From: Fragilariopsis cylindrus CCMP1102
Taxonomy: Eukaryota > Bacillariophyta > Bacillariophyceae > Bacillariales > Bacillariaceae
Assembly (NCBI GenBank): GCA_900095095.1
Contig: FMBT01000336.1
Span: 62,001 to 126,000 of the forward strand
DNA length: 64,000 bases
Direction of reading: 5' to 3'
Every line of letters starts with the position of its first letter. Position 1 is the stretch's first letter. The position numbers were made by a program, and so were the translations under genes. Below are positions 1 through 64,000 of this stretch, in pieces. The notes under the pieces are model-generated. The model was not told where the DNA came from. It searched no databases and was given only the letters and a program-made list of their open reading frames with translations.

Positions 1-2232
1 CTATCCGGTGGCCAAAAGGCTCGTGTATCTCTAGCAAGAGCCATGTACTCAGCCGATACCCGTCTTCTATTATTGGACGATCCTTTATCGGCTGTAGATT
101 CTCATGTCGGAGAGCATTTATTCACACATGCTATTGAGGGAGAAATCAGTAAGGGAAAGACTCGTGTCCTCGTCACTCATCACGTCCACGTACTCTCTAG
201 GTGCGATAGTGTTATAGTAATGGACCGTGGTAGCATCAAACACCAAGGTTCCTACCAAGACCTACTCGACCAAGGCGTCGACTTTGCCGGTGCGGTAGAT
301 GTTTCCAAGATTCAAGCGAAAGAACCCGAACGTCAAGTAAAGAACGATGGTGATAAGGTGATGGGTGACGACGAGAAAAAGATATCTGGAAAAGTTGAAG
401 ATAAAGTGGCACAGAAAAAAGCTGGGGCGAATCTCGTCAATGACGAAGAACGTGCGGAAGGAAATATTGATTCCGACGCCTATATCCGTTATATGAGAGC
501 TGGAGGTTGGTGCATTGCTATTCTAACGATCTTTATCCAAGGTGTTGGTCGAACATTTGAAATTATGTCTTCATTTTGGCTCGCGTTATGGGCTGATAGG
601 ATGCAAGCTGCTGAAGCGAACGGAACGCCATTCACAAGTCAAGAAACGTCCTTTTATGTTGGAATATTTGGTCTTTTTGGAGTCCTTTCTGTGTTTGGTT
701 TGGGATTACGTGGTATCTTTTTGGCGATGCATCGATTGAAGGCTTCCAAAAAGTTGCACGATGGTCTTACAAATGCTGTACTCAAGGCACCTGTAGCCTT
801 CTTTGATGTGACGCCGATTGGTCGGGTGTTGAATCGTTTTGCTGCCGATATGGACAAGATCGATCTCGAACTAACTCAAACCGTCTCGCAGGGCATCAAC
901 ACTACATTTCAAGTTTTGGGTGCATTAGGTGCAATTCTTATTGCCACTAAGGGAGCTTTTATCGTTCCACTAATTCCTCTCAGTTATGGATATTTTCTTG
1001 TCCAACGGTGGTTTCGTAAAACTTCAACTGAACTTCAACGTATTACCAGTGTAGCAAACTCACCGATCTTTGCTGATTTCTCACAAACGTTGTCGGGAAC
1101 ATCGTCAATTCGTGCTTACGGTGTGCAGAAGGGATTTTCCGATAAGTGCAAGGGATCCTTTGACAATATGAATGCCTCTTACGTTCTCGTGCAGCTAGCG
1201 TCGTACTGGTTGGCACTTCGATTGGATGTTATGGGGGGACTTATTGGTATGTTCATCGGAGCAATTGCAGTTGGTACGCTAGAAACTGGTTTCATGCCAG
1301 CGGGATATCTCGGTCTTGCTCTATCGTATTCAATCGAAGTTACGTCCTATTTGAAATACGGGGTCCAAATGATTGCTAAATTGGAAGCAGATATGAGCTC
1401 AGTCGAACGTATTTTAACATACACCGATAAAATCGAACCGGAAGCTGCGGATACTATCCCCGAGAAAGATCCGCAATCAGGAACCTGGCCGGTCAAGGGA
1501 GAAATCGAGTTTTCGCACGCGTCGATGCGGTATAGAGATGGTCCCTTGGTCCTCAAGGATTTAAGTTTGACTGTCAAGGGTTGTGAGAAGATTGGAGTGT
1601 GTGGACGAACAGGAAGCGGAAAGAGTAGTCTCATGATTGCTCTATTTCGAATATCAGAACTCGAAGATGGCGGTTTCATTAAAGTCGATGGCGTAAATAT
1701 TAGAGAGATTGGTACAGCGGCATTACGATTGAATGTCTCTATCATCCCACAAGATCCTGTCATGTTCTCAAACACAATCCGATACAATATTGATCCGTTC
1801 GCAGAAAAAACTGATGAGGAACTCTGGGCTGTTCTCAAGAAGGTTGAAATGGGTGAAGCAATTGCCGGTCTTCCCAAGGGTCTCGACGATATTGTAGCGG
1901 AGGGTGGAGAAAACTTTTCCCAAGGTCAAAGACAGCTACTGTGTATTGCTCGATCCTTGTTAAGGAAACCAAAGATTCTTGTTATGGACGAAGCAACGGC
2001 GAGTATCGATAACGAAACGGATGCGACCATTCAAAGAATGATCAGAGAGAACTTCCAAGATGCTACAGTGTTGACTATTGCTCATCGCTTGAATACAATC
2101 ATGGATAGTGATAGGATTCTAGTTCTAGACGATGGACATATCGTGGAGTTAGACACTCCTGAAAACTTAATGGCAAAGGAATCAGGTCACTTCAAGGCTA
2201 TGGTAGATAAAAGCCGATCTGCTGAAGAATAG
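1..2232 (+). CDS. ABC transporter, subfamily C (MRP-type), 3' part
   Basis: Frame 1 is open from the first base, so the gene starts upstream of the window. The visible part begins inside NBD1, at the LSGGQ signature, followed by Walker B (LLLLDDP) and the switch His (VTHH). A linker rich in Lys, Asp and Glu follows, then a second transmembrane domain with several hydrophobic segments (about nt 500-1400). NBD2 is complete: Walker A GRTGSGKS at 1603-1626, a Q-loop (IPQDPVMFS), signature FSQGQRQLL near 1915, Walker [11 protein letters not shown] near 1975 and switch His (TIAHRLNT). This is the order of an ABCC full transporter, which exports organic anions, glutathione conjugates or metal-thiol complexes across the vacuolar or plasma membrane. 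The substrate cannot be read from the sequence. The stop lies at 2230-2232 and no intron is visible in this part. Confidence 0.95.
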
Positions 2233-3322
2233 TGAGTGAGTATGAAAAAGAAAAAAAACAAATAAAATTGAAAAAGGGAATCAATAAGAACATATTAATA
2301 TTCTCTATATAAAATACCAGACATATAAAAAAATTAAATAAATAGTTTTGTACACGTGCATTTATTCCAAACTTATCATACAGTACACTTTACTGCTTAT
2401 CCTTTTTAAAAGTATAGATGATGAACAGCGTAGAATTCATTCTGACACTACGTTTTGATTTTTGCACCCATCATGGACAATACGCAAGTAATAAAGTTTG
2501 TATATACAGTACGTATCGTATGTGGCCTTCTTGACAAAAAGATCCTTCAATAGGTGATACTAATTTACCAGGACTATACATCACAGAGCATCGGTGCTGT
2601 TGTTGTTGTCATTGCCATCATTGCCAGTGTCATAGCTAGAACTATCACTGTATCATTACATTGTTTAGTAGTAGTGTGCACAAACTACTGTACAATGTAG
2701 TAGAACGAAAATGAAATAATATGGCATGACAGCTTGCTTAAGTGAACAATTGAACTACATGTAATAGTTGGACCATCTCGCTCTACCAAAGCTCGAACAC
2801 ACAATATAAGAATGGTTATTTATCTTACATCGTACAAAGCACTACACTAACGCATGGGCTTCATTCATATAAGGAGTATTTCTAGCTAGTATTTCTGGAA
2901 AACGATCTTAGTTTGTTTTGTTTAACTTTTTCTTTTTTGGTTAAATAGTATTATATTCTTATATGTACAAGTTGTGTGAATAGCGGTGGCGATAACTCGG
3001 GGTAAGTAAGTAAGTTATATTAGTTATTGTTCGGTGTGTAACAAAAACAAGTTCCATATTCCACGAAAGGTATACGATCCAATCGAATCCCTCTCGGAGA
3101 ATTAAAAACAGTTACACTTGACTTGTAGTATCAAATCAAATCGGAGTCGACTGACTCGGGCGCTTTGTGAAAGGAAATTGAAGGCAGTCAACAATTTCAT
3201 GTTTTTGTGTTGAGTTGTTCGTTCGTATGTAGAGGTTATTCGTTCGTCTTTACTATCCATCGAACGCAAGGTGGCGTTGAAGGTCAGTAAAAGTATGATG
3301 TAGGACATCATACTTTCTTTTC
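2233..3322. other. Intergenic, no gene seen
   Basis: This AT-rich stretch separates the ABC transporter from the convergent Cys-rich gene. It holds scattered TACTGTAC-like words and one GAGTCGACTGACTC near 3143. A 69-codon reading frame on the minus strand near 3102-3311 has no recognisable content. Much of it is presumably the two 3' untranslated regions. Confidence 0.5.
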
Positions 3323-4132
3323 TTAAGGTATAGCAGAACCACGTAACATAGCTGTTGTTGTTGCTGCTGATCTTCCTTGAGCATAACTACTAGTACAACA
3401 TGTCTGTCCTGCGGCTTGTTTTACTATTGGACAAAGATTGGATGAAATGATACCACTATTCATTGCATTGTATAGGCCACCACAATTCATATTACCAACC
3501 ACATTCGTATTTACGGTGATACCGGTGGTACCAACATTGGAGGGTGTCTTTCCTGGATAGGCGGCACATAAATTACATGCATCATTAATATCAATCACCA
3601 CATCCGCTGGTCGATTTCCACCAGGACATGGACATTGCTTCGCCAACAGACGTGCATTGGCACACATCTGTTGTTCGCCGGACCAACCATTCGCATCAAC
3701 ATCTTGGACTGTTTCTTGTAGGTACTTGCAGGTCCAAATTTTGCCGGCATCCACTTGCACCGATCCAGAGTTCGGTGATCCACCAAAACAGATATCACAC
3801 GAGACCGGTTGATCACGAAGATCTAAAGTAGATCCACTGCCACCACTGTTACTCGGTGCATTGTTGTAGGAAGCGGTGTTACTGCTGCTGGCCGAGGGGG
3901 GAGAGTACGTCATGGCACTGTTGTAGCTTGATTCGCTGTTGCTTGTTGTGTAGCTTGATTCGCTGTTGCTGTACCTTCCGTTGCTGCTGCCACCTCCACT
4001 GCCTCCTATACCGGCAGAGGCAACTGATGTCTTTTTTGCATCAACAACGATAGGAGCAGCAGACAACATCATCGTCATCATGCAGACCATTACGGAGAAG
4101 ATCACAGTACGTGTAGGGTAGGAAAAATTCAT
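3323..4132 (-). CDS. Secreted Ser/Gly-rich, Cys-rich protein of unknown function
   Basis: I chose the ATG at 4132 because it starts a clear signal peptide (MNFSYPTRTVIFSVMVCMM, ending near VVDA). A start 46 codons upstream in the same frame would bury that signal. The mature protein has a low-complexity Ser/Gly/Asn/Tyr section of about 90 residues, then a Cys-rich domain with CDIC, CPC, CNLC and CC pairs, a likely disulphide-bonded extracellular module. It ends with LRGSAIP. I recall similar modules as common in diatom secretomes, but no function is known to me. Length is 269 aa with no intron. It could be a cell-wall or mucilage protein; the sequence does not decide this. Confidence 0.75.
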   Translation of the reverse strand: MNFSYPTRTVIFSVMVCMMTMMLSAAPIVVDAKKTSVASAGIGGSGGGSSNGRYSNSESSYTTSNSESSYNSAMTYSPPSASSSNTASYNNAPSNSGGSGSTLDLRDQPVSCDICFGGSPNSGSVQVDAGKIWTCKYLQETVQDVDANGWSGEQQMCANARLLAKQCPCPGGNRPADVVIDINDACNLCAAYPGKTPSNVGTTGITVNTNVVGNMNCGGLYNAMNSGIISSNLCPIVKQAAGQTCCTSSYAQGRSAATTTAMLRGSAIP

Positions 4133-4932
4133 CTTGAGTGTAATAGAGTGTAGTAGTATTAGTATTTTTTGAAATTTAAATAAGGTACGTGTTTTACAAT
4201 GCTCTGATTTTTGATTTGTGAGTTGTTCGAGACAATGTAAAGTAAAAGAAAAAAGCACCTGAAAGGGCACTAAAATTCCAATTCGACCGATGACGGTTAC
4301 ATACGGAAAATTGATATTTTTTAATTTAAAAACGGTGATTTTTCATGTGCGACCAGCATGTCATTCTGGACATGCCACCTCCACAAGAGACTATGATAAA
4401 TTCATTTTAGTATTTTGATTTTGTTTTTCAACGTTTAAGACCTTAATTACAGTATGTTAGTGGCGACAAAATTAAAAATGAATATTCAATACATAATTTT
4501 TTGAAAGAGCTGACATAATTTAGGCTTAACAATTGAAAAATCAAACTTATTAGGCGGTTATAGTTTTAAGGGATCACTACTCCGCGGAAATTAGGCGGAG
4601 TACAACACATCCGATAAGATTGACGTGGCAAAAAAAACGGATTTATGAACAGATATTCGGTACTGGCCATTTAAATACTAAGTACGCGCGCCACAGTACT
4701 AGTAGCAGTAAGCGAAGAATAGCTTCCGTGCTTCAGGTTAAATAAATAGCAATGCATGTGTCAGAGGAGCGCCAATTAGATAAAAATCGGAAGCTGATAC
4801 AGTTCGCAATCGGAGTATTGCAAATACTGTACACATGAAATTCACTATGCAAATTAGTGGATTATAGTGTTTAATATAATATTATACGGTACTGGCATTA
4901 TTATTTGTGTATTTGATCTACATCATACTATA

Positions 4933-4949
4933 CCCCCCCCCCCCCCCCC
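4933..4949. repeat. Poly-C homopolymer
   Basis: A run of 17 C residues in intergenic DNA. The length may be inexact in the assembly. Confidence 0.9.
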
Positions 4950-5234
4950 ATGCACACATGTAAATATTCAATGGGATTTATTTCATTGCAGTAGGATTTG
5001 TTTCATTGCAGTTTGATTTGATTATGCAATCATATTATGCTTCATAAAATAGTAGTCCAAATACAGTATGTATCCCCTGTGGTATGGTTTGTTGGCCCGA
5101 CAGGATGCTGCATGCAGCAGTTTCAGATAACCCCCGTATCACATGCTGCATCAATGATGATGTGATGATACATAACAGACCCCCATGCTCTTCACACTAA
5201 TATGCCAATAGATACACACCACTAATCAAAAATT

Positions 5235-5235
<1 letters not shown>

Positions 5236-5269
<34 letters not shown>
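5236..5269. repeat. (AC)n microsatellite
   Basis: About 17 perfect AC units in intergenic DNA. Confidence 0.95.
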
Positions 5270-5271
<2 letters not shown>

Positions 5272-5629
5272 TAATTAATTACAAATACAAATACAAGTTG
5301 GGGGTTTTAGGTACATGAGATGAGATCACTCACAACTAGGTGGATAAAAGGTCCATCAAATTTGGTGTACACAGCGTCTTTTTGTTCAGCAGTTTTGCTA
5401 GCCTCTCCTATTCTCATCCTTTTATTCTTAATAGTGCAAATACATGCTCTACAGTAGCACTACGTAAGACAAAGCATAAGCAAGCTATGATGATCAGAAA
5501 CGTGACTCTGTTTACAAATTTGATAAATATTCTTGTTATCTATTTTTTAACAATACCAACAACTTACTCCACCACTCACCACACAATGTATATAAAGTAT
5601 AATGATTGGTTGGTAAATAAAGCTACCTG

Positions 5630-6350
5630 TTAAGCTGTCTCATTTCTATTCGGTGGTGTGAATATTTTTGTTGATTGTTCCATTGCATCATTTATTACTG
5701 TTCCTTGCTGTGGGAATGGTGTTGCCGGGTGTGTTGCCTGTAGTATTTCAAATAGGTCTGTTGCTCTAGCCAATCGATCTGTTGTTGCTGTTGTTGGTGT
5801 ATCTTCTACTTTTTCCGGGAAGAATCCTATAGTATTAGTTGTTTGAATTCCTTTTGTTTCACTGGTATATAACTTTTTTAGTTCCGGTAGTGTTTCATTG
5901 CCGGTCCAATGTAGTATCCTGCTACTCCATGACATGCCCATGCTCCTCTTTTCATTGGTCTATCATGAACTACTACCTTATATCCTGGTGGTGCCAGTGG
6001 TCTCTTGTTGAAGTCAAAGTTTCCCCATACCTTTGGTATGCAGATAATTTCCGGTTTATACGAGAAGGTCTACACATATTCAGTGTCATTACAGCGTGTT
6101 TGATTAGTCTATCCCATTGTTTTGTAGGGAAGCTGCTGTCTGTTCTATACAGTATAGCAATGAAGTGGTTTTTGAATGTTTGGATGGCTCTTTCTGCATG
6201 ATTGAGTCTGTGATCTCCTGGTGATGCTATTTGGTAGTCCAATCCCTTCTTTTCAGTCTCTTTTATTAATTCCTCTGATGTCTCATTGTCTAATCGGATT
6301 GATTTCTACTTTGTGGAGGTCTTCATATAGTTCATCATATCCCGCGCAAA
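5630..6350 (-). mobile_element. Ty1/copia-type retroelement remnant (integrase region)
   Basis: Minus-strand translation shows the C-terminal part of an integrase core, with words such as LNHAERAIQTFKNHF, WDRLI and PSRINRKLSAYQ. These resemble the CoDi-type Ty1/copia elements known from diatoms. The stretch downstream (5630-5941) would correspond to the linker after integrase. No gag, protease, reverse transcriptase or long terminal repeat was recognised nearby. The piece is short, broken and clearly old. It sits immediately beyond the 3' end of the glycosyltransferase gene at 6435-7499 and points the same way. Confidence 0.75.
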
Positions 6351-6434
6351 TAGAAATCAGGACACCGTTGCGATTCTTGGGATGTGGCCATGGCATCAGT
6401 CTACTGTAGCACAATAATAATAGTATGGCGCATT

Positions 6435-7499
6435 TCATAGGTACTTGTTGGCATAATTTGGAACTCGCTCCTTTAACAATTGCCAGGGTGCGTCATCCTT
6501 GATAAGTTCGGGCACTTTTCCAAATTTCTGGAGAATCTCACGGTCCGATTTGCAAGCCATTTGAAAAGCCCACTCTTTCTTTGGGACATCGGCCCGCCCT
6601 CGAAAACATCGCTCCTTATATTCTTCCAACGATTTCGTTTGATAATGAAACAATGCAATATCGTCCTCCACCAAGGCAGGATTAAAAGGTCCATCGACCT
6701 GGTTGCCTCGAGTATCGTGCGTATGGATCCACCAGCGAAAGAATGAATAGTCCACAAAGTGTGGATTGGACACCTTACGAAGAAATTGCGTCCGCGCGAT
6801 CGTCTTGATGTGTGGATTGATGGCGTCTTGGGATCGATTTGGAAAGCGGAGCGTCACTGGCAAGTCTTGGTAGTAAGTTTGATTGTTCAAATGAATCGAA
6901 ACCCAATTCATAGCCAAACCACCATAGTCAGGAGGTAGACTTTGGAGCAAATCTCCGATGTAGGGATACTTGATAGGATTCCTCAAGACGATGAATTCAT
7001 CAATGTCTATAAAGGCAATCCAAGAATGTTTCTTATCGGATTGAATTTGGTGGGTACAATGAGTATATGCCTTGTTTTGTCGCTTGGGTCCCGGTAAGTG
7101 TCGAATGTGAATCTGCTGTTGCAAATTCTGGGAAAGAGCTTGATGCCAGCCTTGCAATTCAAACTCTTCGGAATTGTCATACAAATGGATCGAGTCAAAT
7201 CCCATGGCATTTATGTGGTATTGAACCCATTCGTCCAAATACCGAAGACCACCTTTTTGAATAGCGCAAATGGCAGCTCGATTGTTTTCCGTAGCACCAC
7301 TATCTAAGTATCGAGACTCCTGCAAAAGGATCAGACATCCACCGATGAACAACACAGCAAGTAGCAACGAAAGGAGTGAAGATTGTTTGGATTTGCTGGC
7401 AGCATTGGAAGCCAAATCACCATAGAAAGACGACGATGATGTTCGTAGTGATTGTAAGGCTGAGGTGGAAGAGGACTTCCAAGGACGAAGAATTTTCAT
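6435..7499 (-). CDS. GT92/DUF23-like glycosyltransferase, type II membrane protein
   Basis: The first ATG in frame is at 7499 (MKILRPWKSS); upstream starts would be TTG. A short cytosolic tail precedes one hydrophobic anchor (LLLAVLFIGGCLILL, about residues 45-60), as in Golgi type II enzymes. The catalytic part starts at AICAIQKGGLRYLDEWVQYH and continues through DSIHLYDN, with the metal-binding DxD-type motif in AFIDIDEFIVL. A C-terminal FHYQTKSLEEYKERC section follows. This order matches the DUF23/GT92 and Glyco_tranf_2_4 families, which add hexoses to glycans. The sugar and acceptor cannot be assigned. The protein is 354 aa, intact and intron-free. Confidence 0.85.
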   Translation of the reverse strand: MKILRPWKSSSTSALQSLRTSSSSFYGDLASNAASKSKQSSLLSLLLAVLFIGGCLILLQESRYLDSGATENNRAAICAIQKGGLRYLDEWVQYHINAMGFDSIHLYDNSEEFELQGWHQALSQNLQQQIHIRHLPGPKRQNKAYTHCTHQIQSDKKHSWIAFIDIDEFIVLRNPIKYPYIGDLLQSLPPDYGGLAMNWVSIHLNNQTYYQDLPVTLRFPNRSQDAINPHIKTIARTQFLRKVSNPHFVDYSFFRWWIHTHDTRGNQVDGPFNPALVEDDIALFHYQTKSLEEYKERCFRGRADVPKKEWAFQMACKSDREILQKFGKVPELIKDDAPWQLLKERVPNYANKYL

Positions 7500-8236
7500 G
7501 CTTGGCTTGCCTGCTGATGGTAGTCTGCTTGAAGGAATGAATCGATGGAAGACCAAGGAAGGAAGGAAGGAATCTTTGGAACTTTGTAGCTGGTTTTACT
7601 ACCGGTATGTTCAATTTTGGGAATGATCGCAAATTGGATTTTTAGTCGTGCTGTACCCGCTGCTTTTAAGAGCCCGCGATTGAAAGCTTTTCTCACGATC
7701 GCGCGGGATTAAAATTAATTCTTGGCGCGTGCGGGGTAAGCGGGAATCTTGTCTGAAGGCTTATACTTTTATAGTCCCACCGACCATGACGGACGAATCC
7801 CGAGCAACTGGATCAGTAATATCGTTAAAGGAGGACGATGATGTATTGACATGGGCAGGAAAAATAAATAACAATCTTGAGGGCAACAATAATAACAACA
7901 ACGAAATAAGTATCCCAACAGCAACAAAAAGTTGGTCGGGTTAAGTAAATAAAAGAGAAAAAATGCATCGCCATTGACGATAAGAATTAGAATGATCCTG
8001 CCTGTGTTTGTAATGTTAATGCCATCCTTTTTCTACTGTCTCCGTCATTAATTACTACACTGTAAATCGAATTGAATCAAGTTTAAATCCAATATTCTTG
8101 GTATTCCGTAAAACACTATCAAACCATAAATAAAATTTTTATCGGCGCTGGGACATGCTAATAATTTCTACCTTTTCTTCAAAGTAAGCACGGCAAAAAA
8201 CCAAACAATTGAACGTTTTATGAAATGGAGAATCAA
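7500..8236. other. Intergenic; one doubtful 52-codon ORF
   Basis: The stretch lies between the start of the glycosyltransferase gene and the 3' end of the SET gene. A plus-strand frame from the ATG at 7786 to the stop at 7944 (MTDESRATGSVISLKEDDD..., ending in an Asn run) could be a small gene or a first exon, but nothing supports it beyond composition. A GCGCG/TTGGCGCG cluster lies near 7700-7730. Confidence 0.35.
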
Positions 8237-10437
8237 TCATTCTGAAATCAATGTTGACACAGCCCTTAACAACCCATCTGGCTCTTCTGCCAGTACAACC
8301 TTCATTTGATTTGAAAGAGAACGTACCAGCTTCTTTCGTTCAAGTCGTAACTCTACTAGTAGTCTCGTACTATTATTTCCCAATCTTAGTATTGGAAAGT
8401 CTTGTAAGATGCGTTCATCTTCTTCCAGAGTAGTAGAGCTACTACTGCCTCCTCTTCCCATTCTTTGCTCCAGAATTATTAGTGCTTCGTGTAGTACAGT
8501 AGCTCTCTTGATGACCGCCTCGACGTTGGTATCACTTTCCCATAAATCATCCTCGTCTGCTTCATCCATTTCAATCGCTTCTAGAATATAAGCTATAGTA
8601 TTGATATCATCGTCATTGTCATCGTTGTTATTGTTATTGCTGTTACCATCAGTCTTCTTATCGTAACGTCTCAATATTGCCATAGCAATCCTTAACGCCA
8701 ACCAAAGATTACTATCAAGTCGTCCAAAAGGCAACAGTCGAAGGTTGGTAATTGGTACCCCAAATTCCGCGACTTGATTCACTACGGAAAATAACAAATG
8801 ATCGCCGCTCTCACCCTTACCCTCACCACCCGCAGCCTTATCATCGATAGTTAACACTCCTCCATCAATTGCTGCGTACAGTATTTCTAATAACGACACT
8901 AACTCATAATCGTGAGGATTAGAGGTAAAAGTGGTGGGTATAAATCCATAACAACCCGCCATTTGTCGATTGGTATGTTTTCCGTAGGATATAGTAACTT
9001 CGTCACCAGCCTTTATGGCACGCGTTGCTACTAATTGTATGGTCGTGGTTGCATCATCATCGTTATTGTTACTGTTACTGTTGTTATTAGTATTATTATT
9101 AGCATCATCGTCGTCGTCGTCCTGCTGATTATGTAGAACGTATCGTGCCGATGGCATACTACAATGATTGGCCATATCTAATATAGGAACACATACACTC
9201 CGCTTGGACGAAAGACGTACGGATCGGCTACCAACTAATTGTACAGCCTTTTGAAACATCTCCATGGAACAAAAGTTAGTATTAGTAAAACTTGGTAGTT
9301 GTTGTTGTTGTGGCGTCGTAGACGACGACGACGACTGTGGATCATGATGAGACCGCCATAACTCGGAGGTAGTATTGTATTGTTGTTCTAACCATGTGTT
9401 GTATTCTCTTGTATCTGCAATGAACGTCTCGCATTGTGCGTATCGTACCAAGTCCTTCTCGGGTAGATTTTCGGGTAGGTTTAGTACCAACTCCGGCCAT
9501 GAATTTAGGAATGGTGCCCAACCACGCGAACACGACGATTGTGACGATGGTGACGATGGCAGATTACTTTGACTATTACCATCATTATCATCAATAGTAG
9601 TAGTAGTTGTAGTAGTAGTAGTAGTACGACGATTCCATTCTATAATAACACGTATCGCTAATTGTATTTTTTGGGAAGTGATGCAGTCCATGCCGGTGCC
9701 TGTGCCTGCGCCTGTGCCGACGATCCAGCATCATTCTTCTTCTCCTCCGTACTACTACTACAATTTTCTCCATGATGATGATGAAAAGTCGATAGGCACG
9801 CCGTCTCCAACGGAACCGTGAGCAAGATATCACCGTCGATCACATCCCGCGCCGCCATGAGACCGCGTACGTATTGCCGTCTTCTACTAGTAAAGTCATC
9901 AGGAGCAACAACAGCAACATCATTATCATCATCATGTTCATCATCATCATGTTCATCATGTTCATCATCCTCGTTGTTGGGTGTTATTTGTGCTGTTGAA
10001 ATTGTCACTCCATCACATTGCCCTCCTTTTGATATCAACCATTCTTCAAGTTTCGTGTAGTAATCGTTTGATGAGCCGTTTGTTGACGTTGTTGACTTAT
10101 TTTCTTCGCCAGACGACGATGATGATGTTGTTGCTAAAGAAAGCAATGACGATGACGCCTCCTCCAATCGACTACAATAGTAGCGACGATGAAAAGATGA
10201 GGATTTCAATTTAAATTGCAAGATCAGGCAAGTCGATAATGTAATTTGATGTAAGAAAAGTATGAGCGTGATACGTAAAATACGACGCAGATGATGGGAA
10301 GTGCTATTGTTGTTGCTAGTGCTGTACCGGTACAGTCGTCGTGTTCGTATGATTGAGAAATAATAACAAGAACTACTGTCAACAATTATTTCACCATCAT
10401 GCGTTGCTGTTGTCGTCGTCGTCGTCGTCATCGTCAT
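8237..10437 (-). CDS. SET-domain protein of the Rubisco-LSMT/SETD type, with a frame change
   Basis: Two minus-strand frames make one gene. The first (10437 to about 9700) carries a basic, hydrophobic N-terminus and the start of the SET fold (LEEWLISKGG, RGLMAARDVIDGDILLTVPLE). The second (to 8237) carries CITSQKIQLAIRVIIEW, WAPFLNSWPELVLNLPENLP, the SAM-site VPILDMANHC, and IKAGDEVTISYGKHTNRQ with CYGFIP, followed by the LSMT substrate-binding helices. These features define lysine methyltransferases of the Rubisco-LSMT/SETD3/SETD6 group. The frame changes inside a GCACAG-rich stretch at about 9690-9770. Removing a 50-nt GTAGTA...GCACAG segment there would restore the frame, so a very short intron and a 1-nt indel are both possible. 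Asp, Asn and Thr runs interrupt the protein. The target protein is unknown. Confidence 0.8.
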
Positions 10438-11054
10438 GCATTGTTGAAACAAATTTTCTTATCCTCTCTTTGATTCCAGCTTCATTTTCTTTTCCACTTC
10501 AGTAATTAATTCGATAATTTGAAATTGCATGTTTAAAATCTCAAATTTAAAAAAAATTATGTCAATTATGTCGAATGATAGGGGGTGCAGGAAATCTGAT
10601 AATAGACATTTTCTGTTAATTTACTTCCTTCGTTTGCCCAATCTATTATTTGATTTTTAATTTTCCTCTCTCATGCACCTGCCTGCTACCATAGTTGGTT
10701 ACAACCCACCGCGGTTGAATATACGGACATTGGTTCGATCCTATAAAATTTTCCCCAGTTGACCAAATCACACCCAAACTTTTTCCTCTCCTAACAGTAC
10801 AAATATCTTCTATATTTCGTCTTAAAAGCGTATGTTAAACAGATTGATATCCATGGAGGTACAATAACGACAACAAATTACAATGACGACACTGTAAAAA
10901 CAACAACAACATACAATAAAACAAACAGAATATACTGTCATCACCACAACAACAAATAAGAGAATAGTAGTATAATACATCAACAACAGGAAGACGACCA
11001 CAGCAGCAGCAGCAGCAACAACAACAACAAGAAAAGCATCAAATTATTGAAGTC
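10438..11054. other. Divergent promoter region with CAACAA-rich leader
   Basis: The region lies between the SET gene (minus) and the GT8-like gene (plus). The last 200 bases before 11055 are rich in CAACAA and CAGCAG words, probably the 5' leader of the GT8-like transcript. No further gene is seen. Confidence 0.45.
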
Positions 11055-12341
11055 ATGTCAGCCAAATACAAACCAACGAGTATAGAATCTCAATCGAAAT
11101 CATTATCTGCCAGTACCAGTATGACGAGTACAAATAAAAAGAATGAAAACAAGAATAATACACAAAGAAGAATAATTGGTATTTGTTTGGTCGCTATTGG
11201 GTACCTTCTTCGTTGTCAACATGCATTATTGATCGTATCAACACCGTCAACAACATCAAACCTCAACACACATTATGATAATATTACCAGTCACATCAGG
11301 CATAATAAAGAGTCACTATTATCACCGCTGCCATTTCTATCTCCAATTCATGTACTGTTTGGACTGTCAGGAAATCACACTGGGTTCTTATCCGAGTTTG
11401 AAGTTGCACTAAAAAGTGTATTGTTAAATGCACCTATGGATAGAAATCTGTACGTGCACATTCTTGCCGATCAAGATGCTTATGATAGCTTGAATGAGAT
11501 TTTTGATCGAATAGAACTATTGTCATGGGTAACAAGAAATCCTATAACAATTCATGTGTACGATGTTACTCCAGAAATCCCTTCGTTACAACGTCAAATA
11601 GAAACAACATTTAGGAAAGCAGGGAAGAAACCACATTTTAAACACACCACAGCAACCAGCATACACTCCATCGGGACCTTCTTTCGGCTTATTGCTCATC
11701 ATTTTATTCCACCAACAATCGGTAATATTCTATACATAGACACAGATGTTGTTATCATGGCAAATCTAGAAAAGCTGTGGCAAGAAGTTGATACTGTACC
11801 AAATGCATTATTTCATTGGGGAGCAACTATGTGTGCTGGTTTTGTCGTGATGAATGTAGCCCGTATGGAAGAAATCTGGTCATTGGCAGAAAAGACACCA
11901 ATGGACAAGATTTCAAAGAAACGAGATAATGTTTTTAATGATCAATTAGTGTTCAAAGCTGTGAATGTTACATATCCAAACAAAGTAAATGTATTATCAG
12001 ATAGCTGGGATATGTCCATATCAGACAAGTGGCAGCCACGACACAGGCCGTATGATGAAAAGTATCCAAATGTAGGAATGCTCCATCTGAATGGTGGTGG
12101 TAGCAGCAAAGAAGCTTACTTCAAAGATTACTGGGTTTTTCAAACATATAACAATACTTGGGGGAATGCCAAAACATTTGTAACAATGCCTTGGCCATGG
12201 GCACGATACCAAGCCTTATCGTTGGTACGTCCAGGCTTGCCTGGCCACTTGATAAAGATTTCTTTCTGTGATATTTGCCCTTTGTACAACTTCACAGAAT
12301 TTTCGTCAAATTCAAAGAATGGATCTCGTTTGGGTGGTTAG
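11055..12341 (+). CDS. GT8-like glycosyltransferase, type II membrane protein
   Basis: The ATG at 11055 is the first in frame. A hydrophilic N-terminus is followed by an anchor (GICLVAIGYLL, about residues 41-52). The luminal domain starts at HVLFGLSGNHTGFLSEFEVAL, a GT8-type opening strand and helix. It has LYVHILAD, FFRLIAHHFIP and the metal-binding DxD in LYIDTDVVIM near residue 228. Further matches are CAGFVVMNVARM and FNDQLVF. This is the pattern of GT8 and LARGE/xylosyltransferase-like retaining enzymes of the Golgi. Potential N-glycosylation sites (NHT, NIT, NVT, NNT, NFT) fit a luminal location. The protein is 428 aa with no intron. Donor and acceptor are unknown. Confidence 0.85.
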   Translation: MSAKYKPTSIESQSKSLSASTSMTSTNKKNENKNNTQRRIIGICLVAIGYLLRCQHALLIVSTPSTTSNLNTHYDNITSHIRHNKESLLSPLPFLSPIHVLFGLSGNHTGFLSEFEVALKSVLLNAPMDRNLYVHILADQDAYDSLNEIFDRIELLSWVTRNPITIHVYDVTPEIPSLQRQIETTFRKAGKKPHFKHTTATSIHSIGTFFRLIAHHFIPPTIGNILYIDTDVVIMANLEKLWQEVDTVPNALFHWGATMCAGFVVMNVARMEEIWSLAEKTPMDKISKKRDNVFNDQLVFKAVNVTYPNKVNVLSDSWDMSISDKWQPRHRPYDEKYPNVGMLHLNGGGSSKEAYFKDYWVFQTYNNTWGNAKTFVTMPWPWARYQALSLVRPGLPGHLIKISFCDICPLYNFTEFSSNSKNGSRLGG

Positions 12342-13105
12342 AGAATGTAATTATGAAGCCTTATAGGGTATACAACTTTTACTACAACTTTATAATCTTA
12401 TATTAGATATAGTTATTTACTTTGCAAATTTTTGTTCAGTATTCTCATCTGTGTCTGTTACTTATATGATAAACCATGCATCATCATTTTTTGTTGCTTG
12501 TAATGGTGACTCTATTGCCATACATTGTATTTGCCAAAATAATGGTAGGAAATGTATTTTGAATTCGAAACTATTTGAAAAGGTATTTTTATAGAAAAAT
12601 TAAATGTATTGAAAAGAATATTTAAAGATAGTTTATTGTTTACAGTACCTTATACAACCAAGTGCATTATCTTACTACCTAAATTCTATAACTACATTGG
12701 TATCTATTAAAGATGTTATTAATACCATACTCTTTTGTTTGACGATAAAGTGCTGTTACCATTCATAACAAACCTGTTTTTACATATTATTATCAAAGCG
12801 ATGGAGATTAGTAGTAGTGAAATTCATAAGTAGTAAGAAACTATAGTGCACTTTTTGCCATACCAAAACAATTTTGGCATTGGTTTGGGCAAATCATTCA
12901 ATATTTTGAAGCACTCCCTCTCATCCTTCTTCCTCTTCTTTCCCTTTGTATCGCAAACATATTTTCCCTTTCCCTTTTTCTTTTTTGGCTGGATTAAATA
13001 AAATCGTGTCGAAGACTCTACTCTTCACTTTTCCTTGTTGGATTAGATCTCTTATTATCAAGAATTTATTTGTCATTCTCCTCACTGCCACCATTATCAT
13101 GTAGG

Positions 13106-13345
13106 TTGTAATATCACAGATTGATACAGTACAAGTACAAACATGATTGCAATCTAATATTGGGCACTACTTGATTAAGATCTCACATTGAGCATGGATT
13201 AAATAAGCACATGTTTATACAGTACAAGTACATATAATTGCAATCTCACATTGGGTAAGTCTTAATCAAGTTCTCTCATTGGGCAAGGGTTGAAATAGCA
13301 CAGGTTGATAAAGTACTAGTACACACATACATAATTGTCATGTTC
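13106..13345. repeat. Degenerate ~92-bp tandem repeat, about 2.5 copies
   Basis: The phrase ATACAGTACAAGTACA begins at 13124 and 13217, and a variant (ATAAAGTACTAGTACA) begins at 13308, giving periods of 93 and 91 bp. Each copy also carries an AATTGCAATCT-like piece and the words CTCACATTGGG or CTCATTGGG. Confidence 0.8.
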
Positions 13346-13361
13346 AACAGGATTCCGGTTA

Positions 13362-13426
13362 TGGCGCCAATATTGGCGCCACTTTTGGGGTCCATTTTAT
13401 TGGGGCTGTATCTCCCCCAAATGGAC
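13362..13426. other. 20-bp perfect palindrome plus adjoining hairpin
   Basis: TGGCGCCAATATTGGCGCCA at 13362-13381 is its own reverse complement. Immediately after it, GTCCAT at 13390-13395 pairs with ATGGAC at 13421-13426, and TTGGGG pairs with CCCCAA inside. This makes a bulged stem with a short loop. Whether it acts as DNA or RNA is not known. Confidence 0.7.
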
Positions 13427-13909
13427 TTAGCGCCCAATTTTGAGACCGTAGACCCCCCCTTTCATAAGCGCTTGCTTTCGTATTAAGTAGTGAAAACGGG
13501 GCACTTATAATAATTTGGAAGAGGGCCGTTGAGCGTTGAGAACTTTTTTTTGTTTATGTAACTGTAAAAAAAATATATCCTAAATGTATGTATTAAATCT
13601 AGAAATACCACAATTACTTTTTTACTTCATTCTGATTTTAAAGAAGTGCATAGGATGCGTTGGACACGTTATCCCTTCGTGGCTCAAGACTTGTAATATT
13701 TTCACTACTGCTCGCCTTCCGCCATCAATCAACCCACCTACACGAAAAGTTCAATAACACCCTAACAAGAATCAAAAGAATGAGACAGTTTACATTTTCG
13801 TATCAATCTAGAAAACTAGTATCGAATTGAATCTACTACCGTGCACCTGCATCGTATCGTACTATCATATACTTTACTATTGCAGTACAATAACAAGCGT
13901 CGTTACAAA

Positions 13910-15775
13910 ATGAGAAAGAAAGATAGGATAAGATCAAGGAGGAATCAACAACTGGCTGATTATTATTTAGCGAAAGCAGCTGTCGTATCCAAAACGAAAG
14001 TAACAACAATAAGTGCATCCAAAACGAAAGTAACAACAATAAGTGCACCAAGATATAATTCTGAAGCAAAGATGAGACAAGAAAGGGACAGCCTAAAAGA
14101 TTATTATTCAGCGACGGCTATATCCATCACGAAAGTAGAAAAAAGTTCACCAAATAATAATAATAATTTCGAAACAAAGGATGAAAAAATGGTAGCCGTA
14201 GTAGAAGCAGCAGCAGCACCAGCACCTCCTACCATATCATTTACCCAGGAGATCTTGAGTTTTTGGTGCACGGCGTTCGGTGATGTAGAGACCGAATCAA
14301 CATCATATGGTTTTTGTTCTTCCAATAATACCATTTGTTCCTGCGGTACGAAAGACGATAGTAGTAATAGTAGCGATAATAGAAATCCAGATGATCGAAA
14401 TCCGACAACAAAGAAGAAAAGTAGTAGCGACTTCGGTAGACGTGATGATTTCCGAGATCCATACACAGTGACATCCCCCCCAAAAATGACCGAGGATGCT
14501 AATTCTCTTCTTACTGGAAATGAATCAGATAAAATAACGAGTCATCCAACTTCACCACCACGTAGTAGTAACGATGATGTAAATATGAGGAGGAATCGGG
14601 AAAAACAAAATATCAGGTCAACTTTAGCTCTTGCTGACGAAACTGTAGATCTTAATAGTCGGGATGATTGTAACTCAACGATACAATCCAATGGCGCTAG
14701 TACAATTCTTACGTTCGATGAAGCGAATCATTGTCATCGACATCAAAAAAGTCCTCGTTTCATCAACTGCTGTAGCGTGTCGGACGCATTGCCGGGATTG
14801 CCATTCGTTGAGGAGGAGGAAGAAGAAGAAAGAGGAGGAGGAGGAGGCAAGAAAAATGCCAGCACTGATCCCACGGCATCACATGAGAGTTTCGATGACG
14901 CATTATCAACGGCAGTATTGAAACCAGTTGTTGATTATGACAGGTATCACGTTACTGCATCAGGTGTCAACAATGTACACAATGGTGGTGACGCCAAGCC
15001 AATTGAAGGCAAACAGAGTGAAAGCACCATAAAGAGTCGCCACTCTGCTGTAGGATCATTAACACTCGACAAGCTACGAAAATACTTACCATACGATTTC
15101 CAGTTGACATATTCCTTGACGATGCATGGATCCGACCTTCAAACTGTCCTCGAAAAGACGAAATCATGCATTTACACAACACTCCTCGTTGTCGAGACAA
15201 CAGATGGCGAAGCCTTCGGTACGTAGTACCCACATTTTTCTGTAGATCCTATACTACTTCAACGATAGGAAATATTGAGATGCCGCTTCTTGTTCATACC
15301 ATTGACTTTCTGACTTTATTTCTTGTCCTTTTTATCCTTTCTGTTTGTTTGGTTTCTACAATTTTCAATGATGATATTGGTAACAGGCGTATTCACAGCA
15401 AAACCCTGGAGTGTAACGCGAAAGTTTCACAGTGGTCCGGAAAGTTTTTTGTGGCGGCTTGGATCGACGACGGGCGACGACGCAGACGACTTCGAACTTT
15501 ATCCATTTGCGGCAAAAAGTGCCGACTCTCATTTTTGCAACATGGATAGAGTCGCGGCTGCGGTAAACATGATCAGCCATCAAGGTGGCGCTGGATATGC
15601 TTCGAGCAGCAAGTCATCACAACTTGAAATGACCGAATGGGGATTTGGATTGTCCTTTCAGTGGGATCTTCGACTAGGCACCAGTACCGCATCGAAAAAG
15701 TTCAACAGTCCATCACTTTCCGAAAATCATCGATTTGTTGTTAAGAACATTGAATTTTATACCATAGCACCGTGA
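13910..15775 (+). CDS. TLDc-domain protein (OXR1/TLDc family), two exons
   Basis: The first ATG is at 13910 (MRKKDRIRSRRNQQL). Exon 1 runs to 15218, and a 168-bp GT-AG intron (15219-15386, GTACGT...AACAG) joins GEAFG to GVFTAKPW in frame. Exon 2 ends at 15775, for 565 aa in total. The N-terminal ~390 residues are low-complexity, with SKTKVTTISA duplicated and a Glu run. The C-terminal ~165 residues are a TLDc domain: FQLTYSLTMHGSDLQTVLE, TLLVVETTDGEAFG, PESFLWRL, WGFGLSFQWDLRLG and a final FVVKNIEFYTIAP. TLDc proteins such as OXR1 are linked to oxidative-stress resistance and, in animals and yeast, to V-ATPase regulation. The role here is inferred from family only. Confidence 0.88.
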
Positions 15776-16996
15776 TTAAAAAGAATACTTCGTGAGACTA
15801 AATTATTGTTATGTACGTTTTGTGATGAAACAATAAGCGGTATATTCCCTAAGAATCTTCCAGTGTCTCTGTTGCAAAAATGTATGGTTCCATTCTTTTT
15901 AGAAGGGATTGCATGTCAGGACAAGCTTGTGTCCTTGAAAGGACACGTCAGGACCAATTGACAAAAAACACCTTTCTTTACCATTGAACTGAAACGAGCA
16001 TGCCAATATCACGATGATGTATGGATGGTACACTATATCCATTGATCAGGATATATCGTCGTAGGGTGAATCTGAGTTATTCTACCCGACTATTGATTCG
16101 ATTCCAATCACATACACTGCTAGTAATATTTTCCTTGAATTAATCATCATCTAATCGGTTTCTTATGAATGATGTAATAAGAAATGGTCAGTAGAATCAT
16201 ACCAGGAAACCAGCATTATCTGAGTAACAATGAAGTTAATAGGAAGTATATTTGATACATGTAGTTTGTTACTGTAAGATTCAATAGCTTTGGAGCCCTT
16301 AAAAAAAAACTCATTCCATATAATCATCTGGAAGAGAATAGATGGATCAGTATAATAGCTATGTTCTGAATTTGTGCAAGACCCGGATTACTGATTGAGC
16401 AAGAAAGCATAGAGTGTCCTCATCAATGGGGAACAATCTTCCAATAATGCCATCTTTGAACATCATGAGTATCCTCATTCACAAATATATGCCCCCAATA
16501 CCGGAATCAACCATTCATGTCCATTCAGGAAGATTTTCTACTCATATATTTTTATTTGTTGTACTATACATTACATGTCGATTGAAATTTCAGTACATGC
16601 ATGCACACCACAGTTATTGAGGATCTTGCTAATGTCAATCATGAGTGCAGCTTACCCATTGGATACAGTAAAAGTTACTGTATTGGAGAGACCATTTTTT
16701 ATGTATTTCCACAGAGTCAGTCTCATCGCAATCTCTTGCTTGTGTGTTAGCGTGTATCTAGAAATTCCCAATTTAAGAGATTTTTCGTTACCTGAGTTCT
16801 GAAAAATTCAATCGTGGAAAAACGTTGTTTCCGAAAAAAGGATGATATATGCCCCAAAGCGACTTCTTTTGAAATCATTTTTCATGAAGAGCAGCGAAGT
16901 AAAAAACAACAGTAAAGAACACAACACAATGAAAGCCGATCGTTCCTGCCAGAGAAGAGCACAAACACGATTACGTAGTAGATACCACTACCCATT
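15776..16996. other. Intergenic, no gene seen
   Basis: AT-rich sequence between two plus-strand genes. Two small overlapping frames (16414-16802) show no family features and lack a convincing context. Confidence 0.45.
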
Positions 16997-18665
16997 ATGA
17001 CAATAATAAACGACAAAGAGTTTCTTAGTTGTGATGAAAGTAAATGTGTTTCTCGTGTTGTAAACGTAACCCAAACTGGGGTCGATAATAACGAGGACGA
17101 CGACGAGAATTATAAATTTTCCTACAATTGTTGGGCAGCAGGACGTGGAACCCTTCGTCCTTTTTCTTGTGCCGACGGGTACGAGGGTGTTCCTGTTTCA
17201 AAAGAATCTCAACCTCCAATATGGACAAATAATGAAGAAAATTATTACTATACGTGCTGTCCACCAAATCTGCCTAATATAACAGTAGCAACAAACATAA
17301 TAATGCGTCATTGTGGTGATCCAATACCGGTACAACAACAAACAACGGAAGACAGTCAAGGGGCGTGTCAAGACAATGAAACCTTTCCTTTCCCAAGAAA
17401 CATGACTTTTGCGAATGGTAACGAAGATATGTACGTATGTTGCGATGATTCATTGTCATTGGATGATGATGGCAATGATAATGATAATGATAATGAAACA
17501 ATGACTAATTTTCTCAATGAAGTAGAATGTGTTCCGTACTATTGCGACGATCCGCGTCGGCGTGATTGTGTCGTTGCGAATAGTTGGGGTCGACTTGAGC
17601 CGATGGATTGCGACAGCACAGACTCTGTCTTTCAATATCCTGGTATCGTTAGGACTATTGGTAAGGGAACATTATTTGAATGTTGTAGGACGGAATCTAG
17701 TACGCATTATTTTGTTGCAACATCGACCGGGTTTAAGGCGACAATCTATGTCCAATTAACAATTTCTGCGATCGGATTGATTGTTACCTTAATTATAGTT
17801 CTTAGTTTGATACTTCCACCAATAGTACATATCTTCAACAAAAACAAATCATCAGAGGAAGGTAGTAATGGTAGAAAACGTAGGGGAAGGAATGCAATTA
17901 ATAGAGACGGTGGTGTAGCTAGAGGAACGACTGTGGCTAGTAGACAACGGCAGCAACAACTCAGATTCAATGCCTACGACTTATACGTGGTGTTCTTGGC
18001 AATCCCAGACATGATTTTCTGTTCTTGGGTACTTGTACTTTACACACGTTACGCTAAAGGACACATAACACCGGTACTCGGACTTCTTGGTCTTGTTTCA
18101 CCAACTAATTGGGCCCATATGATCTTTTGGGGGAGCGCTGTAATTGGTTTCTGTACGACCACGAACCTATATCTTAACGCGCTAATTGCCAATGAGATAT
18201 TCACCTTGTTAAAGAATTCTAATGAGAGAAGGCGTTGTAATCCACCGACTTTACGCAAAGCTACATTTAAGATAGTGATAGTCTACTCGATTGCGTTCCT
18301 GTATTTCATTATAATTGGTTCCATGGGTCATCGATTCCGTAATAATAAATGGTCTACGTTTTTCTTGGTGTTTTTCTACACCATGGAAATTATCTTACCA
18401 ACATCATATTTGGTATACGTATGCATTACCATTTGGAGGCAAGGACTGATGAAATCATTGGGAGGGCAACTGAAAGCGTTGGTCTTATTCTTCTGTGGAA
18501 TTTGTTCTGTTGTGTACCTTTTATGGGTAAGTAACAAAAAAGAGTAATAATTATGGTTCGTAAGGATGTAAAATAGATCTAACACAGACTCGTTCTCTTT
18601 CATGACAGGTCCCGGGTCATCTAATATATGACCTTAGCTTTAGTATTTATTTTCGAAGAAGGTAA
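16997..18665 (+). CDS. Cys-rich multi-pass receptor-like membrane protein, at least two exons
   Basis: The N-terminal ~240 residues hold three related Cys modules, each ending in a CC pair: RGTLRPFSCADGYEG to YYYTCC, an intermediate one to MYVCC, and WGRLEPMDCDSTD to LFECC. Six hydrophobic segments follow: IYVQLTISAIGLIVTLIIV, YVVFLAIPDMIFCSWVLVLY, MIFWGSAVIGFCTTTNLYL, FKIVIVYSIAFLYFIIIG, FFLVFFYTMEIILPTSYLVY and ALVLFFCGICSVVYLLW. A GTAAGT donor at 18527 and an acceptor at 18608 splice W directly to VPGHLIYDLSFSIYF in frame. That exon can end at TAA 18665, or use a further GTAAGA donor at 18662 to reach another exon with a seventh segment. The layout suggests a 7TM, GPCR-like receptor, but no named GPCR class is recognisable. 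A signal peptide is not visible, so an upstream exon is possible. Confidence 0.7.
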
Positions 18666-19465
18666 GAGACTACACAAAATAAACTCCCAGGGCTACCATC
18701 GATTTTTACCGAACCACTTCGAGACGATCCCGATTATATAAAGTCGCAATTTTTAAGTTCGATCATGAACAGAGCTACCTTCTCACTGATGGATTCTTTC
18801 ATCGTTATTTTCTTTGTTAATGTGATCGTCATTATATATTAAAACAAACAGATCCGAATCTCAGTTACTGTACAGTAAGTAGTACTATGCAGTGGGTATT
18901 CTCTACTACGTCTTAGCTCCTCTTGAGATTCTGTTTTCTCACGATTCCCTTCCATTCTTGCTTTTTGTTGTGGTGTATATTAAAAAGGTATTGGAATACT
19001 TTTTTGTAGTATACAGGTAGTTGTATCTGCCGGCATAAAATTAACAAAACCAGATATCCGACGCAAAGTCACAAGACTTCTTACTTTGAGTTGTTGTCAA
19101 CAGGATGATAGTCAGCAAAGGAGAACAAGAAATCGAGGGCCATCAACTACTGCATCAGAGGCACCTGTCAGCCGCTAAAAGCCATAGACGAATGCATGCA
19201 TGTCGAAAAAGAAAATAATAATGAAACCTATGGGATGTGCAAATAATACGTAATGTTTATAAGTATATTTTGGTAAAGTCATAATCTGAATTGAACACCC
19301 GCCCCTAGATGAATGCAATTAGGTAAACCTTTATACAATGAGAATGAGAAGGTACTATTATCAATTATTGCCCAAATGTCCCATTTATATCAGCTATTAG
19401 ATTAAGGATTTATCAATGCCCAATAGTGGTATTGGTCACTCCTCTAGACGATATTGATGCTGGGT
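18666..19465. other. Intergenic; contains a 14-bp TACTGTAC palindrome
   Basis: No clear gene, unless a last exon of the receptor-like gene lies here. A perfect palindrome, TTACTGTACAGTAA, sits at 18865-18878. Confidence 0.4.
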
Positions 19466-21913
19466 CTAGATGCGATCACTTTGCGCTTCGCTGTAACCAC
19501 CTACTGCTTTCTGTTGCTTTGGTTGCTTTTGCTGCGGCTGCAGTTCTTCTTCCTCTTCTAAATAACGCCTCAAATTTCGAGACGCAGATCTAATACAGAA
19601 ATTCGTCCAAAATTGTACACCTCGACCCAAAGACTTGCGATACGGTTGTACCTCAATGTTCCAAATTAGCTGTGTCGGTTCGTTACTTTTATTTCGTACG
19701 AATCGTACTTTTGCTCGATGGTAATGTACCGGATACGTCAATAGATTTGGGTTATTGACCTTGTAGATAGCTTCCGACATCTCCTCGGTGTTGTTGTTTT
19801 CAGTACTACTATTGGAATCATTGCTATACTCCATGGAGATCATTTCTTCTTCTAAACCGGATGGTACAATCCAACGTTTTTTCTTATTCTGTAACAAGAT
19901 AGGTGGTATGAATAATGTAGGGAAACCACCTCCACCACGACACCAATAATAATCGTGCCATTTCTCCATCGCCTCACGGGGACTAATACCAATCGGCATC
20001 GATTCGATATGTTCTATAAAAACTGGATTCGTGGATGTGTCTAAGTATGCCAATAGATTTTGTGAAGCAGTTTTGAGTTGAAATTGTGACCAATATGCCC
20101 AAAAGTTTTCCTTCTGTGTACGTGTGTTGTTCTGCGTATTGTTGTTATTACTATTATTATTATAATTATTATTATCTCGTTGTTGTTGTTGTTTCACTAC
20201 TTGAAATTGTACCGTCCATATCATTTGCGTCTGTTGTGTTACCGCCAAATCATCAATAGAAGAGGACGATACAGAGGAGGATGGATCAGACTTGGGCAGT
20301 GATAAAGTTTCGATGAATTCCACCGTTCCTCCATGAGAATCTTTCAAAAAATCTTGACAAAATATCCCTCTTTGTATAGTACGATAGGACACACTATCAC
20401 GACGTAGGATAACTTCTTTGTCGTTATCATCACCATCGCCATTACTATTATTATCACTATCTCCGATTATATTCGTGGTGACATCCAATAATGATGATGA
20501 CGATGACGGTGTTGCTGTTTTTGTTGTTGAACTACTCGTCATTGAAGTTATTTCTTGTTTCATTCCAAATGGTATCATCAATGTCCTCACACGAGGAACA
20601 CGACCACCACCGTCATTATTGTCATTGTCATCATCATCAACAACAATATAATTATCATCACCACCTCTTCTTTCTGATGATTTCCTACTAGTGGAACTAT
20701 ATCGTAGTGTACTATCATTATTCTTATCAGCAGTTGTTATTATAATTCCACCACCCTTCGTCCAACAAAAATCGAACCAAGCAGATTTTGCACGTTCTAC
20801 TGTAATTCCAGATGGAAATATTGTTTTGACTTGAACCTCGATTGTCGATGTAGATATTTCATCAATAGTAGTAGTAGTAGGATCAGCAGGACTACCGATC
20901 ATAGCAGCCACAGCTACAGCATCATTATAAGCATAGATAATATCTTGTACTTCCTCATTATTATTCCTCACATTATTTTGAGCAGCAGTAGTAGTAGTAT
21001 CTGGTCTTATTATACTTGTTTCTTCAACTGCGATGATGTTGTTGTTACTTCCGCTAAGACTATCAAGATACGACGAAGCGGACGAGAAAGAAGAACCACC
21101 AGTAATAGCAATATTATCACAATTGTTAGTGGAATCAGCAGCAGTAGCAGTAGCAGTAGCATCGTTATTGTTATTATTATTGTTCTTGTTATCATCACCG
21201 TCGTTTGCTGCTGCTGCTGCATTGTTATTATTGTTATTGTTTTTATTATTATTGAAGGCTGAAAATTCCAAAGATGTAGAAATAGTATCATACAATTGTG
21301 GATACTGCTGTTGCTGTTGCTGATGTGAAATTATTGGTGGAACTGCATTCGATTGATAGTATGGTGTACGACCAGTAGAAATAAATTGAAGGAATGCTAT
21401 TTCACGATCTTCTTTGCTAATTTTATTGCTTTTGTTATTGTTATTGTTATTGCTGGTGGGCAAGGGAGTAGTTGTATCACCATCATCATCTGGCGTTATT
21501 GGGGGTGATGACAACAACACCGAAGGCTGTTGTTGTTCAAACTCTTGTTGTGGCTTCTCCTTTTCCTTTTCCTCATTGTTGTTGTTATTTGAAAATTGTG
21601 CTGCATATTGTTCTTCGTAACTACTACTGCTACTATACATCTTTGTGGTTCTCGGTGTGGTTGTTGTTGGCCTTGTCCTCCTTGTCCTCCTCGTCGTTCT
21701 AGTCGTTCCACTGTTACCACCGATTATTATCGTCGGCATCCATCCTTGTACGACACCCAGAATTTTAGTTGATGATGATGGATGTGTGTCGTTGTAATAA
21801 GCAAGACTTTGTTGTCGTTGCGTGGTTGATATCAACACTAATAGTACTAGCTGTAATAGTAGTAGTACCGAATACTTCTTGGCGGGAATTCTTATTTGAT
21901 GAATCATCAACAT
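19466..21913 (-). CDS. Protein with tandemly duplicated unknown domain, probably plastid-targeted
   Basis: The N-terminus has a signal-like segment (YSVLLLLQLVLLVLIS) ending near SLA/YYND. An Arg/Thr-rich stretch follows, fitting a diatom bipartite plastid pre-sequence. A low-complexity part (Asn, Gln, Ser, Asp) follows, holding SSYEEQYAAQF and SSYLDSLSG. Two copies of one domain lie at about residues 363-624 and 638-784. Paired landmarks are FPSGITVERAKSAWFDFCW/MPIGISPREAMEKWHDYYW, LMIPFGMKQEITSM/WIVPSGLEEEMISM, MIWTVQFQV/LIWNIEVQ and a closing SQNLLAYL/SRNLRRYL. The strand-rich body with a C-terminal helix suggests an SRPBCC/START-like fold, which is my inference. The reading frame is 815 aa and intact. 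Function unknown. Confidence 0.7.
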   Translation of the reverse strand: MLMIHQIRIPAKKYSVLLLLQLVLLVLISTTQRQQSLAYYNDTHPSSSTKILGVVQGWMPTIIIGGNSGTTRTTRRTRRTRPTTTTPRTTKMYSSSSSYEEQYAAQFSNNNNNEEKEKEKPQQEFEQQQPSVLLSSPPITPDDDGDTTTPLPTSNNNNNNKSNKISKEDREIAFLQFISTGRTPYYQSNAVPPIISHQQQQQQYPQLYDTISTSLEFSAFNNNKNNNNNNNAAAAANDGDDNKNNNNNNNDATATATAADSTNNCDNIAITGGSSFSSASSYLDSLSGSNNNIIAVEETSIIRPDTTTTAAQNNVRNNNEEVQDIIYAYNDAVAVAAMIGSPADPTTTTIDEISTSTIEVQVKTIFPSGITVERAKSAWFDFCWTKGGGIIITTADKNNDSTLRYSSTSRKSSERRGGDDNYIVVDDDDNDNNDGGGRVPRVRTLMIPFGMKQEITSMTSSSTTKTATPSSSSSLLDVTTNIIGDSDNNSNGDGDDNDKEVILRRDSVSYRTIQRGIFCQDFLKDSHGGTVEFIETLSLPKSDPSSSVSSSSIDDLAVTQQTQMIWTVQFQVVKQQQQRDNNNYNNNSNNNNTQNNTRTQKENFWAYWSQFQLKTASQNLLAYLDTSTNPVFIEHIESMPIGISPREAMEKWHDYYWCRGGGGFPTLFIPPILLQNKKKRWIVPSGLEEEMISMEYSNDSNSSTENNNTEEMSEAIYKVNNPNLLTYPVHYHRAKVRFVRNKSNEPTQLIWNIEVQPYRKSLGRGVQFWTNFCIRSASRNLRRYLEEEEELQPQQKQPKQQKAVGGYSEAQSDRI

Positions 21914-22538
21914 TTTTTTATTTTGTGTCTACTTCGTTGATTGCTTGGCACACAGCGCTTTTTTCTAATATATATCTGACAATTACAATTACAGTACAGC
22001 ACACGTAAAATCGACTCGACTCGACTCGACTCAACAATAAGGATAGTACTGTACAGTATAACAAATTGTTAGAGTAAATGTAGTTACAAACAGCAACGAA
22101 AGAAACTTCGCTGTAAGCAAGCCAAGGGTAGAATATTATATGGTCTCTCTCTCTCTCTCTCTCTAAGCAACAATTATAAGCTAAGCAACAATTATATTAC
22201 TAGAAAGAGATCCATCAACGTTCATTAGTAGCGAAAATAACATCGACTCGAATGAGTCGACTAACCTATGTTTTAGATTCATTCTCTGATTACACATACA
22301 GATTTTATGTTGCTTGTTTGTTGCCTTCGTTAGCGAATTTAGAGTTACAGTATCAGAAATGGACAACAACCAAGTCATCCATCCCTTCATCAGGCAGTTG
22401 TGATAGTATTGATCTATCCCACGAAAATCAGTACTTGATTCATTCTCCCCGCATATAGTAGATCTCACAATTATAGAAATACCGTGATTAGCTACTACGT
22501 CACCTCTCCATACCTGCTACATCGCTACTGTACATGCA
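21914..22538. promoter_or_regulatory. Divergent upstream region of the two YL[DEN][SN]L-motif genes
   Basis: This 625-bp stretch separates the duplicated-domain gene (minus) from the small motif protein gene (plus). It contains a (TCGAC)n run (about 22011-22032), a TACTGTACAGTA palindrome (22047-22058), a (CT)n tract (22144-22164) and the hairpin word TCGACTCGAATGAGTCGA (22243-22260). An ACGTCA half-site lies at 22497-22502, 42 bp upstream of the ATG at 22539. No gene is seen inside. Confidence 0.5.
22144..22164. repeat. (CT)n microsatellite
   Basis: About ten CT units in the divergent promoter region. Confidence 0.9.
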
Positions 22539-23228
22539 ATGGAAAGTCTGCGTTGGCGTCGTTTCTTGCTGCACATGCCGTTGATGCCGGTTGCCCTGGT
22601 TCTGTTGGGAGGAGGAGTTACAACAGAGGTAACTGGGTTCGGTTATCTCGAATCTCTTACGCCGTCGTCATTGCCATCAGCAGTAACAGCAGAAAAAGAA
22701 TCAGCAATACTACTATCGACAAAGACAACGACAACGACGTGTAACTATCTCGATTCGCTACAGCTGCGGCACAATAATCCCGATGAGGGGGTAGTAGCAG
22801 CAATAGCAGCGACAACAACAACAACATCGCCAACGACCGAGGCAATTGCAAGTGCAAGCACCGATGATTGGGCAGAAAAAACTATCGCGGAAATTCCAGA
22901 CGATCACTATTCCAAATTTCATCCCGGAGCGGGATGGGCGGGGTACCAGCATCCTATGTATGGTGGATACCTCAACAATCTGGCCATATCCTCCTCGTTG
23001 TCGACAACAGAGAATAACAACAACAGTAGCAGTAACAACAGCAGTAGCAGTAACAGTAACAACAGCAGTAACAACAACAACGATGGAACAGCACCAGCTG
23101 CAGTAACAACACCAGATGCTTCCAGCACCACTACCAGCGCGTACGGCGTCCTGGAAGCAGGCAAGAAAGCCGACTATGGAAACGACATCCGATGGGGTGC
23201 CCAGGTTTATCTAGACAACCTGAAATAA
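22539..23228 (+). CDS. Small low-complexity protein with four YL[DEN][SN]L motifs
   Basis: The ATG at 22539 starts a basic/hydrophobic leader (WRRFLLHMPLMPVALVLL) that looks like a signal peptide. The rest of the 229 aa is mostly Thr, Ser, Asn and Ala runs. Four short copies of one motif stand out: GYLESL right after the leader, NYLDSL near residue 70, GYLNNL near 147, and VYLDNL at the extreme C-terminus. One conserved-looking block (HYSKFHPGAGWAGYQHPMYG) precedes the third motif. Repeated short motifs on a disordered chain are typical of linker or scaffold proteins, but no partner is known. The divergent neighbour (19466-21913) and the bestrophin at 40184-42335 carry one copy each. Diatom origin and plastid route are inferred. 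Confidence 0.7.
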   Translation: MESLRWRRFLLHMPLMPVALVLLGGGVTTEVTGFGYLESLTPSSLPSAVTAEKESAILLSTKTTTTTCNYLDSLQLRHNNPDEGVVAAIAATTTTTSPTTEAIASASTDDWAEKTIAEIPDDHYSKFHPGAGWAGYQHPMYGGYLNNLAISSSLSTTENNNNSSSNNSSSSNSNNSSNNNNDGTAPAAVTTPDASSTTTSAYGVLEAGKKADYGNDIRWGAQVYLDNLK

Positions 23229-24575
23229 TAAAATATAAAAGCATCATGGATCTTGTGTTGTGTTTGGCGTTCGATAATACGAAGGAAGAAAAAGAAGGAA
23301 ATGGACGAATTCATTCATTAGTCAATAGTTTACTCTTTGAAATCGAGAGAAGTCGGTTGGGTCGATTGATTCCGACCTAGCAACAATGAGTTCATTCATT
23401 CATTCATGCATTCATCGCCGACGCATGCACAGGCAATAGAAAGTGTGTGGCCGGTTCGTCACGATCACGGACATGCTAAAATAAGTATTGTGTGTCTTTT
23501 GGAAAGAGCGAAAGAAAGGAAAGCGAAGGGTTGCTCTATTCTATGAAAATCGACACGAGTCAGTTGGGCTCATGTATTGAAAGGACAGGAGCATCCGACA
23601 TCGGTGGTCGTGCATCAAAAGAGATTGCAGACACACGACGACGAGCGTGCCCCACAGCTAACCCATTCGATGAAATGAAAGGAAATCGCTCTGCTCCCAA
23701 AAAATTGCATTGAAACATGCCAACTAACTGCCTCTCGTGCAGAGATTTGTGGTTGAATCAATCGAATAGTACTCCTAGCTAGTAGCTCGTGCAGCAGAGC
23801 AAGCAAGTAAGCATTCGTGCATGCATGCAACAACCGACGGAAAATCCCGGCTCTCTCATTCTATACTATGATTCAGAATAATGGACATAATTCGACACAA
23901 TGCATTTGATTCTTTTTTTATTGGATTATGGCTTAATAATAATACTTGTATTACAGTTATCTCCATTCATGCGATTCAATACTAGATAGCAGCTAATTAC
24001 GAAAAATATTCCACACTTACCAACCATCTATAACGACGTACTGTATTCTCTTCTTGGCGGATGTTCTGTTTACTCCTGACTGATTGGATCTTCACCATTC
24101 CTGTTATACTCCAGCTTCTCTTGCTGCTCAGTGACTCATCCTGTACAAGAACCCGCTTGATTACTACTAGTAATAGTAGTACTACACTACTACTAGCTTA
24201 TAATGTTTTCCCTGTATACACTAAGATACATCAATGTTCAATGTTGCTTGCGAGAGGAAACTCAAACGCAAATATATATAAAAAAAGAGATTACGGTAAG
24301 TTAGCGAAATTAACATCGCGAAACCCAAACATGCATCAAGAAGTGAACATCGACTCGAATGAGTCGACTCGACTATGTTTTGCGGTTTGCGCGAAGCAAT
24401 ACAGGCAGTAGTTTCAGAACTAACGTCTTACAAGATATGAAAATTTCAGATCCAAAGAGAAGATTTACAATATTTGAAACAGAAGATATGAAAAACGATA
24501 AGACCCAGCGAATGAAAGCAAATAGCTACCTACAGAAAAGTATGTACAATAAAACTAAGAATTGCAACCGTGACA
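23229..24575. other. Intergenic, second copy of the GACTC hairpin word
   Basis: No convincing gene. A 116-codon frame (24061-24411) and an 82-codon frame overlap each other and lack family features. TCGACTCGAATGAGTCGA recurs at 24350-24367, about 210 bp upstream of the next ATG. ATTCATTCATTCATGCATTCAT words lie near 23390. Confidence 0.45.
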
Positions 24576-25100
24576 ATGAAAGCAATAAAGCCGCCTCAAT
24601 GCTTTGAGTCCACCATATCCGACCACAATTCAATTTTTTTAGCAGGTTCCATCGAAATGGGAAAAGCTGTGGACTGGCAGCATGAATTCACCCAGGCTTT
24701 CACCAACAACAAAGGACCGACGTCTACTACTACTACTACTACTGAAAACAACAACCTATTGATTCTAAACCCCCGTCGTGAGGATTGGGATTCTTCCTGG
24801 GAACAAAGTAAAGATCATCCGGAATTCCGAGCACAGGTGGAATGGGAATTACGGGCCCAAGAACAGGCAGATGTGATTGTTATGTATTTTGCACCGGGGA
24901 CACAATCTCCCATTACTCTATTAGAGTTGGGACTCTTTGCTCGATCTGGAAAATTAATTTGTTGTTGCCCGACAGGATTTTGGCGGAAAGGGAATGTGGA
25001 TGTGGTGTGTGAGAGGTATCAGGTGCAAGTCGTGGAGGATTTGCAAGAGTTGGTAATTGCTGTAAAGGCACGACTATTACGACTGGGCAGCGAGGAGTGA
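24576..25100 (+). CDS. Nucleoside 2-deoxyribosyltransferase-like protein
   Basis: The first ATG is at 24576 (the GTG six bases upstream is not a likely eukaryotic start), giving 174 aa. The fold starts at SIFLAGSIEMGKAVDWQHEF and continues with ILNPRREDWDSSW. The nucleotide-binding helix EFRAQVEWELRAQEQADVI and the PITLLELGLFARSGK segment follow, where the Glu after LL would be the catalytic residue. It ends with CCPTGFWRKGNVDVVCERY. These are the landmarks of the small Nuc_deoxyrib_tr_2 family found in bacteria, fungi and algae. It would exchange or hydrolyse bases on deoxynucleosides, or act as a sensor. There is no targeting peptide. A Thr run (codons ACT) interrupts a loop. Confidence 0.85.
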   Translation: MKAIKPPQCFESTISDHNSIFLAGSIEMGKAVDWQHEFTQAFTNNKGPTSTTTTTTENNNLLILNPRREDWDSSWEQSKDHPEFRAQVEWELRAQEQADVIVMYFAPGTQSPITLLELGLFARSGKLICCCPTGFWRKGNVDVVCERYQVQVVEDLQELVIAVKARLLRLGSEE

Positions 25101-25371
25101 TTATTTTAGCCATCATTTTTAATTGATACAAAAAAGGCTCGATATGAGAATTCAAAATATTGAGTATTTGGTGGTGACAAGATTAAAAAATACATGTTGA
25201 TAATCCTATCGCCCACTTGATGTTTCTTCGGCATTATATGTTGCAACAACAACATAATAATAATTATAGCTGGTGGAGGTAGTGGCGATGCTAGAAAGAA
25301 AACAAGAACAGTTCATATGAAGCAAGGAGATTTTGATTATATTCGATATTATGATATGTGTGAAATGATAC

Positions 25372-25401
25372 AAGAAGAAGAAGAAGAAGAAGAAGAAGAA
25401 A
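25372..25401. repeat. (AAG)n microsatellite
   Basis: Ten AAG units in intergenic DNA. Confidence 0.9.
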
Positions 25402-25891
25402 GGACGACAACAGTATCAACACAAAAACAAAAAAATTATTAAAGGAACAATGGAACGATGATTGGTCTGTATATAATATAATCGAACTTCAACAACTTCT
25501 TGAAATTGATTTGTTATTCAAATATGCATACGGAGAGCTGCAGAATATAGAATATATATATATATATATAAGAATGAATGAATGAATAATTTTCAAGTGA
25601 AATTTGAAGATAAATTTGAAGTACATGTAAAGAATTAAATTACCATTAATTTTCCGAAATAAATTTCTACTGTTTTCTCAAATACAAGTAGTAGAAATAT
25701 CGTTGTCACTTATATTTCTTCCATTTTCAACTTTCAACAAACGGTAAAGAACTCAACAAATCAAATTGAACAAAAAATAATAATTGAAACAAACAAAGAG
25801 AAACTCAGGACTCGATCATGAGTGAGTCAAATATTATACGCCCAGTCGTGTATAAGAGAAAAAAAAATGCATTTTTACTTATGGTACACTA

Positions 25892-26206
25892 CTTCCTCCG
25901 TGCAACGGAAAGTGTCGCGCGGGCTATCGCCTGAAATTTTTTAACGTGCATTTCACACATGCTAATTTATTCTATCAGATTGCCTATTTCAGCAGGAAAT
26001 ATATGTCCTTATGGATGTTGATATAAGAAATCTGTGTAGAATAATAGTTTAGATGGAACCGTCAAATTTTGAAAAAAATTGTTTATTGATAGAGTTGCAC
26101 ACAGTTGAATGATGAATAGTTTTACTAGTATTTGCTAGTTATTTTTTGGGCATTATTTAGCTTTTTGAGTGATAGCGTCTTAATAACAGGCGTTGCACGG
26201 AGGAAG
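25892..26206. mobile_element. Mariner/Stowaway-like MITE, 315 bp
   Basis: CTTCCTCCGTGCAACG at 25892-25907 is exactly repeated in inverted orientation at the right end (26191-26206). Both ends are flanked by TA (25890-25891 and 26207-26208), the target-site signature of Tc1/mariner elements. Inside the repeats both ends keep a loosely similar GCTATC word. There is no open frame for a transposase, so it would be a non-autonomous element. A lone copy of the terminal repeat occurs at 59288-59303. Confidence 0.8.
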
Positions 26207-26310
26207 TACAGTATTATTTTGCGGACAAAAATTGACACACTTTGCTCGACGATTTTCAACATATACGCTGAGACGCTTACACATAAAACGTTAGTGCCAG
26301 TAGTACTACA

Positions 26311-26480
26311 CTTAGACGAGTACCAAAAAAACCTTAAGTTGGCATGTAAATCGTTGTTCGTTTTGTTGGATGCGCTCATGTAAAGAACAAAAAAGATCCT
26401 CATACACTGTAACACACTTTTACATACTTAGACGAGTACCAAATAAACTCAAGTTGGCATGTAAATCGTAGTTAGTTGTG
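26311..26480. repeat. Duplicated ~40-bp phrase, 116-bp offset
   Basis: CTTAGACGAGTACCAAA followed by TTGGCATGTAAATCGT occurs at 26311 and again at 26427. A third, partial GGCGAGTAC copy follows near 26500. Confidence 0.75.
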
Positions 26481-26674
26481 ACACTTTTACATATATTATG
26501 GGCGAGTACTACAGTACAAAATACAGAATGATGATGTGATGTGATACTGTATGATGTGATCGATTGGAATGAAACAAAGTGATCGATGGACACAGCTCAC
26601 AATCTCTATAAAGAAATCATATAAAGGAAAATCAAATAAAAGAAAAACGTCAATAAAAAAATCAATCATCGATC

Positions 26675-28972
26675 ATGAAGAAAAAGTCGTCCAATTGTTA
26701 CTACTACTCTTTCTATTATGTTGTTATTGCCGTCTTCCTTGTTGGGAGTATGATTGGAGATTATTTCAATAACAACATTCTGAGAGGCAGCAACGGTAAC
26801 ACCAATATTTTTGTTCACGCTAAAAACGCTATAACTCAATCACCAACTCAACAACCAACTTATCGACCCTCTCAACAACCAACACAGCCACCAACACCGG
26901 CACCAACACCGGCACCAATAGTTTCTGCAACAAAACTGCATTTTTTTGTTGTTGCACCAATATTAACTGACCTAGAGATTATTGCAGATCAATTCACAAA
27001 GACTGCTTATGAAGTTTTATTTGGTACAGAAGATAATGCAATTAGTAGAAATGCCAATACTGATGAAGATAATGAAGATGAAGTTAATGTCCGTCGTCTT
27101 AGTCATCACCATCTTTTTATTCGTCGTAACTTACAAGGTGACGATGGTACTACAGCACCGACTATTGCACCAACGGAAGAAGGTGCAACACCTCAACCCA
27201 CGCCTGAAACAATAGAAACAACAGCACCGACTATTGCACCAACGGAAGAAGGTGCAACACCTCAACCCACGCCTGAAACAGCAGAAACAACAGCACCGAC
27301 TATTGCACCAACGGAAGAAGGTGCAACACCTCAACCCACGCCTGAAACAGCAGAAACAACAGCACCGACTATTGCACCAACGGAAGAAGGTGCAACACCT
27401 CAACCCACGCCTGAAACAATAGAAACAACAGCACCGACTATTGCACCACCATTCGTTCCCGGAACATCCGAATATAATGAGAATGTTGTTGAAATTAAAT
27501 CAACAGCATTCCCAGATGAATGTACTGCTGAGTATGGTGAAAGTATCGAAGCTGGAAAAGCATGTATACGAGTTCCTATGTTAATTGATTCTGTTGATGC
27601 TAATTTATCTAAAGCTGACTTAGATCAAATTGGTTCAGATATAGCATCTACTGTTGAAAGTGGTGTATTTCAAGATACATTAGTTACTGGTGGATTAGAT
27701 GCTGCAGTTTTTGTACCGGCACCAACACAGGCACCGGCACCAACGAATGGTTTTCCGACTGCCCCTAGTCCTCCAACTCAGCGTCCAACTCGAGCACCAA
27801 CACGGACACCAACACGGGACCCAACACAGGAACCAACGAATGGTTTTCCGACTGCCCCTAGTCCCCCTAGTTCAACTTGGGCACCAACACGGAAACCAAC
27901 TCAGCGTCCAACACAAGCACCAACACAGGAACCAACGAATGGTTTTCCGACTACCCCTAGTCGTCCCCCTAGTTCAACACGAGCACCAACACGGGAACCA
28001 ACACCGAAGCCAACACGGGGACCAACATGGGAACCAACTCAGCGTCCATCACGAGCACCAACACGGGAACCAACACGGAAACCAACTCAGCGTCCAACAC
28101 AAGCACCAACACGGGAACCAACACAAACAGCAACACAGGCACCAACACAGGCACCAACTCGTGCTCCGACACCTGAACCAACAAAGGACCCCGCAAGAGA
28201 ACGCATTAGTCGGTTCGTTGAAGAAGGGCAGATGTTCTTTGTGAGAGAAGATCAAATTGCACTTGATAGAAATTTGAGTAGTCCCATATTTTCATCTATG
28301 ACAAATCAATTTAATAACATTGAATGGTTTTGTAAACCAGCATTTTTACCTGTTAATAATAATGATGGGAACTATAACAATGTTGTTAGTAGTTTCATCA
28401 CCTTCAAATTTGATGTAAAAAAATTCAGTGATACTGGTGGTTATACCGCTGCTTGGAGTGTTGGTACAACTAACTTTGGTGGTTCGTATGAAGAATATGG
28501 TACGGATTATACAATCAGGACCAATCGATATAAGGATGTTGGTAATAGTAGTCGTTCTTCAACGATCCAATGGACACTTGATGGTTTAGGTTCGACAATG
28601 GGACTAGTAACATCTGGAGAAGGTCGATGGACTTTCGATACAACTGAATCGATCTTCGATGTATTTAAGGAAGCACTTAATGGAAGAGAATTAACTGGTG
28701 AAACCTGTAAAGCTATATATGATGAAATTTATGTGGAAGAATCTACCCGGAATCCTACCCAAGCTCCAAAGGGAAAAAAATCTCGGAAAAAGAATAAGAC
28801 AAATAAAAACAGGAAAAGTGAACGTAAATTACAGACAACTTTGTTGGAAGATAATTATGACGATGAGGAAAACAAAGAATATGTGTCATTGAAAGAACAA
28901 GTAGATAAGCTGGAAAAAACTGTGGCTGTGCTATTGGGACGTTTAAATGAAACTATTACAATAGCTAGCTAG
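26675..28972 (+). CDS. PT/PTQ-rich surface protein with 23-residue tandem repeats
   Basis: The ATG at 26675 opens a Lys-rich start and a hydrophobic anchor or signal (YYVVIAVFLVGSMIGDYF), followed by LRGS. A short PTQ/PTP linker precedes a globular part (LHFFVVAPILTDLEII). Then IRRNLQ leads into four full copies, and a fifth partial one, of the unit TTAPTIAPTEEGATPQPTPE (69-bp DNA repeat from 27149). A second globular part (DECTAEYGESIEAGKACIRV) follows. A long PTQAPTREPT region (about 27715-28190) leads to a C-terminal domain of ~170 residues, then a Lys-rich patch with RKLQ and a terminal leucine-zipper-like helix. PT-rich repeats are typical of extracellular, heavily O-glycosylated diatom proteins. 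The 765 aa frame is intact. Role inferred: cell surface or wall. Confidence 0.8.
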   Translation: MKKKSSNCYYYSFYYVVIAVFLVGSMIGDYFNNNILRGSNGNTNIFVHAKNAITQSPTQQPTYRPSQQPTQPPTPAPTPAPIVSATKLHFFVVAPILTDLEIIADQFTKTAYEVLFGTEDNAISRNANTDEDNEDEVNVRRLSHHHLFIRRNLQGDDGTTAPTIAPTEEGATPQPTPETIETTAPTIAPTEEGATPQPTPETAETTAPTIAPTEEGATPQPTPETAETTAPTIAPTEEGATPQPTPETIETTAPTIAPPFVPGTSEYNENVVEIKSTAFPDECTAEYGESIEAGKACIRVPMLIDSVDANLSKADLDQIGSDIASTVESGVFQDTLVTGGLDAAVFVPAPTQAPAPTNGFPTAPSPPTQRPTRAPTRTPTRDPTQEPTNGFPTAPSPPSSTWAPTRKPTQRPTQAPTQEPTNGFPTTPSRPPSSTRAPTREPTPKPTRGPTWEPTQRPSRAPTREPTRKPTQRPTQAPTREPTQTATQAPTQAPTRAPTPEPTKDPARERISRFVEEGQMFFVREDQIALDRNLSSPIFSSMTNQFNNIEWFCKPAFLPVNNNDGNYNNVVSSFITFKFDVKKFSDTGGYTAAWSVGTTNFGGSYEEYGTDYTIRTNRYKDVGNSSRSSTIQWTLDGLGSTMGLVTSGEGRWTFDTTESIFDVFKEALNGRELTGETCKAIYDEIYVEESTRNPTQAPKGKKSRKKNKTNKNRKSERKLQTTLLEDNYDDEENKEYVSLKEQVDKLEKTVAVLLGRLNETITIAS
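27149..27450 (+). repeat. 69-bp coding tandem repeat, 4.4 copies
   Basis: Perfect or near-perfect 69-bp units start at 27149, 27218, 27287 and 27356, and a truncated one at 27425. Copies 1 and 4 end in ETIE, copies 2 and 3 in ETAE. The near-identity suggests recent expansion. Confidence 0.95.
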
Positions 28973-29083
28973 GTGAATAAATATTAAGATACCATAAAAA
29001 TTGGTTTTTCTTTTTATCTCTGAACGATCTCTGAAAATTTATTCTTTCATTGCATTAAAATTAGTAGTTGAACTTATTTCAGG

Positions 29084-32000
29084 TCAAAACATACCATGTC
29101 GTTTTTTGCTTACGCGGCGGATGTTCATTATCCTTAATAATTCCTTTTTAAGTACATCCTGCTTACAGGGGAATGGTTTGAACATAAATGCATCACTTCC
29201 TGCATGAAGGAAGGCATTCTCTACATCATTCGCCGACAAACCACAAATAATCGGTATGTGGATACCCTTTGCACGTATTGCTCGGACGGTTTCGGTTCCT
29301 AATAATTGTTTCTGGACACTAGCCATATATTGATCCATGAAAATCAAATCGAAACCATTGTAGTCATCAAACGAAGACGAATTTTCTTCTTCGTCGCTTT
29401 GTTTCAAATCAACACGGTCGTCCAGCTGCTGCATTGCTGACGTAATGATTTCGATAGCAGTCTCTCCGTTGGATGCTTCTTGGAGTGTCCAGCTCGGATT
29501 GAGTTTTTTCAACGTACGAGAAAATAGTTTCCGTACTATCATATCATCATCAACGAACAATACAGAAAGATTTTCGGGTAGTTCAGTGAGAAGTAATTTA
29601 ACTTGCTGTTTTCCAACAGAATTTTCTTCTTCCTTTTTACCGGGATTATCGGCAACAACAGAATTCGCTTCTTTTGTTGACAATTGCTCCTCTTCTTTTG
29701 TATCGTCACTATTATTCAAACGACGATCTATTGTAGTTTCAGCATTAAGATCGGGGGTATTTCCGTTGAAGGAAAGGGTGGTTTCCGTTGATGATTCTAA
29801 AGGTGTATATTCCATGGCAGTGCAAGCTGTATCAGTTTTCGGTCGATCCGTGGTGGACTCCAGTGTTGCCTTCGCCAAGGAGGGCGACGACATCGATCTC
29901 TTGATAGGTAAAGAAGAATAAGACGACGACAACTTTGATGATGATGCTATCTGTCGAAGCCGTCTAGTTTTCTCGTGACGCGACATTTCGCTATCTAATA
30001 TCGCGTTGTTCAGTTGCAACGGTGGGATCTTCAATTGTATCACAAAACGAGTACCGGGGCATCCTTCGACACCACTACAGTAATTATCGTCAATGTACAA
30101 GGAGCCACCCATCAAGTCGACCAACTTCTTACATAAACTTAAACCGATTCCCGTCCCTTGTTGAAGCGAATCTAAACTCTCTTGGAACTTCCCAAAGACT
30201 TGCCCCCGTTTTTCTGAAGGTATACCGGGACCGGAATCGTCCACGTATATCTCAACAAGGCCGTCGTCGACATTTACTTTTGCACCACATCGAACAAAAC
30301 CCTTTTCTACGAACTTAACGGCATTACGGGTTAGATTCAAAAGAACTTGTTTCAATCGCAATGGATCAGTCATGATAAATAATTGGACGTCATCATCGAA
30401 ATCTTTGCGGTTGCAACTGCATTCGAGTATTACCTCAAAGGGTAATTCACGTAGATGTAACATTGCACGGACCGGTTTGAAGACATCTTCCATGATATCA
30501 GTCGGCTGGTTTTCTATTCGAATTTGATTAGCTCCAGCCCGTTGCATGTCGAGCATATTTCGTAACAAGTCGTTGATAAAATGCAACGAAGAGTCAATGA
30601 TTTTGATATCGTCTTGAACCTCCTTACGCTTTTCGTCCGACGAAATTAAGGCTGTACACTCTTCCATACCTTTTTCTTCGTCGAAATCGTCATCATTACG
30701 AGCTCGTGCTCTGTTGTCCTCTGTGATGGCACTCGATACGAATGCACACGCGGACATAGCGGCAGCTAGAGGATTTCGCACCTCGTGAGCGATAAAATCA
30801 TTCAGTTCTGCAAATAAAGAATAGAGAGATGCGCGGACGAAGAAAAGGGGATGGTTAGTTATGGGACCGATAAACCAAACAAGCACATCATATCATCATA
30901 GACTCATTATATAATGTGGTCCAAAACAAACAAGAACGGAATGTCCAGATTTTAAAAAAAAACATACCTCGTTCATTCTTTGCAGCCCGTCGAGCATTTT
31001 CTATTACCATACCGGTTGCCTCATTAACAATCAAACGTTGTCGTTTGAAAGCAAATGCATCATAACAAGCAAAAATGAATCCTGTTAATAGAAAAATTGC
31101 AGCAACGATCATTGCATACGTCAACGGATCATTAGATTGGTACAATTGACGAAACTCTTCATTGGGATAAATATGTAAGTCAAAATGACAATGTCGTGAT
31201 AATCCTTTTGGATGTTCCTTGTAAAAAAATCGTGATGTATGTTGCAAATATTCGTATGATTCATACTGTTCCTTCCAATCACCTAATTGGACCCAATTAT
31301 CACGTTCACCTGAATTCAATACGTATGTAAAAACACAACCACAATCGGAAACAACCTTAACAACAATCCCATTAATATCTTTTGATATCTCATCATTACT
31401 GTATTTACTATCATCATCATCAATATCTTCTTCTGTCCGATCAATACCCTGTAGAACATTCTTGAAAAAGGTTGACCATGGTACAACTCCCACAACAAAT
31501 CCTATCGTTCTTGCATCCGGTTCGAATGATTCTTTTACAGGATCCAGTATTAGTGTTAGTAGACCTGCTTCGGTCAACTCTCTCGGCTCCTCCTCCTCCT
31601 CGTCATGAGTAGTTGGTGTCTCTGATGATGATGGTGATTTAGCTGTTGTTGTTGCTGCTATTGATGTGAATATATCTTCATCGTGGATATGTTCAGTGTG
31701 ATTGTGCTCTGTTTCATTTGCTAATGATAATGCATCAAGTAAAAAACTAAGATCCATATATTCTGATATAACAGGAACATCATATTCGATACTTGCCACA
31801 ACTTCCTTTTTGAATACTGGATGGGACATTAAATCCATTAATGCGATATAACTATCATGTAAACCATCATCGTCTGACGATGATGATGATGATCTTTGAA
31901 ATCCCGGACCACCATACTGATATATCGGTGCCACCATTTGATGTGGTTGATCAAATCCACCCTTTTCTTCTAATACCGATTCCATAAATGAATCTAAATT

Positions 32001-32487
32001 GAAAAAACCCTCACGTGTTTCATTAACATCATCATTATGTAATTCACATTTAAATATGTGTTTATAGTTCGGATCATCTTCCGGATTGGTGTAGGTCGTC
32101 GTTGTATTGTAAGAGATAAGTGGTTCGTTGGTGGGGTTGTTGTATTGACTGTTGATATTGTTAACAGCAATTTGTCCCAGAAGTATATCTTCATCTCCGA
32201 AGATTTCATTTCTATCCCTACTACTGCTGCTACTTGTATTATTATGTTGTTTGTTGTTATCCTTATTATTATCCTCTTGCTTCTTCCTCCAGGGTGAATG
32301 ATGATTTGCATATCGTTCCCATGACTCTTTTTGATCAGGTTCTATTAATGGTACGTATAAGATCATATTCACACCAGCACTTTTTGATAAATCTTCCACA
32401 CGTTTATCAAAATGTGGTATTGTAACATTCGGCCATGAACCGATATTATCATCTCTGCAATTATTATTGTTATCATAGTTGTAATAA

Positions 32488-32523
<36 letters not shown>

Positions 32524-33506
32524 TCATGTTCTTCTTCTTCATCATCTTCTACTTCCAACAATGATCGTTGCCTTTGCCGTTTGCTTCTTCTTCTTCTAGT
32601 TCCAGTTCCATCACATCTACTATTAGTAGAACTTGAACTACTTCTTTGCAATAATCCTTCGGATGTGACTGTGGTTGCTAAATTTTCTAATTGTGATATA
32701 GTATTGTCGGCATTCGTTTCCGCTAAGTCCGCAGTTTCTCTGGCATAACTTCTAAATTCGGAGACAAATTCATTATATTCCGATTGTTTGACAAACAAGT
32801 AGGTGGTGACAGAAAGTGTCACCGCTGTGATTAACAATACCACATAGACAAATCGTGTCCCAATCCGTCCAACCTTTTCCGCACGTTGTTTATCCATCAT
32901 CACTGATCTATTATGTGATTGTTGTGTACTACTATTATTTGATATTGATCCGGATGATGATCCACTCCTCTCATCACCATCACACTTTTTGTTGTTTTTG
33001 ATTTCATTCCTGGTATGATTACTATTGAAATTTAAGGTATTTGTACTAGCAAGAGTAAAATCAGCTGATGCATGATTTAAATCATCATTCGTACAACCAC
33101 CATCTAAATCACCAATTTCAAGATCAGATATACAACTTTGACTTGATCTTTGTTTCGTTCCTAAACCAAGTCTACCTGCTGCTGCTGCTGTTGCTGCTGC
33201 TTTCGCTCCAAGAGATAATGAGGATAATGATACTTCCCCCGTCATCCCAATACTTCTTCTACTATTGCTATTGTTAACGGCACTAGTATGTGCGGTGTGT
33301 CTCGTACTACGTCTGTTGTTGTGAGCTGCTGCACCTCTGTTGTAGTGATTAGTATTGTGAACGTTATTTTCGTTGCCGTCCTCGGACATTGTTGCTGTGG
33401 TTGAGTTTGAAATTCTGGTGTTTGCGTTTCTTGAGTTTGTTGTGACGTGTTGTGTGTTATTACTGTCACTGATACTACTCCGAAGGCCTGGTAATGTGAA
33501 CCCCAT
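29084..33506 (-). CDS. Hybrid histidine kinase with extracellular sensor, two exons
   Basis: Exon 1 runs 33506-30968 and exon 2 runs 30807-29084. The 160-bp intron (GTATGT...TTTGCAG) joins NER to ELNDFIAHEVRNPL in frame, giving 1420 aa. A low-complexity N-terminus is followed by TM1 (FVYVVLLITAVTLSVTTYLF) and a sensor of ~550 residues (WPNVTIPHFDKRVEDL, FEPDARTIGFVVGVVPWSTF, CHFDLHIYP). TM2 is YAMIVAAIFLLTGFIFACYD. HisKA has the phospho-His in IAHEVRNPL. The ATPase has the N-box NLTRNAVKF, VDDSGPGIP and GTGIGLSLC. The receiver has VLFVDDD, the phospho-acceptor Asp in DLIFMDQYM and Lys in FKPF. It would sense an external ligand and pass phosphate His to Asp. I recall this sensor type in diatoms mostly fused to nucleotide cyclases. 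The start at 33506 is the first ATG in frame. Confidence 0.9.
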
Positions 33507-34764
33507 GATGATCTTTTGTAACGAAGGATGAGAGAGGAGAACAAGAACGAACAGCTTCTTCACGATACGAAAGCTTATCGTAGTAGCGGTTCAGTAAAAG
33601 CGAAGCGAATTCGCAAAACAAGTTGCGGCTGTTACGCACGAGTGCCTGAAGATGGTGACTATTGGGACTGGACTGACTTGTGACGACTCTAGTCTCCTCT
33701 ACACATACATTGAGTACTGTAGCTAGTGTGTATTGATTATTATTTTTTGATTATGATCTGATTCGATAGCTGGTACAGGTAGTTGATGATGTGCGTCGAA
33801 GTAATCTAATGCTGCCTGCGCTCACAGAATAGAGGAATACCGTATGTGATGTCTATTCTCTACAAATTGTGTTGTGTGCCAAATTAATTTGGAGTGCTGT
33901 TACAGTACTGTACTTGAATACTTGAAGCACGGAAGCTTACAATGGAAGTACAGTAGTGGCGCCACAGGTTGTTACCAAATAGTACGTAACTTACGTGATG
34001 AGGATTTGTTTGGCTAGTAGCGCTTTGACACAGTGCGTCGTTAGCGGAGGTGAGTCATCTGCCAGTCACCTTTTTTTTTAATAGTATAAGTAAGAAAACA
34101 ATTATAATATGTTAACTGTTGGGTCAGTTGGATTGATTCACTGTCTCACTTAAGTAAGTCAAGAATGACTATTCAACTTTGTGAAGAAGAAGACACATAG
34201 GGTACAAGCCAACTTCCTTTTAATGATCAGTCATATTATTTGTCCGTCGTACATTTAAATAGTAATTCTGGTACGCGCTTTCAAAATTTATATGCACTGT
34301 TTTACTCTTATAATAATAATATTATTATTGTTATTTTATTTCAAACGAAAAGTTGCTTAAGTAAATATTCAGAATGCGAAGCCATCACGAAAGAGAAAGT
34401 AGTAAAGAACACAACAACCGTCACGCACTGAAGAAAAGTGAGTGACAGTCTGTCCTCAATCAGGAGGGGGGAGTTGAGAAACTTTCAAAAGAACTGATAT
34501 TTTTCACGTTTTTAAAAATAAATGTACAATTAACGTTAACGTTAAGGTAAATTACAGTACAATAATTCTTCAAATAATTAATGCATTAAAAAAGTGCGTG
34601 CACAAATTCGGTAACAAAATGATTGCCGACGATGAGGGAGATATTCAACATACAGGTACTATTATTAGGCACTATATGATAAAGTAGACGGAACAGCGAC
34701 TTCATTTAGGTAACGTTATCATTTTGAAGATAAATTTCTGCTGCACGCAAAGCTAAGTTTGAGT
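33507..34764. other. Divergent promoter region; one copy of an 80-bp dispersed repeat
   Basis: No gene. It contains the palindrome TACAGTACTGTA (33901-33912) and the dispersed repeat 34441-34520, whose inverted partner lies at 49631-49710. Confidence 0.5.
34441..34520 (+). repeat. Dispersed ~80-bp repeat, copy A
   Basis: The reverse complement matches 49631-49710 almost throughout, including GTGAAAAATATCAGTTCTTT, GAAAGTTTCTCA and GATTGAGGACAGACT. No terminal structure or coding content was seen. Confidence 0.85.
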
Positions 34765-35772
34765 ATGCTGCGACGAGGAGGGGAAGACAAAAATCTGGGC
34801 AACGATGGCGATGATAATCACAAATCAAATAATAGTAGCAGCACAACAACAACACCAACAACAACACCGCCATCCACCAAACTTCGAGGATTGCTGAAAC
34901 TATTAAAAGGACAGATATGCAATCCAAATGCTACGAGGATCACGGATGATACTGTATCTGTGTTTAGTTATGATGCAGATGTTTTGCTAGAAACACATAA
35001 GGAGTTTAAAAAACGCAGAAAACGATCAGAGTTACCACAACATTCTTCTTCTTCTCCTCCATCCTTATCATCATTTGAAGAAGTAATTGGTAGACATCGA
35101 TTTGTTTGTTTTTTTGTCATTCAGGGAAGAAGCCGTCGGAGAGGGAGAGGAAGAAAAAATTCAGCAACATCATCTTGCTCATCGTATTATTGTACACATA
35201 CATTGAATCTTCGAAAGGTTATAGCAACCGAATATCATGACGTTATGAGTACATTTATCATTGACATCGGTAGTACCTTCAGTAGCAGCAGCAACAACAA
35301 CAACAACAGAAATGTAGATAATTGCGCTAGTGTTGATTATAATAATGATCCCCTTTTGCCTTTGTCAGGTGATGGTGACGACAATGAAGAAGATGGTCGT
35401 CAAGATAATAATGGTGTTGTTCTGTACGGCGATGAAGAACCAATCATCAACGATCGTCGCGACGAAGACGAAGAAGATTTCTCTAGTAATAATGATAATT
35501 TTTGTGCTGGGACAGGATTTACTGTTTTTCCTTCCACGGTGTCTACATCGACAATATTAGCAATATTGAATGTATCAAAAATCCCATCGGTGGTCGTCAT
35601 CGATACAACCACGGGACGAATCGTATCGAGGGATGCTATATTGGCTATAGAAAAAAATAATAGTCATACTGTGATCAATAGATGGCAATCTGGCAAATCG
35701 GGTCTGTCGTTTGGTCAAAGTATTTGTGCCGCCGTGACATGTCAAAGTGATTCATGTTGTGCGATACAATAA
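34765..35772 (+). CDS. Thioredoxin-like protein without CxxC, with C-terminal CaaX box
   Basis: The first ATG is at 34765 (MLRRGGEDKNLG), giving 335 aa. The C-terminal half contains ILNVSKIPSVVVIDTTTGRI and DAILAIEKNN with a Trp after it. This is the cis-Pro strand and following helix of nucleoredoxin/tryparedoxin-type folds. The place where the CPPC site should be (HRFVCFFVIQ, then an Arg/Ser-rich insert) has no CxxC, so it is probably not a redox enzyme. Ser, Asn and Asp runs split the fold. The last residues are SDSCCAIQ: CAIQ fits a CaaX prenylation motif (X = Gln, usually farnesyl), with a preceding Cys that could be palmitoylated. This predicts membrane anchoring. No intron was detected, but the odd insert leaves room for an annotation error. 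Confidence 0.6.
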   Translation: MLRRGGEDKNLGNDGDDNHKSNNSSSTTTTPTTTPPSTKLRGLLKLLKGQICNPNATRITDDTVSVFSYDADVLLETHKEFKKRRKRSELPQHSSSSPPSLSSFEEVIGRHRFVCFFVIQGRSRRRGRGRKNSATSSCSSYYCTHTLNLRKVIATEYHDVMSTFIIDIGSTFSSSSNNNNNRNVDNCASVDYNNDPLLPLSGDGDDNEEDGRQDNNGVVLYGDEEPIINDRRDEDEEDFSSNNDNFCAGTGFTVFPSTVSTSTILAILNVSKIPSVVVIDTTTGRIVSRDAILAIEKNNSHTVINRWQSGKSGLSFGQSICAAVTCQSDSCCAIQ

Positions 35773-35811
35773 GTCAGTTAATTAATAATTGATACCTATA
35801 TTAACTTATAT

Positions 35812-37015
35812 CTATAAACTTCCAGTTCTAATCAAACTTGAACGACGCGCCTTCATGATCTTTTCCTTGTCTTTGCTGTCACCATCTAAGTTAGTTCGAC
35901 GTAATTCACGTTCTAAATATTCAACTGATCTCAAACTAGAACGACGTTTTGCAATCATCTCAAGCTCTTTCTTATCATCGACGACGTCGACGTCATTATC
36001 ATTATCATCATTATCATCTTCTTCTTTGCCATCCTCTTTGATTTTCTCAGCGATTTCTTCAATTATTTCGTGAGATATTTCTTGTGAACCAGTAGAAGAA
36101 AATTCCTTGTCCCTTTTTTGGTCGACTACTTTTACCTTGTCTCTAATTTCTTCAAATGTCAAAGTTAAATGTGCATCGTTGCGTTTCCCAACAAGACCAA
36201 GCGCGTTATCAATACCATCAAGACATGACATATCTCTTCCGGAAACATCAACAACAGTCTTACCATAAAATCCATCTGGAACATCTTCAAAAGCACTATT
36301 AAGGGCGTAATGGGGGTACTTTTCCTTCATAACTTTGATATATATCGGAAGAGTAACATCGCCTTCTCCTTCCCATCCTCCAGCTTTAAATGAGTCTGTC
36401 ATCGTCATACCACTATTTTCGAGTTGTTCTTTTGTTCTATAGTACAATCCTTTAAGTTTAACATCAGGATCAATTGTTAGTAGCAAAACTGTAATATTTT
36501 CTTTTTTTGCACCACCTTCTAGAAGTTTCGTGACAACACATTCACGCCATGATTGACGATAGGTTGCATGGGTAAGTACAACCTGGTCAGAATTTTTGGC
36601 TGCATCGATGGCTTGATTTGCAATTTCTTCAAAATATGGTCTCCATAATTCTTCCGGTCCATCTTCATCTTTTCCATTAAGGGCGCCATTTAGTAAACAT
36701 GTACAAAATCCGAAAGTCGATTCTTTGTTTTTGGGTATGCAACAGTTCTTAAGAGGACCATCTTTGTGTTAAAATACCGTACGAGAATAGAAACAAGTAG
36801 AATTTTATCAGAAAAACGAACGTTGTCCCTGGTAGTCCCCCGACGAGAAAGCAAAAAGGAACCAACGTGTATTGTAACAAACACTTACCTCCATCAACGT
36901 GTTTAAATCCGTGCATCACACTAAGATAATCTCCAGTAAACGACTTTCCACAACCACTGAGTGCCACTACATAAACGATCTTTACAGACGCGATTCGTTC
37001 TTGATCAGTCATCAT
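35812..37015 (-). CDS. P-loop kinase-like protein, two exons
   Basis: Exon 1 (37015-36889) starts at ATG ATG and encodes a P-loop in VVALSGCGKSFTGDYLSVMH. A 127-bp intron (36888-36762, GTAAGT...ACAAAG) joins HVDG to DGPLKNCC in frame. Exon 2 runs 36761-35812. The total is 358 aa. The short GxxxxGKS loop directly after the first strand, and the following HGFKHVDGD, are like gluconate/shikimate/adenylate-type small kinases. LWRPYFEEIANQAIDAA and QVVLTHATYRQSWR would be the core helices, and a C-terminal acidic/basic tail follows. Exon 2 has no ATG before codon 92 of the exon, so the intron is needed. The substrate is unknown. Confidence 0.75.
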
Positions 37016-37949
37016 TTTAAAATATTAATGGTTCGCTTTTTTAATGGGTTACAGCTGTGCTGATTATTTCCTATACTATAGGTGGGTATCTTGTAACGAG
37101 TGTGTTACGTCGTGGGAGCGAAAACCGGAATTCTAAGGGGATCAGCGGCACAATTGGCAATACATTGTCATGTTACGTTGTGAGAGCGAAAACCGAAATA
37201 CAAGTGCCGATACCTGGTACAGTGATCAGTGATACAATGGATACCGTACAACAGCTCTTCTTTTTAGAAAAGAAGTAAGCGAATGACATCAAAGACATGG
37301 GTTTTATGTTTTATATAAAACAAATAAGAAAACCCATAAAAAGCAGCACAAGAATTTATGATATGATTATGAGTGAAGATTATTTGCGATTGAATTTTTA
37401 CTAGAATTGTGTTCTGTTTCATGTTCGACGAGTGATAGATTTGAAATGTGATTGATTTTAGTCGTGGAGCTTAGAAAAAAGACGCCGCCAGCTTCAGTCA
37501 AAAATTAAGTCCACTGCCTTCCGAAAGCGCATTTTTAATATTCCAACTCTCAATTATTAATTATTGTGTAGAAAAAAATCAGGGTTGTCTCACAATTAAT
37601 AGTCAGTTTTATTTGGATAAATTATATTGAAAGAAAACACCTACCAACCCAGATCTATCACACTGTCTTCCAAAAGCGCATTTTAAATAATGTGTAAGTT
37701 TAGATCGAAGCGGAACGGGACTTGATAGCGCCAAAATAATCGCTCAACGCATGTTATTCCCTTGTGGAATACAAATGAGAGTAGACTGTAATAGACGACC
37801 ATTATCTAGACGCTAATACAGACTAGCTTCTCATCGCCTTTATTTTCTTATATAATTTTCTATTGGTACACATCGTCCGATACTGACCATATTATCTCTC
37901 TGTTTTCTTCAATCTATTTTCTACACCGCATAAATAAATTGCTAGGAAA
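37016..37949. other. Intergenic with two short duplications
   Basis: GTTACGTCGTGGGAGCGAAAACCG at 37104 is repeated with two changes at 37172. A CTTCCGAAAGCGCATTTTTAATA-like phrase near 37510 recurs near 37668. No gene is seen; a 73-codon frame at 37057 covers only the first duplication. Confidence 0.5.
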
Positions 37950-38516
37950 ATGGAAAGCAGACTTTCCCCAACTCGACGCAACGAGAAACCGAACACCCTC
38001 TCCCTGCTTCAACGAAGCAGCAGCAGCAGTATCAACAGGAAGATCCCTATGGTAGCGGGCGCGTTGTTGATCTATGCTGTGGTGACATTGTTGCAACAAG
38101 AATCAACGATCGACTTCGACAAGTATTCGATAACGACGACGCCATCTCGAATTGCAGTATTTTACAATGTTTTCGCACTTTCTGATAATGCTGAATACGT
38201 GAAGACTATTGTAAAGGAGCAAATGAGCCTATTGCTTCCTGAGCATGAATTCTTTGTGAGGTCAATCGGCATTCCTTTCAATATACCAAAGACATCATTA
38301 CTCAAACACGACAAAGAGGGTGACGAAGCTGAAACTCTTCAGCTCTTGTGGCAGCATTGCAACGAGCACCCTAATGAGAAGACTGTTCAAATTCATTCAA
38401 ATGGATCATTGCATAATAGCGATGCTAACAACAAGCTTCGAAGGTTTCTTACTCGAGGGGCTTTTCAGAGGAACGGTACGGTACGGAGTTCCTCTGGTAT
38501 CCTTTTTCTTTGCTAG
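37950..38516 (+). CDS. Type II membrane protein of a diatom family, apparently 3'-truncated
   Basis: The ATG at 37950 starts a basic tail and one anchor (IPMVAGALLIYAVVTLL, about residues 33-49). The luminal part shows RIAVFYNVFA, YVKTIVKEQMSLLLPEHEFF, TLQLLWQHCNEHP, QIHSNGSLHN and NNKLRRFLTRGAF. I recall this pattern from glycosyltransferase-like diatom proteins, in which the chain normally continues well past LRRFLT.GA with a Cys-rich section. Here the frame continues only 16 more residues of unrelated sequence (ending GILFLC) and stops at 38516. A reverse-transcriptase-like scrap on the opposite strand begins right there. The simplest reading is a host gene cut off by an insertion or rearrangement near 38465, perhaps now a pseudogene. 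Confidence 0.6.
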   Translation: MESRLSPTRRNEKPNTLSLLQRSSSSSINRKIPMVAGALLIYAVVTLLQQESTIDFDKYSITTTPSRIAVFYNVFALSDNAEYVKTIVKEQMSLLLPEHEFFVRSIGIPFNIPKTSLLKHDKEGDEAETLQLLWQHCNEHPNEKTVQIHSNGSLHNSDANNKLRRFLTRGAFQRNGTVRSSSGILFLC

Positions 38517-38778
38517 GTTCGAGTGAGAGGGGAAATACATGGCTTCAGTCTTAGATGTGCTTTCTTTGTTGGTTCGATCTCCGTGATGAACTTGGAGGCC
38601 AGATTTTTGAAGTAATCGTTGACAAATTGAGTTCTTGTTGCGAGATCTTCTTTAGAAAGGAAGATGACTCCTGAGTCGTCGGCGAAGAAGCTATCTTTGT
38701 GTTCAAGATTGGTGGTCTCAGTCTTGGATGAGGCATTGATACGCTTCGTGAGATAGCTCGTGTTCGAGGAGAACCATT
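38513..38778 (-). mobile_element. Reverse-transcriptase-like retroelement scrap
   Basis: Minus-strand translation has FFADDSGVIFLSKEDL followed by an amphipathic helix-like stretch. This resembles the catalytic FADD/YADD region of retroelement reverse transcriptases. The family (LINE or other) cannot be settled from so short a piece. It is an old, broken fragment lying between the truncated gene at 37950-38516 and the 3' end of the gene at 38779-39498. No flanking repeats or other element parts were recognised. Confidence 0.45.
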
Positions 38779-39498
38779 CTAACGGGGAATTCGACGGGCC
38801 AGTCTCCATGCAGGGCGCCATTTTGATGATGCTGCTGTGGATGATGGATACGATTCTTCTGCGTCGATTCGTCCCTTAACACGAGCATTTATTTCTGAGG
38901 TTTGTGTATGATATTTATACACATTCCTAATCTTTTCAACATCATACATCAATGATCGTTGCTGTGAGAGAACTGCTTCTTCGTATTGTATATATTGTTC
39001 ATCTAAAACAGACCAAATAGCATTCTGACGACGAATTTTTGTAGAATGCTTCAATCCTCTTTCAACTGATAAGTTTTCAAGACCTCTTGCACAGTACAAA
39101 GACGATAATGACGACTTATTATCCTCCTTATCGTCGCTACTGCTGCTGCTGCTACTGCTGTCACCGATGCTACCACCACTGAATAGAGTATTATAAGGTG
39201 ATACTGATATTTTCATTAGATTGAGTGTTGCATACAATCCCTTTTGAATATTATTATATTCGATAGATGTGTACCAACATGCTTCTATTTCTTGATTGGT
39301 ATAATGTTTCAAGTGAATGGTTGATTTCACTTTAACCTTTGTATGGAATCGAACTCGTAATGAAGATTTTTTAGAAGTTTCGATGCTGTTTTTGATTATC
39401 TCAACACTACTAATTTTGCTATTGTTTGATGGTACAGTAGCCGATATCGATTTTACTGTGCTAGAGGGAGAACACGGATGAGATGCTTGGTTGGCCAT
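38779..39498 (-). CDS. Diatom hypothetical protein, VRF/RGLE type
   Basis: I chose the ATG at 39498 (MANQASHPCSPSS) over a start 36 codons upstream, whose extra residues look like untranslated leader. The 239-aa protein has a core of VRFHTKVKVKSTIHLKHYTN, EIEACWYTSIEYNNI, CARGLENLSVER and IWSVLDEQYIQYEEAV, then IRNVYKYHTQTSEINARVKG. I recognise this arrangement as a recurrent low-complexity-flanked protein type in diatom genomes, with no assigned function. A Ser run (codons AGC) splits the middle. Promoter CRE elements lie 131-384 bp upstream of this ATG and could serve this gene, the bestrophin, or both. Confidence 0.7.
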   Translation of the reverse strand: MANQASHPCSPSSTVKSISATVPSNNSKISSVEIIKNSIETSKKSSLRVRFHTKVKVKSTIHLKHYTNQEIEACWYTSIEYNNIQKGLYATLNLMKISVSPYNTLFSGGSIGDSSSSSSSSDDKEDNKSSLSSLYCARGLENLSVERGLKHSTKIRRQNAIWSVLDEQYIQYEEAVLSQQRSLMYDVEKIRNVYKYHTQTSEINARVKGRIDAEESYPSSTAASSKWRPAWRLARRIPR

Positions 39499-39596
39499 GA
39501 TATGGGTTGTATTGGATATTTCTCGTGGTTGTTTGTTGTATATAAGATATCGTTTTATGTTTTGTGACAAAACCAGCAGAAGATACTGTAGTAGAC

Positions 39597-39755
39597 AGTC
39601 AATCACAAATGAATTTTATTCATGAATATGACGTCATTATTAAGTTGACATCAAGTATTCAATCACAGAACTTTGGATCTCGAATCTGACGTCATATTGT
39701 ATACGGGATTCCGAACATCTTTTTTTAAATTCTGGTCGCGAACCCGACGTCATCC
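39597..39755. repeat. Three tandem ~58-60 bp units, each with a CRE-like site
   Basis: CAATCACA begins units at about 39600 and 39660. TGGATCTCGAATCTGACGTCAT and TGGTCGCGAACCCGACGTCAT end units two and three. The CRE cores start at 39629, 39687 and 39745, exactly 58 bp apart. Confidence 0.75.
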
Positions 39756-39882
39756 ATAGTCACCTTACACATCTTAGCATTACACTTTTGGCTATTATCC
39801 TTGTTTATCCATTCAATAAATTGTTGGAATTGCTCATATTACTTGCTTGGGGGTGATGTAACTGAAAACTTCAATGACGTCA
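39629..39882. promoter_or_regulatory. Cluster of CRE/CCRE-like elements (TGACGTCA)
   Basis: Perfect TGACGTCA palindromes lie at 39629-39636, 39687-39694 and 39875-39882, and CGACGTCA lies at 39745-39752. The intergenic stretch separates a minus-strand hypothetical gene from the bestrophin gene on the plus strand (302-548 bp upstream of its ATG). In Phaeodactylum, TGACGT/ACGTCA elements (CCREs) bound by bZIP factors control low-CO2-inducible genes. Function here is inferred from that precedent. Confidence 0.65.
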
Positions 39883-40183
39883 CAATCCTATTTTGCAATG
39901 ATTTCATTGGATCTGCAGTTTTACGTGTGCTTTCACCGCGTTATGAAAGTCAAAATACTCTTGCATCTTTTCGAAGCATCACAAAAATAATGATCCACAG
40001 ACAAAGCAAATCAAGCAGCATCACACCCTCCTGTTGCATCAATAAAAATAAAAGACTTCTTACTTTGTTAATTGCATATCCTATATCAACAGCATTCTTC
40101 TCGCTATTCTTTTCTATCACCTCTTCTCAAAGTTAAGTCAGGGTAAAGGCCTAACGAGGCTAGTTTTAAAGTCGAAATAGATT

Positions 40184-42335
40184 ATGATGAATGTTTCCTG
40201 CGCTAGTGCTCGCCGTCGAAACCGACGAGCTCCTGTAGTTCTAGTACTAACGATTGGATTTTTAGCTATCATCTCAACATTAACAACATCAAAATCAACG
40301 AGAATGTCCATGTGCTTGGCTTTCAACACGATGACACCAGCTATATCGTCAACTAACAGAAAAATTGCTACAGCAACAAAAACAACAAGATTGTATAATG
40401 GAGGAAGTAGTTACGATGACCAATATGCCAATTTTTATAATACAAACAACGACGACGCTACTGAGAACAACAACGTTGTGGCAGAGGTGGCAGCAGTAGA
40501 AGATTATGACATTTCTTCGGATAATACCATGATGGCTTCCATCACCAACAATGGAACCGAAGAACATGCTACTCCTCCTCCACCACCTACTGCTACTGCC
40601 TCTGCTGGATTTGGTCCTGGATTTGGTTCGTACCTTGAAAGTCTTAATGGTGTTGGTAGTGCGAATATTAATGGTGTCGTTGTGGAACAACAACAGGAAC
40701 AAGTTTATTATGAGGCTACCAACTCGTATGAAGCGCCGCCAGCACAACTGGAAGTGGAAGAAGTTCATGTCGTAGTAGAAGAAAATAAATATCCTTTTAC
40801 GGCACTCGCTTCTATGGGACTTGCTTCTACTCTGATTGAAGAAGTAGTAGAAGAAGAAGTATGGGTCCCCCCATCATCTTTCTCAACACCAGACCAATAT
40901 AATTCGTCACCAACATTATCAGCACAATCACCAACAATATCGGTGACGTTACCGGTTGGATTACGACCACCTAAATTTGGTCCGAAAAAAGACATTACAT
41001 ATGGTGAAAATTCCAGAAAATTCCGTCGGACTGTCTATACACATGAAGATTGGGTCCGACATCGAAGTCCGGATCGATTTTTTCGATATATTGCCAGTGT
41101 ACCAACCTCAGGAATAGCGAAGAATTTAGCTCGTGAACTCTATTTTTTAACAGCTATCACAGCTATTGTTGTTTTATACAATGGATTAATTACTGGTTAT
41201 CAAGATATTAATGGTATTGCACATGGTCCCGTTTGGTCTAGTCCATTCTTACCACCATTAACATTACCAATGCAACCCTTTGCGTTAGCAAGTCCATCGT
41301 TAGGATTGCTACTTGGTAAGTTACTATTTCTTTCTTTCAGTTCCGATTTTAATTTTGGTCTTTATTATTCGATGGTTTTGTTTTATTTCTTTTTCTCCTA
41401 ACTTTACTTTCTCTTACTTCGCATATTTTATAACAACTTTGACGATAACAACGCCAAACGAAACCAATAACTATCAATTCCATCCAATCCGATTAAAAAT
41501 TCAATCCTTCTTAATTATTATACAAATGCAAAAAGTCTTTCGATCCAATACGGCCTATCAACGATGGGATGAAGCCCGAAAAAATTGGGGAATGAATATT
41601 AACCATACACGTGATTTGAATCGGATGGCGAATGCGTACTATGATAAGACTGGTATTTCGGATGAGAAACGAAAAGATGACTTGGAACGTCTAAGTTTAT
41701 GTACCTGGGCATTTGTGAGAGCGATGAAACGACATTTAAGTCCGGCGGATGAAGATGAGGCAGCCTTTAAGGCAGAATTATATGAAAAATTACCTAAGTT
41801 ACAGGCGCAGCAAATCATTAAGGCGGCACATCGTCCAAATCGTGCATTGTATGATTTAAGTTTGGCCATTGAAAACCTACCAATGCACTTTCTACGAAAG
41901 AATAAATTGCATGCCGCATTAACGATCTTTGAAGACACTCTTGGTTCGTCGGAACGGTTACTAACATCGCCCGTTCCGTTAATTTACAATCGTCATACGT
42001 CACGATTTTTATTAGTTTGGTTACTTCTGTTACCATTCGCGTTATGGGAAGAATTTGGCTTTATGTGGAACCATATAGGGATGATACCAGGAATGTCCAT
42101 ACTTGGTCTACTGTTATTCGGTATCGAAGAATTGGCAACTCAATTAGAAGAACCATTTACTATATTACCGATGCAAGCATTTTGTGATAAAATTTGGAAT
42201 TGGTGTAATGAAATTGCCAGTTGGGAAGATGGTCAGAATGGAATAACAACAAACCGATCGTACCAGGGTCGGACTGAAGTGTACGTCGATAACAGTTATG
42301 AAAATGAAAATGCATACACAACACCAACCCCTTAG
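40184..42335 (+). CDS. Bestrophin-type anion/bicarbonate channel, plastid-type pre-sequence, two exons
   Basis: Exon 1 (40184-41315) and exon 2 (41536-42335) flank a 220-bp GTAAGT...AAAAAG intron. Splicing turns LGLLL|V into the bestrophin block LGLLLVFRSNTAYQRWDEAR, for 643 aa in total. The N-terminus has a signal segment (APVVLVLTIGFLAIISTL) and the diatom plastid cleavage pattern MCLAFNTM. About 220 disordered residues follow, with SSYDDQYANFYN and GSYLESLNG. The channel domain starts near residue 290 (SPDRFFRYIASVP) with several membrane segments, and later shows LPMHFLRKNKLH, FLLVWLLLLPFALWEE and FGIEELATQLEEPF, the bestrophin Ca2+-clasp region. In algae, thylakoid bestrophins feed bicarbonate to the lumen near the pyrenoid. 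CRE elements sit upstream. A bicarbonate role here is inferred. Confidence 0.9.
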
Positions 42336-42851
42336 GTCATAACATTATTATCTCTTCGAGGTCTCTTCGAGGTCTCTTCGAGGTCTCTTCGAGAACAAAA
42401 CAATAAAACCTCCACCAATATTTTTTTTTTACAAACAAAAAAGAACACAGCATCTTCTAATTTGAAAACACATACACCAGGTTACTACCCCCCAAACTTG
42501 TTGAAGGGGACTTTAGAATATCACACACACACTAACACAAAAAACCAATCATCAATCATACAACACAGAAAAAAAGAAGTGGTTAGTCCGACTATATAAA
42601 AACATAAAAAATTACTATAAAATAATTTTGAATGTTAAACTGTTTATTTATTTAGTAGAAGTTAATTCTCAGAAACAGAAAGAAGAAATAGACAAACTTT
42701 CTCTAAGAACTGTTGTAGTGGTAACGCCGATGGAGAGAATTGTTTTCTCCGCACTGTATATTTCATTCTCATCATTCTCATTATTCTTACCAGCCAGCCA
42801 GCCATCAATCAATCATCATGAACTATGCATTGTTCATATTCTATCATTATA
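42336..42851. other. Intergenic between convergent bestrophin and DDAH genes
   Basis: It contains an 11-bp tandem repeat (42352-42393) and AT-rich 3' untranslated sequence. Two overlapping frames (42628-42981) on the plus strand run antisense into the DDAH 3' end and are not credible genes. Confidence 0.5.
42352..42393. repeat. 11-bp tandem repeat (CTCTTCGAGGT), 3.8 copies
   Basis: Three perfect copies of CTCTTCGAGGT and a partial fourth lie just after the bestrophin stop codon. Confidence 0.95.
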
Positions 42852-43955
42852 TTATATATTTAATAATACAGAACAACATGTTAATGCACCATCACATTTT
42901 GCTGCCTCATTCAATGAAACAAATTCAAGTTGTATATTCCTTTCATTCGCAACTTCTTGTAATATAGTACGTGTCTTATGATCATTTTCATTTGATAATT
43001 GTGCTAACAATGCTCCACCACCCTGACCACTATTAGTATTAACAGCAACAACATTACAGGATAATGTGGCATGATTTGGTAGACGTATAATATCATAGTT
43101 GGAGGAGGATTCATTGAACATAGTTTGAATCACATAATTACCAATATCATTATTAGGTACTAATAATGTCTGTTCATCAATATGTGTGATAATTGATTTT
43201 AAATGCAATGCCCCCACTCGTTGTTTAAATGGTATTGGTATAACTTCTATATCTAATCCAGTCTGTAAAATTGATATTGCTTCATAATTGGTACGTTCCC
43301 CTGACACACCGACAAATAAATGCCGTCCAGTATATAAGACATCACCACCATCACAATAGGATGTTGCTATACCCGTTTTATATTCCTCATTTTTATTATT
43401 TATATCTCTCATATCAGTGACATCCATCCCTAATTGATGTTGAAGTACTGTATTAATGGTATCTACTTCCTGTCGACGTGAGATATGACCAGGATTGGTG
43501 ATCACAGCCTTATTACCAATAGCAACTACCGTATCTTCAACAAACATAGAATCCGGTAACTCATCTAAGGGTGGTAAACATAACACAGGAATATACTTCC
43601 GTAACACTTGTAAATAATTGGAATGTTCGATCTTGGCACGATAATAATTAATGTTACTTTTGTTATTGCTGCTGCTGCTGCTGTTATCTGGCATTGTCAC
43701 AGCATTTGATAATGATGTTGGTACCTCACGTGCAATTGCAAGAGAATACATTCTACTACTACTACTACTAGTATTTTTCATCAGGCGACGATGCTGCACC
43801 GATCTTCTCATCGTCGTCAAGTAATAGGCGTTAGAAGAAGCTTTATGCAAAATGTTCATGGTTGATTTTTTTCTTTCTCTAGGTCTGTTCAATATGAAAG
43901 GTTGTTGTCGAAATAAAAATAACATAAAACGAAAGATCGTAACTTTTTTTTTCAT
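42852..43955 (-). CDS. DDAH: Dimethylarginine dimethylaminohydrolase (DDAH)
   Basis: The frame opens at ATG 43955, but the ATG at 43859 (MNILHKASSNAYYL) is also likely, since the first 32 residues look like leader sequence. The enzyme core has LPDSMFVEDTVVAIGNKAVI, PGHISRRQEVDTI, YCDGGDVLYTGRHLFVG, ERTNYEAISILQ and GALHLKSIITHID. It ends in GALTCCSVLLNI, which holds the catalytic Cys in the same place as mammalian DDAH (LTCCSVL). The His in LHLKS completes the site. The reaction is hydrolysis of asymmetric methylarginines to citrulline and methylamines, removing nitric-oxide-synthase inhibitors. Arginine deiminase relatives are excluded by the DDAH-type C-terminus. The N-terminus is Ser/Arg-rich and might target a mitochondrion or plastid. 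Intron-free, intact. Confidence 0.92.
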   Translation of the reverse strand: MKKKVTIFRFMLFLFRQQPFILNRPRERKKSTMNILHKASSNAYYLTTMRRSVQHRRLMKNTSSSSSRMYSLAIAREVPTSLSNAVTMPDNSSSSSNNKSNINYYRAKIEHSNYLQVLRKYIPVLCLPPLDELPDSMFVEDTVVAIGNKAVITNPGHISRRQEVDTINTVLQHQLGMDVTDMRDINNKNEEYKTGIATSYCDGGDVLYTGRHLFVGVSGERTNYEAISILQTGLDIEVIPIPFKQRVGALHLKSIITHIDEQTLLVPNNDIGNYVIQTMFNESSSNYDIIRLPNHATLSCNVVAVNTNSGQGGGALLAQLSNENDHKTRTILQEVANERNIQLEFVSLNEAAKCDGALTCCSVLLNI

Positions 43956-44260
43956 TCTTGGATCGGATTATTAGGTTGTTCATTCGGGGGCAGCGTCGCG
44001 TCAGGCATGGCAGGCAGGCAGGGGTCAATCAATCCCCCGCCCATTACGATCACCTTGATTAACTGTGCCCCTAAATAAAAATGACAAATCCATCATCGCG
44101 CCAAAAATTAATTGACGAAGCAAGTTTTATGCGTTGAACAGTATTGATGTGCTACGGTACAGTAGCTCTGAGAGATAAAGCTTTTCCATACTCATCATGC
44201 AACAGCCAATTAAGCTCCTAGTATCTTGACAAGAGGCAGTCTCTTGGGTAGCTCTTTGAC

Positions 44261-44320
<60 letters not shown>

Positions 44321-44401
44321 TTCGATTCGATAGGTACGAAAGGAATTACCGAAACTGCTGACAAAATCGAAATCGAAACTGAAATTTAATCAAATCATAA
44401 A
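43956..44401. promoter_or_regulatory. Divergent region DDAH/DDX11 with E2F-like site and (AG)n
   Basis: GCGCCAAAAA at 44098-44107 (TTTTTGGCGC on the other strand) matches the E2F/DP consensus TTTSSCGC. It lies about 295 bp upstream of the DDX11-type gene. A long (AG)n tract (44264-44317) lies in the leader. Confidence 0.45.
44264..44317. repeat. (AG)n microsatellite
   Basis: About 27 AG units in the leader of the helicase gene. Confidence 0.95.
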
Positions 44402-47400
44402 ATGATGTCGTCATCCCTCCTATCATCTACTGTTCCAACATCAGCAACAAAAATATCGTCATCATCATCAAGAACAATGGCGATGTCGAAAGCTGATAAA
44501 GAACAAGATCAATCATCATCATCACTATCATCATCAGCATTGGTCGACCCTGAGTATCCAACATCAAAATCTGTTCCATTTCCTTTTCCAACTGGACCAT
44601 ATAAACAACAAGCAGCATTAATGGATACCTTACTGGATGGTATTCCCCGAAACACAGCTTCACATACAACGACTCGTATTTTAGCATTAGAATCACCAAC
44701 TGGAACTGGTAAAAGTTTATCATTAGCCTGCGCTGGACTGGCATGGCTTGAATATGAAGAATTCTTATATTATAATAATAATAATAATAACAGCAATGAC
44801 AATGAAGACACCAATAAAGACAACAATGATGTCAACGATCATAATAAGGCAAACACAATAATATCTCCCACCAGTGTTGTCACTACTACTACAGGAATTG
44901 ATTGGTTAGATTCTTGGCAACCTACTCCAGATAACAATGACAAAAAGAAAAACAACAAAAACAAAAACCAACATGAACGTGACAAAGAAAGACATATGAA
45001 ACTTGTTGAAAAATTGAATGAATTACGTGATCAATTACATCCCACTCGAACTACTTCTTCTACTTCTACATCATTATCAAATCAAAATCAAAAACAAGAT
45101 CAAGATCAACAGAAAAGACAATTAGAACAACGACGTGAAAATATGTTACGGATGGCATTGACAAAGTCTAGAATGGAGGAAAGAAAACGATTGAAGAAAA
45201 GAAAACGAAGTAATAATAATCCAATGAATAGGAAGAAAGTTACTTTGGCGTATGAGAAAGAAGAAAATGAGGATGATTCGGATTCATCGGATGATGATGA
45301 TTCATCATATGATTATTATAATAATGATTACTCGAAACTCAAAATGAAGAAAAAGAACAAAACTTTTATTCCTGGTACTGCTGAATGGTTATTACAACGA
45401 CAACAACAATCGCAATCGCAATCACAATCACAACAACAACATCAATCTGCATTATCATCTTCTCGTCCAGAAACTGATCTACTATCATCATCATCATCAA
45501 TATCACAAACTCTTGTACTACCACCACCACCACCACTACCACCACCACAAATTTTATATGCTGCAAGGACACATTCACAGTTATCACAATTTGTACAAGA
45601 AATACGTAAAACGAAATGGGGGAAAACATTACGTGTGGTGGCATTAGGTAGTCGTGGACAAGGATTATGTGGTGAATTTACAAATACAAGCACAAACACT
45701 ACTAGTACAACAACAACAACAAAGAAAAAGAAATTTCTTTCGGAAAGTAAATTAACAGAAGCCTGTTTGGAGTTACGAAAAAGTTCTAAAAAATGTTCCC
45801 AATATGTCAATAATGAATCGATTGCAACATTAGCATTACATGGATTAGTGGAAGCCACTGATCTAGAAGATATTGCAAAATTAGGGAAAACAAATAACAC
45901 ATGTGCTTATTATGCCACACGGATGTCCATACCAATTGCACAATTAATTGTCTTACCCTATTCATTATTGTGTAGTAAAAAAAGTCGAGTATCATTAGGA
46001 TTACAAATACATTCCAATACATTAGTATTGGTCGATGAGGCACATAATTTACCAGATGCGATCAGTAATTTAAATAGTGTAACAATCACAAAATCAATGA
46101 CAGTCAAAGCACAACAACAATTAGATAATTATTTAATAAGATACGTGGATAAATTATCATCCTCTAATCTTCGTTTATTAGGACAATTAAAATTATTAAT
46201 ACGTGGATTAATATCAAGTATGACAACAACGACAGGAGGAGAAGGGGGAGGTAGCAAAAAGAAACAACGGCAACTCGAACGGCAACTCGATCAGCAACAG
46301 CAACAGCAACAGCAACAATCAGAGCACCAAAAACAACGGTACTTGTTGTCATCAAGTCAATTCTTGGTTTCACAACGATTAGAAACTATTAACTTATTTC
46401 CCGTTCTCAGGTATATGGAAGAATCGAAGTTATCACAAAAGTTGTTAGGGTTTATGACGGCCCCATCATCGAAATCGTCATCGTCGACGAAAGTGGAAGG
46501 TGATAACAACAAGAGAGATGGAAATAACGACGATGGAGGTGATAAAGCTGATAATGTTTCCGTTACTTCCCACATCTCTCCCATGTCGGTTTTGGAAACA
46601 TTCCTAGAAAAACTTACGTACGCCAATGACGACGATGGACAGGTGGTCATTGACAAAGGAACAGAATGTTATGAAGGAGGGAGTAATACAGCCGATAACA
46701 GCAGCAGCAACAACGATAACGATAACAATATCACTTCTTCCTACGAAAAAGAACCACAATTACGATTCTGTGTTTTGAATCCTGCCGTACAGGCCCGGGA
46801 TGAGTTATGGACGTCACCAAGAGCTATTGCATTGGTAGGTGGAACACTACAACCCTTAGATGTAATGATGAGAGAATTAGTTCCAGGCAATATTGCAACC
46901 CATGCTGCGACTGCACAATCGATGTGGACGACGAACAACAAGAATCGACGTGTAGAAACTAAGAAACTGGCAACAACGACAACAACAACGCCTGATAAAC
47001 ATAGTAGTCATCGGTTGTACCGAAGTGATGATTTCTGGGCCTTCACTTGTGGTCACGTTGTGGATCCGTCTCATGTACTTTTGCAATCTTTGACGAAGGT
47101 TGATGGTGTTAACATCGATGTTAGACACAAGACACGGTCAACTCAAGCCGTTACTACGGCTATCGGAAAAGCATTAGTCCGACTCTGTCAAAGTGTTCCA
47201 CATGGTGTGGTAGTATTTTTGCCATCGTACAAGTATGAAGCAGTTTTAGTCGATGCTTGGAGGAAACGTACTGCTGCTGGCACCAGTAGTCCGAAGAGTA
47301 TTTGGAACCAACTTGAGGAAACTACGACCGTTATTCGTGAACCGAAGCAAGCATCTCAGGTAGAATCAACGTTGACTCGATACTCCCGTAACGCTACAAA

Positions 47401-47869
47401 ATCTTCTCGTGGTGCGTTGCTTTTGTCAGTAGTCGGTGGGAAGCTTTCGGAGGGCATCAATTTTGCCGACGATCTTTGTCGATGTGTTGTTGTGGTTGGA
47501 TTGCCATTCGCTGATCGATCTGATCCATTGTTGCAAGAAAAACTCAAGCTTGTAGCGAATGGTAGTATTGGTATTGGTAATGGCAACAGTAGTAACAGTA
47601 ACATGCTTCAATCTACGGCGGCACGTGACTATTATAGAAGCTTGTGTTTGCGTGCCGTCAATCAAAGCGTCGGTCGGGCGATAAGACATGCGAAGGATTG
47701 GGCCACGATTGTTTTAATGGACGAACGATACCCCGCCGATGAGGCCATCGCTCGTGGATTACCCTCGTGGTTGACAGATAGCACTCCATCTTGGAGAAGA
47801 GACTTGGGTGACCTGAATAGCGTCATTCGTCGGACGGAAACGTTTTTTGCTACACGTACCTCGTCGTGA
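44402..47869 (+). CDS. DDX11: DDX11/CHL1-type iron-sulphur DNA helicase
   Basis: A single 1155-aa frame with XPD-family order: FPFPTGPYKQQAALMDTLLD, Walker A ESPTGTGKSLSLA, GIDWLDSWQP, a long acidic/basic low-complexity insert, then LYAARTHSQLSQFVQEI and ALGSRGQGLCGEF. Four Cys that can hold a 4Fe-4S cluster follow (GLCGE, TEACLE, KKCSQY, NTCAYY), and the DEAH box is LVDEAHNLPD. The second motor domain has RAIALVGGTLQPLDVM, GVVVFLPSYKY, GGKLSEGINFADDLCRCVVV and QSVGRAIRHAKDWATIVLMD. The DWLDSW segment and long insert favour DDX11/CHL1 over XPD, FANCJ or RTEL1. It unwinds DNA during replication and supports sister-chromatid cohesion in the nucleus. Poly-Q, poly-N and poly-S runs are notable. 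Intron-free. Confidence 0.93.
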   Translation: MMSSSLLSSTVPTSATKISSSSSRTMAMSKADKEQDQSSSSLSSSALVDPEYPTSKSVPFPFPTGPYKQQAALMDTLLDGIPRNTASHTTTRILALESPTGTGKSLSLACAGLAWLEYEEFLYYNNNNNNSNDNEDTNKDNNDVNDHNKANTIISPTSVVTTTTGIDWLDSWQPTPDNNDKKKNNKNKNQHERDKERHMKLVEKLNELRDQLHPTRTTSSTSTSLSNQNQKQDQDQQKRQLEQRRENMLRMALTKSRMEERKRLKKRKRSNNNPMNRKKVTLAYEKEENEDDSDSSDDDDSSYDYYNNDYSKLKMKKKNKTFIPGTAEWLLQRQQQSQSQSQSQQQHQSALSSSRPETDLLSSSSSISQTLVLPPPPPLPPPQILYAARTHSQLSQFVQEIRKTKWGKTLRVVALGSRGQGLCGEFTNTSTNTTSTTTTTKKKKFLSESKLTEACLELRKSSKKCSQYVNNESIATLALHGLVEATDLEDIAKLGKTNNTCAYYATRMSIPIAQLIVLPYSLLCSKKSRVSLGLQIHSNTLVLVDEAHNLPDAISNLNSVTITKSMTVKAQQQLDNYLIRYVDKLSSSNLRLLGQLKLLIRGLISSMTTTTGGEGGGSKKKQRQLERQLDQQQQQQQQQSEHQKQRYLLSSSQFLVSQRLETINLFPVLRYMEESKLSQKLLGFMTAPSSKSSSSTKVEGDNNKRDGNNDDGGDKADNVSVTSHISPMSVLETFLEKLTYANDDDGQVVIDKGTECYEGGSNTADNSSSNNDNDNNITSSYEKEPQLRFCVLNPAVQARDELWTSPRAIALVGGTLQPLDVMMRELVPGNIATHAATAQSMWTTNNKNRRVETKKLATTTTTTPDKHSSHRLYRSDDFWAFTCGHVVDPSHVLLQSLTKVDGVNIDVRHKTRSTQAVTTAIGKALVRLCQSVPHGVVVFLPSYKYEAVLVDAWRKRTAAGTSSPKSIWNQLEETTTVIREPKQASQVESTLTRYSRNATKSSRGALLLSVVGGKLSEGINFADDLCRCVVVVGLPFADRSDPLLQEKLKLVANGSIGIGNGNSSNSNMLQSTAARDYYRSLCLRAVNQSVGRAIRHAKDWATIVLMDERYPADEAIARGLPSWLTDSTPSWRRDLGDLNSVIRRTETFFATRTSS

Positions 47870-48127
47870 GATGCTACAGAAACGAAATGTTTATATTAAA
47901 ATGGTTAATTTCTACGGATCATTCATTTCTCTTCAAATACCGCATTAATTATCATCAATTCTACTATATTCCGGCCTTCATACCATAAGTAACTAGAGTG
48001 CATTAATTGTAGGTATTATTTCGTTGAGAAGAATGGGAAAACCCTGTTGAAAAAAAACAAATGAATTGATCAGAATCAATCGAATCAACTTTAATGACAA
48101 GCAAAACTCGTGCCGATTATTATAGTA

Positions 48128-49393
48128 TTATCGATCCGTCGGGAGATCGTCAAACGTTTTTCCGTTGATAATGAACTTTGTCGCAGAAGACGGCGACGTA
48201 TGCAATTCCACGTCGGCTTCATCTCGCATAGCTGATATAAAGATTGAACACATTATCGTATGTGTACATAAAGCACGACTACTCCAATCTAGATCGGCCC
48301 TACCACCTTGTCGAATATTTTGTACGGACTCGCTAAATTTAGATACGAGACATTGGACATGATCGCATGGTTCGACTTCAACAATATCATCCTTTCCTAA
48401 AGAATCGCCCAGAATGAATGACGACGATCCAACGAATGGCCCCTCGTACGCACCGAAATTTCCACTCCGACCTTGACCACCTACCAGGTCATCAACTTTT
48501 AGTACCCCCTTTTCACAAACAACCTCAAATTGCGACCGGTGTGGGCACAAACAACTGGCATCAATGACGGCACGACCACCATTTTTGAACCACAAATAGG
48601 CCTCACATTCAATAATCGCACCCAATGAGTTGAATTTCGTGTGAAGTGCACGAACCTTCGTTGGAAGTTCCCAACCAAAAGCCCATGCAACGGCGCCTAT
48701 TGGATAATGGCCAATATTACCTAACATTCCAAATCGTTCTCTGGATGGATTAGTACTAACATTGCCCCCTTCAACCCAATCTTTGTCAACCAGACCATTG
48801 CTACCCCAACTAAAACTTGCAGACACACGATGGACTTTTCCTAGATTATTTCCATAGAGTTCTTCTTCCATTTTTTTGGTTCGATTTGAATGATACCACA
48901 TGGTTCCATCCATAAATTGAACATTTTTTTCTACTGCAAGATCTAAAATTGATTTTAGTTCCAAAACAGTTCCACCCGCTGGTTTCTCACTGTATATATG
49001 TTTCCCATGTTCAAGAGCTTTTATAATAAAATCATTCTTAACACGTGCTGGAAGTGGCACATACACTGCATCGATGCCATTCGATGACAGTACCTCATCA
49101 TGAGTCATCCCCCGACAACGACGATCATCATTGGCATCAATTGAAGATTCCGTACCCTCTACTGCATCCTTACTACTACCAGGATCACCAGATAATGGAG
49201 GTGAAGGACAATATTTGTTCACGAATGCTTGAGCTCGTTCTTTGCTCCTAGACGAAACACCAACAATAACAGTTGATGGAACTGATAGTAAGCCAGGAAT
49301 TACCTTATTCTTAGCAATTTCGGCCGTTGAAACGATGGCGAATGTAACAACGGCGGTGGGATCATCGACGGTAGCAGTAGAACTGGATGTCAT
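48128..49393 (-). CDS. Gfo/Idh/MocA-family oxidoreductase
   Basis: The ATG at 49393 begins a short Ser/Thr-rich leader. The N-terminal Rossmann half starts at VTFAIVSTAEIAKNKVIPGL, with VIVGVSSRSKERAQAFVNKY. The family EKP motif is in HIYSEKPAGGTVLELKSILD, whose Lys acts in proton transfer or hydride positioning. The C-terminal half (TMWYHSNRTKKMEEELYGN, GMLGNIGHYPIGAVAWAFG, FEVVCEKGVLKVDD) resembles sugar and trans-dihydrodiol dehydrogenases. At 421 aa it is slightly longer than usual because of an insert around GDPGSSKDAVEGTES. It would oxidise a sugar- or cyclitol-like alcohol with NAD(P). The substrate is not predictable. The gene is convergent with the helicase gene, 258 bp away. Confidence 0.9.
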   Translation of the reverse strand: MTSSSTATVDDPTAVVTFAIVSTAEIAKNKVIPGLLSVPSTVIVGVSSRSKERAQAFVNKYCPSPPLSGDPGSSKDAVEGTESSIDANDDRRCRGMTHDEVLSSNGIDAVYVPLPARVKNDFIIKALEHGKHIYSEKPAGGTVLELKSILDLAVEKNVQFMDGTMWYHSNRTKKMEEELYGNNLGKVHRVSASFSWGSNGLVDKDWVEGGNVSTNPSRERFGMLGNIGHYPIGAVAWAFGWELPTKVRALHTKFNSLGAIIECEAYLWFKNGGRAVIDASCLCPHRSQFEVVCEKGVLKVDDLVGGQGRSGNFGAYEGPFVGSSSFILGDSLGKDDIVEVEPCDHVQCLVSKFSESVQNIRQGGRADLDWSSRALCTHTIMCSIFISAMRDEADVELHTSPSSATKFIINGKTFDDLPTDR

Positions 49394-50315
49394 CGTTACT
49401 TGCGTATTGTTAGATCCTCTCTATTAAAATACCTTCCTTAATGACTTGTGTTAATGGAACTAGAATTGGAAATAGGCACTCGGAATGGAACTTGGAATTG
49501 AACTCGAAAAGATCTCGGTGAACTAGGAAAAGATCTCGGCGAAAGAGAAGGCAAAACCCGAACCGAACTTTGCTTTCTTCATAAAGAGCACGACAAATTG
49601 AACCTCTTGACACTGATATATTCGAAGAATTATTTAAAAAAAAGTGAAAAATATCAGTTCTTTTGAAAGTTTCTCACCTCCCCCTCCTGTGATTGAGGAC
49701 AGACTCACTCGTGCTGTGCGCGCTAAAATTAAAATTTGGATGGATTAATAGTTATTAAAAATTATTAGTATTTCGACAGCTGGCCTGTGTAACTACTACT
49801 AGTAACTACGTTGAAGTCTACTTTGAAGTCTACTGCAGAGATGCAATACCAGAACTGACCAATATGGGGGATATTGCTGAAGTTGTGCGGAAGTAGACTT
49901 GAACGATAGGCCGTGAGATAGCTTAAGATTTGACCAATAGGGTTTATTATTTTGACTGCCACCGAAGGGATCCTTCTAATCTCTAGAACTCATGATGCCT
50001 CGATCTCATTCTTGTGCAATTTTCCCCAGTCAAGATTATTATAGAATAAATGTCCTTTAATATCATCAATTATAGATACTTTGCACCCAAGGTGTTTATC
50101 TGTTATATAGCATGATCGAAATTTTGAGGATCTTCCGGGAAGGCCCTCAAAAACTCTGATAATGCTATATACTAGCAACAAATTCTGATCAAAGTAATAT
50201 TTAGACGTTAACTTTTTGAGATCGTCGTTTGTGCAGTTTAGCAGCAACACATTACAGCTTCCTTGGCAAAAGATAACTGATGTTTTTCTTAAGATTCGGG
50301 GGTCATCTGATTCTT
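49394..50315. other. Intergenic; copy B of the dispersed repeat
   Basis: It contains the repeat at 49631-49710. A minus-strand 111-codon frame (49990-50325) begins with GTG inside the next gene, has no family features and is probably chance. Confidence 0.45.
49631..49710 (-). repeat. Dispersed ~80-bp repeat, copy B
   Basis: Inverted partner of 34441-34520, matching almost end to end apart from a few substitutions and 1-2 base indels. Confidence 0.85.
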
Positions 50316-51113
50316 TCAAAAACACGATCCAGGACTACGTCGCATACGGTCAATGGAGTCCTGGAGCCCTTGCTGTGCCACACGTAACCGTCGTGAGGTC
50401 GTTCGTGCAGTGAGGACGGCAGGTCGAATTTCCAGTGCCACACCCAGTGCTGGTAGTGGATTGATCAGGGCTGCCACCCATAACGCACGCGCATTCGGTT
50501 CCTCGGGAATACTACATCCCAAATCGTGTACAATTCCTCGCAGTTGGCCCGGGAAGCGTTCCCTCCCGGTGACCTTGACTGTTTCCTCCCATTCACTTGC
50601 GAGGTCACCAATCGTTGCACACAACGCCATAATCTTTTCGGTGGTAACCTCGGTTGGTTCTTCGTCGACGCTCAGTGCTAAATCATCTTCATTGAGATTT
50701 GTTGTAAGCCAACGCACACGTCCTTGGCGTCCGTTCCATCTCGATCCTTCATCTATTCCTTCGTCGTCAATCTCTGCGATCCTTCCGGTCGTGGCCAGAG
50801 TCACCACAGGGGTGCTGCTGCATCCATCAGAGGTGCTACTACTGATATTACTACTATCTTCAAGAAGAACAACTTCCACACCACGAGCATGAAGCGATAG
50901 TCCCTCTCTTCCAACAACAACGATTGGATCTTGTTCGTTCCTACAGAACTCTTCAAATGATCGGGGTGGCTGTTCCGTGTCAAGCCGCAGTCGTTGGCCG
51001 GGAACCAACGTATCAAGAACTAACAAGCGCACAGTGGCAGAGGTAGAGGTAGAGCTGAGAGATTGCACTTCCTCTCCGAGCAGGATCCAAACAACGGTCC
51101 AGATGAAGATCAT
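50316..51113 (-). CDS. LON-substrate-binding-domain-like protein with signal peptide
   Basis: I chose the ATG at 51113 because it gives a neat signal segment (MIFIWTVVWILLGEEVQSLSS); an in-frame ATG 18 codons upstream is possible. The 265-aa chain continues with VRLLVLDTLVPGQRLRLDTE, DPIVVVGREGLSLHARGVEV, TGRIAEIDDEG and RQGRVRWLTTN. It closes with a helical section (LWVAALINPLPALGVALEI, TTSRRLRVAQQGL). The strand-rich N-half followed by a helical bundle with a final RL..AQ..L helix matches the N-terminal LON/PUA-like domain of Lon proteases, cereblon and small secreted or plastid LON-only proteins. There is no protease domain. Plastid or ER destination is inferred from the leader. The ligand is unknown. 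Confidence 0.65.
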   Translation of the reverse strand: MIFIWTVVWILLGEEVQSLSSTSTSATVRLLVLDTLVPGQRLRLDTEQPPRSFEEFCRNEQDPIVVVGREGLSLHARGVEVVLLEDSSNISSSTSDGCSSTPVVTLATTGRIAEIDDEGIDEGSRWNGRQGRVRWLTTNLNEDDLALSVDEEPTEVTTEKIMALCATIGDLASEWEETVKVTGRERFPGQLRGIVHDLGCSIPEEPNARALWVAALINPLPALGVALEIRPAVLTARTTSRRLRVAQQGLQDSIDRMRRSPGSCF

Positions 51114-51460
51114 GTTGGTGTTGTAACTTGTTTTTTTGTTACGTATTTCTGTTCTCATCTCACTCAAACCCCCGTGCGCGCGAAAATTAAAATGTGATGT
51201 ACTTTGTCCACGGGGATAGGCACGATAATATTTAACGCGCTAAAGCGCGCACCTTTTGGCGGAAAAATGCACGATAGAAATTTACGTGACAAAAGGATAT
51301 ACACACACACGTAACTCACTCACCGTTGGCAAGTTCTTCACTCAGCTTCAATAAATCTTTGCTTTGAAGTAGTATTTCGTTATCCGTCGTTTATCCAACT
51401 ACAGTACAAATAAAAATAAAGCAAAAACAATCATCGCCTGTCTAACTTACTATTCTAAAG
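51114..51460. promoter_or_regulatory. Divergent promoter, GCGC-rich with E2F-like word
   Basis: GCGCGC precedes AAAATTAAAAT near 51177, and CCTTTTGGCGGAAAAA near 51250 resembles an E2F site. It serves the LON-like gene (minus) and the kelch gene (plus). No gene inside. Confidence 0.35.
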
Positions 51461-52554
51461 ATGGCGAATATGATTGTCAATAATACTGTCAAGTTTCACT
51501 GGTCTCAGATCAATCCAATTCCTGATCCCAACCATGGTGTACCATGCGAACGTAGTTCCCATGGATTATCACTTATAAAAATGGTACAATTTTATTTCTT
51601 CATGGGGGGGAACAAGTGGCTCGAACACCGGTGGAGGCATCACAAACAACATGGATTGCAGTACAAGTGGAGTGTAATAAAGATGTTTGGGCATGGCGCT
51701 GTATTGGTACTGATGTTTGTCCACCTGCTCGTGTCGCACATGCTCAAGCTGTATATAAAGATTCACAAATATATATATTTGGTGGTCGGGCCGGTATATC
51801 TATGGGAGAAGCAGCAATGAATGATTTGTGGAGATTAGATTCTAGTAGCAGGACATGGACATTGGTAAAACCGGATTTGGAACACGGGGATGCACCACCG
51901 GAGGTACGATCCTTTCATAAAATGGTATGTATTGGTTCCTCATTGTATGTGTTTGGCGGGTGTGGTGTTAATGGACGATTAGCAGATCTACATCGTTTTG
52001 ATATTAGAAAAAAGACCTGGCATACCTTATCACCATCCTCATTATTGAAGGGACGGGGTGGTGCTAATTTTCTACCATTTGCCTCCTCGAAACTACTAGG
52101 TGTGGTGGGTGGATTTGCTGGACAGGAATCCAATGATGGTCATTTATTTGATATCGAGACACAACAATGGCAAGAACAGGATATTAATAAGAAACTAACT
52201 GGTCTTCGACCACGTAGTGTTTGTGTATCGGCAAGTTTCCCATCCTTGGGTGTCTCTGTTATTTTTGGTGGTGAAGTAGATCCATCCGAAAAAGGACATG
52301 AGGGAGCGGGTGGGTTTGAAAATGATCTGGTGTTGCTGGAAGAAAAGACCGGTACCTATATTAGTACCGATCCATCGGATGAATCGTTTCCAGAAACAAG
52401 AGGTTGGTCGGATGGAGCGTCCATAGACGACGAATATGATGGTTCGTCTGGAGGAGGAGGAGGAAAACTGTACATTTATGGTGGTCTATCGGGAAATGAT
52501 ACCAAACCTAGAAGGTTGGATGATTTGTGGTGTTTAAATATATCCAAAGCTTAA
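51461..52554 (+). CDS. Kelch-repeat protein with a one-base frame shift
   Basis: Frame 1 starts at ATG 51461 (MANMIVNNTVKFHWSQINPI) and reaches RSSHGLSLIKM...FFMGG. The remaining kelch repeats lie in another frame from 51604 on (EQVARTPVEAS, ARVAHAQAVYKDSQIYIFGG, VRSFHKMVCIGSSLYVFGG, LLGVVGGF, VSVIFGG, KLYIYGG). The switch falls in a run of seven G at 51604-51610; one more G would keep ...FMGG followed by EQVARTP in phase. About five or six kelch blades with the usual GG doublets and Trp spacing are present, enough for one beta-propeller. Kelch propellers act as protein-binding platforms. No other domain was recognised. The shift is either an assembly error in a homopolymer or a recent mutation; the rest of the frame is clean. 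Confidence 0.75.
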
Positions 52555-53442
52555 AAGTCTAATATAATTTGATTTCGACGACGAGATACAACATACAAAA
52601 AGAATGTTATATTATATCATATCATATTTTATTATATTAGATTGAATTGAATGTTAATGAATGAATAAAAAACGCCATAGTAAAGCGGACGAATGGATTT
52701 CCTTTTTTAAATGAAAAAAATGGCATCGATCAATATGATCGGATCGAATCAAGAATCGAACGGATCGTTGAATGCCGAAACAAAAAATGTAGAATGATTA
52801 TGGTTCTGGGATGATTGATGATTGTTTCCCAGGTCTTAGTTGCCCAGAAACTTTCGGCGGCATTGGTTTCTGCAAGTAACACAGTAATGTCAACTTTACT
52901 TTTTGAGAGTGGATAACATGGTTAGTAAAGTAGCAGAATTTTAACTAACATCTACTTTTAAACAAAATTCGAATTCTATTTTATACTCATTTCAATATAG
53001 AGATTATGGAACTTTTTAGTTTCTAACAGCGTAGCAAGAGATGACAATAAAAGAAAGCATCCCTCCTTCCACAAAACCAACTACTAGTGTGTAGGGTATT
53101 TCCAATAATATAAGTTTGAGGAACAACAGCTATGGCAATGGTTGGCACAAACAATAAACAACAGTAAAATTTAGACTAATATAGTAGTGAGTCTACCGTT
53201 GTCTTTTACTACCCTCTCATCCTTTTTAAGGGAACAAGAGCAATGCGATGAGGAGCGCTGCTACTATAAAAATTGCCTTCATTTCGCTGCCAGCCACATT
53301 CCATTCTACCACACTAGAATGAATCTATACACGTATATTGTGTACTTTGTGTGTTTTGGAACACACTTTTTTGAGCATAATAATAATAATGATAGCATTT
53401 TTAAGGATAGTATTTGGAAAGTGTATGTATGTACTAATTGCG

Positions 53443-53497
<55 letters not shown>

Positions 53498-54105
53498 CAT
53501 CATATAGCACCCATTCTAATTAAATCTGATGAAGTAAGGAATTAGCACTGCGTGTACATAACCTTTCTGCATCAATATTTATGGCACATGCAAAACAGAA
53601 AAGAGACACACCACTTCTTGTGAGTGCAACAGTGTGGTAGGAAGATGTTGCTCCTCCAGCAAAATAGGAGGACTTCTTGAGTCACATACTTCAAGGTTGC
53701 AATGGTACATAGTAGGGATGTCTTGAAGAATAGTCATTATGAGGTGGTAACAATAGACTTTACCAATGAAAAAATAATGATGAAAAAAATGTGACTCAAA
53801 TCTCACGGGGGTTTAGGGAATCTAGCTACTGACGAGTTTCAGATCATGATAAAATAAGATAAAGAAGGGTGTCACGAGCATCACGCGAGTAGTACGTACT
53901 TCCTCACAATTTTTTCCGCTAAGATTGTACAATACTCCGATGATGACGATGATGATGTATTATTTTTTCGTGTACAGTATGTGAATGAAGGTACAATCAC
54001 AATTCATTCATTACAACATTACAACACAAGTACTAGCCGTATTATAAACTGTAACGATACGCCCATAAGACGCTCGGTTCATCCTATTCATCATATCGCA
54101 CAAGC
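52555..54105. other. Intergenic with (AC)n tract
   Basis: No gene is seen. The frames at 53187-53523 arise from the (AC)n tract. AT-rich elsewhere. Confidence 0.5.
53445..53496. repeat. (AC)n microsatellite
   Basis: About 26 AC units. Confidence 0.95.
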
Positions 54106-54945
54106 ATGATGTATCGCCAGACCCCTATGCAAGTAGCAGGATTAGTTCTGCTGATCTTTTGCAATAATATCACATGCGTGTCTGCCTTTCTTTCGACCTC
54201 GAATAGTCCTTTGGTTCAGCAATCGCAGCAATCCCATGCCCATCATCAGCACAATGGCTTGAGCAGGATAAAGAAGAAGACGTACACGATTAGGGGTGGC
54301 GAGTTGGATGCATTACCAGTGCCTTCCGCAGCCACTATTACCACAATTGGAGGCAGTGTGTCGAAGTTTTACCGATGTTTCCCCATCATTGCTGGCTGTT
54401 TAACATGTGCCACAAAAGCGATGTTAGCCGACTCATTGGCTCAATACCGTGATGTTTGTGAAACAAAATTCAACGTTCGGCGCAACATTGCTATGGTCTT
54501 GTACAGTGGTACGGTGTTGGGTATTGGGTGCGAAATCATGTACAACAGAGTATTCCCAATCTTGTTTGGAATCGAACATACCCTAATACGGTCTATTAAA
54601 ATGACTCTGTTCGATGCATTAATCAACGCCCCATTTTTCTATTTGCCACCAGCATACATCACACAAGCCTTATTGTACAAATATCCCATACGAGAAGCAA
54701 TTCAAAAGTATATCACAGATGTCAAAGAGAATGGACTGCTGAAGAAGTATTGGAGCTTGTGGGTTCCGGTGTCCTTTATGAACTTTACGATCGTCCCTGC
54801 ACATTTCCGAGTAGCCTTTGTGGCTCTCGTTTCATTCTTTTGGATGATCATCCTCTCAACCGTGGCCAACAAGGAACAGACGGATCCTGACAGCTGTTCA
54901 CTAAAACCAGAGCCCAAAATGAAGAATCCAAGAGCCTTGGACTAG
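54106..54945 (+). CDS. Mpv17/PMP22-family membrane protein with diatom plastid pre-sequence
   Basis: The ATG at 54106 starts a signal segment (VAGLVLLIFCNNITCVSAF) followed by LSTS. VSAF/L is the ASAF-type cleavage motif that sends diatom proteins through the ER into the plastid. The family body has LTCATKAMLADSLAQY, FNVRRNIAMVLYSGTVLG, KMTLFDALINAPFFYLPPAY and the diagnostic end YWSLWVPVSFMNFTIVPAHF with VAFVALVSFFWMIILS. Four membrane helices are expected. Mpv17-family proteins form small channels or carriers of inner organelle membranes; the human member affects mitochondrial nucleotide pools. Here the organelle is probably the plastid. The protein is 279 aa, intact, without introns. Confidence 0.9.
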   Translation: MMYRQTPMQVAGLVLLIFCNNITCVSAFLSTSNSPLVQQSQQSHAHHQHNGLSRIKKKTYTIRGGELDALPVPSAATITTIGGSVSKFYRCFPIIAGCLTCATKAMLADSLAQYRDVCETKFNVRRNIAMVLYSGTVLGIGCEIMYNRVFPILFGIEHTLIRSIKMTLFDALINAPFFYLPPAYITQALLYKYPIREAIQKYITDVKENGLLKKYWSLWVPVSFMNFTIVPAHFRVAFVALVSFFWMIILSTVANKEQTDPDSCSLKPEPKMKNPRALD

Positions 54946-55638
54946 TAGTAGCTCAAAGGTGAATTCATCAAGCCTTGAATTTTCACAAAATTCTATCATC
55001 ATCAGTATCATCGACAGCCTTAGCGGTAGTGACAATCAGTTCCAATGAGGAAGAGGAGGAGGATGGCGATGAGGGAAAAAGGGGGGAAACGAAACGAGGA
55101 GGACAATAATAATAACAACAACAAAAATGGAAAAAATACAGTACTAATTTGTTGAGCTGTTATTATTACTATAAGGTTCCATGGAATATTCTAATAGTGT
55201 GTCTTGCTTTACACCAAAGACATGCAAGATGAGAAAAATTTATGTTGTTGTGTCAACGTGATCCATGCAGCAACAATGTAATAAACATTTGATCCATCGA
55301 TGAAGCTCCGGCCGTATGCTGCGAGACTTGGCTAATCGATATTTCTACTTTATCTATAGTTTTTCTAATTGCTACAAAAAATTTCTATGACCATCTACTA
55401 TTTCATCTACAATATTGAAATGAATTCTTTAAAAGACGATAATTGAGGAAAATGCAGTTATCAATTTTTAGATGTGATCTTGTAATACATACCGTATATC
55501 AAATCGATAGAAAGTGAATAAATATTTATGATGTAGGACTGCCATAGCCCTAATTACACCTGAATTGCCTCTTCACGTTTCCATCTGCAAACCGTTCGAA
55601 TGTTCGTAGAATGGATGGATATTACCCTCTCCAGCCTG
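54946..55638. other. Intergenic, no gene seen
   Basis: A purine-rich GAGGAGGAGGA stretch near 55050 and AT-rich sequence. It presumably includes the 3' ends of the flanking convergent genes. Confidence 0.45.
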
Positions 55639-57574
55639 CTAAGCGTCATCTAGATCAAAGTCAGACAAATATTCATCCTCGTATTCCAGGTAGCCATCCG
55701 TCATACAATGTAGACCAACAATGCTTGCATCGAATCGACCCAACGAGAATCCACGACTAGTCGGCAGAAGACAACAGCTGCTATAGAAGGATTCGCCTTG
55801 CCACCTTCTTTGTCATCTCCAATATCACAAAGAAAGCTGCGTTTGTAGCTTCCATCCTTTCCCGACCACACTTTTATAGCTGATGGTTTCCATTCGGGCC
55901 TATTATCTTCTTCTTCCTCTTCTTCCGAGTCGTCGTCGGATGTATACTCGACATTATTAGTCCAAGTATATACAGGACGATGTCCTTTTTGTGACAAATC
56001 AGGACGGACAGCTAGTCCAGCTACTCCAGCCATACCTCTAATAAGCAATCCAATGTATTTAAAACTACGATCACACTGATCGAGATTGTTCTTATAATTT
56101 TTTTTGACCGTATCTGCTTGTTGTCATCAAGCGACCACTTTATAAGACTGCCACCATCGTGACCACTATATAGAACCATTCTTGTCTCGCCGTCGTCTCC
56201 ATTTTCTTCCTCCATAATACTCATTGCGGTAACTAGCTTCTTTTTATCATTTGATTGCAGGACAGTAACGCAATCCTCTTCTGTCGACAAACATGTCGGT
56301 TCTTTTGGTCCAGGATTGCTCGGACCTAAATGGGCAGTTATGACTGTATTTTATTTCATTTCATTCCCATCGATCCAAACCCTACTAGCTTCGACGGCAC
56401 ATAATAATTCATGGAATGAGTTGAATTTTCGTTTCCATGTTCTCAAAATTTGTCGACTTTCGAAATCACGATGACATTGTCCGACACCTCTTCCAACAAG
56501 AACTCACAATATATCATTCTAGTATTGAAACCAACGGAATGTTTTGTTACATTTATTGAGTATGGAATACGCTATAGGAAAAATCTTCTCGAAATCAAAT
56601 GGTCTTGTTATTAATGGTTGTATTTTTCGATAAACGAAATATCGGGATCTTCGTTACGATCACGGGGAGTCCAAGATTTTTCCGCAACCTGGAGAAATTC
56701 ATTGAGTTTTATTTTATTTGGACAGAACATCAAATCTTGCATAAATGTTCCATTTGCTAAGCTAGAAGAAGTGGTATCATCGTCTCTTGATAAATACAGG
56801 AAGAAAGACCTAAAATAGAACATCCAATTGCATTTTTTTGATTTTTGTTGGTTATCGCTGTTGTTTATCTTATTTTCTTCTTCTTTTTTGAATAGAGGAA
56901 CATGATATCCCAAAAAGCCTTGGAAAGGTTTGGAAGATAATAATCAACTTGTTCTTCCTTTGGTAGTCGATATGCCGGCATAGACTGTAAGTCTTCTAGA
57001 TCTGATTTTTCTGGCTTCGCTTCTGCATTACCAAAATAGTAATTCATTAGGTTCTTGGCAATGGTCGGTTTGATACTCAATACCTTTAGGTATTGTGTTG
57101 TTGCAGATCCATAAACATATGTACATTCTACAATCGTTAAAGACTTTGTTATTACTTTTCATCAACTGCTGACAGTCATCGTCATGGTCAAAGTCATTTG
57201 TATGTGGACAGGAAGATATGATAATACGTACGTCTACGATGATTGTTTTCATCATCGTCATCGCTGTCATCTTCAGATTCTTCTGACGACGATGATGCTA
57301 GTCATCATCGATACAGCAAACCTACTTCTTTGTGCTTGATGACAGTTTCATTTTTAATTTCCATGTGTTCATGAATACCATAATCTCGTCTACCACGTCG
57401 TTTCTTGATAGCAGCTTCACATAATTTTATCATCACATTACATCTTGAAACGTATGTTGTCGCGACGAAGAAACAACCCCCGATTATATCATCCTCCCAT
57501 ATTGGTTCCAGTTTCTTCCAGGAATTTGGTTTCGTATCCGTGATACCGATCGTCCATTCTGATTGCAATTCCAT
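55639..57574 (-). pseudogene. WD40-like protein locus broken by several frame changes
   Basis: Coding-like pieces follow one another on the minus strand in changing frames. From 57574 they are MELQSEWTIGITDTKPNSW; CPHTNDFDHDDDCQQLMK; KSLTIVECTYVYGSATTQYL with SIKPTIAKNLMNYYFG; then VPLFKKEEENKIN; GVGQCHRDFESRQILRTWKR; MVLYSGHDGGSLIKWSLDD; and DRSFKYIGLLIRGMAGVAGL with AIKVWSGKDGSYKRSFL. An acidic tail (DGYLEYEDEYLSDFDLDDA) ends at a stop at 55639-55641. Words such as YSGHDGGSLIKWSL and IKVWSGKDGS are WD40 blades. At least two changes sit at homopolymers: a T run near 56910 and an A run near 56095. There is also an in-frame TAA near 56350. Introns could explain some breaks but not all. It is either a decaying gene or a poorly assembled one. 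Confidence 0.6.
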
Positions 57575-58332
57575 TGTGATGGTTTATCTACTGAAGTATG
57601 TGATTGTATCTTCATCAGATTAAAAAAAAATGACGAAAGTTTTTATTTCTGTAGCTTTTTTATGTGTCGTCGTGAAAATGCGCGAATACAGTGCGTCTGC
57701 CCTGCGCACGCCGCCTCGACTACATTTTGTTGACTGAGTTACCATTGATTGAAATTGAGTGCTTCGACTACAGTACTTGTTTTGTCTCGCGCACGAGGGA
57801 TTTTAAATCTCGCTCATTTTTTCTAGTTATGATTCTTCGAGTTTCGCTGTTACATATTTTTTGTTTTTAATAGTTCATAGTATGCTCGCGCATACTCTAT
57901 TACATCATACAAGTATTTAAAAATCCTTACTTGTATCAATTCAAACATACTTGTACCGTATGAACAGACATCGATCGCTAAACAGAGTTCCCCCGCCGTC
58001 CATTAGTACACACATGTCAGCCAAGTCCCATTAACGGGCGCGAGATTTTTAGATACACTATTTCAGTTTTCTCTACCGTATCACATTTATGTGCTTCGCC
58101 ATAGAGGAACAACGTCGTGGTCTCGTCAAAAGAATGTGAAAATAAAAAGATTTTTCGCGAAGGAAAAATGTGAAGTCGCGTACAAAAAGCACGTAAAACC
58201 TGATATTCTCTGTTTTGGAAAGAAAAGACAAGTGACCTTACTCACTCATAATTTTTTTCGTCACTTCTTTCCATTCTATTCTTAACTTAAACGTTATTTT
58301 ATTTACCCAAAGCAAAAAAAAACTATAACAAG
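57575..58332. other. Intergenic, promoter side of the repeat protein
   Basis: No convincing gene; a 64-codon frame at 58091-58285 is unrecognised and Lys-rich by chance of AT content. It includes GTATGCTCGCGCATAC, a 16-base palindrome-like word near 57880. Confidence 0.4.
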
Positions 58333-58812
58333 ATGATGAAGAATATTTCCTTATTGCTCCTTACTCTTTTTGCAATCATTGCTGTTGCATCTGGTGCTGG
58401 TGGTCTTCGTGGATCGGCTGCCACCGCTTTCGCGGAAGAAGAAGCTGCTCAAGAAGAGTACTACATGAAAGAGATGATGGATGAAGAAGAAGAAGAACGT
58501 AACCTTGGTTACAACAACAGGAACAACGGTTACAACAGGAACAACGGTTACAACAAGAACAACGGCTACAACAAGAACAACGGTTACAACAAGAACAACG
58601 GTTACAACAAGCACAACGGTTACAACAAGAACAACGGTTACAACAAGAACAACGGTTACAACAAGCACAACGGTTACAAGAACAACGGCTACAACAACGG
58701 TTACAACAACAACAATCATTACAACAACAACGGTTACAACAACAACAACAGCGGTTACAAATACAGAGGCAACCACGGTGGAAACAAAAACTGGAACGAC
58801 GACAACTGGTAA
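58333..58812 (+). CDS. Secreted Asn/Gly/Tyr/Lys repeat protein with RxL processing site
   Basis: ATG 58333 opens a textbook signal peptide (KNISLLLLTLFAIIAVASGA). LRGSA follows, then an acidic pro-region (EEEAAQEEYYMKEMMDEEEEE) and RNL. After RNL comes a run of about a dozen NNGYNK-type units (18-bp DNA repeats, some with His for Asn), then a GYNNN tail ending GNHGGNKNWNDDNW. Secreted silica-associated proteins of diatoms (silaffins, cingulins) are cut at RxL sites, and their mature parts are low-complexity with evenly spaced Lys or Tyr. By that analogy, which is inference, this 159-aa precursor would release a Lys/Tyr-rich peptide for the cell wall or mucilage. It has no Cys and no other domain. 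Confidence 0.8.
   Translation: MMKNISLLLLTLFAIIAVASGAGGLRGSAATAFAEEEAAQEEYYMKEMMDEEEEERNLGYNNRNNGYNRNNGYNKNNGYNKNNGYNKNNGYNKHNGYNKNNGYNKNNGYNKHNGYKNNGYNNGYNNNNHYNNNGYNNNNSGYKYRGNHGGNKNWNDDNW
58505..58755 (+). repeat. 18-bp coding tandem repeat (AACAACGGTTACAACAAG type)
   Basis: Successive copies encode NNGYNK, with K/R and N/H variation, and decay into NNGYNN toward the 3' end. Confidence 0.9.
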
Positions 58813-59287
58813 CTAGTACAGTTTTTAAATAAGGTTGAGAAAACTACTTCTTCGTAATTAAAAACCACTTACTCTTCATTTTAAACCAAATAAATACATA
58901 TGTTTAAAAATCTTACCTATACAAGTACTACTACTATACTAAGTATACACCTGCCTAAAGTTAGCTTACCAACGACAGTAGCAGAATACCAAACGAATTC
59001 TTACCGTAGGAGCATTCGTGCCGCCATTTCAATTCTTCATTTCTAATTTGGATTGGCATCGCAAATCACACGACGATAGCGCAAAACTGGTAGCGCAAGA
59101 TAGGAAAGAGAAGATTTGAAAAAGAAGATATGAAAAATGGGTTTAAAATCTACAAGACGCGCCGAGCAAGCTGATTTTTTTGAAAATATCTTTTACCGCT
59201 TTTACTTATGCGCACAAATATCCGGATTATTTCGTGCGGTTTTGCGATTTGAATAATTTTCCTCAGTGGTAAACTAGATATCGTTTA

Positions 59288-59303
59288 TTTCCTCCGTGCA
59301 ACG
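59288..59303 (+). repeat. Solo copy of MITE terminal inverted repeat
   Basis: Fifteen of sixteen bases match the inverted repeat at 25892-25907, preceded by TA (59286-59287). I found no facing partner in the window, so it may be a decayed or one-ended copy. Confidence 0.65.
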
Positions 59304-59769
59304 CTTGATCGTGAGGAATTAAAACGCGTTAAAAGCGCGTTGAACCCTGAAAATCTTCGTGAAATTCTTCGCTTATTTTTAACAACATCCGGGTTAGATT
59401 CACGATGCTAACCCCGAATAACATGAAACGAATCCCCCCTTTCGTCACCTACCTCTTATTTAGTATATATCTACGTTTCACAATATCTCCTTGAATACTG
59501 TAGCATACCAGCACTACTGTAAGTTACTGTAGCTCTATTTCTCTATCAACTACAAGGGAGATATATAGGAGTGCTGCGCATTAGAAAACACAAAAGAACA
59601 AATATACATCTATATTATATATCTTTAATGTAGGATTTTGATATAAAATAAAATAGTTAGATAAGTAATGATTATGTATGTGCAATAATGTGCGTATTTA
59701 TGAATATATTTTACAGCAGAAAAGATTAATAATAATAGACGATGCTTGTATAATATGCATGATACGATT

Positions 59770-59778
59770 TTGTTGTTC

Positions 59779-59810
<32 letters not shown>

Positions 59811-59812
59811 GG
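59770..59812. repeat. (GTT)n microsatellite
   Basis: About 14 GTT units, one with a C. Confidence 0.9.
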
Positions 59813-60134
59813 TTGGCACGGTCGGTGGGATTGTGTAATTGGGATTGTAACTGTGCATGTCAGATGACATGATGCATGCAAGTGAGTCAACTTGTAAATC
59901 AAACACAACGGCTGCCATCACTAGTAGAAGTAGTACTAATACTATTACATTTACCGGGGGATATAATAATATCGTTATTATTGTTCCGTACCAACGGCAG
60001 TAAAAGGTTGTAGTAGTGCTGGTATTAGTAGTGCTGGTATTAGTAGTAGCTGTCGATGTTAGCGTTGTATTGAAGCCGTTGTTGTCGTAGCAGTACTAAA
60101 AGTATCAGTTGTATTAGTAGTAGTATCACCACTA

Positions 60135-61265
60135 CTAGATGCAGTAACAATAGTTATCGGCAGTAGTATCACCACTAGATGCAGTAATATTTGTAGTAAC
60201 ATTTGAAGCAGAAGTGGCAGCAGCATCCGTAGTAATAGTATTAGTAGTAGTAGAAGGAAGTGCATGACGGACATCGGCTAATACTCGATCGATTAGTAAC
60301 TGTGATGGTCTACCATCGCTACTACTACCCCTACCATCACCTGGTCCACCGCATTCATCAGACGATGACAGCGACGACGATATTGTTGATGTTGATCCTG
60401 ATTTCTTTTTCGTTCTTGTGCTCCAAGTGTGATATTCAAACCGCAATTGTTGACGTTCCGTTTCACATTCAGTCAATTCAGTTGAATCATAACCAAAATC
60501 TATCAGTATTTGTTTCCGTATTGTACATGTAGATGGCCGCTCATCGAATTGTAAACCCATCTTCTTTTTACTTTTCCTTCTGGCCATCTTCTCCAGGTCA
60601 TTGGCACTAGTATCCAACCCTGTAATTGATTCAGCACGAATTACACCATTCGATTGCAATTTATTACGATTCACAAGCAACATTACCTTCACCTTTGCTT
60701 TGAATTTCTTTACCTTATTTCTTGTTAATTTAGCAATATACCTTCTAGTTTCCTCTTGATCTACATTTGGAATTGGTACCGATGGAAGTTCATAGTATTC
60801 CCATCCTAATCCTAATCCATTTGGTACATCCCACCAATCACCAATAGAACGACAATATTCACGTACAGTAATGTCACCAAATGATACGGATACGGAACTA
60901 CTTCTTTTAGTACTAGCAAAAGGATGAGAAATTATACCTCGATGCTGTTGATCTTGATGTTGTTCCCATCCTCGTTGTCTAGTATGACTTCGATGATCTT
61001 GTTGTTGTTGTCCACCTGCTGCTGCTGCTGCTCCTTCTTGTGGGCAACTACGGTCGTGTTTGTGCGGACACTTTTTCCTTCCGGGAGATCCACTTGGATT
61101 TGGATTGGAAGTAATTTTAGCAACAGCGTCATATGACACTGTTGATGAATCGTCTGTAGATGCCGTCGTGGTGATTCGTTTAAATTCAAGTGGTGGAGAA
61201 GATGATACTGTCCTATTGTTATTGTTATATCTAGTACGAGCAGATAGTTTCATAAAGCCACCCAT
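60135..61265 (-). CDS. Diatom hypothetical protein, VREY/GxGWEY type
   Basis: I chose the ATG at 61265 (MGGFMKLSARTRYNNNNRT); upstream codons in the same frame cover a (GA)n tract and look like leader. The 376-aa protein has a conserved-looking core: SVSVSFGDITVREYCRSIGD, WWDVPNGLGLGWEYYELPSV and QEETRRYIAKLTRNKVKKFK, flanked by Ser, Thr and Gln runs. I recall the pattern V.FG...VREY...GD.P....G....L.W as very common in diatom genomes, with unknown function. A second basic block (DLEKMARRKSKKKMGLQFDE) might be nuclear-targeting. No intron was found. Confidence 0.7.
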   Translation of the reverse strand: MGGFMKLSARTRYNNNNRTVSSSPPLEFKRITTTASTDDSSTVSYDAVAKITSNPNPSGSPGRKKCPHKHDRSCPQEGAAAAAGGQQQQDHRSHTRQRGWEQHQDQQHRGIISHPFASTKRSSSVSVSFGDITVREYCRSIGDWWDVPNGLGLGWEYYELPSVPIPNVDQEETRRYIAKLTRNKVKKFKAKVKVMLLVNRNKLQSNGVIRAESITGLDTSANDLEKMARRKSKKKMGLQFDERPSTCTIRKQILIDFGYDSTELTECETERQQLRFEYHTWSTRTKKKSGSTSTISSSLSSSDECGGPGDGRGSSSDGRPSQLLIDRVLADVRHALPSTTTNTITTDAAATSASNVTTNITASSGDTTADNYCYCI

Positions 61266-62302
61266 TTGTCTCTCTCTCTCTCTCTCTCTCCACTCTCGCT
61301 CTCGTTTGTTTTTGATGCTAATATGATTAGCTTTGTACAAGAAGTAAGTTAAGTACAGTAAGTAATAATACGTCGTGACTGCTGATAGCGAACAGGGCGG
61401 TGTTTTCAATTTGATCTTGTAAAATGCTTTTGAAATGTGACTATGGTACAAGCTAATACATAGGGTTGCTTCTTAATATAGTAGAGACTTGGTACTTTCG
61501 CGGGTTCACACATTGACCTTAACAAAGGCGGATGGGCATCAATATTTTAATTAAAAGAACAAGTTGTGTACTAAAGTAGAGAGTGTTTAGCGTTGTTACT
61601 ATTGGGCGTTCAAACACATGAATTGGGTGTTTTGTGCCCATCTACTGTAAAAGAGATGTGTGTCATACTCTACACCGATTCCTACCGTCTTTGACGCCCA
61701 GATTCTTCGATTCATTCACTATCCTTCGCTGTAAACTGCGTGCTCGCTGGTTATCATCGCGGAAAGAAACGTAAGTACAGTAGAGGTATGTCCTTCGCTA
61801 GGACATCATTTGCGTGCTTTTTCGCGAAGTGAATTGAGAATTCGTCGACACGTGCTAATTTTTTTATATCAATTCATCTAATTCTTTACTTTCCGTTCAG
61901 TAAAACGCGACCATCGGCCTAATTAAGAATCATGGAAAAATATATTTGTTGTTGGCCTCTAAGTTACCGTGTATGGTTCGTATTTTACAAAAAACTTGAT
62001 ACAGTGTATCGGTAGTAAGAGGTCCAAATTATTAAGAAGTCCTGGATTAATGCTTTATGCTACACCGATTGGGGGGTATGGAAGAATCTAAATAAGCAAC
62101 TTTTGCTCAATTTTAAATTTTGCGCGAACGATCTTTATTCGCCGACGCTCGAAAAAAATCCAACACATCATCATCACATCCCATCCCATCCCATCACAAC
62201 GCAACAACGCAAACAAACAAACCAAACCAAACCAAATCAAACCAAATCAAACCAAACCAAAACGCAACAACTTCTGGAGTGAACCAATGAATATTATATT
62301 GA
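61266..62302. other. Divergent intergenic region with AACC- and CATCC-type repeats
   Basis: A (CT)n tract (about 61268-61290) lies next to the hypothetical gene start. CATCCCATCCCATCC near 62177 and an AAACC/AAATC array at about 62211-62261 lie in the probable leader of the next gene. No gene inside. Confidence 0.5.
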
Positions 62303-64000
62303 ATGAGAATACCTGTACATTATCATCATCATCTGGTACGAGTGTTACTCCTAGAAACAGCAGTCGTACTACAAGGAAGAAGAGGAATTTGCAGCAGCAG
62401 TTTCGTCGTCAGTGCTTTTACTATTCCTACTACTACTAATTTTTGTAATTTTCGTCAACAGCATTTCCATCATCGGCGTCGTCGTACTGATGGTGTAGTA
62501 GTTGCTACGATGGATCATAATGATGCAGATAATAGTATTATAAGTAACAACGCGATCGATGACATCAAGAACACTCCTTCTACCAATCACATGACTGATG
62601 ATGTCCTTGTTGTTGCCGACGACGATCATGAGGAGGATGACAACAAAAAAGAAAATGATGACACATCATCAAGAAAGGAAAAAGAAGAAGGTGGTCTAGC
62701 ATTTACCAACGTTTTGAGTTCAAATGATATGGTAAAATATTATCACAAAACAAAACAGATACTACTACAGCGTGATGATGACGATGACGATGATAATAAC
62801 GAAGAATTTATTAATACTATGAATAATAAGTTTTTAGAATTACGTCATAAAAAATCGATGATGAGATGTGTTTTGAATAACTATGAAAATTCTTTTTACT
62901 CCACCAATGATGATAGTAATGACAGCAGCAACAGAGTAGTAGAAACAAAGAATATTAAAGTTACTACCCGAATATCGAAGGTAGAATTTCAACAACGATT
63001 ACGTTTCATTGAACGACGAAACAAATGGAATGTCACACATCAATTACTATTTGGTTGTGATGATAATGATAATGATCCGAATGAAAATAAAAATGAAAAT
63101 GAAAATGGGAATAATAACGTCTCATCTTCTTCTGCTTATTGGTGGATGCGGAAGGATAGTGTGATCGATAATGAAACAGCACCAGAATTTTTAGTAGGTA
63201 TTCAAGAACATTATAATTTTGACATGGATAGTATTAATACAAAGAAGAAATTGAAAACAACAAGGAACAAGAAAAAGCAGTCGTCGTCGTCGTATGACTA
63301 TGAAACGAATGAAGATCCGAAAAGATTCTTATCACGATTGGCACGTGGAAGGACCTACAAGGGGAATTTTCGTAATCTGTTGGAGAATTTCATTGATGTT
63401 AATGACAATGATAGTAAAAGAAGTTTGATTTCTCTGTATGATGAAATTATCGGTGTTGATGCAGTAGTAGATGGAGAAAAGGTAGGATGTGGTGGTTGCG
63501 ACAAAGAAGTACAGTTATTACATTCATTTGTTGACGAACTGGAAAGAGAACAACAACAACAACAAGAAGTACCGATGACGACGTGTTCGGTATCAGAATT
63601 AGACGCAACAGCAGGAAGAAGGCTGATCGTGAATAAGGAACAAATTGATATTTTAAGGATGGTATGTAATCTAAATAACAGTAATAATAATAATGGATCA
63701 TCATCATCCAATATTGTTGATGATGATGGTGGACGTTCATGGGGGAAACGTGGAGAAAGTAATTTAAACTTATATCTCGAAGAGAGACAGAAGCAGGAGT
63801 CGACCATAAAAAGACAAGGGGAAAGTAGTATAGACACTACTACAACTACTCGATCATCATTATCATCAACAATGGTATTATCACCAGTATGGGTTCGTGG
63901 AAAGAAGAAGAATAGACAACAAAATAATTGCAACAACAACAACGATAAGAGCAGGAAAAAAAACGACAGCTGCAGCAACAACAACAAAAAGAACAACTTT
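62303..64000 (+). CDS. Large unknown protein, open to the window end, possible plastid pre-sequence
   Basis: From ATG 62303 the frame stays open for 566 codons to the last base, so the gene continues past the window. The start gives MRIPVHYHHHLVRVLLLETA, then SSSFVVSAFTIPTTT. VSAF/T is a diatom-type plastid cleavage pattern, though the hydrophobic segment before it is weak. The rest is hydrophilic, with Asp, Asn and Ser runs. More ordered blocks are VEFQQRLRFIERRNKWNVTH, AYWWMRKDSVIDNETAPEFL, PKRFLSRLARGRTYKGNFRN, LLHSFVDELERE and LIVNKEQIDILRMVCNL. I do not recognise a family. Codon use and long openness support a real gene. A second ATG at 62510 is a weaker start choice. Confidence 0.75.
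   Translation, partial: MRIPVHYHHHLVRVLLLETAVVLQGRRGICSSSFVVSAFTIPTTTNFCNFRQQHFHHRRRRTDGVVVATMDHNDADNSIISNNAIDDIKNTPSTNHMTDDVLVVADDDHEEDDNKKENDDTSSRKEKEEGGLAFTNVLSSNDMVKYYHKTKQILLQRDDDDDDDNNEEFINTMNNKFLELRHKKSMMRCVLNNYENSFYSTNDDSNDSSNRVVETKNIKVTTRISKVEFQQRLRFIERRNKWNVTHQLLFGCDDNDNDPNENKNENENGNNNVSSSSAYWWMRKDSVIDNETAPEFLVGIQEHYNFDMDSINTKKKLKTTRNKKKQSSSSYDYETNEDPKRFLSRLARGRTYKGNFRNLLENFIDVNDNDSKRSLISLYDEIIGVDAVVDGEKVGCGGCDKEVQLLHSFVDELEREQQQQQEVPMTTCSVSELDATAGRRLIVNKEQIDILRMVCNLNNSNNNNGSSSSNIVDDDGGRSWGKRGESNLNLYLEERQKQESTIKRQGESSIDTTTTTRSSLSSTMVLSPVWVRGKKKNRQQNNCNNNNDKSRKKNDSCSNNNKKNNF

Follow-up and report, generated by a model that had tools for sequence, protein, structure and literature searches.

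Four CRE-type sites precede a bestrophin gene in Fragilariopsis cylindrus, and three of them recur in the same order before a sister bestrophin gene. The promoter looks like a real control region, since most of its sites are kept before the sister gene and similar clusters lie near other likely carbon-supply genes. Our preferred reading, to which we assign a probability of about 0.58, is that the stretch 39629–39882 is a regulatory module of the bestrophin gene at 40184–42335, driven by a bZIP factor at low CO2 and shut by cAMP at high CO2, with the product serving as an HCO3– channel to the thylakoid. A CREB/ATF-like bZIP factor of the PtbZIP11 type would bind the three old CRE sites and the one newer site and, once bound, would drive the bestrophin at low CO2, while raised cAMP at high CO2 would shut it down. 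HCO3– could then enter the thylakoid through the bestrophin and might be turned into CO2 there by a theta-type carbonic anhydrase, the gene of which also lies behind a CRE cluster. Theta-type carbonic anhydrases are located in the lumen. Coordinates are listed in Table 1 and refer to the window, i.e., the whole 64-kb stretch of DNA that was analysed.

Table 1. Features of the bestrophin locus and its promoter (positions in the window; distances counted from the bestrophin ATG).
Feature	Position	Strand	Remarks
CRE site 1	39629..39636	.	TGACGTCA; –555; extra copy, probably from local duplication
CRE site 2	39687..39694	.	TGACGTCA within AATCTGACGTCA; –497
CRE site 3	39745..39752	.	CGACGTCA then TC; GACGTCA at –438
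CRE site 4	39875..39882	.	TGACGTCA within TCAATGACGTCACA; –309
Degenerate tandem duplication (likely)	39597..39714	+	units ~39597–39654 and 39657–39714
Best conserved promoter block	39701..39754	+	ATACGGGATT to CGACGTCATC, common to C513 and C202
Divergent gene	38779..39498	–	3'-truncated member of a repeated gene family; homologous in DNA to the C713/C403 copies over 38824–39534 only
Bestrophin exon 1	40184..41315	+	presequence (plastid-type by eye), extended low-complexity region, beginning of bestrophin domain
Bestrophin intron	41316..41535	+	GTAAGT...AAAAAG
Bestrophin exon 2	41536..42335	+	Bestrophin_2, 1.3e-52 for frame 41526–42335

A preliminary description of this DNA had reported four CRE-type sites, three of them perfect palindromes, within 254 bp, the first three lying exactly 58 bp apart. 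A direct site search bore out both points (254 bp end to end; start-to-start spacing 58, 58 and 130). TGACGT/ACGTCA elements occur on both strands of the promoter, in the three palindromes and as ACGTCA at 39747. The window holds three perfect octamers, all within this promoter (39629, 39687 and 39875). Their number is unremarkable (3 vs. 1.27 expected, with at least three in 12 of 100 shuffles), and TGACGT as a hexamer shows no enrichment across the 64 kb (27 vs. 35.4 expected). The clustering is unusual: three octamers within 254 bp appeared in none of 1,000 first-order Markov windows, and two within 66 bp in 2 of 1,000. Nor is the octamer equally dense in unrelated DNA, as it occurs about once per 66.7 kb genome-wide. 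No RNA family was detected in the 64-kb window (Rfam, gathering thresholds).

The downstream gene was confirmed as a bestrophin by a two-exon model (GT-AG intron, 643 aa) and by Pfam, in which Bestrophin_2 (PF25539) matched both exon-holding frames, one at 4e-06 (27 bits, right at the threshold), the other at 1.3e-52. The top solved-structure match of the exon 2 frame was the bestrophin-like protein 7ek1 (7.5e-23), which we take to be plant VCCN1. By eye, the N-terminal presequence looks plastid-type, with a putative F-type cleavage motif of a bipartite presequence (MCLA followed by FNTM, i.e., LAFNTM; DAFVTPS and SAFVPPS in the sisters). The protein is probably plastid-located, and the idea of a CRE-type module ahead of a bestrophin with such a plastid-like presequence is supported. 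The encoded protein also carries a low-complexity N-terminal stretch of ~200 residues (window 40184–41000), which by eye the sisters do not have.

The nearest bestrophins are 73–75% identical and form a head-to-head pair with ~1 kb between the ATGs, present on contig C513 and likewise on C202, a similar contig. Pieces of the two are 81–93% identical and may represent two haplotypes; the intergenic stretches show 90% identity across 940 aligned columns (120 gap columns). Each of them holds two octamers plus TGACGTCG, intact on both contigs; an extra half site, TGACGTAA, is found on C513 and is not intact on C202. When the sister pair was read towards one of its genes (BST-B), the alignment of the window promoter with that of C513 scored 26.5, a value reached by none of 300 dinucleotide and none of 3,000 mononucleotide shuffles. 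It was likewise reached by none of 122 window segments (best 22.5) and none of 418 segments of 1,012 bp from the own genome (best 24.0), the latter including both strands and overlapping loci and therefore not being independent of each other. With the CRE cores masked, the C513 alignment scored 20.0 (reached by 8 of 3,000 shuffles). The C202 alignment was weaker, with a score of 21.5 reached by 2 of 300 shuffles and 7 of 418 segments, and the opposite orientations gave 19.5 for C513 (5/300 shuffles) and 17.5 for C202 (17/300).

The best conserved block follows the layout ATACGGGATT(C/G)CGAAC...AAATTCTG...CGACGTCATC. Within the promoters, site 2 has its counterpart in the same 12-mer (–497 in the window, –610 on C513, –589 on C202), site 3 in CGACGTCATC (–438, –449 and –426, respectively, counted at GACGTCA) and site 4 in TCAATGACGTCACA (–309, –306 and –282), while no counterpart of site 1 was found in the sister promoters on C513 and C202. 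As sites 2–4 pair in order with the sister and site 1 stays unpaired, sites 2–4 probably represent the older module, which would predate the split from the sister gene, and site 1 was probably added later by duplication.

This history also bears on the 58-bp spacing, which had been ascribed to a tandemly repeated unit. With the CRE core removed, units 1 and 2 remained similar (score reached by 0 of 2,000 shuffles), and both contain TCAATCACA, whose copies lie 60 apart vs. 58 for the CREs. Units 2/3 and 1/3 were, again with the CRE core removed, no better than shuffles (1,065 and 920 of 2,000 reached the score); unit borders were set by eye in all these comparisons. Tandem Repeats Finder reported no array at the CRE sites at its default score. 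On the basis of the shuffle test and the missing array, a head-to-tail repeat of three units was rejected. A single duplication, giving units 1 and 2, is likely; it leaves the second 58-bp step unexplained. The proposed origin of the spacing is consequently upheld for units 1 and 2 and fails for units 2 and 3. One amplified unit as the source of three sites is not supported, as only sites 1 and 2 look duplicated and sites 2–4 probably predate the split from the sister bestrophin.

Across the genome (67,884,144 bases, 818 contigs) octamer counts show no enrichment over the reversed word (1,017 vs. 1,055 occurrences). Octamer pairs at start spacings of 9–39, 44–74 and 75–105 bp gave 15, 11 and 8 matches, and the reversed control word gave 3, 5 and 1, spacings of 40–43 bp lying outside these counts. 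By place, the matches correspond to 23 loci. Six of them form three pairs, 5.6–5.7 kb apart, with identical twin CREs TGACGTCACATGACGTCA (C88:275382/281084, C91:1100521/1106124, C192:90445/96105), which by their spacing resemble the LTRs of retrotransposons. Another seven lie in arrays with shared spacers, which fall into two groups (C87, C260, C664 and C676; C561, C640 and C648); these dispersed arrays comprise two to five CREs, 39–100 bp apart. The remaining ten are outside recognised repeats and represent nine distinct loci, since C95 and C158 carry the same sequence.

At each of these nine loci, frames within 3–4 kb were inspected. Three adjoin carbon-supply candidates, namely the window bestrophin, an LCIB-type carbonic anhydrase and a formate/nitrite-type channel. 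On C324, octamers at –480, –469 and –357 from the ATG as read precede the carbonic anhydrase (PF18599, 7.5e-55), of the type also named theta. On C90, octamers at –511, –479 and –458 precede the channel (PF01226, 2.5e-59), whose family includes LCIA of Chlamydomonas; a nitrite role for this protein is as likely. The neighbours at C95/C158 are Tab2 and a NOP-type gene, and those at C76 are glycine-transporter-type and BCDHK-type genes. One frame each was tested at C507, where it appears plastid-targeted by eye, and at C635, both without a Pfam match. The pair at C307:392719, counted among the nine, lies inside an open frame that is kinase-like by eye and has no Pfam match, and is therefore given no regulatory reading. 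On C579 (1–3800), the frames that follow a CRE pair carry thioredoxin and cyclic-nucleotide-binding domains. If these frames belong to one gene, a cAMP-binding protein under a CRE promoter is possible; a plastid-like presequence is seen by eye in the preceding frame.

Among the dispersed arrays, the one on C87 has five octamers, and 0.9–1.2 kb downstream of them begins a probable FAS1-delta-carbonic anhydrase gene (distance to the ATG), whose FAS1 part was read by eye and whose exons were joined as one gene by inference. The counterpart of this array on C260 has a delta carbonic anhydrase match at the same kind of distance. This enzyme was searched blind to the outcome and matched at three places, two of which (C87 and C260) adjoin arrays, the third being C751. 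The C664 array lies ~0.5 kb before a UCH-type gene. Clusters are thus also found in repeats and beside genes without obvious link to carbon supply (Tab2/NOP-type, glycine-transporter-type/BCDHK-type, UCH-type). A further, unlikely reading is that repeats such as the LTR-like twin CREs and the dispersed arrays have spread ready-made CRE clusters, including one beside a delta carbonic anhydrase, other carbon genes having gained theirs via local duplication. If true, a CO2 regulon would be wired partly by mobile DNA.

For a comparison by gene family, the families (bestrophin, SLC4 and LCIB) were picked before their flanks were seen, and the window was excluded. The pooled loci contained six octamers in 91,962 bases vs. 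1.38 expected (Poisson P 0.003), composed of three in bestrophin loci (0.66 expected) and three in LCIB loci (0.35 expected); the family of the divergent gene, serving as control, had one vs. 0.63 expected. No octamer was found in the 24.6 kb of fetched SLC4 loci (0.37 expected), which for four of the six genes covered ~1 kb above the first matched exon. LCIB octamers occurred at C324 only, and the more distant bestrophin loci had a single one, at C268, in fetched stretches that did not always cover the 5' ends. Similar second copies were dropped before counting (C202, C393, C271, C522 and C671; C403, C579 and C623 in the control family), while the alike pairs C642/C336, C417/C4 and C260/C571 were kept. 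A few genes, not whole families, account for the enrichment, the 5' ends being covered for some of the loci. As for further carbonic anhydrases, the beta type (PF00484) had no match in the genome, and the alpha type was found at four places, none on a contig with one of the 23 pair loci.

Control of this type is already known from model diatoms, and CRE-type motifs at a diatom bestrophin have been published for PtBST1 (PMC11142338), as has a shared CO2-responsive motif in Thalassiosira; the following comparisons draw on excerpts of the cited papers. In Phaeodactylum, CCRE1–3 (TGACGT, ACGTCA, TGACGC), located at –86 to –42 from the transcription start, confer CO2/cAMP control on PtCA1 and PtCA2 (PMC7378808; work of Ohno 2012 and Tanaka 2016 as described there and in PMC11142338). 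The bestrophin promoter has in common with them that multiple TGACGT/ACGTCA words, on either strand, lie ahead of a carbon-concentrating gene. It differs in having perfect palindromes 309–555 bp before the ATG instead of mixed half sites near the transcription start, and in belonging to a genome without a beta-type match. PtBST1 itself has two sense and four antisense TGACGT/C motifs within ~300 bp of the start codon and is strongly induced at low CO2, for which its authors propose PtbZIP11 and cAMP (PMC11142338). Our gene likewise is a bestrophin with TGACGT/C on both strands, for which CO2/cAMP control is proposed; in contrast to PtBST1, its three octamers and one near-octamer lie further upstream, and three of the four have counterparts at the sister gene. 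By analogy, the bestrophin is likely CO2/cAMP-controlled. Motif and response do not correspond one to one: PtBST2, 3 and 4 have four, one and no motifs, on one strand only, with low CO2 raising the transcripts of all of PtBST1 to 4, and for TpBST1/2 post-transcriptional control is described (PMC11142338).

In Thalassiosira pseudonana, a CO2-responsive gene set shares an upstream motif over a delta carbonic anhydrase, transporters and photorespiration genes (Hennon 2015, via PMC7378808 and PMC5997998), and bestrophin-like genes of Thalassiosira are lower at high CO2 (PMC5997998). Here, too, delta carbonic anhydrase and bestrophin-type genes would lie near a shared upstream motif, as judged from DNA alone, and the candidates differ from that set by including an LCIB/theta-type carbonic anhydrase and a formate/nitrite-type channel. 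More broadly, a further study of six phytoplankton species saw CO2-dependent changes of bestrophins in every one of them, in some in both directions (PMC5742204). In the open-licence PMC passages considered, we found no description of a three-site CRE module kept between sister bestrophins, the subscription papers (Ohno 2012; Tanaka 2016; Hennon 2015) lying outside this scope, and none of CRE clusters before theta-type carbonic anhydrase or formate/nitrite-type channel genes.

The rival reading that carries most weight, albeit a rather unlikely one, is that the bZIP module works with light as its input: aureochromes (LOV-bZIP blue-light receptors) or another bZIP factor would bind TGACGT and raise plastid transport genes without a direct role of CO2 or cAMP. 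PtAUREO1a binds TGACGT of the dsCYC2 promoter about tenfold tighter in blue light (PMC4721966), CCRE motifs have also been put forward as light-control elements of LHCX genes (PMC4915529), and one of the clusters found here stands before Tab2, a plastid gene without CO2 tie. The aureochrome case shares with our promoter the core word and differs in its light input and, in the excerpts considered, in a single TGACGT site rather than palindrome clusters. Against the light reading, the cluster neighbours include carbonic anhydrases and a bestrophin, families that are CO2-linked in Thalassiosira (PMC7378808; PMC5997998), and a paper on PtAUREO1a targets names, in the excerpt considered, neither the motif nor a bestrophin (PMC10967249). 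DNA alone cannot separate the two inputs, and both may act.

Quite improbable in our view is chance combined with local duplication, in which case decayed DNA would carry the octamer without any regulatory role. Octamer clusters do occur in repeats, and pairs of the reversed word (9 vs. 34 for the octamer) are by estimate also above uniform expectation; against this, the order of the sites and part of their flanks are kept in the sister promoter, and a genome search at E 0.001 matched the intergenic stretch to nothing but itself. The same search led us to reject the CRE module as part of a dispersed repeat. Least probable is that the cluster mainly serves the divergent gene (ATG 39498, minus strand), which had been suggested to share the promoter. 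Its ATG is closer to the sites (131–377 bp) than that of the bestrophin (309–555 bp), yet sites 2–4 accompany a bestrophin at the sister locus, and the gene itself, without Pfam match, is a 3'-truncated copy that by eye misses the C-terminal part shared by the C713 copy with relatives on C655 and C579. It is 91–92% identical at the DNA level to the copies on C713 and C403, which resemble each other, over 38824–39534 only. This homology stops 36 bp above its ATG, short of site 1, and the stretches fetched around the C713 and C403 copies are free of octamers, which together argues against the sites having first belonged to the divergent gene and weakens the suggestion of a shared promoter. As a family, these genes show an RGLE motif, with longer relatives on C713, C655 and C579 and frame breaks in the C403 copy.

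Compared with these alternatives, CO2/cAMP control of the bestrophin remains our preferred reading, and the promoter offers defined sites for telling CO2 from light input. The data further suggest that clusters of perfect CRE octamers, which as such are rare in the genome, are of some use for finding carbon-concentrating candidates by DNA sequence alone, in an alga that has no match to the beta-type enzymes with which the switch was characterised. With regard to the architecture of the other two promoters, that of the LCIB-type carbonic anhydrase (L061:380–560) has a repeated CRE unit of its own, with two copies of AAAATTAATCGCTGACGTCAC, and that of the formate/nitrite-type channel (L007:1499–1563) holds three TGTGACGTCACA sites.
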